Assembly (NCBI GenBank): GCA_003963115.1
Contig: RXJQ01000011.1
Span: forward strand, 1-64,000
Direction: 5' to 3'
Origin: Burkholderiales bacterium
Lineage (GTDB): Bacteria; Pseudomonadota; Gammaproteobacteria; Burkholderiales; Burkholderiaceae_C
DNA: 64,000 nucleotides
Under the pieces are notes generated by a model. That model did no database searches, was not told the origin of the DNA, and was given only the letters and a program-made list of their open reading frames with translations. Shown piece by piece: positions 1-64,000 of this stretch (the first letter of the stretch is position 1; the number at the start of each line of letters is the position of its first letter). Both the position numbers and the translations under genes were made by a program.

Positions 1-226
1 TACCTTTTCTGTCTCGGGGCTGAAAGCGCCGGCACTGCTTCAGCGAGCGGATTTGTCTTTCACCGAATTTCCGCCAACGCAGCAGCCCGTTCTATCACCG
101 GTAGACAACAACGGCACCATTTCGTTGGTTCCCGAGCCTTCGGTAGCAAGTCTGGCGTTGACGGCCCTTGTCATAGCGGGTCTAGGGCGGTTGCGTGCGG
201 GCAGGGTACGAGCGATCAGCAGGTAA
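1..226 (+). CDS. PEP-CTERM sorting-signal protein, C-terminal fragment (5' end outside window)
   Basis: The reading frame is open from the window edge (codons in phase with base 2) to a TAA at 224-226. The last ~30 residues contain V-P-E-P-S, then a hydrophobic stretch (ALTALVIAGLG), then an Arg-rich tail (RLRAGRVRAISR). That is the three-part PEP-CTERM signal recognised by exosortase in EPS-producing Gram-negative bacteria, so the protein is probably exported and processed at the inner membrane. Too little of the body (about 45 residues) is present to assign a family. The tail is seen directly; processing by an exosortase encoded elsewhere is inferred. Confidence 0.75.
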   Translation, partial: TFSVSGLKAPALLQRADLSFTEFPPTQQPVLSPVDNNGTISLVPEPSVASLALTALVIAGLGRLRAGRVRAISR

Positions 227-375
227 AGCTCACACCTCACACGTTACGCAGTTGGCTGTAAGTAGCCCATTGCATGGCGCCGGTTCCCTACGAGTTGGCC
301 CCGCGACTGCTTATTCAGTTTTCAGATGAAAGATGGCCGCTTTATAGCCAGATGGCTTATGAGCGAAAAATGGCT

Positions 376-666
376 TTATCCCGGCATGCCCCCATACAAG
401 GTTGTGAGGCCCGTGCCATTGTCGGAAATCCAGAAGGGGCGCGTGGGTGCAAACGAAATCCCCCAGGCGTTGACCAGATTCGGATCCTGGATCGCGGCTC
501 GCCCAGGCAGGTCCGACACCAGATCGGTTTCAGAAAATGACACGGCCATGGCGGACGTGGCAGCGAAGACCATGAGGCCGCTCAGTAGCGCGGCGCGGCT
601 CAGGCGTGTCAGGCCTGAGGACGGGCGCAGATGAGCTTGAGCAAGGCAAGTGGTAGGCGCGTTCAT
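376..666 (-). pseudogene. Truncated TIGR03118-type secreted protein (N-terminal remnant)
   Basis: The fragment starts with an ATG and a GGAG about 10 bases upstream. It encodes a signal peptide (hydrophobic LLSGLMVFAATSAMA) followed by sequence resembling the N-terminus of the TIGR03118 family (pattern DPNLVNAWGISF, then FWISDNGTG and LYGG). From memory, family members are several hundred residues long and often end in PEP-CTERM. Here translation stops after 96 residues, directly after LYGGMPG, and the next 150 bases hold no recognisable continuation. I read it as a gene remnant left by a deletion or rearrangement. A short functional secreted peptide cannot be excluded. Confidence 0.6.
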
Positions 667-680
667 GTGGTTGGGCTCCT

Positions 681-708
681 GCAGTTCAAAGTGGGCAGTT
701 CAAGGTGG
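681..708. repeat. Tandem 14-bp direct repeat upstream of the TIGR03118 remnant
   Basis: Two adjacent 14-base units, GCAGTTCAAAGTGG and GCAGTTCAAGGTGG, differ at one base. They lie 15-42 bases upstream of the remnant's start codon on the minus strand. They could be a direct-repeat operator of the old promoter or simple slippage; nothing else distinguishes the two. Confidence 0.5.
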
Positions 709-850
709 ATGGGGACTGCTGCGGTGAATGCCGCCTCAACACCAAACGGTTCAAGGCCATCCGACGACCTGAGCTGATTCAGGCGGGCCCGCATTGAACC
801 CATTCATCGCACAGCGGCATCAACCGACAAAGCACCCACAGGCCCGCACC

Positions 851-1957
851 ATGACGCTCTTCAACACCGTGCCAAGCCGTCACGCCATATTCGCCCTGTT
901 CGCCCTCATGCTGGGCCTCAGCATGAGGGCAACGGCCCTCGCTCTGCCTTCTTTCACCGTGGCCGACCTGGGCAACTTGCCCGCAGGCGGCCCCAGCCAA
1001 GCCTTGGGCCTGAACGGCACGGGCCTGGTGGCCGGTTCAGCCAATCTGAGCAACGGTGGCTTTCACGCGGTGCAGTTCGGCAGCCCGAACAAGGATTTGG
1101 GTGCGCAGGCGGGCGGCCTGAGCGTGGCCAACGCCATCAATGACAGCAACACCGCTGTGGGCTATGCCTACACCAGCACCAGTTCGTCTACCTACCATGC
1201 GGTGGTGTTTTCCGGCGGGCATGTGACTGACATCGGCACCTTGAACAGCGGCACCTTCAGCCTGGCCAATGGCATCAATGCTGCCGGTTTGGTGGTGGGC
1301 AATGGCGATGTCTATGGTGGCGCCAACAAGGGCTGGGTCTACCGCATCGGTATCAGCCGCAGCCCGAGTGCCCTGCCCACGTTGGGCGGGCTCAACAGCG
1401 CGGCGGCCGCCATCAACGACGATGGCTTGATCGTGGGCAGCGCCAACCTGCCAGGGCCTTATGCCGCAGGCGGCGCCAGTCATGCGGCTTCGTGGAGCAG
1501 CAATGGCGTGGTGTCCGACCTGGGCACATTGGCACCATCCAACCCGGATGCCAACAGCAATGCCACGGCCATCAGTGGCAATGGGCTGATCGCTGGCAGT
1601 TCAACGGCAACGGATGGCCTGGTGCACGCCTTCCTGATCAAGGCCGGCCTCATGCAGGATCTGGGCTTGATGCCCGGCACGGACATGACGGCGGCCACGG
1701 GTGTGAACAACAGCGGCGTGGTCATCGGCATCGCCAACATCCCGAAGCTCGACTACAAAGGCCGCCCCATACCAGGCAAGGGCACACGTGTGCCGTTCTA
1801 TTACAGCGCGGGGAACATGGTCGACCTCAACACGCTGGTGACGGCACCAGGCTGGCACATCCTCAAGGCAGCAGCCCTCAATGAGGCAGGGCAGATCGCG
1901 GCCACGGCCAGTGGCCCCACGGGCATGCAGCACGCGGTGCTGCTGACACCGCACTGA
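851..1957 (+). CDS. Secreted HAF-repeat protein
   Basis: 368 residues. A signal peptide covers roughly residues 1-35 (ends ...MRATALA). Then come at least six degenerate repeats of about 45-50 residues with the pattern A-x-x-I/L-N-x-x-G-x-V-x-G ... A-x-x-x ... D-L-G-T-L, the HAF (extracellular, TIGR02913-like) repeat. The function of HAF proteins is unknown; they are exported and often surface-associated. I chose the ATG at 851 because it begins a clean signal peptide; a TTG at 794 in the same frame, with AGGCGGG upstream, would add 19 polar residues. There is no PEP-CTERM tail. The gene ends 19 bases from the convergent cyanophycinase-like gene. Confidence 0.75.
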   Translation: MTLFNTVPSRHAIFALFALMLGLSMRATALALPSFTVADLGNLPAGGPSQALGLNGTGLVAGSANLSNGGFHAVQFGSPNKDLGAQAGGLSVANAINDSNTAVGYAYTSTSSSTYHAVVFSGGHVTDIGTLNSGTFSLANGINAAGLVVGNGDVYGGANKGWVYRIGISRSPSALPTLGGLNSAAAAINDDGLIVGSANLPGPYAAGGASHAASWSSNGVVSDLGTLAPSNPDANSNATAISGNGLIAGSSTATDGLVHAFLIKAGLMQDLGLMPGTDMTAATGVNNSGVVIGIANIPKLDYKGRPIPGKGTRVPFYYSAGNMVDLNTLVTAPGWHILKAAALNEAGQIAATASGPTGMQHAVLLTPH

Positions 1958-1976
1958 GCCTTGCGTCAAAGGGGCA

Positions 1977-3842
1977 TCACCAACCCTTGCCCAGTGTCTC
2001 GCCCGGCTCGTATACGTCCAGCAGCACATTGAAGGCGGCCAGGGCACCGTTGTCACCCGATGTGAACATGGCACGGCGTGCATCCAGCACCACCACGGGG
2101 TTGGGACCCAGCACGCGGGCCTGCCCACCGCTCAGCACAATCGCCGAGGACTCGCTGATGCCATACACGCCACCTTGCTTGCGGTGGGCCGCGATGCCAT
2201 AGAGGCGCCCCCAGCGGCGATCGGTCTGCAATCGCGGCTCCAGGGCCGCACCGCGCAGCAAGCCCAGGCCCGGCTTGACGACGGCCGTGGCGGCCTTGAA
2301 GGCAGCAATGGCATCGTCTTCCGAATCGCCTTCGCCAATGGCATTGAAGTAGTCGCCCGCCGCAGCCGTCATGGCGCGCTCGAACATCACCACGTTCGCA
2401 ACTTGGGTGGCCTTGGCGACCACGGCGCGCAGGTTTTTGTCAGCCAATGCCGCAGGCAGCAAGGACTGGTCGCCCCCCAGGAAAAGTACGCCTGATACGC
2501 CCTCGAACTGGCGCGCGTCCAGCACGCCTTGGCCCAGCACCACCACGCGCGGCATGCCGCCCGCCCAGCCCGCATCGGCCAGAGCCTGCGCATAGGTGCT
2601 GGCTGCAGCCTGTGCATCGGCCACGCTCGGATAAGCCGCCGCCACGATCACGATACCGCCTGGGCTTTGCCCCTTGTTGCGCTGCGCGGCCAGGCGCACG
2701 AACTCATGCAATACGGGGCCGCCGAGATCGTTCACGGCATCGCCAGAGAGCATCACTGTGGCGCGCAGGTTGGCGGTCGTCGGCTTGAGCAGCTCGGCAC
2801 CATCGTCGCGCCACCACAGGCGCTGGCCGGCCAGCAAGGGCGTGCGCAAGGCCAGATCGAAGCCGATGGCCTGGCTGGGTGGCAACAGGTGGGTCAGCAC
2901 CTTGCGTGCCGACAGGGCCGATTGCGCACCCAGCCACCGATGGCGTGCACCACCCGTGCGGAAGTCCACCACCACGGCAGACGACACACCCGACACCGCC
3001 CTCAGCCAGCGGTCATGGTTGATCACGGCGCCCGTGTCATAGTCCAGCCCCAGGCCGAGCAGACCGCCCTGCCCCAGCACGTCGGCAGTTTGTGCGGAGG
3101 CATTGAGCATGCGCCCCAGGCGACCGCGCGAATACACATGCTCATCGATCACCACCTGGTTGCTGCCCAGGTTCAAGCCCCGTTGCAGGGGCGTCTTGCC
3201 CAGCCAGAGGTCGATCGAAGCCTTTTGCAGACTGGTTGTGGCGTCACCGGCATCGGTGTAGCCGGCATTCATGAAGCGCGACTGGATGGCCGCGCCCGCA
3301 CTGGTGCCGCCGATCACCACACCACGTCGGGCCAGGGCGCTCAAGGCCGATTCGGCAGGCGTACCAGCCAGGATGCGCATGGCATAGACCTGATCGCCGC
3401 CCGTGAAGAAGACCCCATCCAAGGTCCCACTGGACAGGCTTGCCACGATGGCGGGATCACGCGCATCGGTTGCCACGTACAACGGCGCCGACCCCACATG
3501 GCACCCTTGCGGGAAGCTGGCCTTGGCCCGGGCAGAGCGCGCGAGCACGGCCTCACACGCGGTCTGAAGCGCCCGCACATCGTCGACCAGGATGCCTGGA
3601 TCCTCAGGTAGCACGGGGTCGTCGGCGAAAGCGGCTGGCAGCAACACGATGTCGATGCGGGGACCTTGGGCGTGTCGGATGACGTCTTGCACATAGCCCT
3701 CCAATGCGGTCTCGTAGCCGCCCCCGATGGGGTAGAGATGCGAGGACGACGGGCCATCGGCGGCATGTGCTGCGGTCAAAGCCGCCAGGCAAAGCGTGGC
3801 CAGTGCAGGCGCAATGCGCCAGATCGGTGCGGATGTCGGCAT
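1977..3842 (-). CDS. Exported cyanophycinase-like serine peptidase (S51) with a second, degenerate domain
   Basis: 621 residues with an N-terminal signal peptide (ends AALTAAHA). The first domain carries the cyanophycinase landmarks: GGG near residue 40, FFTGGDQ near 148, the nucleophile motif GTSAGA (Ser about 181) and IDEHVYSRGRLGR (Glu/His about 234-235). Cyanophycinases cut cyanophycin to beta-Asp-Arg dipeptides; an exported version would act on external polymer. A second copy of the fold fills the C-terminal part: it keeps a LFLGGDQ loop and the late GISESSAIVL strand, but the nucleophile and the His are replaced (VMFERAM; LEPRLQTDRRWGR). The start at 3842 sits after AGGGGTTCACC and gives the cleanest signal peptide. 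Family is clear; substrate is inferred. Confidence 0.8.
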   Translation of the reverse strand: MPTSAPIWRIAPALATLCLAALTAAHAADGPSSSHLYPIGGGYETALEGYVQDVIRHAQGPRIDIVLLPAAFADDPVLPEDPGILVDDVRALQTACEAVLARSARAKASFPQGCHVGSAPLYVATDARDPAIVASLSSGTLDGVFFTGGDQVYAMRILAGTPAESALSALARRGVVIGGTSAGAAIQSRFMNAGYTDAGDATTSLQKASIDLWLGKTPLQRGLNLGSNQVVIDEHVYSRGRLGRMLNASAQTADVLGQGGLLGLGLDYDTGAVINHDRWLRAVSGVSSAVVVDFRTGGARHRWLGAQSALSARKVLTHLLPPSQAIGFDLALRTPLLAGQRLWWRDDGAELLKPTTANLRATVMLSGDAVNDLGGPVLHEFVRLAAQRNKGQSPGGIVIVAAAYPSVADAQAAASTYAQALADAGWAGGMPRVVVLGQGVLDARQFEGVSGVLFLGGDQSLLPAALADKNLRAVVAKATQVANVVMFERAMTAAAGDYFNAIGEGDSEDDAIAAFKAATAVVKPGLGLLRGAALEPRLQTDRRWGRLYGIAAHRKQGGVYGISESSAIVLSGGQARVLGPNPVVVLDARRAMFTSGDNGALAAFNVLLDVYEPGETLGKGW

Positions 3843-4011
3843 GGTGAACCCCTGAATTTCGGGGCAGCGTAACACGCGAGATGGGCATTTGTGTCGGCGG
3901 GCAAAGCGCCATTCGGATCAGCTCTCATGGGATTGAAAGCCTCCGCCAGGTCGCCAATCACGTATGCTTGTGCCCCATCATTCACGCCTGCCTCCACAAG
4001 GTTGCCTGACC

Positions 4012-5037
4012 ATGCACATGCGCTCCATGCTCTGTTTGACGATGGCGCTGGCCGCCGCGGTGTTCACCCCCAGTGCCCTGGCCGGCAAGACGCTGGATGC
4101 CGTCAAGCAGCGCGGCCAGCTGCAATGCGGTGTCAGCACGGGTGTCGCGGGCTTTTCGGCGCCGGATGCCAAGGGCCGCTGGTTCGGCTTTGACGTAGAT
4201 GTCTGCCGGGCAGTGGCGGCCGCCGTTCTGGGTGACCCCGAGAAGGTGAGCTTCACGCCGCTCAACGCGCAGCAACGCTTCACGGCCTTGCAGTCTGGCC
4301 AGATCGATGTGCTCTCGCGCAACACGTCCTGGACGCTGACCCGCGACGCATCGTTGGGCCTGAGCTTCACCGCCATCACCTACCTCGACGGCCAAGGCTT
4401 TCTGGTGCCCAAGAAGCTGAAAGTCGGCAGTGCCAAGCAGCTGAAGAACGCCCAGGTCTGCGTGCAGGCCGGCACCACCACCGAGAAGAACCTGGCCGAC
4501 TACTCGCGCGCCAACAAGCTTGGCATCAAGCCCGTGGTGTTCGACACCTATGAGGCCGGCTACAAGGCACTGTTCGCCGGGCGCTGCCAGGCCTACACGG
4601 CTGACTCGTCTGCACTGGCCAGCATCCGCAACAAGGAAGCCCCCACCCCGGACGACTACCTGATCCTGCCCGAGCTGATCTCGAAAGAGCCTTTGGGCCC
4701 GGCCGTCCGACGTGGCGACGACGAGTGGTTCGCCATCGTCAGGTGGACGGTGTTCGCCTTGCAGGAGGCGGAGGAGCTGGGCATCACGCAGGCCAATGCC
4801 GACCAGATGAAAACCTCCACCGACCCGGCCATCCAGCGCCTCATGGGCACAGGCGAGGACATGGGCAAACTGCTGGGACTGGACAAGGCCTGGGCCTACA
4901 AGGCCGTGAAGGCCGTGGGCAACTACGGTGAGATGTTCGAACGCAACATCGGCTCAGGCTCCCCCCTCAAGCTGCCGCGTGGCGTGAACAAGCTCTGGAA
5001 CCAGGGGGGCTTGATCTACCCTCCTCCCGTTCGTTGA
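4012..5037 (+). CDS. aapJ: General L-amino acid ABC transporter, periplasmic binding protein (AapJ-like)
   Basis: 341 residues. A signal peptide (MALAAAVFTPSALA) is followed by a bacterial extracellular solute-binding family 3 fold: LDAVKQRGQLQCGVS at the mature N-terminus, then WFGFDVDVCRAVAAAVLGD, the domain-crossover region and FDTYEAGYKALFAGRCQAYTAD. The long C-terminal segment (NYGEMFERN, LPRGVNKLWNQGGL) is characteristic of the AapJ/YhdW subfamily, which delivers a broad range of L-amino acids to AapQM. The ATG at 4012 is preferred over the upstream in-frame start at 3964 because it begins the signal peptide. It is followed after 20 bases by aapQ, so this is an operon. Confidence 0.9.
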   Translation: MHMRSMLCLTMALAAAVFTPSALAGKTLDAVKQRGQLQCGVSTGVAGFSAPDAKGRWFGFDVDVCRAVAAAVLGDPEKVSFTPLNAQQRFTALQSGQIDVLSRNTSWTLTRDASLGLSFTAITYLDGQGFLVPKKLKVGSAKQLKNAQVCVQAGTTTEKNLADYSRANKLGIKPVVFDTYEAGYKALFAGRCQAYTADSSALASIRNKEAPTPDDYLILPELISKEPLGPAVRRGDDEWFAIVRWTVFALQEAEELGITQANADQMKTSTDPAIQRLMGTGEDMGKLLGLDKAWAYKAVKAVGNYGEMFERNIGSGSPLKLPRGVNKLWNQGGLIYPPPVR

Positions 5038-5057
5038 GCAACGGGGCCATCTGAGGC

Positions 5058-5921
5058 ATGCTCGAATTCTTATCCCAGCCTGCAGGCTTCGACATCGGCG
5101 AGACGGGCCTGCTCGTTTACGACGCGGCACAACCGCTGTGGCGTGCCTTGCTGGTGGGCCTGGGCAACACCATGCGGGTCTCGCTGCCCGCCTTGCTGCT
5201 GGCCACCACAATGGCCTTGCTGATCGCCCTGGCCCGCACATCCACGTCCCTCACATGGCGAAGGCTCGGCGCAACGTATGTGGAGCTGGTTCGCAACACG
5301 CCCTTGCTGCTGCAGTTGCTGGCCTGGTACTTCCTGTTGATCGAATGGCTGCCTGACTCCACTCATGCCCTGCACCTCCTGCCCAGCATCTTGTTGAGCA
5401 AGGGCGGCCTGGCCTTTCCCTGGTATGGCCCCGATGTCGACACCGGCATGTGGCAATGGAGCTGGCCGCATCAAGACACCTTCAATGTGGTGGGCGGTGC
5501 CGCCGTCACACCAGAGTACCTGGCACTGGCTCTGGCCTTGAGCCTCTATACCAGCGCCTTTTTGGCCGAGGTGATTCGAGGCGGCATCGAGGCGGTGCCC
5601 GCCAGCCTGATGGAGGCCGCCGAAACCCTGGGGGCCACACGCTTTCAGCAGATCACCCAGGTGCTGCTGCCACAGGCGCTGCGCACCATCGTGCCCTCGG
5701 CCACCAACCAGTTCCTCAACCTGATCAAGAACTCTTCGCTGGCGGTGGCCGTGGGCTACCCGGATCTGGTGTCGGTCGGCAACACCGCCTTGAACCAGAC
5801 GGGCCGTGTGGTCGAGTGCGTGATGGTGATGATGTCGGTGTACCTGCTGCTGTCCCTGCTCACATCGGCCTTCATGAACTGGTTCAACACGCGCCATGCG
5901 CTCAAGGGTCCAGCCGCATGA
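5058..5921 (+). CDS. aapQ: General L-amino acid ABC transporter permease (AapQ-like, short N-terminus)
   Basis: 287 residues with several membrane segments and the permease EAA loop (EAAETLGATRFQQITQVLLPQALRTIVPS, in pieces around residues 195-225). The FLSQPAGFD near the start matches an internal landmark of AapQ, which in known members is preceded by an extra ~60-100 residue membrane segment; here it lies at the very N-terminus. The protein is therefore shorter than typical AapQ. The missing part cannot be recovered upstream because aapJ stops only 20 bases before. It pairs with AapM in the inner membrane; the stop overlaps the aapM start (ATGA). Confidence 0.85.
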   Translation: MLEFLSQPAGFDIGETGLLVYDAAQPLWRALLVGLGNTMRVSLPALLLATTMALLIALARTSTSLTWRRLGATYVELVRNTPLLLQLLAWYFLLIEWLPDSTHALHLLPSILLSKGGLAFPWYGPDVDTGMWQWSWPHQDTFNVVGGAAVTPEYLALALALSLYTSAFLAEVIRGGIEAVPASLMEAAETLGATRFQQITQVLLPQALRTIVPSATNQFLNLIKNSSLAVAVGYPDLVSVGNTALNQTGRVVECVMVMMSVYLLLSLLTSAFMNWFNTRHALKGPAA

Positions 5922-6943
5922 GCAAGCTGTTCACACGCGCGCTATCGGCCATGGGCCTGTTGCTGTTGATCTGGCTGGCCTGGCGCGTCCTGCAATGGGG
6001 TGTGCTGCATGCCGTCTTCAGGCCTGACGCCAACGCGTGTCAGGCGCTGCTGCACCACGGCGCCTGCTGGGGTGTCGTGCCCGAGAAGATCCGCCCCATC
6101 CTGCTGGGCCACTACCCCTACGAAGAACAGTGGCGTCCCATCACGGCCTTGTGCGGTGCGGCCTTGCTCTGCCTTGTCGCCTGGGCGCTGGGTCTTCAGC
6201 GCATGGCCAGCCTCAAGGGCCTGCTGGGGTTCGCCGCTTATCTTTGTTTTATGACGCTACTCATGCGCGGTGGCGTGGCCGGTTTGTCGCCGGTGTCGTT
6301 CGATGCCTGGGGCGGCCTGCCCCTGACCTTGTGGTTGTTCGCCAGCAGCTGGCTCGTTTCAGTACCGGTGTCGATCGCGCTGGCATTGGCCCGTCGTGCT
6401 CGACGCGCCTGGCTCAGTTGGCCGGCCACAGTGTTGATCGAGGTGGTGCGCGGTGTGCCCCTGGTCACCTTGCTGTTCATGGCGGCGTTCCTGCTGCCTA
6501 CGCTGACCTCGCAGGCGCACCCCATCGCTTTGGTTTGGCGGGCCATGCTGGCACTGACCCTGTTTTCCTCGGTGTACATGGCCGAGGTGGTTCGCGGTGG
6601 CTTGCAAACCGTTGCCACCGAGCAAAGTGAAGCCGCCACCATCCTGGGTGTGAGTTGGTGGCAGACGCAAAGGCTGGTGGTCCTGCCTCAGGCTTTGAGG
6701 GCGGTGCTGCCCGCGCTGATCGGGCATGCCATCGGGCTGCTCAAGGACAGCTCGCTGGTCATGGTGATCGGCCTGCATGAGCTCACGGGCGGCTTGTCGC
6801 TCAGCCTGGGAGGCGACCCGGTCTGGCGCCCCTATTACTTCGAGGCCTATATGGCCGTGGGCCTCATCTACGCCGCCATGTGCCTGAGCCTGTCGAGATT
6901 CGGGCGCAGCCTGGAAGCACGCTGGGTCAAAGGCTCACATTGA
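5918..6943 (+). CDS. aapM: General L-amino acid ABC transporter permease (AapM-like)
   Basis: 341 residues. An N-terminal hydrophobic helix is followed by the AapM/YhdY landmark CW (GACWGVV) and HYPYEEQWRP. Then come further helices and a permease core with the EAA motif (EAATILGVSWWQTQRLVVLPQALRAVLPA). It should form the heterodimeric channel with AapQ. Translation starts four bases before the aapQ stop ends, so the two are coupled. The next element is a hairpin terminator; the ATPase gene (aapP) that normally ends this operon is absent here, so the transporter would need an ATPase encoded elsewhere. Confidence 0.88.
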   Translation: MSKLFTRALSAMGLLLLIWLAWRVLQWGVLHAVFRPDANACQALLHHGACWGVVPEKIRPILLGHYPYEEQWRPITALCGAALLCLVAWALGLQRMASLKGLLGFAAYLCFMTLLMRGGVAGLSPVSFDAWGGLPLTLWLFASSWLVSVPVSIALALARRARRAWLSWPATVLIEVVRGVPLVTLLFMAAFLLPTLTSQAHPIALVWRAMLALTLFSSVYMAEVVRGGLQTVATEQSEAATILGVSWWQTQRLVVLPQALRAVLPALIGHAIGLLKDSSLVMVIGLHELTGGLSLSLGGDPVWRPYYFEAYMAVGLIYAAMCLSLSRFGRSLEARWVKGSH

Positions 6944-6965
6944 TTCATCTGGCATCACAAAGGAA

Positions 6966-6993
6966 AAAGGCTCGCCACACAGGACGAGCCTTT
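6966..6993. terminator. Bidirectional intrinsic terminator between aapM and the small minus-strand gene
   Basis: A perfect 9-bp stem (AAAGGCTCG / CGAGCCTTT) with a 10-base loop. On the minus strand it is followed by a run TTTTTCC, so it serves the gene ending at 7030 best; on the plus strand it stands 22 bases after aapM. Confidence 0.75.
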
Positions 6994-7029
6994 CCACGCA
7001 TTGCTGCGCCGCAAGAATCTGGGCTTTGA

Positions 7030-7260
7030 TCAGACCTGTTGGTCTTCTTCAGCGCTTTCTTCGATGTCCGGAGCGGCATCCACTTCCTGGTCGAATGCCT
7101 GACCTTCGCTGCTGACCAGGGGGATCAGCGGCTTGTCCAGAGGACGGCAGACGCGGCTTTGCAGGCGGTTGAGACGCTCCGAGCGTTCCATGGCCTCCAG
7201 CACAGCCTGCGGGTCCATCATCAGGGCAAACGGGTTGGCATACAGACTTTGCTTTTGCAT
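7030..7260 (-). CDS. Small conserved-looking protein of unknown function, end of the mltG-tatD cluster
   Basis: 76 residues, acidic C-terminus (DQEVDAAPDIEESAEEDQQ), no signal peptide, no membrane segment. The ATG at 7260 has GGAGG six bases upstream, an ideal ribosome site, which makes it a real gene and rules out the longer upstream start. The central part (NPFALMMDPQAVLEAMERSERLNRLQSRVCRPLDKPLIP) is charged and probably helical. From memory, similar short proteins occur in other Burkholderiales, but I cannot name a family. It follows tatD in the same direction with a 139-base gap holding a palindrome, and ends at a terminator. Confidence 0.7.
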   Translation of the reverse strand: MQKQSLYANPFALMMDPQAVLEAMERSERLNRLQSRVCRPLDKPLIPLVSSEGQAFDQEVDAAPDIEESAEEDQQV

Positions 7261-7351
7261 AAGGCCTCCGGGGTTGAAAGATGTCGTCGTGATGGGTATC
7301 ACTGTAGGCATCCAGGCTTGGAGGCGGTAGTCGCCGAAGAACCAAACCTCC

Positions 7352-7371
7352 TGTCAGAAATTGTCTGACAA
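7352..7371. promoter_or_regulatory. Nested palindrome upstream of the small gene (operator candidate)
   Basis: The 11-mer TTGTCTGACAA (7361-7371) is a perfect inverted repeat about a central T. It overlaps a second inverted repeat, TGTCAGA / TCTGACA (7352-7358 and 7364-7370). An odd 11-bp palindrome of this shape resembles FadR-type GntR operators in general. No GntR gene lies in the window, so the regulator is unknown. It could instead act as a weak hairpin after tatD. Confidence 0.4.
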
Positions 7372-7399
7372 GGGTTTTCTGGGTGGTGTGGGCTAACCC

Positions 7400-8185
7400 T
7401 CAGTGCGAACGCACAAGCGAGAACAAATCCTCGAAGTTGTTCGATGTGATGCAGCCTAGGTCGTCAACATCCATGCCCTTGAGCTCGGCCAACAGCTTGG
7501 CCACGAGCGAAACATAGGCCGGCGAGTTGAGTTTGCCGCGGTGCGGTGCCGGCGCCAGATAGGGGCTGTCGGTCTCGATCAGGCAGCGCTCGATGGGCAC
7601 CATGCGCGCAACCTCACGCAGGTCTGCCGCGTTCTTGAAGGTGAGGATGCCCGAAAAGGAAATGTGGAAGCCCAGGTCAAGCGCAGCGCGGGCCACCTCT
7701 TGTGTCTCGGTGAAGCAGTGGAACACGCCCCGCACCTTGCCCTGGCCTTCTTCCTTGAGGATGGCGATGGTGTCGGCGCTGGCCTCGCGCGTGTGGATCA
7801 CCAGCGGCAGGCCTGTGTGCAGTGCAGCACGGATGTGCACGCGAAAACGCTCGCGTTGCCAGGCCATGTCTTCAACACTGCGGCCTTCCAGCCGGTAGTA
7901 GTCGAGCCCCGTTTCACCAATGCCCACCACACGCGGTAGCGCCGCACGCTCAATCAGGTCTTCCAGCGTGGGCTCCAGGATGCCTTCGTTGTCCGGGTGG
8001 ACACCAACCGTGGCCCACATGTTGTCATAGCGCATGGCCAACGCATGGACCTGGGGGAACTCCTCCAGCGTCGTGCTGATGCACAGCGCGCGGTCGACGC
8101 CAGCGGCCTGCATGTCGGCGCGGACCTGGTCAAGGACTTCAGCGTACTGGGGAAAATTGAGGTGGCAGTGCGAATCGACAAACAT
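7400..8185 (-). CDS. tatD: TatD family metal-dependent DNase
   Basis: 261 residues. The N-terminal metal site is F-V-D-S-H-C-H-L-N, followed by IGETGLDYYR (Glu ligand near residue 95), VIHTREA (His), FHCFTE (His) and IETDSPYLAPAPHRGK (Asp ligand). These are the landmarks of TatD/YcfH-type TIM-barrel hydrolases, which degrade DNA 3'-5'. The ATG at 8185 begins the metal motif; an in-frame TTG five codons upstream lies in a terminator's T-run and is unlikely. It is the fifth gene of the mltG-tmk-holB-pilZ-tatD order that is common in proteobacteria. Confidence 0.92.
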   Translation of the reverse strand: MFVDSHCHLNFPQYAEVLDQVRADMQAAGVDRALCISTTLEEFPQVHALAMRYDNMWATVGVHPDNEGILEPTLEDLIERAALPRVVGIGETGLDYYRLEGRSVEDMAWQRERFRVHIRAALHTGLPLVIHTREASADTIAILKEEGQGKVRGVFHCFTETQEVARAALDLGFHISFSGILTFKNAADLREVARMVPIERCLIETDSPYLAPAPHRGKLNSPAYVSLVAKLLAELKGMDVDDLGCITSNNFEDLFSLVRSH

Positions 8186-8203
8186 GGCTGCGGCAAACAA
8201 AAA

Positions 8204-8223
8204 AGCGGGCTGGCTAGCCCGCT
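8204..8223 (-). terminator. Intrinsic terminator between pilZ and tatD
   Basis: A perfect 8-bp stem AGCGGGCT / AGCCCGCT with a four-base loop. On the minus strand it is followed by TTTTTTGTTT. It lies after the pilZ stop and just before tatD, so it would attenuate tatD transcription from the upstream operon. Confidence 0.75.
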
Positions 8224-8253
8224 ATTGTTGCTCAAGGCGATGCCCGAGTGGCC

Positions 8254-8703
8254 TCAGAGCGTTTGCGTCGGCTTGCTGGAGGAGATGTTGGTGCCCAGGA
8301 TCTGCTCGATCTTCACGCGCAGCAAGCGGGTCTTGTCATCGCCAGGGAAGCGCACACCCACGCCCTGCGTGCGACCGCCAGAGGCATTGGCAGGCGTGAT
8401 CCAGGCGATCTTGCCGGCCACCGGGTAGCGCTGGTTGTCTTCGGGCAGAGAGAGCAGCAGGTAGATGTCGTCGCCCAGGGTGTATTCACGCGTGGTGGGC
8501 ACGAACAGGCCACCTTCGGTGAAGGCGGGAATGTAGGCGGCGTACAGCGCGCCCTTTTCGCGGAACACCAACTGGATCACGCTGGGGCGAGCCGCTGCGG
8601 AAGCTACCCCGGCCACGCCAGGTGTACCCAAGGCGGCGCCAATCCGGCCAGGCCCGGAGGGGGCGAACGCGGATGGCAGGGCTGTCGTCTGGAACTCACT
8701 CAT
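8254..8703 (-). CDS. pilZ: PilZ domain protein (type IV pilus PilZ-like)
   Basis: 149 residues. A low-complexity N-terminal ~40 residues precede one PilZ barrel (VIQLVFREKGALYAAYIPAFTEGGLFVP ... VAGKIAWITP ... GVGVRF, in pieces). The RxxxR loop and D/N-x-S-x-x-G motif needed for cyclic-di-GMP binding are not seen: the second motif reads A-F-T-E-G-G. This matches the pilus-type PilZ, which binds the pilus ATPase PilB and FimX rather than the nucleotide. The place after holB is the classical position of pilZ. The ATG at 8703 is used; upstream codons lie in sequence without domain content. Confidence 0.85.
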   Translation of the reverse strand: MSEFQTTALPSAFAPSGPGRIGAALGTPGVAGVASAAARPSVIQLVFREKGALYAAYIPAFTEGGLFVPTTREYTLGDDIYLLLSLPEDNQRYPVAGKIAWITPANASGGRTQGVGVRFPGDDKTRLLRVKIEQILGTNISSSKPTQTL

Positions 8704-8818
8704 CGTGGGGAAAGTGTAACGCCTCGGGGTCAGCGCAGGCTGTGAAATTGCCCTCATCCTGGCTCGTGTTTACTTCTGGAAACACCCTGATCCTGATTTG
8801 GCTCCCTGCACCCCGCGA

Positions 8819-9877
8819 TCAGGCGGTCGGGTTGCCCCGGGACTGACGCGGCCGCATCACAGCACGAGCCTGAAGCAGCAAGGCCTCCACCTTGAGGTTC
8901 TGGTTCCAGGGGTGCTCGGCGTGGCGGCTGGTCTTGCTCAGCTCTTGCGCCCAGGTGGTCAGCAGATTCAGATCCGGTGCGGGCGGCAGGCTGGCGACCG
9001 GAAAGAAACGTGGCGCGGCGCCAGCGGCCACACAGGCCAGGTCGTGGCAGACCTTCTGCAAGGTGTCGACCACCAGCGGCAGCGACCATTGCGTCAGGAT
9101 GGTGCCCGACCCATTGAGCAGGTCTTTCGGGATCTGCGGCCAATACCGTGCATCCAGGCCGAGCTGGTGACGGTCACGCGCGGTCAGGGGCTGGCCACCG
9201 GCCGCGTCCAGCAGCACACGGGCATCTGGCAGAGACAAGCCATCGATCTGTGACTGCAACCATTGGCTGGCCACCTCCGGCTGTGGCGTGGGCAGGCGCC
9301 AGGCCTGGCAGCGGCTGCGCACCGTGGGCAGCAGTTGGTCCAGCGCGGCCCCACTGAGCACGAAGCGCACCTGGCCAGGCGGCTCTTCCAGCGTCTTGAG
9401 CAGCGTGTTGGCGGCGATCAGGTTCATGCGCTCGGCCGGATGCAGCAACACCACCTTGGCACGGCCACGCGAGGCGGTCTGCTGCGAAAACTGGACGACG
9501 GCCCGGATGGCATCGACCTTGATCTCCTGGCTGAGCTTCTTGGCTTTGCCCGATGACTTCTCGGCCGTGTCAGCATCGTCTGCAGACGACTGCCAGCCCA
9601 GCGCAGCCTGCAAGGCCTCGGGCAGGACCACGACGAGATCCGGATGCGAGCCCGCGTTGATCAGGTGGCAGCTGGCGCAACGACCACAGGCCGGGGCGGA
9701 CGGCTGGCCTACAGGCATGCTCTCGCACAGCCAGGCACGGGCCAGCTCCAGCGCGAATTCGAATTGCCCGACGCCCTCGGGGCCATGCAGCAGAACGGCA
9801 TGGCTGTTGAGCTGCGCCAGGGCGCTCTCAAGCGCGGGCTGGAGCCAGGGCCACAGGACTGGACGGGTCTCGCTCAC
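8819..9877 (-). CDS. holB: DNA polymerase III subunit delta'
   Basis: 352 residues. It begins at a GTG that overlaps the tmk stop (GTGA). The first part is the clamp-loader AAA+ fold with a degenerate P-loop ([12 protein letters not shown]). Then comes the zinc module [17 protein letters not shown] near residue 75, and an acidic insert before [11 protein letters not shown]. The sensor region [17 protein letters not shown] is followed by the SRC motif (TVRSRCQ). Delta' is the stator of the clamp loader that places the beta clamp on DNA. The gene is fourth-to-last in the mltG-tmk-holB-pilZ run. Confidence 0.9.
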
Positions 9878-10497
9878 AGAAGGCCTTTGCTTCTCAGTTC
9901 GGCCTGGATCTGCTCGGCCACCAAGGCAGGCGCTTGATCTGCCTTGATCACCGCAAAGCGGCCAGGCTGGGCGCGTTGGCGGTCCAAGTAGGCGCCGCGC
10001 ACACGCTCGAAGAAGGCACGGTCCATGGCCTCGAAACGATCGGGCTGGCGCGCTGCACTCAGGCGCTCGGCGGCCACGGCCGGGTCCAGATCGAAGAGCA
10101 GGGTCAGGTCGGGCTGCAGGCCTTGCTGCACCCAGCCCTCCAAGGTGCCCAGCACCTGGAGATCGAAGCCGCGCCCGCCGCCTTGATAGGCGAAGGTGGC
10201 ATCGGTGAAGCGGTCGCACAGCACCCAGGCACCCCGTGCCAGAGCGGGCTCGATCACGGCCTTGATGTGGTCGCGCCGCGCACCGAAGACCAGCAAGGCC
10301 TCGGTCAGCGGGTCCATGGCGTCATGCAGGAACAGCGCCCGGAGCTTCTCGGCCAGGGGCGTGCCACCCGGTTCACGCGTACGGACGACCTCATGGCCCG
10401 CCTGCTTCCAGGCCTGCTCCAGCGCATCCATGTGGGTGGTCTTGCCGGCGCCGTCGATGCCCTCGAAGGTGATGAATCGACCCTTGTTGATGCTCAT
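9874..10497 (-). CDS. tmk: Thymidylate kinase
   Basis: 207 residues, the usual length. The N-terminal P-loop is [12 protein letters not shown], followed by the DR(E) substrate region [14 protein letters not shown], then [18 protein letters not shown] (catalytic Arg and lid) and the DP motif [13 protein letters not shown]. It phosphorylates dTMP to dTDP for DNA synthesis in the cytosol. The start overlaps the mltG stop (ATGA) and the stop overlaps the holB start, so the three are translationally coupled. Confidence 0.95.
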
Positions 10498-11615
10498 GGA
10501 CTCTTTCCGGGGTTGCGTTGCGAGCGCTGGTACTGGTTGACGGCCCGATTATGCTCAGTGAGTGTGGCGCTGAAGGCACTGCTGCCGTCGCCCCTGGCCA
10601 CGAAATACAGGGCCTTGGTGTCGGCTGGCCGCACCGCCGCCAGCAGTGCGGCCTTGCCCGGCATGGCAATCGGCGTGGGCGGCAAGCCGGCGCGGGTGTA
10701 GGTGTTGTAGGGCGTGTCGGTCTGCAGGTGGATCTTGCGCAGGTTGCCGTCGAACTGGTCGCCCAGGCCGTAGATCACCGAAGGGTCCGTCTGCAAGGGC
10801 ATGCCGATGCGCAGGCGGTTGTGGAACACCCCGGAGATCATCGCGCGGTCCGCCTCGCGACCGGTTTCCTTTTCGACGATGGAGGCCAGCACCAGGGCGT
10901 CTTCAGGCGTTCTGAGCGCGGCATCGGCCTCGCGCTGTGCCCACACGGCGTCCAGGTGCTTTTGCATGGCTCGCAGGGCGCGCTTCATCACAGCCAGGTC
11001 GGTGCTGCCTTTGGCGTAGGAGTAGGTGTCTGGGAAGAAATGCCCTTCCGCCGGCACACCGGGCGCGCCCAGCAAGGCCATGATCTGCGCGTCCGGCAAG
11101 CCTGCCGTGCTCGGTTTCAAACCATCGGCCAGAGCCAGTTCGGTCCGAAAACGCTTGAAGGTCCAGCCTTCGATCAGGCGCACCACCGATAGCCGCTCGT
11201 CGCCACGCACCATCATGCGCAGCAGGTCACGTGGGGTGGCACCTTGGCTCAGCTCGTAGCTGCCCGCCTTGATCTGACGAGACTGCCCGGAGAAACGGAA
11301 CCACTGGTAGAGCAGCCACGGCGAGGTCTCCACCCCGGCTTGGACCCATTCCTTGGCGATGTCTCGGGGCGTGCTGCCTGCCTCGACGGACAGCTCGACG
11401 GTGGGGTTGGCAAGACGCAGGGGCTGATTCAGCCACCAGGCCACAGCACCGGCCGCCGCCAGCACCAGGACAGCCAGCAGCACGAACAGGCCGCTCAAGA
11501 CACCGCCCCGTTCGCCAGCACGGCCAAAGCCTTGTTGCCCTGCAAGATGCCGTCTGCGACGGGCCTTTTGCCGCACGACCTCAGTGGGATACACCCGGTG
11601 GAATTTATGAAGCAT
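10494..11615 (-). CDS. mltG: Endolytic murein transglycosylase
   Basis: 373 residues from the ATG at 11615. One N-terminal membrane helix ([23 protein letters not shown]) is followed by a LysM-like region ([17 protein letters not shown] ... IKAGSYEL). The YceG catalytic domain follows with [14 protein letters not shown] and the catalytic glutamate in ASIVEKETG, then [20 protein letters not shown] and [15 protein letters not shown]. MltG cuts nascent glycan strands during elongation. The start is uncertain: only 25 bases separate 11615 from the divergent ygfZ start, and a shorter form starting just before the membrane helix would leave room for promoters. Confidence 0.9.
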
Positions 11616-11640
11616 GACGGGCGTGATCATAATGAGCCCC

Positions 11641-12609
11641 ATGAGCTCGATCCAACTTCCTGATCCAACTTCGTGGGGCGGCGCCCTGCTTTTGCCGAAT
11701 CTGGGCATCATCCAGGTTGAAGGCGCCGATGCTGCCAGCTTCCTGCATGGGCAGCTTAGCCAAGACGTTGAGAGCCAACAGGCGAGTGAGGCGCGCCTGG
11801 CCGCCTACTGCTCGGCCAAGGGGCGCATGCTGGCCAGCACGCTGAACCTGCGCCCGCAGCCGGAGCAAATTTGGCTGCTGACAGACAGCCAGGTTCTTCC
11901 AGGACTGCTCAAGCGCCTGACCATGTTCGTGCTGCGCTCCAAGGCCAAACTGAGCGACATGAATGGCGCCTTGGCGGTCGTGGGCTTGCTGGGCGCACCG
12001 GCTGCGGCCCAACTGGGTGAAGCCGCCCCGGCTGTGGCGCCCTGGCAGGTGGCACCTCATGGAAGCGGCTGGCTGGTGGGGCTGCCTCAGGTACTGGGAG
12101 CCCAGCGTTGGTACTGGGTGGGCCCGTCGGCTCAAGCCCAGGCCATGGTGGCCGCCTTGCCTGCGGTTGAAAGCGGTGCCTGGAACTGGCTGGAGGTCAT
12201 GAGTGGCATTCCGCGCATCGAACCCGCAACCGTGGAACAGTTCGTGCCCCAGATGGTGAATTTCGAGCTGATTGGCGGCGTGAACTTCAAGAAGGGTTGC
12301 TACCCCGGGCAAGAGGTGGTGGCGCGCAGCCAGTACCGGGGCACCACCAAGCGCCGTGCCTTCATCGTGCATGCCGAGCAGGCCTTGCAGGCCGGACAGG
12401 AAATTTTCAGCACGACAGACCCGGGGCAACCCGCCGGACTGGTGATCAACAGTGCGTCCGTGGGAAGCAGCCACAGCGCCTTGGTCGAGCTGAAGCTGGC
12501 TGCCCAAGGAGCCGACTTGCGTGCGCAATCGGCACAACCGGCAGAAGGCATGAAGCTGCAACTGGCCATGCCGCCCTATGAATTGCCCGCTGCGGACGAG
12601 GCCGCCTGA
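11641..12609 (+). CDS. ygfZ: Folate-binding tRNA-modifying / Fe-S repair protein YgfZ
   Basis: 322 residues, a GcvT-like fold. The signature K-G-C-Y-x-G-Q-E with flanking VNFKK and VVARSQYRG lies near residues 215-235; its cysteine is essential in the family. YgfZ uses tetrahydrofolate and supports certain Fe-S enzymes and MiaB-type tRNA modification. Two in-frame ATGs (11632, 11641) are close; neither has a good ribosome site. It is divergent from mltG. Confidence 0.88.
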   Translation: MSSIQLPDPTSWGGALLLPNLGIIQVEGADAASFLHGQLSQDVESQQASEARLAAYCSAKGRMLASTLNLRPQPEQIWLLTDSQVLPGLLKRLTMFVLRSKAKLSDMNGALAVVGLLGAPAAAQLGEAAPAVAPWQVAPHGSGWLVGLPQVLGAQRWYWVGPSAQAQAMVAALPAVESGAWNWLEVMSGIPRIEPATVEQFVPQMVNFELIGGVNFKKGCYPGQEVVARSQYRGTTKRRAFIVHAEQALQAGQEIFSTTDPGQPAGLVINSASVGSSHSALVELKLAAQGADLRAQSAQPAEGMKLQLAMPPYELPAADEAA

Positions 12610-12741
12610 TTGGTGTCGCTGAAGCCAGCGCCGCTATCGTCAAATCCTTAACGCAACAAGGCCTCGTTTGCGCCGCTTTGTTACCTCGGGTGACGATGTG
12701 GCGTCGCATCATGGGTTAACCTGCCCGCAGATGAGTTTGGA

Positions 12742-13089
12742 ATGTCCGACGTGACCGAGGCGCTCTCCCTGTTTGTGTACTACCGGGTGGCCGCTGCCGA
12801 TCAAGCCCTGGCAAAGGGGGCGATTGAATCGATGCAGCAGCGCCTGCGCGACGAGTACCCAGGCCTGCAGGCCCGCTTGATGCGGCGTGCCGATGGCCAG
12901 GCAGGAGCCCCGCAAGCCACATGGATGGAGGTGTATGAGCATCCTCCCCAGGGCGTGACGCCGGGCTGTCAGAACCGGCTGCATGAGCTTGTGAGTGCCC
13001 TGCCGCTCGCCCTGATCGGCGCCCGTCATGTAGAGACATTCTGCGATTTGTCTGCCGCCCCAGCAGGGGCCATCGATTCTCAGCAGTAA
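12742..13089 (+). CDS. DUF4936 family protein
   Basis: 115 residues with no signal peptide. The pattern LFVYYRVAAADQALAKGAIESMQQRLRDEYPGLQARLMRR, followed by TWMEVYEHP and a C-terminal RHVETFCDL, fits the short DUF4936 family found in betaproteobacteria. The fold resembles a small ferredoxin-like alpha/beta protein; function is unknown. It lies 132 bases after ygfZ and 12 bases before the NRDE gene, so it is probably co-transcribed with the latter. Confidence 0.75.
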   Translation: MSDVTEALSLFVYYRVAAADQALAKGAIESMQQRLRDEYPGLQARLMRRADGQAGAPQATWMEVYEHPPQGVTPGCQNRLHELVSALPLALIGARHVETFCDLSAAPAGAIDSQQ

Positions 13090-13101
13090 AGAGGTTTTGC
13101 G

Positions 13102-14112
13102 ATGTGCCTGGTAGCCATGGCCCTTGATCAGAGCAGCCGTTTTCCCTTCGTGCTCGCGGCCAACCGTGACGAGTTCTATGACCGCGCCTCAACCCGGCTG
13201 GGCTGGTGGGAGCCGGAGGGCGGCGGCCCGGCCATCCTCGGCGGACGAGATCTGACCGCAGGTGGAACCTGGCTGGGGCTCACCGCGCAAGGGCGCCTTG
13301 GCCTGATCACCAACATCCGCAACCCGGGCCATGTCGATCCCAATGCACCGTCGCGCGGCCTGGTTGTGCCGCAATGGCTCAAGGGCGACACCTCTATGCC
13401 CATGCTGTGGCCACGTCTGGCCATCTCGGGTTACAACGGCTTCAACATGCTGGCCCTGGACTTCGCTGAAGGCGAGTGCTTCTGGGTCAACAACCGCAAG
13501 CTGTTCCCCGAGCGCCTGCAACGCGGGATTTTTGGCCTGTCCAATGCCATCTTGAACACGCCCTGGCCCAAGGTGCAGCAGCTCAAGGCCAAGCTCAAGC
13601 AGTCGGTGACCCACGCCGCCGATGCCGAAGAGCTGGCCAACCGCCTGTTCGAAGCCCTGGCCGACCCCACGCCAGCATCTGATGAACAACTGCCTCGCAC
13701 GGGCGTGTCGCTTGAATGGGAGCGGCTGCTGTCTCCCGCCTTCATCAAATCCCCCGACGGCAAGTACGGTACGCGCTGCTCCACCCTCGTGATCACGGAA
13801 CGGGTGCACAAGCGCCTCGTCACCCACGTGCTGGAGCGCACCTTTTCGCCGACATCCAGCATGGCTTTGCTGCGCCGGGTCACGCTCAAGAACTGGCCGC
13901 CCCGGCACACCATGACACCCACGGAAGTGGCCAAGCTGGACGCGACCTTGCCGCCGCCCGAGCTGCGTCAGGAAGAGGCCTTCGAAAGCAGCGCCGTCTC
14001 GGAGGAAGACAACCATGCGCTGCCGCCCGCCTCATCCGAGCCTGCCAAGCGCACTCGGGCGCGCAGCCTGATCAAGGGTGGTGGCCGCGCACGGCCCACG
14101 CTCAAAGTGTGA
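13102..14112 (+). CDS. NRDE (TANGO2-like) family protein
   Basis: 336 residues. It starts M-C-L-V and carries the naming motif A-A-N-R-D-E-F at about residue 19, followed by ILGGRDLTAGGTWLGL and GLITNIRNP, the signature of the NRDE/TANGO2 family. N-terminal Cys2 suggests an Ntn-hydrolase-like fold. Bacterial function is not settled; a role in haem or lipid handling has been proposed for relatives. A Pro/Glu-rich and then basic C-terminal extension of about 60 residues is unusual. AGAGG (about 8 bases upstream) supports the start. Its last 11 bases overlap the convergent gene. Confidence 0.85.
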   Translation: MCLVAMALDQSSRFPFVLAANRDEFYDRASTRLGWWEPEGGGPAILGGRDLTAGGTWLGLTAQGRLGLITNIRNPGHVDPNAPSRGLVVPQWLKGDTSMPMLWPRLAISGYNGFNMLALDFAEGECFWVNNRKLFPERLQRGIFGLSNAILNTPWPKVQQLKAKLKQSVTHAADAEELANRLFEALADPTPASDEQLPRTGVSLEWERLLSPAFIKSPDGKYGTRCSTLVITERVHKRLVTHVLERTFSPTSSMALLRRVTLKNWPPRHTMTPTEVAKLDATLPPPELRQEEAFESSAVSEEDNHALPPASSEPAKRTRARSLIKGGGRARPTLKV

Positions 14113-14965
14113 GTGTCATGCGCTGGTGGGGAATGCCCACCTCGTCAAAGACATCGCCCTCCGGCGTGAAACCATATCGGGCATAGAAAGCCTGGGCGCT
14201 GACCTGCGCATTCAGGCTCAGGTGTTCGACACCCAGCGCACGCGCCTGCGCCATCAAGGCCTGCAGGACCATGGCCCCCAGCCCTACGCCGCGGGCACTG
14301 CGCAGCACGGCCATGCGCCCGATCTTGGCATGGCCTGTCGGCTGACCTCGGTGGATCAGCCGCCCCGTGGCCAGGGGCAGCCCGGCCAGGTTGCCGGCCA
14401 CGGCATGCGCAGCGCCCGCATCGTCATCGTCCCACTCCTCGGACTCGTCGATGGCCTGCTCCTGCACGAACACAGCCAGACGCACCGCACGCGCACCCGC
14501 CATCATCTGGTCCCAGCCGCCACATTGCACCTGGTAGACGGGCCGCTTTTGCGCCTGGGCCTCGATCTGCTCTCGCACCGCCTGCGGCACGGGTGCGGAC
14601 TTGCCTGTCTCAAGGCTCGTGTGCACATACACGCTCTCGCCCGTGACAACAAGACGCCCTTGCGCCCACACAGCCCAGTTCATGGTCAAAGAAGAGTTGC
14701 CGATGCGCTCGCAGCGCACACCGATGTCCAGCCAGTCGTCCAGGCGGGCCGGTGCGTGATATTCCAAGGTGTTGCGCCGCGCATAGATGTCGCCCTGCTG
14801 GTGCTTCACGCCCTCCGGATACGGTAGACCAACCGCACGCCAGTATTCGGAGATGGCGACATCGAGATAGGTCAGGTAATGGCCATTGAAGACGACCTGC
14901 TGGGCGTCGACCTCTATCCAACGGACACGCAGGCGATGCAGGAAGCCGAAGTCTTTTTGTTGCAT
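14102..14965 (-). CDS. Fused YbgC/FadM-type acyl-CoA thioesterase and GNAT acetyltransferase
   Basis: 287 residues in two domains. Residues 1-140 form a hot-dog thioesterase with the YbgC motif (RVRWIEVDAQQVVFNGHYLTYLD in pieces; catalytic Asp near 19), then LEYHAPARLDDWLDIGVR. Residues ~155-287 are an N-acetyltransferase: VFVQEQAIDESEEWDDDD, ATGRLI, then IGRMAVLRSARGVGLGAMVLQALM holding the acetyl-CoA pyrophosphate loop (R-x-x-G-x-G), and FYARYGFTPEGDVFDEVGIPHQRM. This second half is ElaA/YjdJ-like. The ATG at 14965 aligns with usual YbgC starts and has GGGAT upstream. The physical fusion suggests that both act on one acyl or acetyl carrier; substrate unknown. Confidence 0.85.
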   Translation of the reverse strand: MQQKDFGFLHRLRVRWIEVDAQQVVFNGHYLTYLDVAISEYWRAVGLPYPEGVKHQQGDIYARRNTLEYHAPARLDDWLDIGVRCERIGNSSLTMNWAVWAQGRLVVTGESVYVHTSLETGKSAPVPQAVREQIEAQAQKRPVYQVQCGGWDQMMAGARAVRLAVFVQEQAIDESEEWDDDDAGAAHAVAGNLAGLPLATGRLIHRGQPTGHAKIGRMAVLRSARGVGLGAMVLQALMAQARALGVEHLSLNAQVSAQAFYARYGFTPEGDVFDEVGIPHQRMTLTL

Positions 14966-15038
14966 GAGACGGATCCCTTGTGGCAAGTGACCACGACAAG
15001 GTTGTTTTGCAAGCGCCATCATCTCCGATCCGGGCTGC

Positions 15039-15860
15039 TCAAAAGATGCATCGGCTTTGACTTTGCTGGCCACTTGCGCGATGACCAAGCGGCGGTGACT
15101 GCAGAAGAAAATGCTGCAGAAGCTGCAGCACTTCGCCAAACAAGGATTCATCGAGCGCATCGTAGTCGTGGTCTGTATCAATGGGCGCCACGACAATGCT
15201 GGGCGACAGCTTGTAGCGTGCGGCATCTCGCGCGCTGCCGTATTCGTCCCGGTTCCCCTGGATGACGAGAAAGGGCTTGCCGATGGCAGCAAGGCGCGCG
15301 GTCCGATAGGCCTCATCGGGGTTGTCCGGATGCTTGAAGGGATAGCCAAAACAAACCAGTTTCTTGACCGCAGGTTCGTCCGCCAAGCTGGCGGCTTTGA
15401 TACCACCGGCCGAGTGCGAGACGATGAACACTTCTTGCGCGGGCAATTGGCGCATGAACCTGCGCAGGTCTTCTGCGTGGTCCGATACAAGTGGCAGCTT
15501 CTTGAAAATGAAGCCATGCCGTTTGGGATAGCGAATCTTCAGGCAAAGCCTGACGGCCTTTGTTGCCACGGCTGCGGCAACAGGAAGACTGGCGTCCAGC
15601 CGGTCCAGCCAGGCATGGCGAACCCTGGCCAAGGCAGCCTCCCTCAAACTGGCAAGCCATTGCCCGCGGCGCTCATACCAACAGACGGTCAAGCCCATTT
15701 GATGCAATGAAAGCAGCATGGCCTCGATGGAATTGGAGCGCTTGTCGACATTGTTGCGCCCAAGCATGAGAACAACAGGCCCCACATCCAGTGGCCCAAG
15801 GTGCAGGGCAACCAGATCCCCGAAATGGCTGAACCTCAATGGAAGCGAATGCTGGGCCAT
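15039..15860 (-). CDS. Alpha/beta hydrolase family protein
   Basis: 273 residues. The nucleophile elbow reads V-S-H-S-A-G-G, so Ser is present. Later come VIQGNRDEYG (acid) and DTDHDYDALDE (His), the order of an alpha/beta hydrolase triad. An early segment LMLGRNNVDKRSNSIEAMLLSLHQMG looks like the oxyanion region. Substrate is unknown. The ATG at 15860 is chosen over an in-frame one 24 codons upstream because the domain begins directly after it; no strong ribosome site is seen for either. It lies between the fadD terminator and the thioesterase fusion, same strand. Confidence 0.75.
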   Translation of the reverse strand: MAQHSLPLRFSHFGDLVALHLGPLDVGPVVLMLGRNNVDKRSNSIEAMLLSLHQMGLTVCWYERRGQWLASLREAALARVRHAWLDRLDASLPVAAAVATKAVRLCLKIRYPKRHGFIFKKLPLVSDHAEDLRRFMRQLPAQEVFIVSHSAGGIKAASLADEPAVKKLVCFGYPFKHPDNPDEAYRTARLAAIGKPFLVIQGNRDEYGSARDAARYKLSPSIVVAPIDTDHDYDALDESLFGEVLQLLQHFLLQSPPLGHRASGQQSQSRCIF

Positions 15861-15890
15861 GGAAAGATTGTGATGGCCGGAAAGGCGAAA

Positions 15891-15916
15891 AGCCCGCTCG
15901 GTGTGCCGGGCGGGCT
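15891..15916 (-). terminator. Intrinsic terminator after fadD
   Basis: Inverted repeat AGCCCGC / GCGGGCT with inner CCGG pairing. On the minus strand it is followed by TTTTCGCCTTT. It lies 37 bases after the fadD stop. Confidence 0.7.
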
Positions 15917-15952
15917 GATTTTTCACGGCCAAAGCCGTCCGTCAGCGCAATG

Positions 15953-17695
15953 TCAACGCAGTTCGCGGCGCAGGATCTTGCCCACAGGCGTCTTGGGCAG
16001 CTCTTCGTTGCGGAATTCGACGATGCGCGGGATCTTGTAGCCCGTCAGGTACTTGCGGCAGTGCTCGACCACAGCTTCCTTGGTCAGGCCAGGGTTGCGC
16101 GGCACGATGATGACCTTGACGCGCTCGCCAGCGACCTCATCGGGCACGCCCACGGCGGCGCATTCCTTGACGTCGGGGTGCATGGCCACCACGTCTTCGA
16201 TTTCGTTCGGATAGACGTTGAAGCCCGAGACCAGGATCATGTCCTTCTTGCGGTCCACGATCTTCAGGAAGCCCTTCTCGTCCATCACGGCGATGTCGCC
16301 CGTGGCCAGCCAGCCTTCATCGTCGATGACCTTGGCGGTCTCTTCGGGGCGCTGCCAGTAGCCCTTCATGACCTGAGGACCACGCACGCACAACTCGCCT
16401 GGCTCACCGATGTTGGCCCAGGAGCCGTCATCGCGGCGGCAGCGCACTTCGGTCGATGGCACGGGCACGCCGATGGACCCGGTGAAGGTGGGGCCCGGCT
16501 TGCTGATGTCGACCGGTGCCTGCGTCACGATGGGCGAGCACTCGGTCAGGCCGTAGCCTTCCACGATGGCGTTGCCGGTGACTTCCTTCCAGCGCTCGGC
16601 GATGCTGCGTTGCAGGGCCATGCCGCCCGCGATGGACAGCTTGAGCTTGGAGAAATCGCGCTTGCGGAAATCGGGGTCATCCAGGAAGGACGAGTACAGC
16701 GTGTTCACGCAGGTGATGCCGCTGAAGTTCTCGTTCTTGAGGATCATCATCACGCGCTTGGTATCACGCGGGTTGGCGATCAGGATGTTGCGACCGCCCA
16801 GTGCCATGAAGATCAGGCAGTTCACGGTCAGCGAGAAGATGTGATAGAGCGGCAGCGGCGTGACCACGGTTTCGGTGTCGTCCGTGAGCTGCCCTTCGGC
16901 GAAGGCCAGAGCCTGCTGGCAGTTGGTCAGCACGTTGCGGTGGGTCAGCATGGCACCCTTGGCCACGCCGGTGGTGCCACCGGTGTACTGCAGAAAGGCC
17001 AGGTCATCGGGCTTGATGGCAGCAGGCTTGAATTTCACCTTGGCGCCGGCCTTGAGCACGTCGCGGATCCACAGGGCGCCGGGCAGGCTGTACTCGGGCA
17101 CCATCTTCTGGACCTTGCGCAGTGCGAAATTCAGCGCGCGGCCCTTGAGGTTCAGGAAGCCGTCAGACAGCAGATCGCCGATCTGGGTCAGCACGATGCG
17201 CTTGACCTTGGTGCCGGGCAGCGCTTCTTGCAGCGTCTTGGCGAAGGTCTCCATCACGATGATGGTTTCAGCGCCACTGTCCTTGAGCTGGTGGTTCAGT
17301 TCGCGGGCCGTGTAAAGCGGGTTCACGTTGACCACCACGGCACCGATCTTCAGCACCGCGAACAGGCACACCGGGTACTGGAAGGTATTGGGCAGCATGA
17401 TCGACACGCGGTCGCCCTGCTTGATGCCCTGGCTCTGCAACCAGCCTGCAAAGGCGTTCACCAGACGGTCCAGACGGTCATACGACATCTCGGTGCCAAT
17501 GCTCACGAAACCGGGGCGGTTGCGGAACTTGTTGATGCACTCGTCGAAGTACTGGCCCAGCGAGCTGTACTTGTTGACGTCGATATCGTGGACCACACCC
17601 TGCACATAGGACGACAACCAGATGCGGTTGGTCGTGCCGTCGGGGTTGACGATGGACTGAGCGGGCGAAGCCGCCGCTGCGGCAGATTGGGTCAT
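15953..17695 (-). CDS. fadD: Long-chain fatty acid--CoA ligase
   Basis: 580 residues of the ANL superfamily. The AMP-binding loop is YTGGTTGVAKGAMLTHRN near residue 235, followed by GYGLTECSP, then YWQRPEETAKVID and the hinge/motif WLATGDIAVMDEKGFLKIVDRKKDMI. The C-terminal catalytic Lys is in TPVGKILRREL. It activates fatty acids as acyl-CoA at the inner membrane, feeding beta-oxidation. AGGAG six bases before the ATG supports the start. It is the last gene of a co-directional set tetR-fabG-maoC-thiolase-fadD. Confidence 0.93.
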   Translation of the reverse strand: MTQSAAAAASPAQSIVNPDGTTNRIWLSSYVQGVVHDIDVNKYSSLGQYFDECINKFRNRPGFVSIGTEMSYDRLDRLVNAFAGWLQSQGIKQGDRVSIMLPNTFQYPVCLFAVLKIGAVVVNVNPLYTARELNHQLKDSGAETIIVMETFAKTLQEALPGTKVKRIVLTQIGDLLSDGFLNLKGRALNFALRKVQKMVPEYSLPGALWIRDVLKAGAKVKFKPAAIKPDDLAFLQYTGGTTGVAKGAMLTHRNVLTNCQQALAFAEGQLTDDTETVVTPLPLYHIFSLTVNCLIFMALGGRNILIANPRDTKRVMMILKNENFSGITCVNTLYSSFLDDPDFRKRDFSKLKLSIAGGMALQRSIAERWKEVTGNAIVEGYGLTECSPIVTQAPVDISKPGPTFTGSIGVPVPSTEVRCRRDDGSWANIGEPGELCVRGPQVMKGYWQRPEETAKVIDDEGWLATGDIAVMDEKGFLKIVDRKKDMILVSGFNVYPNEIEDVVAMHPDVKECAAVGVPDEVAGERVKVIIVPRNPGLTKEAVVEHCRKYLTGYKIPRIVEFRNEELPKTPVGKILRRELR

Positions 17696-17803
17696 CCGGA
17701 TCTCCTCATGTGCCTGCCTGGAACTGTCGGCAGGATGGGCTTTTTACCCGCACGCTCTTGGGGAAAAGGTGCGGGCTGCCAAGTCAAGTGACGGAGTGTA
17801 TCA

Positions 17804-17841
17804 ACCCGGGGGCAACTCTTAAGGGTTTTCGACCCCCGGGT
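17804..17841. terminator. Strong inverted repeat after the thiolase gene
   Basis: A perfect 9-bp GC-rich stem, ACCCGGGGG / CCCCCGGGT, with a 20-base loop, starts 11 bases after the thiolase stop on the minus strand. There is no T-run, so it may pause or stop polymerase, or protect the mRNA end, rather than act as a full intrinsic terminator. Confidence 0.45.
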
Positions 17842-17851
17842 ACGAGGGAAA

Positions 17852-19144
17852 TTAACGCTCGAGGATGGCGACCACGCCCTGGCCGCCGGCGGCGCAAATC
17901 GAGATCAGGCCACGGCCGGAACCGCGCTGGGCCAGCATCTTGGCCAGGGTGGCGACGATACGGCCACCGGTAGCGGCGAACGGGTGACCAGCGGCCAGCG
18001 AGGAGCCGTTGATGTTGAGCTTGCTGCGGTCGATCTTGCCCAGGGGCGCTTCCAGGCCCAGCTTTTCCTTGCAGTACTTGGCGTCTTCCCAGGCCTTCAG
18101 GGTGCACAGCACCTGCGCAGCGAAGGCTTCGTGAATTTCATAGAAATCGAAGTCTTGCAGGGTGATGCCGGCGCGGGCCAGCATGCGGGGTACGGCATAG
18201 GCCGGGGCCATGAGAAGGCCTTCCTTCTTGGGGCCGAAGAAGTCCACGGCAGCCACTTCGCTGAAGGTGATGTAGGCCAGCACGGGCAGGTTGTTGGCCT
18301 TGGCCCATTCCTCGCTGCCCAGCAGCACGGCGGAGGCGCCATCGGTCAGGGGCGTGGAGTTGGCCGGTGTCAGCGTGCCTTGGCCTGGGGCGATCTTTTT
18401 GTCGAAGCAGGGCTTGAGCGTGCGCAGCTTCTCGATGGTGATGCCCTCGCGCAGGTTGTTGTCCTTGCTCACGCCCTTGAACGGTGTCATCAGGTCGGCG
18501 AAGAAGCCTTCCTTGTAGGCGCGGGCCAAGTTGGTGTGCGAAGCCACGGCCAGTTGATCCTGCTCTTCGCGGGGAATCGACCATTCACGGGCCATCAATT
18601 CGGCGTGTTCGCCCATGGAGAAGCCTGTGCGGGGCTCGCCGTTCTTGGGGATATTGGGCTTGATCAGCATGCTGGGGCGGATCTTGGAGATCTGCGCCAG
18701 CTTCTGGCCGGTGGTCTTGCCACGGTTGGCTTCCAACAGGATCTTGCGCATCTTCTCGTTGACGCCAATGGGGGCATCAGACGTGGTGTCCACGCCGCCG
18801 CCGATGCCGCACTCGATATGGCCCAGGGCGATCTTGTTGGCCACCAGCATGATGGCTTCCAGGCCGGTGCCGCAAGCCTGTTGCAGGTCGTAGGCAGGCG
18901 TCTCGGGCGACAGGGTCGTCGACAGCACGGATTCGCGCACCAGGTTGAAGTCACGCGAGTGCTTCATCACGGCGCCGGCGGCCACATCGCCCAGGCGCTT
19001 GCCGTGCAGGTTGAAGCGGTCGACCAGGCCTTGCAGCGTGGCGGTCAGCATGTCCTGGTTGGAGACATGGGAGTAGACAGTGTTGGAACGGGCAAAAGGA
19101 ATGCGGTTGCCACCGATGATGGCGACGCGGCGAACGGTGTTCAT
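17852..19144 (-). CDS. Acetyl-CoA C-acyltransferase (long FadI/FadA2-type thiolase)
   Basis: 430 residues. The acylation cysteine is in QQACGTGLEA near residue 90. STPLTDGASAVLL, then HEAFAAQ (His), NINGSSLAAGHPFAATGGR (His) and the second Cys in ICAAGGQGV complete the thiolase set. The length and the insert around residues 110-190 are those of FadI-like thiolases rather than PhaA. It cleaves 3-ketoacyl-CoA in beta-oxidation, or condenses acetyl-CoA in reverse. GAAGGA upstream supports the ATG at 19144. It follows maoC by 75 bases. Confidence 0.9.
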   Translation of the reverse strand: MNTVRRVAIIGGNRIPFARSNTVYSHVSNQDMLTATLQGLVDRFNLHGKRLGDVAAGAVMKHSRDFNLVRESVLSTTLSPETPAYDLQQACGTGLEAIMLVANKIALGHIECGIGGGVDTTSDAPIGVNEKMRKILLEANRGKTTGQKLAQISKIRPSMLIKPNIPKNGEPRTGFSMGEHAELMAREWSIPREEQDQLAVASHTNLARAYKEGFFADLMTPFKGVSKDNNLREGITIEKLRTLKPCFDKKIAPGQGTLTPANSTPLTDGASAVLLGSEEWAKANNLPVLAYITFSEVAAVDFFGPKKEGLLMAPAYAVPRMLARAGITLQDFDFYEIHEAFAAQVLCTLKAWEDAKYCKEKLGLEAPLGKIDRSKLNINGSSLAAGHPFAATGGRIVATLAKMLAQRGSGRGLISICAAGGQGVVAILER

Positions 19145-19219
19145 GAGAGGGTGTCCTTCTCGATTTGGATTCAGGTTGATATGGGGGCAACGACGTGGCA
19201 GGTCAAGGGATACCGAAAG

Positions 19220-20077
19220 TCAGTACGAAACCCGGCCACGCAGATGGGGCTTGTCGCCCTTGGCATTGCGAACTTCGAAAGTGGCGCCGTTCTCGCCGCG
19301 CACCGCCCACAGCGAGGCGCGCGATGGCAGGAACAGCGGCGTCTTGAACTCGACGTGTACCTCGGCGCGGTCGACATCCTCACGAGGCATCAGCGTGGAC
19401 AGAGCCTTGGCCTTGGTCCACATGCCGTGCGCGATCGCCTTGCGAAAGCCCATGAACTTCGCTGTCAGCGAGAACATGTGGATCGGGTTGATGTCACCCG
19501 ACACGCGGCCATAGGCTCGGCCGATGCCGCCAGACGCGAAGAAGTCGGCCTGGTGAGACAGCGTTTCCGCATCGCCCAACTCGCCAACATACTTCGGGCC
19601 CTTAGGGTTGCGGATGCCCATGCGCAGCAAGGTCCAGGTGCTTTCCCAGACCACTTCGCCGGCGCGGATGGCCTTGGCGTGCAGCGTGAAGACCTGGCCC
19701 TTGTCGTGGGTGTACAGCTCGCCGGTGCGCACCTCGTAGCGCAGCTCGTCGCCCACCTGGATGCGCTTGAGCAGCCGTGCGCTGTTGGCCAGGTGCACCA
19801 GGCCCATGCCGGGCCAAGGGAAGTTCTTGTTGCCGAACAACATCAAGGCCAGCGGGAAGGCCTCGATGTGCGGGTACAGCATGGGCACGCCGTGGGCCTT
19901 GGTAAAGCCGCACACGCGGGCATATGCGGCAACCCGTTTGGCATCGACCACCACCTTGGGGCGCACATAGGTGATCGCGGGCAGGGCTTCGACCGCGACC
20001 GGACGCGTCCCCGGCCGAACCGTGCGCAGGTTCAGCGTGATCGGGTTGGGCAGTCGCTTGACTTCGATGATTTTCAT
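19220..20077 (-). CDS. MaoC-like (R)-specific enoyl-CoA hydratase (HtdX-type)
   Basis: 285 residues, double hot-dog length. The C-terminal half has the hydratase 2 motif: GRAYGRVSGDINPIHM with catalytic Asp and His, followed by FRKAIAHGMWTKA. The N-terminal half (VVVDAKRVAAYARVCGF, then PMLYPHIEAFPLALML) is the degenerate hot-dog partner. It hydrates enoyl-CoA to (R)-3-hydroxyacyl-CoA, linking beta-oxidation to PHA or fatty acid synthesis. The start at 20077 is 23 bases after the fabG stop, indicating an operon. Confidence 0.88.
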   Translation of the reverse strand: MKIIEVKRLPNPITLNLRTVRPGTRPVAVEALPAITYVRPKVVVDAKRVAAYARVCGFTKAHGVPMLYPHIEAFPLALMLFGNKNFPWPGMGLVHLANSARLLKRIQVGDELRYEVRTGELYTHDKGQVFTLHAKAIRAGEVVWESTWTLLRMGIRNPKGPKYVGELGDAETLSHQADFFASGGIGRAYGRVSGDINPIHMFSLTAKFMGFRKAIAHGMWTKAKALSTLMPREDVDRAEVHVEFKTPLFLPSRASLWAVRGENGATFEVRNAKGDKPHLRGRVSY

Positions 20078-20100
20078 GGGATCTTGGTCGATGTCCTGGA

Positions 20101-21510
20101 TCAGGCGCCAATCAGGCTCTGGCCACACACGCGGATGACGTTGTTGGTGACACCGGCCGAAGCCGGGCTGGCGTACCAGGCGATGGCTTCGGCCACGTCC
20201 ACCGGCTGACCGCCCTGGCTCATGGAGTTCATGCGGCGGCCGGCTTCGCGGATGGCGAACGGGATCGCGGCCGTCATCTGGGTTTCGATGAAGCCGGGGG
20301 CGACGGCGTTGATGGTGATGCCACGCTCGGCGTAGATCGGTGCGGAGCTGTTGACCATGCCGATCACGCCGGCCTTGGAGACGGCGTAGTTGGTCTGGCC
20401 CATGTTGCCGGCGATACCGGAGATGGAGGACACACAGATGATGCGACCGCCGCTCTTCATGGCGCCCGAGCTGACCAGGGCGTCATTGATGCGCTCCTGC
20501 GTCGACAGGTTCACGTTGACGACCAGCTGCCACAGGTGTTCCTTCATGTTGGCGATGGTCTTGTCGCGGGTGATGCCGGCGTTGTGCACGACCACGTCCC
20601 AGCCGCCCTGGGCCTTGGCCGCGTCGACCAGCTTTTGAGGCGCCTCAGCGGAGCCGATGTCCAGCGCCAGCGCGGTGCCACCCAGCTTCTTGGCGACTTC
20701 GTTGAGGCCTTCCTGGGCCTGGGGCACGTCCAGGCAGATCACATGGGCACCGTCACGCGCCATGACTTCGGCGATGGCCGCACCGATGCCGCGAGAGGCA
20801 CCGGTCACCAGCACCTTCTTGCCTTCCAGCGGCTTGTTCCAGTCCTTGGGTGTCACCAGCTCACCGACAGGCTTGCCCACACGCATCACCTGGGCGGACA
20901 CATACGCGGTCTTGGGCGACAGCAGGAAGCGCAGGGTCGACTCGATGTTGTTCTCAGCGCCTTCGGACACGTAGACCAGGTTGGCCACGATGCCCTTCTT
21001 CAACTCCTTCCCCAGCGAGCGGCTCAGGCCTTCGAGCGAGCGCTGAATGGTGGCCTTGCGGGGCGACTTGCATTCCTCAGGCGGACGGCCAATCACCAGC
21101 ACGCGGCCGCAAGGCAGCACGGAGCGGGCGGCATCGTGGAAGAACCAGTAGAGCGCGTCAGACTGGGTGCTGTCTTCCAGACCCGTGGCGTCGAACACCA
21201 GGCACTTGACCTTCTCGCCAGGCTGGCCATTGCCGCCCCAGCGTCCCGTGGTCAGGCCGGCCTTGTTGGCCACCGACACCCATTGGGGCAGCTTCTCGTG
21301 AGCCAGGCTTTGCACGCCCATGCTCTTGAACGAGGCCGCGAGGCTCTCCAGCATTTGGGGCTCGCCGCCGCCACCGATCAGCACCGTACCCTGAACGACA
21401 GGTTGACCAGCCTTATAGCGCTCGAGCTGCAGCGGCTTGGGCAGGCCCAGGGCGTTGATGAGCTTGGCGCCCATGGCCGAGTTGGCGAAATCAAGGTAAC
21501 CGTCTTTCAT
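20101..21510 (-). CDS. 3-oxoacyl-(ACP/CoA) reductase, two-domain FabG4 type
   Basis: 469 residues, twice the size of ordinary FabG. The C-terminal half is a classical short-chain dehydrogenase: TGASRGIG cofactor loop near residue 220, then NAGITRD, the catalytic Ser in VSSISG and Y-A-V-S-K. The N-terminal ~200 residues are a second Rossmann-like domain (VLVIGRPPEEC; CLVFDATGL) that lacks the motif, as in the high-molecular-weight mycobacterial FabG4. It reduces 3-ketoacyl-CoA or ACP. The ATG at 21510 has GAAGAG upstream; 49 further upstream codons of open frame lack homology. Confidence 0.88.
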   Translation of the reverse strand: MKDGYLDFANSAMGAKLINALGLPKPLQLERYKAGQPVVQGTVLIGGGGEPQMLESLAASFKSMGVQSLAHEKLPQWVSVANKAGLTTGRWGGNGQPGEKVKCLVFDATGLEDSTQSDALYWFFHDAARSVLPCGRVLVIGRPPEECKSPRKATIQRSLEGLSRSLGKELKKGIVANLVYVSEGAENNIESTLRFLLSPKTAYVSAQVMRVGKPVGELVTPKDWNKPLEGKKVLVTGASRGIGAAIAEVMARDGAHVICLDVPQAQEGLNEVAKKLGGTALALDIGSAEAPQKLVDAAKAQGGWDVVVHNAGITRDKTIANMKEHLWQLVVNVNLSTQERINDALVSSGAMKSGGRIICVSSISGIAGNMGQTNYAVSKAGVIGMVNSSAPIYAERGITINAVAPGFIETQMTAAIPFAIREAGRRMNSMSQGGQPVDVAEAIAWYASPASAGVTNNVIRVCGQSLIGA

Positions 21511-21633
21511 TTTGTGCACTCTTCGGTGTTGAAGCCCGCGGACGTGAACAGTCCCGTCAAGGCTGGTTGGTGGAGCGGCCTGCGCGAACGGCAAGCCAGC
21601 GGGCTGAACCTGCTCATGGTCTGAGAAGGCTCT

Positions 21634-21658
21634 CTTGTCATACCGGGGGACTGACAAG
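21634..21658. repeat. Inverted repeat between tetR and fabG
   Basis: Perfect 7-bp arms CTTGTCA / TGACAAG with an 11-base spacer lie in the 183-base gap between the tetR stop and the fabG start. With no T-run it is not a standard terminator; it may be an operator. Apart from this and a short low-information stretch I see nothing in the gap. Confidence 0.35.
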
Positions 21659-21693
21659 GGATCGGATGCATGGTCGAAAACAAGGCCAAGGAA

Positions 21694-22458
21694 TCAGGAA
21701 TGCGCCGAGGACACGGCTGCCGCATCGAAGGCGGCGCCCTGACCGATCATGGCCACGCCAGGCAGGTTGGCCATGGCGCCGAATTGCAAGGCGTCGGACG
21801 GCCCTGGCAGCGGTGCCTTGAGCGCCGCCACCATCAGCGAAGCCAGGCGCGAGAGGATCACCGCTTCGTGGTCGCCCTGCTGCTGCGTGAATTCGCGGAT
21901 CAGGCGTTGCGTGTTGCCGCCGGCCAGGATGCCCGAGAGCGCGCCCATGGCGAAGTTCAGGCGAAAGCCCAGATCCTCGCGGCTCAGCTCGGGCAAGGCG
22001 CGCTGGAAGGCAAAGAAGAAGCGGCCCAGCGTCTGGATGTAGTGCGTGTTGATGAAGTCGCGCACAACCGGCGAGGGGTCGGTGTATGCACGCCCCAGGA
22101 AGTGCAGGTAGCGGTCCGCCATGGGTGCATCGCTGCGGAAAATGCGCACGGCCGGCAGGAAGAGCGCGACCAGGATGTGCTCGCAGGTCAGCTTGTCACC
22201 CAGGTTGGACTCGAAGGCGTCCAGCATGGCCACGCGTTGCTCGTTGAGAGGATCCAGACGGCGCGACAACACGGCCTGGATCAGGGCGTCCTTGCTGCCG
22301 AAGTGGTAGTTCACCGCAGCCAGGTTGACGTTGGCCGCACTGGTGATCTGGCGCATGGACATGGACTCGAACCCGCCCGAGACGAACAGGGTCTCAGCCG
22401 CGTCCAGGATGCGTGTCTTGGTATCGGCGGGCGACAGACGAGTCGAAGCCTGAGGCAT
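21694..22458 (-). CDS. TetR/AcrR family transcriptional regulator of the fatty-acid cluster
   Basis: 254 residues. The N-terminal DNA-binding domain is clear: TKTRILDAAETLFVSGGFESMSMRQI, then the recognition helix NVNLAAVNYHFGSKDALI. The C-terminal ligand domain is TetR_C-like with many hydrophobics. It heads the co-directional genes for fabG4, maoC, thiolase and fadD, so an acyl-CoA-responsive repressor of this cluster is likely. A near-perfect palindrome lies 30 bases upstream of its start. The ATG at 22458 directly precedes the helix-turn-helix; an in-frame start 14 codons upstream would sit in the palindrome and is rejected. Confidence 0.85.
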   Translation of the reverse strand: MPQASTRLSPADTKTRILDAAETLFVSGGFESMSMRQITSAANVNLAAVNYHFGSKDALIQAVLSRRLDPLNEQRVAMLDAFESNLGDKLTCEHILVALFLPAVRIFRSDAPMADRYLHFLGRAYTDPSPVVRDFINTHYIQTLGRFFFAFQRALPELSREDLGFRLNFAMGALSGILAGGNTQRLIREFTQQQGDHEAVILSRLASLMVAALKAPLPGPSDALQFGAMANLPGVAMIGQGAAFDAAAVSSAHS

Positions 22459-22487
22459 GGTCAACGGGTCTCCAGGGTACTGACTGT

Positions 22488-22508
22488 ACGAACGTTTCAA
22501 ACGTCCGT
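22488..22508. promoter_or_regulatory. Palindromic operator candidate upstream of tetR
   Basis: A 21-base inverted repeat about a central C: the left arm is ACGAACGTTT and the right arm AAACGTCCGT, which pair at 9 of 10 positions; the inner 13 bases are perfect. It lies 30-50 bases upstream of the tetR start, as expected for autoregulation. I see no second copy before fabG, maoC, thiolase or fadD, which would then depend on readthrough from the tetR promoter. Confidence 0.7.
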
Positions 22509-22650
22509 TTTATCGTTGGGTGCGTATGGTATGCCAGGTCAACGCCTTTGACACACCCTTGACGCAGGAAAACCGTCGATTCCCCCAATTTCCGGGGGCA
22601 CAAGACCACGTTAGTCGTGATTTATTCCCAAAAACCCGTCAGCCAGCCAG

Positions 22651-24159
22651 TCAGCCTGCAGCGCAGGGCCGCTTCGGCAGACGGATCCCCCAGACGACGG
22701 GCTGCACGCCTTTGACCTGAGGAGGCGGGATCAGGACCATGTCCGGGCTGTGCACCACGTCGGGCGGCAAACGCTCGGCCAGATAGCGCATAACCACGCT
22801 GCCCTTGGCCGCCATGTCAGCTTCGTCGATCCAGGGGCTGTTGGCCTTGTCACCGCCTTGCAGGACCTGGGGGAAGCCTGGCGCGTAGGCAGCCATCTGC
22901 CCACCTTCGAAGAACGGGGCATCGACATAACGCAAGACGCAACCCGGCGCAAGACGGCGCCAATCGGCCAACACCCGGTCAGCCAGTTCACGCGATGGGT
23001 AGCCCTGCACGGCGCCAGGCGCATGCAACCGGGCCCCGGCTGGCGACGCTGCCACCATCAGCGAAATGAGCTGCACCACCACTGCCACCAGCAAGAGCCT
23101 GCGTGCGGGCGAGCGGGCAAAGATGTGCCCGAACCAGGCCACCAGCACCATGGCCATGAACTGGAAGGTCTGCACGCCCCACTGCGCATGCAGCTTGGCT
23201 CCGCCCACCAGCCCCATGGCCAGGACGAACAGCAGCGGCACAAACAGCAGCCCCTGCGTCCACCCCTTGAGTTCGACGCTGGCCGTGGCCTCGCGCCGGC
23301 CATACCAGCTCACCACCCAGATCAGCAGCACCACCAGCGCCGGTGCCAGCATGCGCAACTCCGAGACCACGAACTGCCCCAGCCGCACCGACTCGCCTTC
23401 GCCCTCCCCGCTGCCCAGCTGGTGAGTGGCATAGGCCAGTGCATTGGTGTGCCCGGTGGCCATCCACAACAAGGGCACGGCGCAAACCAGCACCGTCAAC
23501 ACCAGCGCCATGGCCAGCCCCTTGCGTGCAGCCGGTGATGCCAAGGCACCGCTGCGCCACAAGGCCCACAGCACGCCCAGCAAGGGCACCAGCGCCTGGA
23601 GCTTGGTCGACATGGCCAGGCCTGCCGCCACACCTGTCATCGCCCAGCTCCATTGATCCTGTCGTTTCGCGGCACGCGCTGCGAAGTACACGGTCATCGC
23701 CACGGTCATCACCAGCACCGTGTTGTGGTTGTAGATCCAGGCTCGCCAGCCAAAGGGTTGCTGCAAGCCCCACAGGCAGGCCACGCACAGGGCCATGGTC
23801 GGCGTCATGAGCTCCCGGGCGGCCAGGTAGGTGAAGACCCCGGTCAGGCCGATGCACAGGGCTGAGAGCGCGTACAAGGTCGCAGGCTTGGCGGGCAGAA
23901 AGGTCTGCGCCAACAGGAACAGCCAGGTCGGCAGCGGCGGGTGCTTGGGATAGCCCAGTTGCCATGCGTGTGCCCACACGAACTGCTCGGCCATGTCGTG
24001 GTGCAAGGCCGTGTGCTGATGCGCCGCCAGCGCCACCCAGATGGCCACCAGCACCAGCATGCCCAGCGATATCAACCAGGGACGATCCAGCCAGGCCTCG
24101 TGACCGGGCTTGTCGCCGGGCGTGCCGTTGCTTGAATGAAGAGAGGGCGCTTTTGACAT
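22651..24159 (-). CDS. GT39/PMT-like membrane glycosyltransferase
   Basis: 502 residues with about 10-12 membrane helices. The first periplasmic loop holds HHDMAEQFVWAHAWQLGYPKHPPLPTWL: the Asp-Met-Ala-Glu and the Y-x-K-H-P-P-L-P pattern are those of GT39/ArnT-type lipid-linked glycosyltransferases. The C-terminal ~110 residues are soluble and periplasmic. It would transfer a sugar from polyprenyl phosphate to lipid A, protein or glycan; the acceptor is unknown. It stands alone, divergent from the alcohol dehydrogenase gene 68 bases away. Confidence 0.8.
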   Translation of the reverse strand: MSKAPSLHSSNGTPGDKPGHEAWLDRPWLISLGMLVLVAIWVALAAHQHTALHHDMAEQFVWAHAWQLGYPKHPPLPTWLFLLAQTFLPAKPATLYALSALCIGLTGVFTYLAARELMTPTMALCVACLWGLQQPFGWRAWIYNHNTVLVMTVAMTVYFAARAAKRQDQWSWAMTGVAAGLAMSTKLQALVPLLGVLWALWRSGALASPAARKGLAMALVLTVLVCAVPLLWMATGHTNALAYATHQLGSGEGEGESVRLGQFVVSELRMLAPALVVLLIWVVSWYGRREATASVELKGWTQGLLFVPLLFVLAMGLVGGAKLHAQWGVQTFQFMAMVLVAWFGHIFARSPARRLLLVAVVVQLISLMVAASPAGARLHAPGAVQGYPSRELADRVLADWRRLAPGCVLRYVDAPFFEGGQMAAYAPGFPQVLQGGDKANSPWIDEADMAAKGSVVMRYLAERLPPDVVHSPDMVLIPPPQVKGVQPVVWGIRLPKRPCAAG

Positions 24160-24227
24160 GGCGGGAAGTCTAAACGCGCTAAAGTTGCACCCACCCGAGT
24201 TAAACGTAAAGCGAGCGAGACACGCAC

Positions 24228-25364
24228 ATGGCCACCATCCTCTATCTCACCCAGATCCAGTTCGAGTTCGGCGCGATCAAGTTGCTGGCCAGCGAGTGTG
24301 AACGTGTCGGTATCCGCCGCCCTCTGGTCGTGACCGATGCAGGTGTGCGTGCGGCGGGCGTGCTGCAAAAGGCGCTGGATGCCCTGGCCGGCCTGCCTGT
24401 GACCGTGTTCGACCAGACGCCGCCCAACCCGACCGAGGCGTCCGTGCGCGCGGCACATGAGGTCTGGCAAGCCCATCAGTGCGATGGCCTGATCGCGGTG
24501 GGCGGCGGCTCCAGCATCGACCTGGCCAAGGGTTTGGCCATCGTGGCCACGCACCCTGGCCCGCTCACGACCTACGCCACCATCGAGGGCGGCTCGCCCA
24601 AGATCACGCCGCAGGCCGCGCCCCTCATTGCGGTTCCGACCACGGCTGGCACGGGCAGCGAGGTGGCACGCGGCGCCATCGTGATCGTGGACGATGGTCG
24701 CAAGCTAGGCTTCCACTCCTGGAACCTCATGCCCAAGGCCGCGATCTGCGATCCGGAATTGACGCTGGGGCTTCCCCCTTCGCTCACGGCCGCCACCGGC
24801 ATGGATGCCATCGCCCACTGCATGGAAACCTTCATGGCGCCGGCTTTCAACCCGCCGGCAGATGGCATCGCGCTCGATGGCCTGGAGCGCGCCTGGGCCC
24901 ACATCGAGCGCGCCACCAAGGACGGCAGCGACCGCGAAGCCCGCCTCAACATGATGAGCGCCTCCATGCAGGGTGCCATGGCCTTCCAGAAGGGCCTGGG
25001 CGCCGTGCACAGCCTCAGCCACAGCCTGGGCGGCGTGAACCCGAAGTTGCACCACGGCACGCTCAACGCCATGTTCCTGCCCGAGGTGATCAAGTTCAAC
25101 GCGGCGGCCGAATCCATCCAGAAGGAGCGCCGCCTGGAGCGAATGGCCCATGTCATGGGCTTGCGACTGGCCGCAGATATCCCCGAGGCCATCCGCGACA
25201 TGAACGCCCGTCTGGGCCTGCCCACTGGCCTGGCTGCGCTGGGCGTGCAAAAGGACTGGTTCGACAAGATCGTGACCGGCGCTCTGGCCGATCATTGCCA
25301 CAAGACCAATCCGCGCATTGCGACGGCCGAGGACTACCTGGATTTGCTGTCGGCCTCGATGTGA
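24228..25364 (+). CDS. Iron-containing alcohol dehydrogenase
   Basis: 378 residues, group III ADH. The NAD-binding loop GGGSSIDLAKG lies near residue 90; TTAGTGSEVA follows near 140. The metal site uses Asp in DPELTLGLPPS, His in DAIAHCMET, His in HSLSHSLGG, and HGTLNA. The family oxidises or reduces a wide range of alcohols and aldehydes in the cytosol; substrate here is unknown. The ATG has GAGCGAGA upstream. It ends six bases from the convergent CNNM/CorC-type gene. Confidence 0.9.
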   Translation: MATILYLTQIQFEFGAIKLLASECERVGIRRPLVVTDAGVRAAGVLQKALDALAGLPVTVFDQTPPNPTEASVRAAHEVWQAHQCDGLIAVGGGSSIDLAKGLAIVATHPGPLTTYATIEGGSPKITPQAAPLIAVPTTAGTGSEVARGAIVIVDDGRKLGFHSWNLMPKAAICDPELTLGLPPSLTAATGMDAIAHCMETFMAPAFNPPADGIALDGLERAWAHIERATKDGSDREARLNMMSASMQGAMAFQKGLGAVHSLSHSLGGVNPKLHHGTLNAMFLPEVIKFNAAAESIQKERRLERMAHVMGLRLAADIPEAIRDMNARLGLPTGLAALGVQKDWFDKIVTGALADHCHKTNPRIATAEDYLDLLSASM

Positions 25365-25370
25365 AGCTCG

Positions 25371-26708
25371 TCAAGTGGCGGGTGAGGTGTCCGCTGCGTC
25401 GGTCTTGGACGCCTCCTCGGGCGTCAGACGCGTCACCATCACCTGGTCGATCTTGAAGCTGTCCACATCCATCACCTCGAAGCGCAGGCCGCCCCAGGTG
25501 ACCGTGTCTGTGCGCTTGGGGATGCGGCGCAGCATCACCATCAGGAAGCCGGCCAGGGTCTCGTAGTCGCTCTGAAACGGCAGGCTGTCCAGGCTCAGGG
25601 CCCGCAACACGTCTTCGATGGGCGTGACGCCGTCGATCAGCCAGGAGTTGGCATCGCGCTGCACGATCTGTTCTTCGTCCAGCGGCGCCACCAGGCTGCC
25701 CATCACTGTGCTCATCACGTCGTTGATGGTGATGATGCCCACAACCAGGCTGTACTCGTTGACGATGACGGCGAAGTCCTCGTAGGCCTGCCTGAACTGC
25801 GTCAGCATCTCCGACAGCGTCAGGCGGTCAGGCACGATCAGCACCTTCTTGATCAGGCCGTCGGCGCGCAGCGTGATGGCCTGGTTGTTGAGCACGCGGC
25901 TGAGCAGGTCCTTGGAATCGAGGTAGCCCAGCACATGGTCGATGTCGCCATCGCACACCAGGTAGGTCGAGTGCGGGTACTGCTCGATGCGCACGCGGAT
26001 CAGGCTCTCGCTGTCGTCCTGCAGGAAGTGGATGATGCTGTCGCGCGCCGTCATGGCGCTGGTCACCAGGCGGGTGTCCAGCTCGATCACGTTTTCGATG
26101 ACGCGGTGCTCGGCGCCGGCCAGCACGCCTGCGTCGGCGCCGGCCTGGGCCATGGCCAGGATGTCGTCCGGCGTGATGGCTTCGTCACGCCGATCGGGCA
26201 GGCCGAGAATCTTGAACATGGCGTCGGTGAGTCGCGTGAAGAGCCACACGATGGGCCGGAACAAGCGCAACACGCTGTGCATGGGGCCCACGACTTTCAC
26301 GGCCACCTGCTCGGGCGCCGTCATGCCCAGGCGCTTAGGAAAGAGGTCGGCAAGCAGGATGAACAGGCTGGTCACCAGCACGAAGGACAGCACCGAGCTC
26401 AGCGTCTCGGCGTGCGCCGGCGGGACTGGCAACCGCTGCAGCAGGGGCAGGAGCAAGGGGGCGAAAGCCCCCTCACCGACCACGCCACCCAGGATGGCCA
26501 CGGTGTTCATGCCGATCTGGATGGCGGTGAAGAAATCCCCCGGGGCCTCCTGCACGTCCAGCACACGCTGCGCACGCACGTCGCCCAACTCGGCCATCTG
26601 CCGCAGACGCAGGCGACGTGCCGCCGCCACCGCGAGTTCGGAGATGGAGAAGAAGGCGCTGGCCGCGATCAAGGCGGCGATCAGCAGAAGGCTGGTGATG
26701 GGATCCAT
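25371..26708 (-). CDS. CNNM/HlyC-CorC family membrane protein (DUF21-CBS-CorC)
   Basis: 445 residues in three parts. The DUF21 membrane domain (residues 1-170) has 3-4 helices and begins LLLIAALIAASAFFSISELAVAAARR. A CBS pair covers roughly 200-335 (DSIIHFLQDDSESLIRVR; VLGYLDSKDLL; VGIITINDVMSTVMG). The C-terminal CorC_HlyC (transporter-associated) domain contains WLIDGVTPIEDV, LAGFLMVMLRRIP and FEVMDVDSFKIDQVMV. Relatives affect Mg/Co efflux or sodium-magnesium exchange; haemolysin naming is historical. Confidence 0.9.
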   Translation of the reverse strand: MDPITSLLLIAALIAASAFFSISELAVAAARRLRLRQMAELGDVRAQRVLDVQEAPGDFFTAIQIGMNTVAILGGVVGEGAFAPLLLPLLQRLPVPPAHAETLSSVLSFVLVTSLFILLADLFPKRLGMTAPEQVAVKVVGPMHSVLRLFRPIVWLFTRLTDAMFKILGLPDRRDEAITPDDILAMAQAGADAGVLAGAEHRVIENVIELDTRLVTSAMTARDSIIHFLQDDSESLIRVRIEQYPHSTYLVCDGDIDHVLGYLDSKDLLSRVLNNQAITLRADGLIKKVLIVPDRLTLSEMLTQFRQAYEDFAVIVNEYSLVVGIITINDVMSTVMGSLVAPLDEEQIVQRDANSWLIDGVTPIEDVLRALSLDSLPFQSDYETLAGFLMVMLRRIPKRTDTVTWGGLRFEVMDVDSFKIDQVMVTRLTPEEASKTDAADTSPAT

Positions 26709-26754
26709 GCAGGCAAGTGTAGCGAAGCGCCTGGCTGGCGCTCACCCGAGAAGC

Positions 26755-27825
26755 TCACAGCGGCCTGAGCACGTCAACCGGACAGCCCTTGCGCAACCAG
26801 TCCTGCCATTCATCGGCCAGCGCTTCGGCCTGGCTCACGGCTTGCGTCCAGGCCTTGATGCGCTGGTCGTACGACAGCTTGGCGAAGTCCTTGCGATCTG
26901 GCAATTTGCCGCCTGGCAGGCCCGCCACCCATTGCGGGCTGGGCGCCAGCAGCACCATGTTGTCCAGCCAGGCGCTGGCGCGGTGTCGCCACTTCAAGGC
27001 CTTGTCCAGCCAGCCCGGCACCACCTGGCGCTGGAAGTGCGGATACAGCACCAGGCCCTGGTCCATGGCCGAGTAGTGCCAGTGGAAGTGGTAGTCCACA
27101 ATGCCGCCGTCCCAGTGGGAACCATGCGCTGCGCCGGGGATGTCGTGCACAGCCTCCAGCATGAAGGGGATGCTGCATGAGGCCAGCATGGCCGGCAGAA
27201 AGTTGGCCTGATCGAGCTCCACGCGGCCCGTGGGCAGGTCGTTCAAGGGAACGGGCAAGGCCTCGCCCGCGCTGGAAAACACCGTGCGCTCCAGGAACAG
27301 GCCCACGGCCTTGCGGCTCAGCGCATTGCCCAGCGCCAGGCCGGTGAAGCCAATTGCCGTCCGAGGCGGCGTGCCATGACGCAGCACCTGCCTGCCGCGC
27401 GAGGTCAGCACGTGAAGCCGAAAGCGCGGGTGGCGCAACACGCTCTCCACCTCCTTGCCAAAGAAGGAGGTGAGCGTCTCGGTGAAGCCCGCCGTGATGC
27501 GCCGGGCTGAGGGCATCTTGCGGCCCACCTCGGGCTCGATGTGCTGCTGGATGTAGCCATGCGCAAGATTACGAAACGCCTGGGCGGCGTCAGGCATGGC
27601 GGCGCAAGCCATGCGCCACGCGCCGATCGACGCCCCCACGAGGTGCACCGTGTGGCCGCCCTGCGGCAGCCAGTGACCGAAAAGATGCTGATCCAGATGA
27701 TTGAGGATCAAGCCTTTCGGACCACCCGCTGCGGCGGGGACCAGGCGCACGTCCTGCGGCGACAGGCCATGGGCCTCGATGTGCCGACGCGCGCGCTCGC
27801 CGACATGGATATGCAATGCCTTCAT
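26755..27825 (-). CDS. Patatin-like phospholipase
   Basis: 356 residues. The oxyanion stretch AAAGGPKGL and the nucleophile elbow G-A-S-I-G-A-W lie near residues 35 and 65. The catalytic Asp is in HWDGGIVDYH near residue 250, giving the Ser-Asp dyad of patatins. It lacks a signal peptide. It would hydrolyse acyl ester bonds of membrane lipids. The ATG at 27825 starts the conserved part (MKALHIHVGERARRHI); 30 upstream codons have no homology. It diverges from the P-type ATPase gene 131 bases away; I saw no metal-responsive operator there. Confidence 0.8.
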   Translation of the reverse strand: MKALHIHVGERARRHIEAHGLSPQDVRLVPAAAGGPKGLILNHLDQHLFGHWLPQGGHTVHLVGASIGAWRMACAAMPDAAQAFRNLAHGYIQQHIEPEVGRKMPSARRITAGFTETLTSFFGKEVESVLRHPRFRLHVLTSRGRQVLRHGTPPRTAIGFTGLALGNALSRKAVGLFLERTVFSSAGEALPVPLNDLPTGRVELDQANFLPAMLASCSIPFMLEAVHDIPGAAHGSHWDGGIVDYHFHWHYSAMDQGLVLYPHFQRQVVPGWLDKALKWRHRASAWLDNMVLLAPSPQWVAGLPGGKLPDRKDFAKLSYDQRIKAWTQAVSQAEALADEWQDWLRKGCPVDVLRPL

Positions 27826-27956
27826 GGACAAGCAGAATAGCCCAGAGCGCCGCGACCTGAGGCTCGCTGCGGCGGATGGCCTTGTCAGGCGCCGGCCTGC
27901 CGGCGAAAGCCACATGCCACAATGGACGCCACCAACGCATGGTGCCGCTTGCAGTC

Positions 27957-30230
27957 ATGAGCCCCACGACCCGTCGTCCCATCAACATCCCTGTGCGTGT
28001 GGAGCCCGCCGTGCGGCCTGTGCACACGCACGATCATGCACATGCCGATGGCGATTGCTGCGCGCCAACTGACATGGCCCAGCCCCCGGCTGCACCACAA
28101 GCCGCACCAACGGGCTCGGAGAAGGTCCGCTTTCAGATCGACAAGATGGACTGCCCGACCGAAGAGCGGCTGATCCGCAACCGGCTGGAGCCCATGCCGG
28201 GCGTGGTGCGCCTGGACTTCAACCTCCTCAGCCGAGAGCTGACCGTCTTCCACAAGTTGCCAGACACCCAAGGCCTGCAAGCTGCCCTGACCGAGCTGGA
28301 CATGGCGCCGCGCGTGATGAGCGAGGATCAGGCCCCGGAGCCCTTGCCTCAAGCCCTGCCCTTGGATATGCAGCTGCAATTGGCGCTGGCCGGCCTGGCC
28401 GCGCTCGGTGCCGAGTACGTGGACTGGACTTCGCCACGCGGACAAGGCTGGATCATGGCCATGCTGGCTGCGCTGGCCGTGGCCTTGCGCGGCGGCCCCA
28501 CCCTCAAGAAGGGCTGGATCGCGTTGCGTCACGGCACGCTCAACATCTACTTCCTGATGAGCCTGGCTGTCACAGGTGCGGTGGCGATCGGCAAGTGGTC
28601 CGAGGCCGCGATGGTGATCGTGCTGTTTGCCGTGGCCGAGGCCATCGAGGCGGTCTCGCTGGAGCGCGCGCGCAAAGCGATCCAGTCTCTGAGTGCCTTG
28701 GCACCTGACCAGGCCTCGGTGATGCGGCAGGGGCAATGGCAGACCTGCCCGGTCGCCGAGGTCCAGGCCCATGAACGCATCCTGATCCGAACTGGCGAAC
28801 GCGTTCCCTTGGACGCGCAGGTGCTCCAAGGCCGAGCAGCGGTCAACGAAGCACCCATCACCGGCGAGAGCATGCCCGTCGACAAGCTACCAGGCGACGC
28901 GCTCTACGCCGGCACCATCCTCGCCGATGGCGTGCTCGAAGCGAAGGTCACGGCCACCGCCGGCCACCGCACGCTGGACCGCATTGCCGCTGCCATCCAG
29001 GGCGCGCAGTCTCAACGCGCGCCCACCCAGCGTTTCGTGGACCAGTTCGCGCGCTACTACACCCCGGCCGTGGTCATGCTGGCCGCGCTGGTGGCTGCGT
29101 TGGGGCCCTGGCTGGTGGGTGGCGGCGCATTCCATTGGTTCTACCAGGCCCTGGTGCTGCTGGTGATCGCCTGCCCCTGCGCGCTGGTGGTGTCTACCCC
29201 GGTCACCGTGGTCAGCGGGCTGGCCAATGCCGCGCGGCTGGGCATCCTGATCAAGGGCGGTGCGTACCTGGAACAAGGGCGCCTGATCAAGGCCGTGGCA
29301 CTGGACAAAACCGGTACGCTCACCGAAGGCCGCCCCGTGCTGACCGATGTGGTGGCGCTCAACCGCTTCAATGCGCAGAATGCACTGCGTCTGGCTGCGA
29401 GCCTGGACCAGCACAGCCGCCACCCCATCGCACAGGCCTTGGTAGCCGCCTGGCGAGAGCGGGACCCGCATGGCGTGCTCGCGCCCGTCGAACAGTTCGA
29501 TGTGGTGGCTGGTCGCGGCGTCAGTGGCCGCATCGACGACCAGCCCTGGCAGTTAGGCAACCATCGTCTCGTGGAAGAACTGGGCCTGTGCTCACACGAA
29601 CTCGAAGCACGGCTGGACACGCTCGAAATGCAGGGCAAGACCGCCTTCGTGCTGCTGGACAGCGAGGGCCCGGTGGCCATCCTGGCGATGGCCGATGTGG
29701 TGCGCCCGGAAAGCCGTGAAGCGATCTCGGCACTCAAGCGGTTGGGCGTCCAACCCACCATGCTGACGGGCGACAACCAGGCTGCCGCGCTGCACATCGC
29801 GCAGCAGATCGGCATCGAAGACGTGCGCGCCCACCTTTTGCCCGACGACAAGCTGCGGGCCATGGAAGAGCTGATCAAGCAGCACCAGGCCGTGGCCATG
29901 GTGGGCGATGGCGTCAACGACGCACCCGCCCTGGCCCGCGCCACCATCGGCATGGCCATGGGTGCGGCCGGTACCGCCACCGCGCTGGAAACGGCCGACG
30001 TGGCCATCATGGACGACGACCCACGCAAGGTCGCCCAGTTCATTCGCCTGAGCCAGGCCACCAGTGCCGTGCTCAAGCAGAACATCACCATGGCCCTGCT
30101 CATCAAGGCCGTGTTCCTGGCCCTGGCACTGGCTGGTCAAGCCACCTTGTGGATGGCCGTCTTCGCTGACATGGGCGCCAGCCTGCTGGTGGTCTTCAAC
30201 GGCCTGAGGCTGCTGCGCCTCAAGCCTTGA
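27957..30230 (+). CDS. Zn/Cd/Pb-translocating P1B-type ATPase
   Basis: 757 residues. A His-rich N-terminus (HTHDHAHADGDCC) precedes one HMA domain with metal motif MDCPTEE (DCxxE, as in Zn/Cd/Pb pumps). Six to eight helices surround the ion path CPC (IACPCALVVSTP). Phosphorylation occurs at DKTGTLTEG, with TGES actuator, TGDN and GDGVNDAPALA. It exports divalent heavy metal from the cytosol. The ATG at 27957 is chosen; 27 more codons are open upstream. I found no MerR gene adjacent, so its regulator is elsewhere. Confidence 0.92.
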   Translation: MSPTTRRPINIPVRVEPAVRPVHTHDHAHADGDCCAPTDMAQPPAAPQAAPTGSEKVRFQIDKMDCPTEERLIRNRLEPMPGVVRLDFNLLSRELTVFHKLPDTQGLQAALTELDMAPRVMSEDQAPEPLPQALPLDMQLQLALAGLAALGAEYVDWTSPRGQGWIMAMLAALAVALRGGPTLKKGWIALRHGTLNIYFLMSLAVTGAVAIGKWSEAAMVIVLFAVAEAIEAVSLERARKAIQSLSALAPDQASVMRQGQWQTCPVAEVQAHERILIRTGERVPLDAQVLQGRAAVNEAPITGESMPVDKLPGDALYAGTILADGVLEAKVTATAGHRTLDRIAAAIQGAQSQRAPTQRFVDQFARYYTPAVVMLAALVAALGPWLVGGGAFHWFYQALVLLVIACPCALVVSTPVTVVSGLANAARLGILIKGGAYLEQGRLIKAVALDKTGTLTEGRPVLTDVVALNRFNAQNALRLAASLDQHSRHPIAQALVAAWRERDPHGVLAPVEQFDVVAGRGVSGRIDDQPWQLGNHRLVEELGLCSHELEARLDTLEMQGKTAFVLLDSEGPVAILAMADVVRPESREAISALKRLGVQPTMLTGDNQAAALHIAQQIGIEDVRAHLLPDDKLRAMEELIKQHQAVAMVGDGVNDAPALARATIGMAMGAAGTATALETADVAIMDDDPRKVAQFIRLSQATSAVLKQNITMALLIKAVFLALALAGQATLWMAVFADMGASLLVVFNGLRLLRLKP

Positions 30231-30251
30231 TCGCACACCTGGTGCCGGCCT

Positions 30252-32675
<2,424 letters not shown>

Positions 32676-32816
32676 GCGAGTAGCCTTTTTGATCAATCAG
32701 ACTGGGAGGGGGCGCAGTTTGCCACAGGGCCCGGGCCGCCCGCGCCTGTTCAAAGCAGGTGCGGATCAGGGACAATACGAGGTTTGTTCGTATTTTTCGC
32801 CTCTGCCTTCAAGCCC

Positions 32817-33854
32817 ATGGCCCTGCTGCCCTACTCCCTGCCGAAATCCGTGCTGTTCAACCTGGACCCGGAGGCCGCGCACGAGCTGACCATGGCCGGC
32901 CTGGCCCGCTTGCAGAACACGCCGCTGGCCTGCCTGTGGGGCGCCCAGCGCGTGAACGACCCGGTCGAGGTGGCCGGTATCACCTTCCCCAACCGCATCG
33001 GCATGGCCGCCGGCCTGGACAAGAACGGCCGTGTGATCGACGGTCTGGGTGCCATGGGCTTTGGCTTTGTGGAGGTGGGCACGGTCACGCCCAAGGCCCA
33101 GCCGGGCAACCCCAAGCCGCGCATGTTCCGCCTGCCCGAGGCCAACGCGCTGATCAACCGCCTGGGCTTCAACAACGAAGGCTTGGACGCTTTCCTCGCC
33201 AACGTCAAACGTGCGCAGTTCCGCAGCAAGGGCGGTATCCTGGGCCTGAACATCGGCAAGAACGCCGTCACGCCGATCGAGAACGCGGTGGACGACTACC
33301 TGATCTGCCTGGAAGGCGTCTACCCGCACGCCGACTACGTCACCATCAACATCTCATCGCCCAACACCAAGAACCTGCGCGCCCTTCAGAGCGACGAGGC
33401 CCTTGATGACCTGCTGGGCAAGTTGCAGGAACGCCGCCAGCAGTTGATCCAGCGCCATGGCCGCACCGTGCCCATGTTCGTGAAGATCGCGCCCGACCTT
33501 GATGAGACGCAGGTCGGCGTGATCGCCGCCACCTTGCAGAAGAACGGCATCGATGGCGTCATCGCCACCAATACGACCATCTCGCGCGATGCGGTCAAGG
33601 GCTTGCAACATGCCGAAGAAACCGGTGGCCTGAGTGGCGCCCCAGTTCTGGAAGCCAGCAACCGCGTGATCCGCCAACTGCGCGCCGCCTTGGGACCGCG
33701 CTTCCCGATCATCGGCGTAGGTGGGGTGATGAGCGCCGCCGATGCCCGCTCCAAGCGCGACGCGGGTGCCGATCTGGTCCAGATCTACACCGGCTTGATC
33801 TACAAGGGCCCAGGCCTGGTCAAGGACTGCGCGCAGGCGCTCAAGCTGGGCTGA
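32817..33854 (+). CDS. pyrD: Dihydroorotate dehydrogenase (quinone), class 2
   Basis: 345 residues. The N-terminal helix pair typical of the membrane-bound class 2 enzyme ([25 protein letters not shown]) is followed by [19 protein letters not shown], and [11 protein letters not shown], where Ser is the catalytic base. TNTTISRD and [27 protein letters not shown] bind FMN. It oxidises dihydroorotate in pyrimidine synthesis and passes electrons to quinone. A much longer reading frame running upstream antisense to tex is an artefact. The 3' end overlaps the convergent kinase-like gene by 14 bases. Confidence 0.95.
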
Positions 33855-35613
33855 CGGTTTTCGCCGGACGCGGCGAGTTGCTGTCCACCAGACGGATGGC
33901 TTGTTCCAGCGTCAGGTTGCACTCCTTGGCCGTGAGGCCGAGTGCCCGTGCATAACGCAGGTAGACCTGGTGCATGGCCGGCGGCGTCTTCTGGGGGTCC
34001 AGCGAGAGGGTATGCACGATCTCGTTGGCCAGGCTGGCCACGGTGCGCAAAGTGTCCTCGGGCGTGGTGGGTGTGCGCACGGGCGTGCTGCGGCTCAAGG
34101 GCCGCGCAGCCTGGAGGAGCCGCTCATGAAAGCCCCAGTGCTTGAGCACCGCAATCGACAGATCGTCCAGGTTCACGCCCAATACGGCACCGGTGGCAGC
34201 CTCCATGGTCATGCCCGGCGTTGGCGTGCTGTCCTCGGCATCGGATGACGGCGGGCCGGGCTGCATCAGGCGCTTGACCTGGGCCGCCTCTTCCGGGAAG
34301 TGGTAGAGGATCAGCAACCAGCCCAGCCGCTGCGACATGGCCGACAGCGAAGCCTCTTCATCGTGGATGGAGAACGGCGCCATCAGGCGGGCGATGTGGC
34401 CAGCCAGACAGGTCAGGCGCAACTCCTTGTCCAGCTCGGTGATGGCCAGTGAGCCATCTTCACCTGACATGCTTTTCTGCGCGCCTAGCGCGCCCGGCCA
34501 TGAACGCACGCTACCCAGCACCTTGCGCACGCCTTGCTGGCCCAGCAGCAGGATCGAGCGGGCCAGTGTGGTCACGCCGTCGTCAGCGCTGTGGCTTTGG
34601 TAGGACGCCACATTGACCGCGCGCAGCATCTCCCAGCACAGCGCGGGGTTCTTCACGATGATGTCGATGATGTCGTCGACATGCAAAGCCTCTTGCGACA
34701 GGCTGCCGATCAAGGCGCGCTCCGTACCGAGCCGGCCTGGCAGCGCCCCCACGGTGTTGAGACGGTCCAGCAGCAAGGCCAGCGGCCCGCCAGAGTCTTC
34801 GGCATTGGTCTTGACCCAGCCTTGGAGTGCGCTGAGCAAGGTCCGCGCATTGAGGTAGCGCTGGCGCTGCTGGCGGTCGGTCGCACGGTTGACGATGGAC
34901 CGCAGCGTCTCTGGCACAGGGTGCGGCGTCGTCCAGGGCAGGCGCACGATCTCCGTGCCGATACGGCCGGCGGCATGGCCCAGGTCGGCATCGTCCAATG
35001 CGGGGCTGTTGGCCAGCAGGCGGTACATCAGCAGGCCGACCATGAGCACGTCGCGCTCGGCGGCCTGGCGGATCTGCTGGCGGCCATAGTTGGGGCGACC
35101 GACCTCACCCGGCGCCAGCGGCGCGAGGCCGCAACTCAGCCCGGCGACGCGGGCACGGCCAGCCTTGTCGACCAGCAGATTGTGCAGGCCGATGTCCTGG
35201 TGCGCGACACCGCCCTCGTGCGCGTATGCAACGCCTTCGAGGATGTCGCACACCATGGTGATGACCTCCAGCGGCGAGGGCGGCGATCCAGCCGAGAGGC
35301 GCTCGGCCAGGGTCACGCTCTGGCCACGCGCATAGCTCACGAAGGGCCAGCCGTCATGCGAGGAGATTTCGAGCACTTCCGCCAGGCAGGGGTGCTTCAA
35401 GCGCGCGCCAGCCTGCACTTCCTGCGTCCACGCGTCGCGCTCTTTGTCGTTCTGTGGCTGGGCTCGGGGCACGCACAGCAGCACCTCCTGCTGAAGTCGC
35501 GGGTCCAGCGCCAGCCAGGTGCCCGACGCATGGCTGCGCCCGAGCATCTGCCGCAGCTCGAAGCGCCCGAAGTAGCGGGGGGCTGTGGTCGTGGTTGGCG
35601 AGACAGCGGACAT
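33841..35613 (-). CDS. Predicted pseudokinase-HDOD domain protein
   Basis: 590 residues. Residues ~15-265 have a Hanks-type kinase fold ([43 protein letters not shown]; an activation-segment-like [25 protein letters not shown]). Key residues are missing: the beta-3 Lys position reads V-L-L-C, the loop Lys of HRDxKxxN is Gly, and the DFG Asp is Ser (L-S-C-G). Residues ~285-470 are an HDOD domain ([45 protein letters not shown], in pieces), common in signal output proteins. No membrane segment. It is likely a catalytically dead scaffold or sensor; signal and partner are unknown. Confidence 0.82.
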
Positions 35614-35764
35614 GTTGATGTCAGGACAAGGTGGCTCCGGGGAGAGATGTATCCCCATGTAAACATCTTGGATTGCACTACAGCCTGGGCTTCCTTAAAA
35701 CCCCGTCAAGCGCCCCAAACCCGGTTCTTTTTCACAAAGAGCTTGACGATACGCGCCATCCCAC

Positions 35765-38700
35765 TTATTCCAGGGGCACCCACTCCCCGGCGCCGGTGAT
35801 GAAGGCAGCCCTCACCACCTCTCCTGGCTGCAAGGCCGACACGGCTGCCACGTAGCGCTGCATCTGCGCTCTGTAGGCCGCCAGGGCCTGCGGGCGATGC
35901 TGGAGCTTGTAGTCCAGCACCCACCACTCGCGCCCGCTGGCGCCATCGATGGCCACCAGCCGGTCCAGACGCAGAACCTGTCCTTGGTCCTGCAGGGCCA
36001 CCTCGTTGCCCGCCCAGGCCAGTTGATCGGGGTCCAGCCAAGTCTGCAAGGCTGGTGCATGCAGGATCGTGCCGGCCAGATGAAGCGCCGCCGGATGGTG
36101 TTCGGTGGACAACTCCAAGGCCTTGGCCGCGTTGAGTACCGCACGCGACAGGCGCTCCTGACTGCGCTGCTTGACGGGCAAGGGCGTGAGCCATTCCAGC
36201 ACGCGGTGTACGACCTGGCCCAGCAGTTGGGCGTCGCTGCTTTCGGGCATGGCGTCGGCAGTATCACCAGTTGCCTCATCCACCGGACCGGGGCGCGCCA
36301 GAAGCGCAGGCCAGGTCGCATAGGCCACATCCCGCGACTCGCCCACGCGCGCAAAAGCCTCACGCGATGCGACAGGCTCGACTTGCCAGACCTGCTCCGG
36401 GTCCATGGCCCCACTGGCCACCAGCCTCTGCCACCAACTGCCGCCCGCCAGGCTGCCTTGTGCCCTGGGCTGAGTCCGGCTGAACACCAATTGGCAGCGG
36501 GCCCGGGTCAGCGCCACATACAGCGCGTTGAGTTCCTCGCGTTGATCGGCCTGCCGGTCTTCCTCCAGCGCACGGGCCAGGCTGGGCGGCGGGTTGCTCT
36601 GCGAACGGATGAAGGCACAAGACAGTGGCCGCTCCGCGCTCTCGGGCCAGTCCACCATGAGGGCATAGCTGTCTTTGCGAGCTGGCTCCGGGTCGGTGTC
36701 CACCATGAACACCACCCTGGCCTCCAGGCCCTTGGCACCGTGGATCGTCAAGAGCTGCACCGCGCCAGACTGCGAACGTGGCGGCAGGTTCAAGGGCAGG
36801 CGCTTGAGCGCCCTCACCCAGCGGTACGGCGTGGCATCACGCCCTGCGTCCATCTCCAGGCTTTGAGACAGCAGCGCATCCACATGGAACAGGGCCTGCA
36901 CACGCCTGCTCGATGGCACGCAGGCCAGCAGACGCTCGCGATACTGCCCATCGGTCACCACACGCTCCAGCAAGTCATGCGGTGGTGCAACGCAGGCAAT
37001 CTCCGCCCACGCTTGCAGCAGTTGCGCCGCGCGCTGTATCGATGGTGGGCAAGCTGCATCAGGCGCCCAACGCATCAAGGCACGCCACCAGGATATCGCC
37101 GGGCCATCGCCTGACACACCGCGCACCCGGGACGCCAGTTGCAGCAACTCGTGATCCGTCACACCGAACAAGGGGCTCTTCAAGGCATGGGCCAGGGCCA
37201 GGTCGTGATGCGGCGACACCAGCGCATCCAGCACGGCCACCAGGTCACGCACTTCAGGCGTGTCGATCAGGAGCGTGTCTTCAGGGGCGATGTGCGGCAC
37301 ATCATGTTCATCCAACGCCTGGGCCACCATGGCCAGGGTAGCCCGCTTGCGGCTCAGCACGAAAATGTCGGTAGGTGCCAGGCCATCGCGCCGAACCAGG
37401 CTGGACACGGCCTGCGCCACCTGCTCGGCCTCCATCTCCTTGATCGAGGTATGCGCCTTCTCGCGCGGTGTGATCAGGCTGTCGCGCCAGTGCTCGTCAA
37501 CCTCGGCCTTGTCGGCGTTGACGCGCATGACGGAAGGCAGCACCCGGATAAGGGCTTGGTCTTCAGACGCCGTGGTGTGCGCACGAAAACCTGGGAAGCT
37601 GCCATCTGCACAAGCTTGCCCCATGACCAGATTGAGCGCATCGATGATGCCCGGCGCGTTACGGCGCGTGTGATCGCAGGCCAGCAGGTCGCCATCCAGG
37701 GCGTCCAGCACGAAGGATTTGGCCGCGCTGAAGACACGCGGATCAGCGCGCCTGAAGCGGTAGATGCTCTGCTTGGGGTCGCCCACCAGGAAGACGCTGA
37801 TGGGCTGCCGCCCGCTTTGCCCCCCACCCGCGCCGGCGTAGGCCGACAGCCAGGATTTCAAGGTCTGCCACTGCAAAGGACTGGTGTCCTGGAACTCGTC
37901 CATCAACAGCTGGCGTACCTGGCTGTCCAGCCGCTCCTGGACCCAGCCAGACAACTCGGCATCGCCCAACAGGTGCGCTGCCGCCAACTCCAGGTCCACC
38001 ATGTCGGCCAGGCCTCGCTCGGTCTTGAGCTTAGCGTATTCCTCGAAGAGCAGAAGTGAGAGGCACACCATGTGCTCATGCAACGCATGCGCCTCGTGCT
38101 GGGTCACGGCCTGGTTCAAATCGACCAACCAGGCCTGCGCCCATTCCAGGTCGGCCAGCTCGCCCATCTTCTTGCGCGGCTCGCCCTTGTCGGTCAGCAG
38201 GGCCTTGCGCAAGGCCTGCGCTTGCATGCGCACATCACTCAGACCCAATGCCTGCTCGATGGCCACGCCCGCCTTCTGCGCCAACGTGCCCTTGGCCGTG
38301 GCCAACTGGCGCGCCAGCGACCAGAAATGCTCACGCACGCTCTCGCGCGACAAGGCCTCGCAAGGATGCCCCAGCCCTGCCCATTGCAAGGACCAATCGC
38401 CCACCTCGGGCACACTGCCCAACAAGGTGCCTGCCTGGTCGGACAGGCTCAACTCAAGACGGTTCTGCAGCGCGGTGTTCAGCCAGGCCTGCGCATTGAA
38501 GCGCCCCACTTCACGCACAACGGCCATGAAGGCCGCATAGCCATCCTGTGCCTCTTGGGCCTCCTTTGCCTTGTCCGCAGCTTGACTGCGCTGGGGTGAC
38601 ATGGCATCCAGCCGCCGCAGATAGCGCCCCCATAACTCAGGCCACAGCTCACTGGTGTCTTCGACCAATTGCAGCTCAGGCGGCAAGCCCAGCTCGTTGA

Positions 38701-39142
38701 GAACATCCAGCGGCGCGGCCTTCACCAAGCGCGAGAACCAGCCGTGGATGGTGTGGATGTCCACCCCGCGCCCATCGTCCAGCCAGTTCGCGTAAAGCTG
38801 CTGCAAGCGGGGCACCAGTTGGGGCACCTGCTCCGGCGCCACACCCCGGATGCGCAATTGCAAGGCACGCTCGGCATCGTCAGCCTGTGCGAACTCGCGC
38901 AGCCAGCCATGCAAGCGCTCGCGCATCTCGCCTGCGGCCTTCTTGGTGAAGGTGATGGCCAGGATCTGGTTCGGCGGCACGCCATCGAGCAAGGCTCGCA
39001 AGATGCGGGAGACCAGCATCCACGTCTTGCCGGCGCCTGCACATGCTTCCACCACCACGCTGCGGTGCGGATCACAGGCGATCTCGTAGAACCTGTCGCT
39101 GCCGACCACCTGGCCGTTGACTTCATAAGCGGCCTGGCTCAT
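35765..39142 (-). CDS. AddA-like UvrD/RecB helicase-nuclease
   Basis: 1125 residues. Walker A CAGAGKT at 34-40, then motif Ia AITFTKKAAGEM, motif II DEFQDTSPLQW, motif III DPKQSIYRFRRADP and later TIHGAKGLEARVVFMVD (motif V) and YVALTRARCQLV (motif VI). The C-terminal RecB-type nuclease has GQVVHRVLEWL, LDRLVAID and W-V-L-D-Y-K followed by ALAAYRAQMQRY. With AddB it forms a dual nuclease-helicase that resects double-strand breaks. The start overlaps the addB stop (ATGA), so the two are coupled. A genuine RecBCD locus elsewhere cannot be excluded. Confidence 0.85.
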   Translation of the reverse strand: MSQAAYEVNGQVVGSDRFYEIACDPHRSVVVEACAGAGKTWMLVSRILRALLDGVPPNQILAITFTKKAAGEMRERLHGWLREFAQADDAERALQLRIRGVAPEQVPQLVPRLQQLYANWLDDGRGVDIHTIHGWFSRLVKAAPLDVLNELGLPPELQLVEDTSELWPELWGRYLRRLDAMSPQRSQAADKAKEAQEAQDGYAAFMAVVREVGRFNAQAWLNTALQNRLELSLSDQAGTLLGSVPEVGDWSLQWAGLGHPCEALSRESVREHFWSLARQLATAKGTLAQKAGVAIEQALGLSDVRMQAQALRKALLTDKGEPRKKMGELADLEWAQAWLVDLNQAVTQHEAHALHEHMVCLSLLLFEEYAKLKTERGLADMVDLELAAAHLLGDAELSGWVQERLDSQVRQLLMDEFQDTSPLQWQTLKSWLSAYAGAGGGQSGRQPISVFLVGDPKQSIYRFRRADPRVFSAAKSFVLDALDGDLLACDHTRRNAPGIIDALNLVMGQACADGSFPGFRAHTTASEDQALIRVLPSVMRVNADKAEVDEHWRDSLITPREKAHTSIKEMEAEQVAQAVSSLVRRDGLAPTDIFVLSRKRATLAMVAQALDEHDVPHIAPEDTLLIDTPEVRDLVAVLDALVSPHHDLALAHALKSPLFGVTDHELLQLASRVRGVSGDGPAISWWRALMRWAPDAACPPSIQRAAQLLQAWAEIACVAPPHDLLERVVTDGQYRERLLACVPSSRRVQALFHVDALLSQSLEMDAGRDATPYRWVRALKRLPLNLPPRSQSGAVQLLTIHGAKGLEARVVFMVDTDPEPARKDSYALMVDWPESAERPLSCAFIRSQSNPPPSLARALEEDRQADQREELNALYVALTRARCQLVFSRTQPRAQGSLAGGSWWQRLVASGAMDPEQVWQVEPVASREAFARVGESRDVAYATWPALLARPGPVDEATGDTADAMPESSDAQLLGQVVHRVLEWLTPLPVKQRSQERLSRAVLNAAKALELSTEHHPAALHLAGTILHAPALQTWLDPDQLAWAGNEVALQDQGQVLRLDRLVAIDGASGREWWVLDYKLQHRPQALAAYRAQMQRYVAAVSALQPGEVVRAAFITGAGEWVPLE

Positions 39143-42048
39143 GCCTGTGCCCCCTGACCCGAGGTCTGCGCCGAGGCCTGCGTCCAATGGTCCTTGCGAC
39201 ACAAGCCTCTGGCCTGGCAATAGATGCATGCGCTGCCTTCGCCCAGCGCCAGCATGGGCTCACCCGCATGAAGTCTGATCCAATCCTTCGACAAGCCTTC
39301 CAGCAAGACCTGGGCACTGCGCATCACCTCGGGGTGATCCAATTGCCTGACCTCGCTCACATCCATGTGCAGATAAGCTGCCTCCACGGTCCATTGCGGA
39401 TCAGACAGCGCGGCATAAAAAGCGAGCTGGGTGTCTTCCAGCGGCGCAGCGATCTTGCGCTTGAGGCCATCGAGGCTGCCTGTCTTGTAGTCCAGCACCA
39501 GATGGGTCTTGCTGCCATCGCGGTGGCGCGCGTCGATGCGGTCAAGCTGCCCATGCAAGCGCACAGACAAGCCGGGCGCGACAGGCAGATCGCGCTGCTC
39601 GACGCGCTCCGCATCCTGCATGGTCCAGCCTTCGTCTTCATGGGCGCGCAGCCAACTCACATAGGCCCTTGCCATGCGGTCCAGATCGGCCTGGAAAGGC
39701 AGGAAGTAAGGACGCTGGCTGTCGCGGTCCAGGCCGGTGTCACGCACCACGCGCGCGGCGGTCGCCAACCAGGCCTGGACATCCTCCTCTTCGGTGCTGA
39801 TAGCCAACTGATTTTGTCGCTCCAAATGGAAGCAGCGCAGCACCTCATGCAGCCACACCCCAAAGTCGGAACGGTCCAGCCCCTCTTCCAGTTCATCATG
39901 TTCGCGCAAGCCCAGCACACTGGTGGCAAAGAAGCGGTAAGGGCATTGCCGCAAGGCCTCATAGGATGTGGCCGTCACCTGCTCTGGCAAGGCCCAGCTT
40001 TCATCACGCAAGCTGGGTGCGGGTGTTAACACCGGGCTGCTCACCACGTGGTGGACTTGCCTTGCATCTGCCGCTTCACCGATCGGCACGCCGCTTAGCG
40101 CTGCCCAGCGCGCCAGCCAGGCACTGGGCTCGATGGGCTCGCTGCCCTCAGCACGCCTGTAGAGGCAGATCACACCAGGGCGGCTCATCACCAGGCTGAA
40201 GGCATCCCACTGCGCGGCGCGCTGGGTGGTGGGCGTGGGCAGGTCCATGGCTTCACGCAGCCGTGTGCTCAGCCAACCTGATTGACTGCCCATGGCCCCG
40301 AGCTGACGCTCGTCCGCGCCCGGCAGCACGATCGCATGAAAGGGCCTCAAGACCGCCCGGGCCAAGGGCGTGATGACCACATCGGGCGATTGAGATGGTG
40401 CAGGCGGCCGAAAGGTCGTGGCCTCCAGCACCGCAGACACCCAGCGCAGAAAGGCTGGGCCATCCAGCCGCGTCTGGCTGGACAGGCCCGCCCACAGGCC
40501 GCTGCCCTCCGTCACACTGGCCACATCCAAGGCCTCGAAGCGCAGGGACTGCATAGCCAGTTCACCAGCCGCATCCGCATTCAAGGTGGACCACGCGCCA
40601 CCACCGACAAGCGCCTCGCGCAAAGCCGCAAGCCAATCCTGCAAGGACGGCCGCTTGGCAGACCACAGACGCTGCAAAGGTGCCACCACCTGCACGGCCC
40701 AATGCCAAACTCGCACAGCCTGCGGCGGCATGGCTTGGCGCCCCGTGGGCACCAATTGGGCAGACGATGTCTCCAAGAGTTCGTCAGAAGAAGGGTTGGG
40801 CGGCACCTGCAAGCCCCATGCGCCCAACATGCCATGCCTACGGCACCAGGCCTCCAGCGCCCCGACCGCATCGCTCATGGCAAGGGCCTGAGGCCGCTCG
40901 TATTCGCCTTCGCCAACCGGCCAATCCAGCCAGCCGGACTTCAGCCAGTCCAGCAAGTCGTCCGTGGCCGCGCGCGGATGCGAGGCCTGCAATAACCTCG
41001 TCACCACCGCCGCAGCCCGCGTGGTCGACAGGAGCCAGCCGGTCTCGTCGGCCACCTGCACGCCCGCGCCTTCCAGCATGGCCCTGACACGGCGGATCAC
41101 CCCCCGGTCCAGTGCAATCAAGGCCACGGGCAGTGGTGTGTCAGACTGCCTGGCCACATTGACGGCCGCAATCACCTGTGCAGCAGCTTGCAGGGCTTCG
41201 TCTTCGGCATGGGCACAGCCCCGCAGAAGCGGTGCACGGGCATCGTCAAACTGGCTCTCAACTTGGCCTATAAACTGCCCCACCTTGGCCGACACATCCG
41301 CGCCAGCCAAGGCACTGCGCCAGCACACCGGCACGCCCTGCTCGGCCAGGTGCGTCATCACACCCAGTGTCAGGTGGATCTCGGTGCCCGGCGACACGGC
41401 CTCGCCAGCGGTCACCACCACCAAGGCAGACGGCCGCATCTCATACAAGGGGTCGCAAGACAGGCCGCCCGCCACAGTGACCGCCGCCCACTCCAGCGCC
41501 CAGGCCAGCAACAGGCGTTCTCGACCGCCAGGCTCCTGTGCGGCACCGCCACCCAGGGCCTCGCGCGCTTTCGCCAGATAGGCTTCACGCGCGCCAGGCG
41601 CAATCGACTGCATGCGCCTGACCCAGGTCTGCGCCGACTCCACAACCTGGTCCAGCGCGAACTCAAAACCACGGCGATCCCGCTGCGCCCACTGCTTGGC
41701 CCAGGCTTCGCCGCCCAGGCTCTTGGCTGCCTGCAAACGGTCCACCACCGCATCCAGTGTCAGTGCCAGCAGCCCCCCCTTTGCCCCGCCGTCAGGCGCC
41801 CAGGACCAAGACAGCCCTTCAGCCAAACTGGCGATCGTGTCGATGCGAGGCAGCCAACCGCCCACCGCGCTCGTCCATGCTTGTCGCGCCTGTGACAAGA
41901 CCGCGCCCACAGGCAAGACAATCAGCGCATCACGAGGGTCCGCGCCCTGCGCTTGCAGCCAGGCTCGGGACTCGATCGCCCAGGTTTGCCAGCAGGTCTG
42001 GGCCGATGCGCCAGGCGGCCAGTGCCAGGGGCTGGCCTTGATCGTCAT
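39139..42048 (-). CDS. AddB-like PD-(D/E)XK nuclease with Fe-S cluster motif
   Basis: 969 residues. The N-terminal ~650 residues are a helicase-like body with an inactivated ATP site (LPVGAVLSQARQAW), as usual in AddB. The C-terminal nuclease has TSYEALRQCPYRFFA, GVWLHEVLRCFH, and LVLDYKTGSLDG followed by EDTQLAFYAAL. Cys in QCPY plus CIYCQARGLC form the four-cysteine iron-sulfur staple of AddB-type nucleases. It provides the second nuclease and Chi-scanning function to AddA. The start is either ATG 42048 or 42084; neither has a strong ribosome site. Confidence 0.82.
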   Translation of the reverse strand: MTIKASPWHWPPGASAQTCWQTWAIESRAWLQAQGADPRDALIVLPVGAVLSQARQAWTSAVGGWLPRIDTIASLAEGLSWSWAPDGGAKGGLLALTLDAVVDRLQAAKSLGGEAWAKQWAQRDRRGFEFALDQVVESAQTWVRRMQSIAPGAREAYLAKAREALGGGAAQEPGGRERLLLAWALEWAAVTVAGGLSCDPLYEMRPSALVVVTAGEAVSPGTEIHLTLGVMTHLAEQGVPVCWRSALAGADVSAKVGQFIGQVESQFDDARAPLLRGCAHAEDEALQAAAQVIAAVNVARQSDTPLPVALIALDRGVIRRVRAMLEGAGVQVADETGWLLSTTRAAAVVTRLLQASHPRAATDDLLDWLKSGWLDWPVGEGEYERPQALAMSDAVGALEAWCRRHGMLGAWGLQVPPNPSSDELLETSSAQLVPTGRQAMPPQAVRVWHWAVQVVAPLQRLWSAKRPSLQDWLAALREALVGGGAWSTLNADAAGELAMQSLRFEALDVASVTEGSGLWAGLSSQTRLDGPAFLRWVSAVLEATTFRPPAPSQSPDVVITPLARAVLRPFHAIVLPGADERQLGAMGSQSGWLSTRLREAMDLPTPTTQRAAQWDAFSLVMSRPGVICLYRRAEGSEPIEPSAWLARWAALSGVPIGEAADARQVHHVVSSPVLTPAPSLRDESWALPEQVTATSYEALRQCPYRFFATSVLGLREHDELEEGLDRSDFGVWLHEVLRCFHLERQNQLAISTEEEDVQAWLATAARVVRDTGLDRDSQRPYFLPFQADLDRMARAYVSWLRAHEDEGWTMQDAERVEQRDLPVAPGLSVRLHGQLDRIDARHRDGSKTHLVLDYKTGSLDGLKRKIAAPLEDTQLAFYAALSDPQWTVEAAYLHMDVSEVRQLDHPEVMRSAQVLLEGLSKDWIRLHAGEPMLALGEGSACIYCQARGLCRKDHWTQASAQTSGQGAQA

Positions 42049-42206
42049 CTGGCTCGTGCAAAAGAATCTTTCTATCGCCGTCATTGAAGAAGGTCTCTTG
42101 GAATGCGCCAAACCGCGCACATCTTCTGTGTCAGAATCTTTGCATTCCTGCTGGAGAAAGCCCCCTTGGGTGTCGCCACCGCGCCAGCAAACCGAAGGAT
42201 AGTTAA

Positions 42207-42536
42207 ATGAGCAGCGAATTGATCAAACATATTTCCGACGCCTCTTTCGACTCGGATGTCCTGCAGTCGGCACAGCCGGTGCTGGTGGATTATTGGGCCG
42301 AATGGTGTGGCCCTTGCAAGATGATTGCCCCGATTCTCGACGAAGTGGCCAAGGACTACAGCGGTCGTCTGAACATCGCCAAGATGAATGTCGATCAGAA
42401 CCGCGAAGTGCCCGCCAAGTTCGGCATCCGTGGCATTCCCACGCTGATGATCTTCAAGGGTGGCCAGTTGGCCGCCACGAAGGTTGGCGCTTTGTCGAAG
42501 GCGCAACTGACTGCCTTCATTGACGGCAACCTGTGA
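42207..42536 (+). CDS. trxA: Thioredoxin 1
   Basis: 109 residues, the standard length. The active site WCGPCK at residues ~32-37 is followed by the cis-Pro region [14 protein letters not shown]. It reduces disulfides in cytosolic proteins such as ribonucleotide reductase. AAGGA lies 7 bases before the ATG. It is divergent from addB and stands ahead of rho in the trxA-rho order common in betaproteobacteria. Confidence 0.97.
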
Positions 42537-42820
42537 TTTTTCTTGCAATTTCGTCCCTATAATGCGTTCACCGGCTGATAGACTTCAGCCGGTGTTCGTC
42601 AGGTCAGCCTGCTTGAAGGCGGCCGGTGTGCCCAGATCGTCAGCCTGATTCAGGTTGGCAGCATTTTCAAAGCCACAACGACAAACCCTTCGCCCGGTTC
42701 ACCACGCGTTGCCAGGCCTGTTGTCAGTCCACTCCATTCACCCACGATTCATCCACCTTCTCGGCGTAGCGTCACACATGGCGCCTCACTGTCGGTTGGT
42801 TTCGTTCAGGGTCTCAATCC
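42537..42820 (+). promoter_or_regulatory. rho leader with consensus -10 and a 10-bp hairpin
   Basis: The 284-base gap before rho holds no gene. It has a perfect -10 hexamer TATAAT at 42558-42563 with no good -35. Directly after follows a perfect 10-bp stem CACCGGCTGA / TCAGCCGGTG (42569-42578, 42585-42594) with a six-base loop and no T-run. The rest is pyrimidine-rich with CCACC and TTCACCC stretches that look like rut-type, C-rich unstructured RNA. In E. coli the rho leader is autoregulated by Rho-dependent attenuation; the long leader here fits, by inference. Confidence 0.55.
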
Positions 42821-44089
42821 ATGCATCTGTCAGAACTGAAGGCGCTGCACATCTCCAAATTGGTCGAGATGGCAGAAGGCCTGGAAATCGAGAACGTCTC
42901 TCGCATGCGCAAGCAAGAGCTGATGTTCGCCATCATGAAGAAGCGCGCCAAGGCCGGCGAACAGGTCTTCGGCGATGGCGTGCTGGAAGTGCTCCCTGAT
43001 GGCTTCGGCTTCCTGCGCGCGCTGGACACCAGCTTCCTGGCCAGCACGGACGACATCTACCTGTCGCCCAGTCAGGTGCGCCGCTTCAATCTGCACACCG
43101 GCGACATGATCGAAGGCGAGGTGCGCGTGCCCAAGGACGGCGAGCGCTACTTTGCATTGGTCAAGGTCGACACCGTCAACGGCATGTCGCCCGAGGTCAA
43201 CAAGAACAAGCTGATGTTCGAGAACCTCACGCCCTTGTTCCCCGAAGCGCAGTTCAAGCTCGAGCGGGAGACGACCAAGAGCAACGACGACAACGTCACC
43301 AGCCGCATCATCGACCTCATCGCCCCGATCGGCAAAGGCCAGCGCGCCCTGCTTGTGGCCCCGCCCAAGAGCGGCAAGACGGTGATGATGAAGAACCTGG
43401 CGCACGCGCTGGTCGCCAACCACCCCGACGTGCACCTGATCGTGCTGCTGGTCGACGAGCGCCCCGAAGAAGTGACCGAAATGCAGCGCACGGTGCGCGG
43501 CGAGGTCATCAGCTCCACCTTCGACGAGCCCGCCCAGCGCCACGTGCAGGTCGCCGAAATGGTGATCGAACGCGCCAAGCGCCTGGTCGAACTCAAGAAG
43601 GACGTGGTGATCCTGCTGGACTCGATCACCCGCCTGGCCCGCGCCTACAACAACGTTCTGCCCAGCTCCGGCAAGGTGCTGACCGGCGGCGTGGACGCCA
43701 ACGCGCTACAGCGCCCAAAACGCTTCTTCGGCGCCGCCCGCAACATCGAAGAAGGCGGCTCGCTGACCATCATCGGCACCGCCCTGGTCGACACCGGCAG
43801 TCGCATGGACGAAGTGATCTACGAAGAATTCAAGGGCACCGGCAACTGCGAAATCCACCTGGATCGCCGCATGGCTGAAAAGCGCGTCTACCCCTCGATC
43901 CTGATCAACAAGTCGGGCACGCGCCGCGAAGAGCTGCTTTTGAAGCCCGAGATCCTGCAAAAGAGCTGGATCCTGCGCAAGCTGCTCTACCCGATGGACG
44001 AAATCGAGGCGATGGAGTTCGTGCTCGACAAAATGCGCTCCACAAAGAACAACCACGACTTCTTTGACATGATGCGCAGGGGCGGCTGA
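42821..44089 (+). CDS. rho: Transcription termination factor Rho
   Basis: 422 residues. N-terminal helix domain ([19 protein letters not shown]) and cold-shock-like RNA-binding domain ([17 protein letters not shown]). The Walker A APPKSGKT follows GKGQRALLV near residue 180; Walker B is [11 protein letters not shown]; the Q and R loops follow ([16 protein letters not shown]). The C-terminal SGTRREELL / [14 protein letters not shown] are typical. It is a hexameric RNA helicase that ends untranslated transcripts. A strong intrinsic terminator follows the stop. Confidence 0.98.
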
Positions 44090-44113
44090 CCGCAACTCGC
44101 TCACCGCTGACAG

Positions 44114-44148
44114 GCGCCCTACAGTATTGATACTGCAGGGCGCTTTTT
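44114..44148 (+). terminator. Intrinsic terminator after rho
   Basis: Long stem: GCGCCCT (44114-44120) with AGGGCGC (44137-44143), one mismatch, then CAGTA / TACTG with a small loop, followed by TTTTT at 44144-44148. Confidence 0.92.
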
Positions 44149-44176
44149 CTTTGCGGCGCCAGATTGCCAAGATGTT

Positions 44177-44372
44177 TCAACTAGCAAGAGGCGACACCAA
44201 ACTGATCAAACATGCCAATGTCATACGATTGACGTATCTCGTACATATAAAATGAGGGCGGCCAAATAGCCATATCGTCAAGCTCAGGGAGGGGTTGACT
44301 GACATTCTTGTGAAATGGTCAACCGCATCCTGATCTGATATATCACGCACGTAACTCTGATAGGGATATTTC
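44177..44372 (+). other. AT-rich intergenic region upstream of the beta-helix gene
   Basis: About 195 bases, clearly richer in A and T than the neighbours. Visible elements: the palindromic pattern ATACG-ATTGA-CGTAT (44223-44237 area), a 7-bp inverted repeat GGTTGAC / GTCAACC with an 18-base spacer (44293-44299, 44318-44324), and a possible promoter with TGGTCA and TATATC hexamers 17 bases apart (about 44316-44344). The ribosome site is weak (GATAGGGATATTTC). A 76-codon minus-strand frame here looks spurious. The regulator, if any, is unknown. Confidence 0.45.
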
Positions 44373-46187
44373 ATGAACAAATTCAAACTAACTTGCCTGG
44401 CAAGCATGATTTTTGCGCCAGCCGTTCACGCGGCCACCGTTTATGTCAGCAACACGAGTGCTGGGGCATGCGTACCATCTGCCGACGTAACCTGCGGCGG
44501 GTATTTCAATCCATACAAGAATCTGCGAGACGCCATCAACGGCGCGAATTCCGGCGATGACATCGTCGTGTGGGGAACCGCAGCCAACAAGCCATACTAT
44601 TTTTATGACCAAGGGACACCCCAGTCTTGCGTGGGGCAGTCCATCATGAATCTGAGCAAGTTCAATTCACCTTCACTCAGAACCACAATCAGGATTCCGG
44701 CTGGCAACTCGTACAAGCCCATCATTCGCGGCACGCTGGTATATGGATCCAGCAACTGGACGCTGCTTTCTCAAAATAGCAATGGCTATTTATACAAAAT
44801 GCCATGGGCCCTCACTCAATGCGGCGGATCAAGCACGCCTCAGGAACCCGAGCAAGTATTCAGAGACGCCTTGCCCGATGGTCAGCGTCAACTGCATCAG
44901 GTCGGTGGCACCGTTTTCTCGGGCTACTACCCTGGCGCCGACCCGTCCACGCTCAATCCGGACTTGGTGGCCGGCATCAACCAATCGGGCAATCTGTGGC
45001 CGGGGTACATTTCGTTCGTGAGCCTGGAGTCGCTGACCGCCAATCAGTTTTACTATGACCGCAAGGCCAAAGTGCTGTACATCCGACTGGGCAGCACCCT
45101 GGCCGCCGGCGAAGGCATCGAGGTCAGCGCGACTCAGTTCCTGGCTTCAGGCTCTGGCATGGCCAATGTCACATTACAGAACCTGGTTTTCGAGCGCTCC
45201 AATACCTCGTACTACTGGCGCGGCGGCGCGGCACTGCTCTCAGGCTCCGGCATCATCGTGGACAGTGTCGATTTTCGCGATTCCGATTCGCACTGCCTCC
45301 AGATCGAAGGCAATAACAATCAGGTCATCAATTCCACCTTCAATCGCTGCGGTCAAGTTGGATTGGTGGCCAATGGCGCTGGCAATACCATCAACAATAA
45401 TTATTTCTACGCCAACAACAGCTTCAGAAATTTCAATTTCAACTGGGAGGCGGGCCCGACCAAATTCATCGGCAACAACGGCTTGACCAACTCCACGATC
45501 AGCAACAACGTTATTGCCGCCAACAACGGACATGGTATTTGGCTTGACACACACAACAATGGCAACACCATTTCAAACAATGTGTCAGCCTACAACGTGA
45601 TCGGCATTTTCCTTGAAAATTCCAGCTCCGCCAACATCGACAGCAATGTCATTTTCGGCAACAAGGCACAGGCCATCCAGTTCCGCGGCAGCCCCAATTC
45701 AATTATCAATAATAATCTGATGGTCGGCAATGCACAAGACGGTGTTTTCATTCAGCCTGCCAGCGCAGGAGAATCAGCTTATGCCTCGACCAACGTGCGG
45801 GTTTCAAACAACACCATGGCATGGCATGACGAAGCCACGAACAAAAAGCCTGTGTGGGTAACACCGTCCACCACGCTGTACGGCAATACCTACTGTGGCA
45901 CGGCCACGGGTGACGGCTCCCTGCACTTCTGGCTGCAAGATTGGGCGGCAGGCCCCGGCAACGTCTTCAACTGGTCCAACTGGCTCAGCGCCAAAACCTC
46001 GGGCTCATACACGGCCCCGGCTTATGACGCCAACGCTACCTATCCCAGCTACATGAAGATCGCTTCGCAGCCTTCCGCTGTCCAAGCTTGGCAGACCACG
46101 CCAAACATGGGTCTGATCGCTTACCCAAGCGGCATTTCGACGACACGGGCATCCGTCCAGAAGCTGGTCACTGATAACTGTCATTGA
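44373..46187 (+). CDS. Secreted right-handed beta-helix repeat protein
   Basis: 604 residues with a signal peptide (LTCLASMIFAPAVHA). The N-terminal ~60 residues (AATVYVSNT ... YKNLRDAINGANSGDDIVVWG) match the entry cap of pectate-lyase-like or NosD-type beta-helices. From residue ~230 there are at least eight Asn-rich rungs (pattern N-x-x-I-x-N-N-x-I/V, such as NSTISNNVI and SSANIDSNVIFGN). A C-terminal ~120 residues lie outside the helix. No PEP-CTERM or anchor. It probably binds or cleaves a polysaccharide; catalytic residues cannot be identified. Codon use is richer in A/T than neighbouring genes and it separates rho from rpmE2, suggesting acquisition. Confidence 0.75.
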   Translation: MNKFKLTCLASMIFAPAVHAATVYVSNTSAGACVPSADVTCGGYFNPYKNLRDAINGANSGDDIVVWGTAANKPYYFYDQGTPQSCVGQSIMNLSKFNSPSLRTTIRIPAGNSYKPIIRGTLVYGSSNWTLLSQNSNGYLYKMPWALTQCGGSSTPQEPEQVFRDALPDGQRQLHQVGGTVFSGYYPGADPSTLNPDLVAGINQSGNLWPGYISFVSLESLTANQFYYDRKAKVLYIRLGSTLAAGEGIEVSATQFLASGSGMANVTLQNLVFERSNTSYYWRGGAALLSGSGIIVDSVDFRDSDSHCLQIEGNNNQVINSTFNRCGQVGLVANGAGNTINNNYFYANNSFRNFNFNWEAGPTKFIGNNGLTNSTISNNVIAANNGHGIWLDTHNNGNTISNNVSAYNVIGIFLENSSSANIDSNVIFGNKAQAIQFRGSPNSIINNNLMVGNAQDGVFIQPASAGESAYASTNVRVSNNTMAWHDEATNKKPVWVTPSTTLYGNTYCGTATGDGSLHFWLQDWAAGPGNVFNWSNWLSAKTSGSYTAPAYDANATYPSYMKIASQPSAVQAWQTTPNMGLIAYPSGISTTRASVQKLVTDNCH

Positions 46188-46237
46188 TGAACCAAGCCAG
46201 GTGCATGCGGACGCACGTGCCTAGCTTGAGTTTGCCG

Positions 46238-46267
46238 TTGCCCGCTACTAGCGTTCCGTGCTATAAT
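46238..46267 (+). promoter_or_regulatory. rpmE2 promoter
   Basis: A -35 TTGCCC (46238-46243) and a perfect -10 TATAAT (46262-46267) are 18 bases apart. An imperfect hairpin between 46193 and 46230 may end the beta-helix transcript. The transcript starts ~80 bases before the rpmE2 ATG and holds a short CCAGGC / GCCTGG hairpin. Confidence 0.7.
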
Positions 46268-46355
46268 TTTTAGTTTTCCGGCTGTCGGAAAGTGCCAGGC
46301 ATGGGGCCTGGTGGCTCCCGATGATGCAAACACTGCAAACAGCAAGAGGTTTCAT

Positions 46356-46613
46356 ATGCCTAAGCAAGGTATCCACCCCAACTACCGCGAAGTTGTTTTC
46401 GTGGACCAATCCAACGGTTTCAAGTTCGTGACCCGTTCCTGCGCTCCCACCAAGGAGACCCTGAAGCTGGAAGACGGCCGTGAACTGCCCCTGTTCAAGC
46501 TGGAAACCTCGTCCGAATCGCACGCTTTCTACACCGGCACGCAAAAGTCTGTGGACTCGCTGGGCGGTCGCGTGGAAAAGTTCCGCAACAAGTTCGCTCA
46601 CATCCGCAAGTAA
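46356..46613 (+). CDS. rpmE2: 50S ribosomal protein L31, type B
   Basis: 85 residues. It begins [21 protein letters not shown], the type B signature; the zinc-ribbon cysteines of type A are absent (one Cys only, in RSCAPT). Type B forms often replace zinc-containing L31 during zinc limitation; no Zur site was noticed here. AAGAGG lies 8 bases before the ATG. Confidence 0.95.
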
Positions 46614-46635
46614 TCAGGTTTCCTGATTCGCATCG

Positions 46636-46660
46636 AAAGGGTAGCTTTGGCTGCCCTTTT
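46636..46660 (+). terminator. Intrinsic terminator after rpmE2
   Basis: Stem AAAGGGTAGC / GCTGCCCTTT with one G-U pair and a four-base loop TTTG, ending in TTTT. It sits 18 bases before the next gene, so that gene needs its own promoter or readthrough. Confidence 0.75.
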
Positions 46661-46677
46661 GCGTTTTCAGCCCTCGC

Positions 46678-48384
46678 ATGAACCAACCGGTCATTTCCCC
46701 TGCCCTGGTCACCCAGAAGGCCGTGCAACGCCTGCCCCGCTGGGCATTGCTGCTGTTTTGCGCCGCTTATGTGATCCCCGGCCTGCTGGGGCGTGACCCG
46801 TGGAAAAACGAGGACATCGCCTCCTTCGGCCACATGTGGAGCCTGGCCCTGGGGCAAGCCTCCTGGCTGCATCCCAATGTGGGCGGGGTGCTGCCTACCT
46901 CAGGTGGCGTGCTGCCTTACTGGCTGGGCGGGGCCTTCATCTCGGTGCTCAGCCCCTGGGTGGACCCGGCCTTGGCGGCGCGCATCCCATTTGCCATCCT
47001 GTTGGGCGTCATCTTGACGCTGACCTGGTACACCACGTACCACCTTGCCATGACCGATGCAGCCCAGCCCGTGCCGCTGGCTTTCGGTGGCGAGGCCAAA
47101 CCGCGTGACTATGCGCGTGCCGTGGCCGATGGCGCCTTGCTGGCCCTGATCGCCAGCCTGGGGCTGTTGCAACTGGGCCACGAGACCACACCGGAACTGC
47201 TGCAACTCACTGGCAGCGCCCTCTTCCTCTTCAGTCTGGCGGCCGTTCAGCGTCAAGCCATGGTGGCCCGCGTGGCGGCCCTGCTGGCCCTGCCAATGAT
47301 GGCCGCCAGCGGCAGTCCGGCGGTCGCGGCCATGCTCGGCTTCACGGGCGTAATCGTCTGCCTGCGCTCCCGCCAAGCAGAGATGAAAACCCATCTCGCC
47401 TGGGTGATCGCCGCCACCTTGCTCGCACTGGGCCTCGCCTCGGGTCTCACAGCCATGGGGCTCTCGGGCTGGGCCTGGCGCATTGACAACGACATCAGCC
47501 TCAAAGAGGTCTTCCAGCTGTTCAGCTGGTTCACCTGGCCGACCCTCCCCCTGGCCGCGCTGACCATCTGGCATTGGCGACGGCAGTTCTGGCGTCGCCA
47601 CATTGCCGTGCCGCTGCTGACCGCCACCGTGGGCTTCATCGCCTCCATTGCGATGGGCGCCAACGAGCGCGCCCTGCTGACTGCCCTGCCACCGCTGGCC
47701 GTGCTGGCCGCCTTTGCGCTGCCCATCCTGCAGCGCAGCCTGGGCTCGGCCATCGACTGGTTTTCAGTGTGCTTCTTCACCGCCTGTGCTGGCGCGATCT
47801 GGGTGATCTACGTGGCCATGCACAAGGGCGTGCCCGTCAAGGTCGCGGCCAATGTGGCCAAGCTGGTGCCAGGCTATGTACCGCATTTCTCCTGGATGGC
47901 GCTCGTGCCTGCCATCATCGGCACCTTGCTTTGGCTGGGTCTGGTTCGCTGGCGCACGGCCCGTCAGGCCCATGCGCTGTGGAAGAGCCTGGTCCTGCCC
48001 GCAGGCGGCGTGGCCTTGTGCTGGCTGCTCTTCATGAGCCTGTGGCTCCCCTTGCTGGACCAGGCGCGCAGCTACCGTCTGGTGCTGGCCCGCATGGCAC
48101 CCCATATTCCCAATGGCGATCAGGTTTGTGCGCCCGATGCTCCCGTGGGTTTGCTCACGGCGATGGAATACTTTGACCACTACCGGGTCAACGGCCTGCC
48201 GCTGACGACTCATGCAAAGCCTCAGTCGCAGAGCCAGGCCTGCCGGTGGCTGGTGCTGCGCGTTCCGGCTCACACCAGCGCGCCAGTCATGCCCGGCTGG
48301 AAGTGGGTCGCGCAGTACAACCAGCGTACACACAACTCCGAGCAGATTGTCATCTACCGGCGCCTGGCCTCTTCGGCCTCTTAG
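46678..48384 (+). CDS. GT39/ArnT-like membrane protein
   Basis: 568 residues with about 11-12 membrane helices and a C-terminal periplasmic domain of ~110 residues. After the first helix the loop reads LLGRDPWKNEDIASFGHMW, resembling the acidic first loop of ArnT/GT39 glycosyltransferases (here N-E-D). It may transfer a sugar from a lipid carrier; acceptor unknown. Its closest comparison in the window is the GT39-like gene at 22.7-24.2 kb, but the two differ in length and loop motif. It ends 19 bases from the convergent phoR. Confidence 0.7.
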   Translation: MNQPVISPALVTQKAVQRLPRWALLLFCAAYVIPGLLGRDPWKNEDIASFGHMWSLALGQASWLHPNVGGVLPTSGGVLPYWLGGAFISVLSPWVDPALAARIPFAILLGVILTLTWYTTYHLAMTDAAQPVPLAFGGEAKPRDYARAVADGALLALIASLGLLQLGHETTPELLQLTGSALFLFSLAAVQRQAMVARVAALLALPMMAASGSPAVAAMLGFTGVIVCLRSRQAEMKTHLAWVIAATLLALGLASGLTAMGLSGWAWRIDNDISLKEVFQLFSWFTWPTLPLAALTIWHWRRQFWRRHIAVPLLTATVGFIASIAMGANERALLTALPPLAVLAAFALPILQRSLGSAIDWFSVCFFTACAGAIWVIYVAMHKGVPVKVAANVAKLVPGYVPHFSWMALVPAIIGTLLWLGLVRWRTARQAHALWKSLVLPAGGVALCWLLFMSLWLPLLDQARSYRLVLARMAPHIPNGDQVCAPDAPVGLLTAMEYFDHYRVNGLPLTTHAKPQSQSQACRWLVLRVPAHTSAPVMPGWKWVAQYNQRTHNSEQIVIYRRLASSAS

Positions 48385-48403
48385 CACCGCACCAGCAACA
48401 GCG

Positions 48404-49735
48404 CTAAACCTGCCGAACGCGCGCAGCCGGCACCGTCAGCGTGAAAGTCGAGCCTTTGCCTGGCTCACTGCTGATCCGCAACTCGCCGCCATGGCGCTGT
48501 ACCACATGCTTGACGATGGACAAACCCAAGCCCGTGCCGCCCGTGTCGCGTGAGCGGCTGCCATCCACGCGGTAGAAGCGCTCGGTCAGCCGAGGGATGT
48601 GCTCCGGCGCAATGCCAATGCCGCCATCCTTGACGCTGAACTCTGCACCACCACCAGGCAGCAAGGCCCAGCGCACATCAATGGCAGCCCCCTCGGGCGT
48701 GTAGCGAACGGCATTGGAGACCAGGTTGCCCATGGCACTGAGCCACTCGCTCTCGACGCCGGCCATCTCGTAGTGCTTGCCCTGAGTCTCCAGGGTGACA
48801 TGCATGGGATGGCGTTCGCGGGAGAGCGCCTTGCCGTCGGTCTCGATGCGCAACATGAGCGCATCCACATTGATCCACTTGTCCGACGACGGCCTCGGAC
48901 TGCCTTCGATCTGCGCCAGCGTCAGCAAATCGCTCACCAGGATTTGCATGCGGTCAGCCTGCTGCGCCATCAAGGTGATCACGCGCTTGCGCTCGACCTC
49001 GGTCAAAGGCAGGGATCCCAGCGTCTCGATGAAGCCGTTGAGCACGGTCAGTGGCGTGCGGATCTCGTGCGACACATTGGCCACAAAGTCACGGCGCATG
49101 GTGTCGGCGCGCTCGCGTTCGGTGATGTCCTGGGACAGCACGAGCTTGAGGCCATCGCCATAGCTTCTGATCTGGATCTGCAAGACACCCTGGGTGCCAT
49201 GCCCCATCTGGCACTTCACCGCATCACGGTAATCCCCTGCGCTCAGGTATTGCACGAAGGCCGGGTGCCGAACCAGGTTGGTGACGCGCTGCTGAAGATC
49301 ACGCTCTGGGTTCAGGCCAAAGTGGTCCGCAGCCATCGAACTGATCCAGTTGATGTGATCAGTGGCATCCAGCAGCAGCACCCCATTGGGCGAAGCATCG
49401 ATGGCGGACAGGAACTCCTGAAGCCGCGCGCGCTCGTCGGCAATCAGATCGTCCTTGACCTGGATGACACGTTGCACGCGGTGCCCCACCTCGCCCCACA
49501 AGCCGGGCAGCGCGGGCGGATTGGCTTCAGGCGTGCGCAGCCAGTCCAGCAGGCGATGCCCTTTGAGCGTATCGGCCACGGACAAAGCCAGCACGGCCGC
49601 TGCCGCTGCCGTCATGCCCAGCGTCAAGGGGTAACCGATGAACCTGCCGGCCCACCAGCCTGCCAAACCACCTGCCGACGCCGTCAACAGACGAGCGCCA
49701 ACGCGTGACAGCAGCCACGAATCGGTTGAATCCAC
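48404..49735 (-). CDS. phoR: Phosphate regulon sensor histidine kinase PhoR
   Basis: 443 residues. Two N-terminal membrane helices, a linker and a PAS domain (FLSAIDASPNGVLLLDATDHINWIS), then the H-box FVANVSHEIRTPLTVLNGFIETL (His ~ residue 230). N-box (NLVSNAVRYTPEG), G1 (VKDGGIGIAPEHI), F (LTERFYRVDGSRS) and G2 (TGGTGLGLSIVKH) are all present. It phosphorylates PhoB when phosphate is scarce, restrained by PhoU and Pst. The start is the GTG at 49735, without a clear ribosome site. Last gene of the pst-pho operon. Confidence 0.93.
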   Translation of the reverse strand: MDSTDSWLLSRVGARLLTASAGGLAGWWAGRFIGYPLTLGMTAAAAAVLALSVADTLKGHRLLDWLRTPEANPPALPGLWGEVGHRVQRVIQVKDDLIADERARLQEFLSAIDASPNGVLLLDATDHINWISSMAADHFGLNPERDLQQRVTNLVRHPAFVQYLSAGDYRDAVKCQMGHGTQGVLQIQIRSYGDGLKLVLSQDITERERADTMRRDFVANVSHEIRTPLTVLNGFIETLGSLPLTEVERKRVITLMAQQADRMQILVSDLLTLAQIEGSPRPSSDKWINVDALMLRIETDGKALSRERHPMHVTLETQGKHYEMAGVESEWLSAMGNLVSNAVRYTPEGAAIDVRWALLPGGGAEFSVKDGGIGIAPEHIPRLTERFYRVDGSRSRDTGGTGLGLSIVKHVVQRHGGELRISSEPGKGSTFTLTVPAARVRQV

Positions 49736-49766
49736 GATCGATCGCGATGTGTGAGAGAGGGGCCGG

Positions 49767-50465
49767 TCAAGCGGCGTCAGCCACCTGCTGGGTCAAGCGA
49801 TAACCGGCGCCACGCACGGTCTCGATCAACTGCGAGCGCTGCACGGGCGACAAGGCCTCGCGCAGGCGCTTCACATGCACGTCGACGGTCCGCTCTTCGA
49901 TGAACACGTGGTCACCCCAGACACGGTCCAACAACTGCGCACGGCTGTGCACGCGTTCCGGATGGGTCATGAAAAAATGCAGCAGCTTGAACTCGGTCGG
50001 GCCGATCTTGATTTCCTGTTCACCGCGGCAGACACGGCGCGTGGCTGGATCCAGACGCAGGCCCGCGACTTCCACGGCCGAATCCAGGGCCTGAGGTGCC
50101 TTGCGACGCAGCACGGCACGCACGCGCGCCATCAGCTCATGGGTCGAGAAAGGCTTGGTGAGGTAGTCATCGGCGCCCGCATCCAGTCCAGCCACCTTGT
50201 CGACCTCTTCGGCCCGGGCGGTCAGCATGATGATGGGCAGATCACGGGTCCGCGAACCACTGCGCCAACGCTTGGCCAGCGCCAGCCCGGATTGGCCGGG
50301 TAGCATCCAATCCAGCAAGACCAGATCGGGCAGGACCTTGTCGAGCTCGTTTTGGGCATCGTCGGCGTTGTACGCGACTACCACGTCAAAACCAGAATGA
50401 CGCAGATTCAAGGCAATCAACTCGGCGATCGCCATTTCATCTTCAACAACCAGCACACGACTCAT
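49767..50465 (-). CDS. phoB: Phosphate response regulator PhoB
   Basis: 232 residues. The receiver has the acidic pocket EDE, the phosphoacceptor Asp in LVLLDWMLPG, Thr in MLTARAE and Lys in DYLTKPFS. The C-terminal winged helix is OmpR-type: EFKLLHFFMTHPERVHSRAQLLDRVWGDHVFIEERTVDVHVKRLREAL, in pieces. It binds Pho boxes as tandem dimers. Its targets here are the two Pho boxes at 55.2-55.3 kb. GGAG lies ~10 bases before the ATG. Confidence 0.96.
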   Translation of the reverse strand: MSRVLVVEDEMAIAELIALNLRHSGFDVVVAYNADDAQNELDKVLPDLVLLDWMLPGQSGLALAKRWRSGSRTRDLPIIMLTARAEEVDKVAGLDAGADDYLTKPFSTHELMARVRAVLRRKAPQALDSAVEVAGLRLDPATRRVCRGEQEIKIGPTEFKLLHFFMTHPERVHSRAQLLDRVWGDHVFIEERTVDVHVKRLREALSPVQRSQLIETVRGAGYRLTQQVADAA

Positions 50466-50491
50466 GTCTTTGTTCTCCGTGCTTGAAGGGT

Positions 50492-51199
50492 TTACTTGAT
50501 GATGGACTCAACGGCCTCGGGCGTGTTGTGACGCACGTCCGTACCTTTGACGATGTAGATGACCTGTTCAGCCAGGTTCTTGGCATGGTCGCCCACGCGC
50601 TCAATGGCCTTGGCCACGAACACCAGGTCGATGGATGCCGAAATGGTGCGCGGGTCCTCCATCATGTAGGTGATGAGCTTGCGCATCAGGCCATCGAACT
50701 CGGCATCGATCTCGTTGTCGCTCTTGATCACTTCCAATGCGGTCTGCGTGTCGAGACGGGCAAAGGCGTCCAGCGCGCGGCGCAACGAGGCGGTGGCCAG
50801 CGAAGCCTCGAAAGACACATCGCTCACCGGCAGGCGCAGGCGGCTCGACACACCCGTGTTGATCAGGCGCTGCACAGTGCGGGCAATGCGTGCGGCTTCG
50901 TCGCCCACACGCTCCAGGTTGCCGATGGTCTTGGAGATCGCGATCAGCAGGCGCAGGTCGCGGGCAGTGGGCTGGCGGCGGGCGATGATGGTCGACAGGT
51001 CGGCGTCGATGTCCATCTCCATCTGGTTGACGCGCTCTTCGCCTTCCAGCACCTGACTGGCGGTTTCACCACTGAAATGCGTCAGGGCGTAGATGGCTTG
51101 TGCCACCTGCGCTTCGACCAGACCGCCCATTTCCAGCACACGCGTGGAAATGCCGCTGAGCTCGACATCAAACTGGCTGGACAGATGCTTCTCGGTCAT
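50492..51199 (-). CDS. phoU: Phosphate signalling regulator PhoU
   Basis: 235 residues, all helical, with two PhoU repeats. Metal-binding-type acidic motifs lie at NQMEMDIDADLSTIIARRQPTARDLRLLIAISKTIGNLERVGDEA and later ERVGDHAKNLAEQ, in pieces. PhoU links PstB to PhoR and keeps the regulon off when phosphate is plentiful. AAGGAG supports the ATG. It lies 52 bases after pstB. Confidence 0.96.
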   Translation of the reverse strand: MTEKHLSSQFDVELSGISTRVLEMGGLVEAQVAQAIYALTHFSGETASQVLEGEERVNQMEMDIDADLSTIIARRQPTARDLRLLIAISKTIGNLERVGDEAARIARTVQRLINTGVSSRLRLPVSDVSFEASLATASLRRALDAFARLDTQTALEVIKSDNEIDAEFDGLMRKLITYMMEDPRTISASIDLVFVAKAIERVGDHAKNLAEQVIYIVKGTDVRHNTPEAVESIIK

Positions 51200-51251
51200 G
51201 AGGACACTCCTTCAGATACCTGTTTTTTTCAATGAATGAGACAACACACTG

Positions 51252-52037
51252 TCAACCAAAACGGCCGGTGATGTAATCCTCGGTTTCCGTTCGCTTGGGC
51301 TTCATGAAGATGTCGGTGGTGGCGCCGAACTCGATCAGCTCACCCAGGTACATGTAGGCGGTATAGTCCGAGCAACGAGCTGCCTGCTGCATGTTGTGGG
51401 TCACGATCAGCACGGTGTAGTCGTTCTTCAACTCATGGATCAGCTCTTCGATCTTGCCGGTGGAGATCGGGTCCAGCGCCGAGCAAGGCTCGTCCAGCAG
51501 CAGCACCTCGGGCTTGATGGCGATACCGCGGGCAATGCACAGACGTTGCTGCTGACCACCCGAGAGGCCCGAGCCGCTCTGGTTGAGCTTGTCCTTCACC
51601 TCATTCCACAACGCGGCCTTCTTCAAGGCCCATTCCACGCGCTCGTCCATCTCGACGCGAGACAAGGTCTCAAACAGGCGCACACCGAAAGCGATGTTCT
51701 CGTAGATCGACATCGGGAAGGGCGTGGGCTTTTGGAACACCATGCCCACACGGGCGCGGATCAGCGAGATGTCCTCCTTGGTGGTCAGGATGTCCTGGCC
51801 ATCCAGCAGGATCTGGCCTTCAGCGCGCTGCTCGGGATAGAGTTCGAACATGCGGTTGAAGGTGCGCAAAAGCGTCGACTTGCCGCAACCAGATGGACCG
51901 ATGAAGGCCGTCACCTTGTTCTCGGGCAGCTCCATGTTCACGTTCTTGAGCGCGTGGAACTTGCCGTAGTAGAAGTTCAGGTTGCGCACGGCCAGCTTGG
52001 CCTTGGCAGGAGTCGGGGTTTGAACCTTGGCATCCAT
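51252..52037 (-). CDS. pstB: Phosphate ABC transporter ATPase PstB
   Basis: 261 residues. Walker [21 protein letters not shown]-loop [21 protein letters not shown] signature [16 protein letters not shown], Walker [14 protein letters not shown] and the H-loop ([22 protein letters not shown]) are all intact. It powers PstCA. The ATG at 52037 has GGAG ten bases upstream; an in-frame TTG six codons earlier is less likely. Confidence 0.97.
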
Positions 52038-52085
52038 GTGCGGAATCTCCGTCAATCTTTCCGTTATTCTTTGAAGCCGCGCCGA

Positions 52086-52955
52086 TCAGCGCTGGCGGAA
52101 CATCGTGCGGGCGATGATGTTCAGCACCAGCACACCAGCCGTGATCAGGAACACCCCAGCCCACGCCAGCTTCTGCCAGTTCTCATATGGGCTCATCGCG
52201 AATTTGAAGATGGTCACGGGCAGGCTGGCCATGGGCTGGCCCAGGTCCGATGACCAGAACTGGTTGGACAGCGCCGTGAACAGCAGCGGCGCCGTCTCGC
52301 CCGAGATACGGGCCACAGCCAGCAGGATGCCGGTGACCACACCTGCACGGGCCGACTTCAGCGTGATGGTCAGGATCACGCGCCACTTGGGCGTACCCAG
52401 CGCATAGGCTGCTTCACGCAATGCACTGGGCACCAGCGACAACATGTTCTCGGTCGTGCGAATCACCACCGGCACCACGATCAGCGCCAAGGCCAGTACA
52501 CCCGCCCAACCCGAGAAGGAATGGGCCCGAGCCACCACCATAGAGTAGATGAAAAGCCCCACCACGATTGACGGTGCTGACAGCAGGATGTCGTTGATGA
52601 AGCGCGTGGTGCTGCCCAGCCAGCCACTCTGACCGTACTCTGCCAGGTAGATGCCGGCCATCACACCAACCGGCGTGCCGATCAGGGTCGCCAGGCCCAC
52701 CATCATCAGAGAGCCCAGGATGGCATTGGCCAGACCGCCGGCCTCTTGAGGCGGCGGCGTCATCTGCGTGAAGGTGGCCAGCGTCAGACCGTCCAGACCC
52801 AGGTGAACCGTCTCGACCAGGATCCAGATCAGCCAGACCAGGCCAAAGGCCATGGCACCCAGCGACATCGTCAGCGCGATGTAGTTGGTGCGCTTTCGAC
52901 CAGCGTGCTTGCGTGCACGGATGGCTTGCAGCGCTTGTGCTTCTGTGGGACTCAT
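52086..52955 (-). CDS. pstA: Phosphate ABC transporter permease PstA
   Basis: 289 residues with six membrane helices. The permease loop is [32 protein letters not shown]. It pairs with PstC. The ATG overlaps the pstC stop, so it is translationally coupled. Confidence 0.95.
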
Positions 52956-53983
52956 GAACGGGCTCCTTCAGATTTCTTCAGACGGGCGAGCAAGACCTTC
53001 GAGAAGGCCAGCACCACGAAAGTGATGAAGAACAGGACCAGGCCCAGGTAGATCAGCGAGGCCTGGTGCAGGCCCTCGCCTGCTTCGGCAAACTCATTGG
53101 CCAATGCCGAGGTGATGCTGTTGGCCGCTTCGAACACCGACAGCGAATTGAGCTGGTTCATGTTGCCGATCACGAAAGTCACGGCCATGGTCTCGCCCAG
53201 CGCACGCCCCAGGCCCAGCATGATGCCGCCGACCACACCGGTCTTGGTATAGGGCAGCACCACCTTCCACACCACTTCCCAGGTGGTCGAACCCAGGCCG
53301 TAGGCGGACTCCTTCAGCATAGGCGGCGTCACCTCGAACACATCGCGCATCACCGATGCAATGAAGGGGATGATCATGATGGCCAGGATGATGCCAGCCG
53401 ACAGGATGCCGATACCCACGGGCGGGCCGCTGAACAGCGCGCCAATGTAGGGGATGCCTTGCGTGAGGCCTTGAAGCGGCTGCTGCACGTAGGTCGCCAG
53501 CAGAGGCCCGAACACCAGCAGGCCCCACATGCCGTAGACGATGGACGGCACAGCCGCCAGCAACTCCACCGCAATGCCCAGAGGCCGCTTCAGCCAGGCC
53601 GGCGACAACTCGGTCAGGAACATCGCGATACCGAATGACACGGGCACGGCTATCAGCAGCGCAATGAACGAGGTCATCAGCGTGCCGTAGATCATCACCA
53701 GGCCACCGTACTGATCCTGTACAGGATCCCATTCGGTGCGCCACAGGAAGCTCAGGCCATAAGTCTTGATGGCGGGCCATGCGCCCACGATCAGCGAGCC
53801 GATGATGCCCAGCAGCAGCGCCAGGGTCAGCAAGGCCGCAGCCTTGGCCAGGGCGGCGAACACGGCATCGGCCCAGGGGGCGTTCACACGGCGAGCGGGA
53901 GGACTGGTCATGGGGCGTCGCTTGGCACCACGGTCTGGCGGAACATCGGCGCCATCCATGTCGGCGGGAAGAATGGCAGTCAT
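52952..53983 (-). CDS. pstC: Phosphate ABC transporter permease PstC
   Basis: 343 residues. A ~40-residue cytosolic N-terminus precedes six helices. The periplasmic substrate gate and the loop [44 protein letters not shown] (in pieces) are typical of PstC. The ATG at 53983 has GGAGG seven bases upstream, and the longer upstream frame is rejected. A 114-base gap with a weak hairpin separates it from pstS, which could set the usual excess of PstS. Confidence 0.95.
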
Positions 53984-54097
53984 CGAGGGCCTCCGGTGGA
54001 GAGGATCAACCGTGTCATGTACAACTCGAATCAACAACAAACGCCGAACACCTGTTTCGCAAGTGCCCGGCTTGAGAACAGTATCAGTTCAAGACGA

Positions 54098-55132
54098 TCA
54101 CTTCAGTGCGATGGCCTTGCCCGCCGTGTCCGTGATGCCCGCCCATTGCTTGCGCACCAGATCCTTCACCGAAGCGGGCAGCGGCACGTATTCCAGCTCA
54201 GTAGCCGTCTTGTCACCGTTGGCGTAAGCCCAATCAAAGAACTTCAGCGTGCTGGATGCCTGCGCAGGCTTGTCTTGCGACTTGTGCATCAGGATGAAGG
54301 TGGCACCACTCAGAGGCCAGGCATTCTTGTCGGCCTGGTTGGTCAGCACCTGGTAGAAGGACTTGTTCCACTCGGCGCCGGCAGCAGCAGCCTTGAAGGT
54401 CGCGTCATCGGGCTCGACGAAGTTGCCGGCAGCGTTCTTGATGGACACATGCGACATCTTGTTCTGCTTGGCGTAGGCATATTCCACGTAACCGATCGAG
54501 TTGGGCAGACGCTGCACGAAGGCCGACACGCCCTCATTGCCCTTGCCGCCTGCGCCGGTAGGCCAGTTCACGGCGGTGCCCTCACCCACCTTGGCCTTCC
54601 ACTCTGCGTTCACCTTGGAGAGGTAGTTGGTGAAGATGAAGCTGGTGCCCGAACCATCGGCACGGCGGACCGGTGCGATGGCGGTGTCAGGCAGCGGCAC
54701 GCCAGGGTTCAGCGCCACCAGGGCGGGGTCGTTCCACTTGGTGATCTTGCCCAGGTAGATGTTGCCCAGCACTTCGCCGGTCATCTTCAACTGGCCAGGC
54801 TGGATGCCCTTGATGTTCACCACGGGCACCACACCACCGATCACGGTGGGGAACTGAACCAGGCCTTCCTTAGCCAGTTCGTCGTCCTTCAGGGGCATAT
54901 CAGAAGCGCCAAAGTCCACGGTCTTGGCCTTGATCTGCTTGATGCCAGCACCCGAACCGACAGACTGGTAGTTGATGCGCACGCCGGTGGTGGTGTTGAA
55001 GGCCGATGCCCATTTGGCATACAGCGGCGCGGGGAAGGTTGCGCCGGCGCCGGTGACATCGTCAGCCAGAACACTGCCAGAAACCAGAGCCAGGGCCACA
55101 GCCGCGGCGGTGCGAATCATCTTGAAGCTCAT
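54098..55132 (-). CDS. pstS: Periplasmic phosphate-binding protein PstS
   Basis: 344 residues. Signal peptide (MIRTAAAVALALVSGSVLA) then the phosphate pocket loops GAGATFPAPLYAKW, SVGSGAGIKQI, DFGASDMPL and later RADGSGTSFIFTNYL, TGAGGKGNEGVSAF. It captures phosphate for PstCAB. The ATG at 55132 has AAGG upstream. A Pho box and a -10 element lie 45-80 bases before it. First gene of the pstSCAB-phoU-phoBR operon. Confidence 0.97.
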   Translation of the reverse strand: MSFKMIRTAAAVALALVSGSVLADDVTGAGATFPAPLYAKWASAFNTTTGVRINYQSVGSGAGIKQIKAKTVDFGASDMPLKDDELAKEGLVQFPTVIGGVVPVVNIKGIQPGQLKMTGEVLGNIYLGKITKWNDPALVALNPGVPLPDTAIAPVRRADGSGTSFIFTNYLSKVNAEWKAKVGEGTAVNWPTGAGGKGNEGVSAFVQRLPNSIGYVEYAYAKQNKMSHVSIKNAAGNFVEPDDATFKAAAAGAEWNKSFYQVLTNQADKNAWPLSGATFILMHKSQDKPAQASSTLKFFDWAYANGDKTATELEYVPLPASVKDLVRKQWAGITDTAGKAIALK

Positions 55133-55178
55133 GTGTACGCCTTTCTTGTCATATGACAGACAACTTGCTATGCGGCGG

Positions 55179-55212
55179 ACTGTAGGGCGCGATTGTGACG
55201 CGTATGTGACAT
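55179..55212 (-). promoter_or_regulatory. Pho box and -10 element of pstS
   Basis: On the minus strand two 7-base half-sites, ATGTCAC and GCGTCAC, are separated by four bases (ATAC), the 11-base period of PhoB sites (consensus half CTGTCAT). Ten bases further is TACAGT (55184-55179), a -10 candidate. The same ten-base distance occurs at the divergent fasciclin promoter. Confidence 0.82.
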
Positions 55213-55271
55213 TCATTTTCACAATCGTCACAATAAGACAGTCTATTTGGATCACGTCGTCCATGAATTCG

Positions 55272-55316
55272 ATGTCACGTTTTCGTCACCAAACCGTCAT
55301 GTGACAAACCTATCGT
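55272..55316 (+). promoter_or_regulatory. Triple Pho box and -10 element of the fasciclin lipoprotein gene
   Basis: Three direct half-sites follow each other every 11 bases on the plus strand: ATGTCAC (55272-55278), TCGTCAC (55283-55289) and CCGTCAT (55294-55300), with four-base spacers. Ten bases after the last one is TATCGT (55311-55316). Tandem half-sites standing in place of a -35 are the classical PhoB-activated promoter arrangement. Confidence 0.85.
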
Positions 55317-55373
55317 GCCGGCGTGCTCCACAGATTGTTTCGGAGCAAACACCTCGCACGGAGATCCATCCCC

Positions 55374-55880
55374 ATGACAATGCGTCGCCCCTCGTTCCTG
55401 CTGCTGACCGGCCTGCTGGCCGCCACCCTTTCCGTCACGGCCTGCGCAAGCAGCGAGACGGCTGCCACGCCGGCCAATGTCGTGGCAGCCGCCAGCGCCA
55501 CCCCTGAGCTGAGCACTTTCACCAAGCTGGTCAAGCAGGCTGGCCTGGAGAGCACCCTGGAAGGCTCGGGCCCCGTCACAGTCTTCGCACCGACCGATGA
55601 GGCTTTCAAGGCCCTGCCCGCTGCCACGCTGGACAAGCTGGCGCAGGACCCTGAGCAGCTCAAGGCCCTGCTGGGCTACCACGTGGTGCCGGGTCTGCTG
55701 AAGTCCGCCGACGTGGATGGCAGCAAGCAGATCACCACCTCCACCGGCGCCAAGATGACGGTTTCCAAGGCCGGCAATTTCGTCACCGTGGACGACGGCC
55801 TGGTGACCAAGGCGGACGTGGCCTCCGGCAACGGCGTCATCCACGTGATCGACCGCGTGCTGACACCGCCCAAGAAATAA
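55374..55880 (+). CDS. Fasciclin-domain lipoprotein, predicted Pho regulon member
   Basis: 168 residues. A lipoprotein signal ends at the lipobox V-T-A-C (Cys ~ residue 22). One fasciclin/FAS1 domain follows: ELSTFTKLVKQAGLESTLEGSGPVTVFAPTDEAFKALP, then YHVVPG and a late NGVIHVIDRVLTPP (H1 and H2 FAS1 boxes). FAS1 domains mediate adhesion or surface binding. GGAG stands 12 bases before the ATG. It is divergent from pstS, and a triple Pho box lies in front, so it should be induced by phosphate starvation. Its ligand is unknown. Confidence 0.88.
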   Translation: MTMRRPSFLLLTGLLAATLSVTACASSETAATPANVVAAASATPELSTFTKLVKQAGLESTLEGSGPVTVFAPTDEAFKALPAATLDKLAQDPEQLKALLGYHVVPGLLKSADVDGSKQITTSTGAKMTVSKAGNFVTVDDGLVTKADVASGNGVIHVIDRVLTPPKK

Positions 55881-55910
55881 GCAACCAAGCGCGACGCCCG
55901 CGCATCATGA

Positions 55911-55939
55911 AAAAAGCCGGCCACGCAAGCCGGCTTTTT
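55911..55939. terminator. Bidirectional intrinsic terminator between fasciclin gene and glmM
   Basis: Perfect 11-bp stem AAAAAGCCGGC / GCCGGCTTTTT with a seven-base loop. T-runs lie on both strands, so it ends both convergent transcripts. Confidence 0.9.
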
Positions 55940-55954
55940 CTTGGGCGAGCCCCC

Positions 55955-57286
55955 TCAACTCTTGACAGCTTCCGCCAAGGCCTGTGCGCACTGGTCGGCC
56001 AACAGGCGGTCCTCGGCCTCCACCATCACACGCAGCAAAGGCTCCGTGCCCGACGGCCGGATCAGCACGCGGCCACGGCCGTTGAGCTGGGCCAGCACCG
56101 TCTTCTGGACATCGGCCAGCTTGGGGTTGCCTTTCCAATCCTGCCCGGGTTGCAACCGGACATTGATCAGGCACTGCGGGAACAGGCTCACACCACCCAG
56201 CCAGTCCACCAGACTCTTGCCGCTGCGGGCCACGGCCTGCAGCACCTGCAAGGCGCTGACGATGCCATCCCCCGTGGTGTGACGGTCCAGCGCGATCAGG
56301 TGGCCCGAGCCCTCCCCGCCCAGTTGCCAGCCACGGCATACCAGCTCTTCAAGCACATAGCGGTCGCCCACCTTGGCACGCACGAAATCGATGCCGCGGT
56401 TCTGCAAGGCCAGCTCGACCGCCATATTGGTCATCAAGGTGCCCACAGCCCCCGGCACGGCCTCGCCCTGGTCCAGGCGGTCTGCGACCATCACGTACAG
56501 CAGCTCGTCGCCGTTGTAGAGGCGCCCCTTGGCGTCCACCAATTGCAAACGGTCTGCGTCGCCGTCCAGCGCCACACCGTAGTCGGCACCATGTTCGGCC
56601 ACGGCCTTGATCAGCGCCTCGGGGTGGGTGGCACCCACACCTTCGTTGATGTTCACACCGGTGGGCGAGCAACCGATCGAGATCACCTCGGCGCCCAGCT
56701 CGTGGAACACCTCGGGTGCCACCTGGTAGGCCGCACCGTGCGCGGCATCGACCACCAGCTTCAGGCCCTTGAGCGAGAGGTTCGGCGAGAACGTGCTCTT
56801 ACAGAACTCGATGTAGCGGCCACGGGCATCCTCCAGCCGACGTGCGCGCCCCAGGGTGGACGAATCCACCCACTTGGGCTCGTCACCGAGCGCAGCCTCC
56901 ACGGCCAGTTCCCACTCATCCGGCAGCTTCTCGCCCTTGGCCGAGAAGAACTTGATGCCGTTGTCGGCAAACGGGTTGTGCGAAGCGCTGATCACCACAC
57001 CCAGATTCAGACGCAAGGCGCGCGTGAGGTAGGCCACGCCAGGCGTGGGCAGGGGCCCGGTCAGCAACACATCAACGCCCGCCGAGGCGAAACCGGCTTC
57101 CAGCGCCGATTCCAGCATGTAGCCCGAGATGCGTGTGTCCTTGCCGATCAGCACCGTTGGGCGCTTTTCAGTGCGCCGCAGTACTTGCCCAACCGCATGC
57201 CCCAGCCGCAAAACGAAGTTCGGCGTGATCGGAGCCTGCCCGACGGTGCCGCGGATGCCATCGGTCCCAAAATATTGACGAGCCAT
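55955..57286 (-). CDS. glmM: Phosphoglucosamine mutase
   Basis: 443 residues. The phosphoserine loop [16 protein letters not shown] is near residue 100, the metal loop DGDADR near 240, and the sugar loop EGSGHLI near 325. The C-terminal phosphate loop [15 protein letters not shown] is intact. It makes glucosamine-1-phosphate for cell-wall precursors. It follows folP by 64 bases. Confidence 0.96.
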
Positions 57287-57350
57287 GTTGTTCTATAAAG
57301 AGAAGAATGCGCAAATCCCGAACGCGCATTGTGCGCCCGGACGCGCGGTC

Positions 57351-58181
57351 TCAGTTTGACAAATTCGCCGCGGCCCACACTTTCAGGGCATCCGCGGTGG
57401 CTGCCACATCGTGAACGCGCACGATGCGCGCGCCCTTGGTGACCGCCGCCAAAGCCGCGGCGACACTGGCCGCCAGCCGTTCCTCCACCGGGCGCCCAGT
57501 AAGCTGCCCCAAGGTGGATTTGCGCGACCAACCCACCAGCAAGGGCCGCCCCAGCTCCAGCAATACATCCTGGCGCAGCAGCAGCTCTATATTGTGGGCC
57601 GGCGTCTTGCCAAAGCCGATACCCGGATCCAGGGTGATACGCTCGGGCGCCACGCCCAGATGCATCAAGGCCGCCAGCCGCGCCGACAGGTACGCCTTGA
57701 CCTCGGCGATGACATCCGGGTAGCTGGGGTGCTGCTGCATGGTCGCCGGGTCACCCTGCATGTGCATCAGGCAGATACCGCAGCGCGGGTGAGCGGCCAC
57801 AAGCGCTTCGGCACCAGGCGCTTGCAGTGCGCGGATGTCATTGATGATGTCCACGCCCGCATCCAGTGCGCGCTGCATCACCTCGGCCTTATAGGTGTCC
57901 ACCGACACCGGCACCCCCAGCGACAGCGCCGATTTCATGACCTCCGCCAAACGCGCCCACTCCTCTTCAGCGGTCAGTGTGGGCGCGCCTGGGCGGCTTG
58001 ACTCACCACCAATGTCCAGGATGTCGGCGCCCTCGCGAACGAGCTGCTCGCATTGCCGCAGCGCGGCCTGGGCGTCGAGGTAGCGCCCCCCATCCGAAAA
58101 CGAATCCGGGGTCACATTGACGATGCCCATGATGCGGGGGCGACTCAGATCGATGTCGAACCGGGTGGTCTGCCAGATCAT
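57351..58181 (-). CDS. folP: Dihydropteroate synthase
   Basis: 276 residues. Pterin and PABA motifs: GIVNVTPDSFSDGGRYLD, then DILDIGGESSRPGA, VSVDTYKAEVM, LMHMQGDP, LDPGIGFGK, LVGWSRKSTLG and VRVHDVAATADAL. It joins PABA to the pterin in folate synthesis. It follows ftsH after a terminator, the common ftsH-folP-glmM order. Confidence 0.96.
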   Translation of the reverse strand: MIWQTTRFDIDLSRPRIMGIVNVTPDSFSDGGRYLDAQAALRQCEQLVREGADILDIGGESSRPGAPTLTAEEEWARLAEVMKSALSLGVPVSVDTYKAEVMQRALDAGVDIINDIRALQAPGAEALVAAHPRCGICLMHMQGDPATMQQHPSYPDVIAEVKAYLSARLAALMHLGVAPERITLDPGIGFGKTPAHNIELLLRQDVLLELGRPLLVGWSRKSTLGQLTGRPVEERLAASVAAALAAVTKGARIVRVHDVAATADALKVWAAANLSN

Positions 58182-58194
58182 GTCTTGCTCAATG

Positions 58195-58216
58195 AAAAAC
58201 GGGGCCGAAGCCCCGT
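58195..58216 (-). terminator. Intrinsic terminator between ftsH and folP (UUCG loop)
   Basis: On the minus strand ACGGGGC-TTCG-GCCCCGT followed by TTTTC: a 7-bp GC stem with a stable UUCG tetraloop. It would reduce readthrough from the heat-inducible ftsH into folP-glmM. Confidence 0.9.
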
Positions 58217-58243
58217 GCGGATCAATCGTCAGCGAAAGCCGCT

Positions 58244-60145
<1,902 letters not shown>

Positions 60146-60258
60146 CGCGGCTCCTTCAACCCATTCACATCCGTCACGACTGACACTGTATGCATCAACC
60201 CACCGCGACGGATTTCAAAAATCGCATCACCTCGATAGGCAGATGCGATCTTCGCGGT

Positions 60259-60286
60259 ACATGGGGCCGATTCTAGAACAGTCAAG
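60259..60286 (-). promoter_or_regulatory. Sigma-32 (heat-shock) promoter candidate of ftsH
   Basis: On the minus strand CTTGACT (60286-60280) and CCCCATGT (60266-60259) are separated by 13 bases. Consensus is CTTGAAA and CCCCATNT with 11-16 bases between, so the -10 is a full match and the -35 matches 5 of 7. It lies between rlmE and ftsH. Confidence 0.75.
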
Positions 60287-60358
60287 AGCCCCGCTGCAGC
60301 AATCTATCCCCAGTGAAGCACCGGTTTTCGGCACTTAAAAGACGGCGATCGAGAAAAT

Positions 60359-61033
60359 TCATCGATTCTTGAGCCCGATACCCACCAGGAAAGTCTCGGC
60401 GGACTTGTCTCGCGAGGCTTTGGGCTTGATCGGCTTGACGACGCGAAAATGTGCGCGAAACAGCTCGACCAACTGGCTGTAACCACTGCCGTGAAACACC
60501 TTGCAGACCAGGCCACCCTCCTTTTTGAGGTGATTTTGGGCGAAATCGATGGCCAATTCGATCAAATGGGCGATCCGGGCGCTGTCTGACGACTCGATGC
60601 CGCTGAGATTGGGCGCCATATCTGAAATGACCACGTCCACGGGGCGGTCACCTACGGCCTCGCGCAATTGGTTCAGCACGGCGTCTTCGCGAAAATCGCC
60701 CAGGATGAAATGGACGCCGTCAATCGATTCGAAATCCAGCAGGTCCAGCGCAATGATGGTGCCATTGAGCTGCCCCGTGGCCGCACCGCCCACCCCTGCT
60801 TCCTTGGGCGCGAATTTGCGGCGCACATACTGGCTCCAGGCGCCCGGCGCAGCGCCCAGGTCGACCACCAACTGACCCGGTTTGATCAATTGCAGGGCTT
60901 CGTCGATTTCCTTGAGCTTGTAGGCCGCACGGGAACGGTAGCCCTCTTTTTGCGCCAATTTCACGTAGGGGTCCGTGACATGGTCGTTCAACCAGGCCTT
61001 GTTGACCTTTTTGCTTTTGGTTTTGACTTTCAT
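60359..61033 (-). CDS. rlmE: 23S rRNA (uridine-2'-O-)-methyltransferase RlmE
   Basis: 224 residues. The K-D-K-E-type site is spread over [16 protein letters not shown] and GLVCKVFHG, and the SAM loop is [14 protein letters not shown] near residue 57. It methylates U2552 of 23S rRNA (E. coli numbering). It precedes ftsH, as in many proteobacteria, where the pair is heat-inducible. A 17-base gap separates it from the divergent yhbY. A basic N-terminus ([15 protein letters not shown]) is unusual but small. Confidence 0.95.
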
Positions 61034-61050
61034 GGCTAGATAATAGAGGG

Positions 61051-61518
61051 ATGCCTGCTATTCAATTGACTACTGCCGAGCGCAAAGCCCACCGGGCCGA
61101 TGCGCACCACCTGGACCCCGTCGTGATGATCGGCGGCGACGGCCTGACACCCGCCGTCCTGAAGGAAACCGATGCCGCCTTGAAGGCCCATGGCCTGATC
61201 AAGGTCCGCGTGTTGGGCGACGACCGCGCCGCCCGTGAAGAAATCTACGCCCAGATCTGCGACAAGCTCGATGCGGCCCCGATCCAGCATATCGGCAAAC
61301 TGCTGGTGCTGTGGCGCCCCATGCCTGAGAAAGCCCCGGCCGAAGCCAAGGAAGACCGCAAGCCCGGTCCGCGCGAGGTCAAGATCCTCAAGTTCTCCAA
61401 GAGCGGTCTGCGCAAGCCCGAGATCAAGAAGGTCCAGGTCATGGGCAATCAGCGCGTGACCGCCGGCGGCTTGATCAAACGTGCCAAAAAGCGCGTGAGC
61501 AGCAAGAAGCCGGGCTGA
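61051..61518 (+). CDS. yhbY: YhbY-type CRM-domain RNA-binding protein
   Basis: 155 residues. The CRM fold is seen in [49 protein letters not shown], where GGDG is the G-x-x-G loop. A basic, Lys-rich C-terminal extension of about 60 residues follows (absent from the ~97-residue E. coli form). It associates with pre-50S ribosomes, which fits its place beside rlmE. It ends four bases before the convergent DUF4149 gene. Confidence 0.9.
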
Positions 61519-61521
61519 ACA

Positions 61522-61995
61522 TCACCCGGCCTGGGCAGGCTGATCGGGCTGATGGGCTGCAGTCAGCCGCCAGGCCAGGCTGCCCACCAGCACGATGCGC
61601 AGCCAGTACAGCACCGACGACGCGCCGTGCAAGGCCCCAAACGATAAGGCCGTCGGCTCGCCTGCCTTGGCCTCTTCGATCATGGGGTGCAGCACGAACT
61701 CGCCGAAAATCGCCAGAAACAAGGCCGCCAGGATGAGCAGCAGATTGCCTGTCATCACGGTGGTGGCCTGGCCTGACTCGACCAGATCACGCACACGGCG
61801 GCGCTCGATCATGAGCAGCACGATCGCGAATGCCAGGCTGACTTTGGCTTCAAGGGTGAAGATGCGGCCAGTTGCCTGACCCGCCAGATGGCGGTCCAGC
61901 ACCATGAACAGGCTGGGCGCAGCCAGGCCACCCACAGCCAGCATGGCACCAGCCCACACAGCAGCCAGCCAGGCTTGAAACCGCAGCAGCTTCAC
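61522..61995 (-). CDS. DUF4149 family membrane protein
   Basis: 157 residues with about four membrane helices ([76 protein letters not shown]). It matches the DUF4149 family often found next to greA in Burkholderiales. Function unknown. GTG start overlaps the greA stop (GTGA), so it is coupled to greA. Confidence 0.82.
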
Positions 61996-62468
61996 TGGTA
62001 GCGCACTTCGATGATTTCGTAGTTGCGGTTGCCACCGGGCGCCTGCACGGTGGCCACGTCGCCGGCTTCCTTGCCGATCAGGGCGCGGGCAATGGGCGAG
62101 CCAATCGAGATCTTGCCGTCTTTCAGGTCGGCTTCGTCGTCACCCACGATCTGATAGGTCACCACATCACCGGTGGACTCCAGCTCCATCTCGACCGTGG
62201 CGCCGAACACGACCTTGCCCCCTGCATCCAGCTCGGATGGGTCGATGATCTTGGCAGCAGACAGCTTGCCTTCGATTTCGTTGATGCGGCCTTCGATGAA
62301 GCCTTGCTTGTCCTTGGCGGCGTCGTACTCGGCGTTTTCAGAGAGGTCGCCCTGGGCGCGCGCTTCGGCAATGGCCTGAACCACGGCCGGACGCTCGACA
62401 TGCTTGAGGCGATGCAGCTCTTCCTTGAGCTTCTCGGCGCCGCGCTTGGTGATGGGAATGGTCGACAT
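61992..62468 (-). CDS. greA: Transcription elongation factor GreA
   Basis: 158 residues, the standard length. The N-terminal coiled coil ([56 protein letters not shown], in pieces) carries the acidic tip D-x-x-E-N-A-E-Y. The C-terminal FKBP-like domain ends [13 protein letters not shown]. It rescues backtracked RNA polymerase by stimulating RNA cleavage. The ATG at 62468 has GAGAGAGA upstream. It follows carB by 137 bases; I see nothing distinctive in that gap. Confidence 0.97.
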
Positions 62469-62605
62469 GGTTGCGTCTCTCTCGATGCAAATCAGGCTTT
62501 GAACTGCTTGAAATGAAAGCAGTGCCTCACAAAAAACGGAAGCCGCGACCTTGACCATCTGGCGATGGCGCCGGGCGCGGCCCTTGAACTTGTGGAAATG
62601 AAAGT

Positions 62606-64000
62606 TTAGTGTAGTTTGGCGTGCAGCTCTTGCAGTGAATACACCACCAGATCGTCCTGGTGTTTCATGGCCTCGACAGCGGCCTCGCAGCCAGCCATGG
62701 TGGTGTAGTAGGTCACCCGGTTGGCCAGGGCGGCCGTGCGGATGCTGCGCGAGTCGGCAATGGCCGTGCGGGTTTCGTCCACGGTCGTGAAAACCAGCTG
62801 GATTTCGCCTGCCTTGATGGCGTCCGCGATGTGCGGGCGGCCATCCTTGACCTTGTTGACCGGCTCGACCGGTACGCCGGCTTCGGCAATGGCCGCGGCC
62901 GTGCCCTTGGTCGCGACGACCTTGAAGCCCAACGCCACCAGCTCGCGAGCGACGTTGACAGCGCGCGCCTTGTCATTGTCCTTGACCGAAATGCACACAG
63001 TGCCCTTGGTCGGCAGACGCGATCCCGCTCCCAACTGGCTCTTGAGCATGGCTTCACCGAAGGTGACGCCCACACCCATGACTTCACCGGTCGAACGCAT
63101 TTCAGGGCCGAGGACGGGGTCCACACCCGGGAATTTGTTGAACGGAAAGACGGCTTCCTTGACCGTGAAATAAGGCGGCACAACTTCGCGCGGAGCCTTG
63201 CCATCGGGGCTTTTTTGCGTGACCAGCTTTTGGCCGGCCATGCAGCGCGCGGCGATCTTGGCCAGAGGCTGGCCAGTCGCCTTGGACACGTAAGGCACGG
63301 TGCGCGAGGCACGTGGGTTCACTTCGAGCACATACACGGTGGCTTTGTCCAGGCCTTGTGTGACGTCACCTTGAATGGCGAACTGCACGTTCATCAGGCC
63401 GACCACATTGAGCGCCTTGGCCATTTGCGCCGTCTGGCGGCGCAGCTCGTCTTGCAGCGCATGCGACAGCGTGTACGGAGGCAGCGAACAAGCCGAGTCA
63501 CCGGAGTGCACGCCGGCTTGCTCGATGTGCTCCATGATGCCGCCGATCATCACATCGGTGCCATCGGAGATGCAGTCGACATCGACCTCGACGGCGTCGT
63601 TGAGGAAGCGGTCCAGCAACACGGGTGACTTGTCGGAGACACGCACGGCTTCGCGCATGTAGCGCTCCAGATCCTTGTCGCCATGCACGATTTCCATCGC
63701 GCGGCCGCCCAGCACGTAGCTGGGACGCACGACCAGCGGGTAGCCGATCTCCTGCGCCAGTTGCAGCGCGGCTTCTTCGGTGCGCGCGGTGCGGTTGGGC
63801 GGCTGCTTCAGACCCAGCTTGTGCAGCAGAGCCTGGAAGCGTTCGCGGTCTTCGGCAATGTCGATGCTGTCGGGCGTCGTGCCGATGATGGGCACACCGT
63901 TGGCTTCGAGGTCGAGGGCGAGCTTCAAAGGCGTCTGGCCGCCGTACTGCACGATCACGCCGACCGGCTTTTCCTTGGCCACGATCTCGAGCACGTCTTC
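62606..64000 (-). CDS. carB: Carbamoyl-phosphate synthase large subunit, C-terminal 464 residues (5' end outside window)
   Basis: The frame stays open to the window edge at 64000. It covers the second ATP-grasp domain ([51 protein letters not shown] in pieces; [20 protein letters not shown]) and the C-terminal methylglyoxal-synthase-like allosteric domain ([51 protein letters not shown]). It makes carbamoyl phosphate for pyrimidines and arginine. The N-terminal half of about 600 residues is missing because of the window, not because of damage. Confidence 0.96.

Follow-up and report, generated by a model that had tools for sequence, protein, structure and literature searches.

A fasciclin (FAS1) lipoprotein gene divergent from pstS carries a conserved Pho-type box and is very probably under phosphate control in Burkholderiales

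We analyzed a stretch of 64,000 nucleotides (hereafter, the window) from a Burkholderiales genome of 5.38 Mb, the features of which are listed in Table 1. The minus strand carries pstS together with the other pst genes, phoU, phoB and phoR. PstS, PhoU (TIGR02135), PhoB (TIGR02154) and PhoR (TIGR02966) all scored above the NCBIfam equivalog cut-offs, such that the genome encodes both PhoB and PhoR within the window itself. PstC was detected as BPD_transp_1, and PhoU, the response regulator and the histidine kinase were also recognized by Pfam, while the identities of PstA and PstB are taken from the ORF sequence and gene order. Two more pstS-like genes were seen in the same genome (G000:C32:159563-160555 and G000:C104:41369-42280, both on the plus strand), sharing 70% and 35% identity, respectively, with the window PstS.

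Divergent from pstS stands a gene that had initially been annotated as encoding a FAS1-domain lipoprotein, and this description holds: the product scores 132.3 bits against Pfam PF02469, for which the gathering score is 22, and contains a leader and a lipobox (VTAC). It is the only FAS1 match that a whole-genome search returned. The coding sequence most likely starts at the ATG at 55374, meaning that of the span previously assigned to this feature (55272-55880), the part from 55374 onward is coding and the remainder is box and leader. Downstream, a GC hairpin with A/T runs on both flanks (RNA fold of -18 kcal/mol, z -2.27), which is missing from the list of the consensus scan, is likely a bidirectional terminator. 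As this stable hairpin separates FAS1 from the convergent glmM, the FAS1 gene is probably a single-gene transcription unit.

Table 1 Features of the pstS-FAS1 region (positions are those of the window).
Feature	Position	Strand	Basis
pstC-pstA-pstB-phoU-phoB-phoR	48404..53980	-	Pfam, NCBIfam, ORF order
pstS, periplasmic phosphate-binding protein	54098..55132	-	NCBIfam NF008171 E 6e-142, TIGR00975 E 4.7e-125
pstS promoter -10 hexamer TACAGT	55179..55184	-	sequence
pstS Pho box GTCAC-N6-GTCAC	55195..55210	-	sequence pattern
Pho half-site 1 (distal), GTCAC	55274..55278	+	sequence
Pho half-site 2 (middle), GTCAC	55285..55289	+	sequence
Pho half-site 3 (proximal), GTCAT	55296..55300	+	sequence
FAS1 promoter -10 hexamer TATCGT, 10 bases past half-site 3	55311..55316	+	sequence, TA in register
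FAS1 (fasciclin) lipoprotein gene, 168 aa, predicted exported	55374..55880	+	Pfam PF02469 E 1.4e-38
GC hairpin with A/T runs on both flanks, between FAS1 and glmM	55916..55939	.	RNA fold
glmM, convergent neighbour downstream of FAS1 (context only)	55955..57286	-	TIGR01455 E 3.2e-173

In the Pho-box model, phosphorylated PhoB bound to tandem half-sites replaces the -35 element and recruits sigma-70 polymerase. The initial annotation had described three half-sites with an exact 11-base period before the FAS1 gene, a spacing of 10 bases between the last of these and the -10 hexamer, and the same geometry at pstS. All three observations were reproduced, with the pattern GTCAY-N6-GTCAY-N10-TA fitting exactly both on the FAS1 side (55285-55312, plus strand) and on the pstS side (55183-55210, minus strand). 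A sigma-70 scan listed neither of these promoters and gave a different plus-strand site (55206-55234). Two half-sites by themselves are unremarkable in the window, as, with one mismatch allowed, 3 were observed vs 2.16 expected, the three being the pstS and FAS1 sites. The strict triple, for its part, has a single occurrence in the 64 kb window, and none of 100 dinucleotide shuffles contains it. When the first base of the middle site could be K, the triple was found twice in the 5.38 Mb genome and the reversed control pattern not at all. Likewise, the two-site pattern followed by N10-TA yielded 10 sites genome-wide and none for the reversed control. Among these 10 are the pstS and FAS1 sites and one directly before a gene for a phosphocholine-specific phospholipase C (TIGR03396, E 1.1e-202), which we take to be an expected type of Pho regulon member.

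To follow the box across relatives, a family sample of 120 genomes, including the window's own, was considered. A FAS1 match was found in 71 of these genomes, and in 32 the gene is directly divergent from pstS (29 loci, counting that of the window, and three more in G003, G009 and G054); locus L027 starts at its contig end and was not judged for pstS linkage, and G083 carries the gene elsewhere. With so restricted a distribution, the pstS-divergent gene is dispensable. A named scan, from which the best 79 of 568 confirmed loci were kept, contains six loci adjoining pstS among those 79 (L043-L048, from Roseateles, a Burkholderiaceae MAG, a Burkholderiales MAG, Curvibacter, Rhodoferax and Rivibacter), the last of which was excluded as a repeat of L008, the two contigs being equally long. 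In a class sample of 185 genomes, 11 had a FAS1 match, and among these matches pstS was next to FAS1 only in the window's own genome. In the genus sample, 36 of 41 genomes had a match and 30 loci were examined, one of which (L183) begins near a contig end and was not judged.

The sole training set of a position model was 35 pstS-side boxes (minus strand), and the FAS1 sides of 37 regions were then scored with it; significance was assigned from 200 dinucleotide shuffles per region at a threshold of p<=0.01. The FAS1-side box passed in 36 of the 37 regions, the sole exception being L020 (p 0.025). The median score on the FAS1 side was 17.3, as compared to -12.8 for the shuffles (99th percentile 3.1); the higher pstS-side median of 35.4 should be read with the knowledge that this side is the model's training set. 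TA is in register in 34 of the 37 FAS1-side regions, although it should be noted that the model itself favours TA, and a strict two-site pstS box is present in 36 of 37. When L020 is set aside, 24 of 36 regions have an exact [GT]TCA[CT] as the distal half-site, a motif that never appeared at the eight control offsets tried in each region; the middle half-site reads TTCAY in 16 and the proximal half-site is GTCAY in 34. Within the genus, all 27 further loci adjoin pstS, with box scores of 12.7-34.8, so that together with the window and L003, 29 of 29 judgeable loci present both a pstS neighbour and a box. The full triple ([GT]TCAY twice, then GTCAY) is found in 25 of these 29 loci and in 22 of 35 loci of other genera.

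The initial annotation had made its reading depend on the half-sites being kept in close relatives. In a footprint alignment of the window with the five genus relatives of highest FAS1 identity, 12 of the 15 columns of the three FAS1 half-sites are invariant vs 1 of 14 in the spacers, and no refutation was found. The pstS half-sites are invariant in 10 of 10 columns and the -10 area (55309-55316) in 6 of 8, as compared to 88 of 186 for the remaining region. Given the shuffles, the genome counts, the 36 of 37 regions and the footprint, we rejected a chance origin of the repeats and, considering also the triple and geometry statistics and the conservation across genera, regard chance or a non-PhoB promoter feature as extremely improbable, even though pairs of half-sites with one mismatch are not rare.

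A palindrome, GTCAYRTGAC, was also observed twice in the window, at 55148-55157, just before the pstS start, and at 55296-55305, overlapping the proximal FAS1 half-site. In register with the -10 hexamer on the FAS1 side, it is present in 16 of 29 genus loci and 1 of 35 loci of other genera, and near the pstS start in 10 of 29 and 0 of 35, respectively. It may be the site of another regulator or an inverted PhoB half-site.

That the box might be a general property of FAS1 genes was ruled out with a set of 91 FAS1 genes not adjoining pstS. Their upstreams score at most 6.1, and none of the 91 reaches the lowest passing score of 8.7, where it should be considered that the best match in a protein of several domains may fall on a later domain, so that some stretches are not true promoters, and that L050 and L128 are apparently one locus counted twice. 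At the level of the order, 4 of 29 loci besides the window's own carry a box (L193-L196); L197 scores 5.6 and the other 24 score less, with low values for L198 (-4.3) and L199-L221 (at most -1.1). Further loci of the order, L222-L226, score at most 0.5.

As the FAS1 gene is usually directly divergent from pstS, with both boxes lying in one short region, the plus-strand half-sites could be extra PhoB sites for pstS, with FAS1 being a bystander that happens to face them. Loci in which FAS1 lies away from this position bear directly on this reading. In L125 (G083), FAS1 has the 5' end of glmM as its divergent neighbour and a box that scores 14.1; in L193 (G400, from another family of the order) and L195 (G353, from the same family as L193), the boxes score 20.2 and 24.3. 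In each of these three loci, none of 500 shuffles scores as high, and the sole pstS found sits on another contig. In L196 (G398), which represents a third family, the FAS1 gene lies behind pstB in the same orientation, with a weak box of its own (9.0, 1 of 500 shuffles). L193 and L195 have TA in register, and L125 and L196 have it out of register; L194, from the same genus as L193, is pstS-linked and scores 21.1. As the box stays with FAS1 in L125, L193, L195 and L196, half-sites that serve pstS only are not the main reading. By these counts, conservation of the box extends from the genus to further genera of its family and, as single loci, to two more families of the order.

The reverse case, pstS without a FAS1 neighbour, lends the bystander reading some weight. 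In four of eight such loci, out of the many that the family sample contains, the strand facing away from pstS scores at least 8.7 (L140 16.4, L139 12.3, L137 10.0 and L141 8.8, with 0 of 200 shuffles each). In L137, TA is out of register and the next gene upstream, glmM, runs in the pstS direction. In the other three, however, TA is in register, and in L139 a gene for a Peripla_BP_6 binding protein faces the box, which may thus have a client of its own. A Peripla_BP_6 gene occupies the same slot in L136, with a weaker site (3.3), and L140 and L141 contain a divergent ORF opposite pstS. Where relatives lack a pstS-linked FAS1, the gene immediately before pstS can be glmM, oriented the same way (L135, L137, L138). 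Away-facing boxes in loci without FAS1 suggest that Pho control at the position opposite pstS may extend to other genes, or that some of the sites may serve pstS. With the box retained where pstS is distant, we consider it improbable that FAS1 is only a bystander. The proposal of the initial annotation, namely, that the FAS1 lipoprotein is wired to PhoB, is strongly supported by the comparison, both through conservation and through the box being kept with the gene away from pstS, and we hold control of this gene by phosphate and PhoB to be highly probable on these sequence grounds.

Turning to the protein, the lipobox corresponds to residues 21-24, behind the leader. Of 37 orthologues searched with a permissive pattern, 36 contain a lipobox, two of them when read from a non-ATG start. 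In E. coli, lipoproteins without Asp at position +2 are sorted to the outer membrane. Both the window protein and most of the orthologues listed have Ala at position +2, from which we infer a putative outer-membrane location, on the understanding that the E. coli rule may not hold in Burkholderiales. The AlphaFold model (mean pLDDT 89) matches, according to Foldseek, the FAS1 domains of TGFBIp, periostin, MPT70, CupS and a R. sphaeroides protein, and the solved FAS1 relatives include the NDH-1 subunit CupS, phycobilisome linkers and astaxanthin carriers. The protein has a single FAS1 domain, and the median net charge in the clade of proteins linked to the box (Pho-type) is 0.

In a tree of 89 FAS1 domains, a single branch (SH-aLRT 99) separates the 47 Pho-type proteins from the rest, and L125, L193, L195 and L196, in which FAS1 is away from the pstS-divergent position, are among the 47. 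This tree is based on few columns and has weak inner forks, and its rows were chosen by hand, with 5 of 28 new genus loci included and L027, L040, L062, L072 and L128, all present in a first tree, left out. In that first tree, the 37 pstS-linked proteins clustered with L027 and L125 (99). Residues L46, S47, L52, F136 and T138 are common to the Pho-type proteins (70 Pho-type vs 116 other proteins). We read the Pho-type FAS1 proteins as one orthologous group that was drawn into the Pho regulon and for the most part remained next to pstS.

Pho-like boxes were also observed elsewhere in the window's genome. Three exosortase-family genes (L146/L154, L151/L161 and L153/L162), the copies of which are 79-80% identical, have a Pho-like box about 60 bases before the start, reading GGTCATCG..CTGTCATCGA..G.CCATAG in two copies, with CTTG in the third, and scoring 13.1-13.9. 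A fourth gene of this family (L150/L164) has a box of 16.6 and a PF04185 phosphoesterase gene as its divergent neighbour; the box of a fifth (L163) scores 7.7. Both copies tested, L146 and L150, passed TIGR04178. The six exosortase loci from other genomes (L155-L160) score at most -3.3. In addition, L147 and L152 are similar small ORFs, each with a Pho-like two-site box directly before the start; the 104-aa ORF of L147 presents a weak match, below the cut-off, to an Xre/MbcA/ParS C-terminal domain. A link between PhoB and PEP-CTERM is part of the background on floc-forming Burkholderiales; a literature search for PEP-CTERM and PhoB did not find it. A broader phosphate-starvation surface programme in Burkholderiales, to which the Pho-specific FAS1 clade would belong and, in this species, also several exosortase-family genes with Pho-like boxes, is in our view rather unlikely, although if such a programme exists, phosphate limitation would directly remodel the outer surface or matrix.

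The sequence of events that we propose for the FAS1 gene follows the Pho-box model. At low phosphate, PhoR would phosphorylate PhoB, which would bind the three direct half-sites as tandem dimers and, from its place 10 bases upstream of the -10 hexamer, substitute for a -35 element and recruit sigma-70 polymerase to FAS1. The separate divergent box would drive pstSCAB-phoU-phoBR. After export, the FAS1 product would receive its lipid at the lipobox Cys and reach the outer membrane by sorting, where its single FAS1 domain would probably serve as a protein- or glycan-binding module with which the starved cell might hold onto surfaces or matrix.

As FAS1 domains serve adhesion, assembly and ligand carriage, adhesion is only one option, and a role in attachment or matrix, suggested by the fold and the lipobox only, is one that we put forward tentatively, at somewhat under even odds. 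The protein could instead be a Pho-regulated envelope helper that, for example, partners PstS or a porin at the outer membrane, carries a ligand, or has a structural role in an envelope low in phosphate. Such a function comes close to an even chance: it agrees with the solved FAS1 relatives being CupS in NDH-1, phycobilisome linkers and astaxanthin carriers, with the single domain and neutral median charge of the clade, and with phosphate uptake being the genomic partner. The same data, however, fit an adhesin, and in a recent review, the mycobacterial MPB83 and MPB70 are termed adhesins (PMC12757957).

Should phosphate control of the FAS1 lipoprotein be confirmed, the bacterial FAS1 family, widespread but of no assigned function, would gain a defined inducing signal, in a large and environmentally important order. 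Low phosphate and phoB would provide a simple handle on the function of a bacterial FAS1 lipoprotein. Such control would also point to a direct connection from phosphate limitation to the cell surface in Burkholderiales.

The E. coli PhoB-dependent Pho-box promoters of the pstS and phoA type were taken as reference. The FAS1 promoter resembles these in its tandem half-sites with an 11-base period, in the 10 bases before the -10 hexamer and in having no -35 element, but differs in that a FAS1 lipoprotein is controlled and in that the middle half-site is often TTCAY. We know of no FAS1 lipoprotein that is a Pho-regulon product in Burkholderiales, nor of Pho control for two other bacterial FAS1 proteins of solved structure considered here, namely, the R. 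sphaeroides fasciclin-like protein (1w7d) and CupS (2mxa). These two share the FAS1 fold with the window protein (E 7.2e-34 and 2.4e-31, respectively; Foldseek about 1e-9), whereas the Pho clade has the residues of its own given above. MPB70 and MPB83 (the latter presumably also a FAS1 protein) likewise share the fold, with the MPT70 structure 1nyo matching at a profile E of 3.1e-28 and a Foldseek E of 4.1e-9; they belong to another phylum, however, and the window protein falls in its own clade, in trees that contain no MPB70/83 rows.

The initial annotation had considered a link between a FAS1 lipoprotein and phosphate starvation to be undescribed. A search of the open-access literature for 'fasciclin' by name found no report of a link to phosphate or Pho in Burkholderiales. 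Beyond this order, the claim has to be narrowed, as the mycobacterial surface proteins APA, MPB83/MPB70 and PstS1 are described, in a 2025 review, as adhesins that are upregulated under phosphate starvation (PMC12757957). With MPB70 being a FAS1 protein, a FAS1-phosphate link would thus not be wholly new, and if the mycobacterial rise is of the same kind, FAS1 would have been recruited to phosphate starvation more than once. The portions available of five further papers (PMC9870883, PMC6584798, PMC4338792, PMC6515357, PMC4937211) contain no tie between FAS1 and phosphate starvation. In one of these, a phoB prediction concerns all4050 and not the FAS1 protein all3797 (PMC4338792). The Anabaena FAS1 protein all4894, which is reported to be stress-expressed and has been proposed to aid aggregation, resembles the present case in its FAS1 domain and stress-linked expression but is cyanobacterial and, in the text available, comes with no stated Pho link (PMC6584798). 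Set beside these systems, the Pho regulon itself is known, and what appears to be new is a Burkholderiales FAS1 clade with a conserved Pho box of its own.
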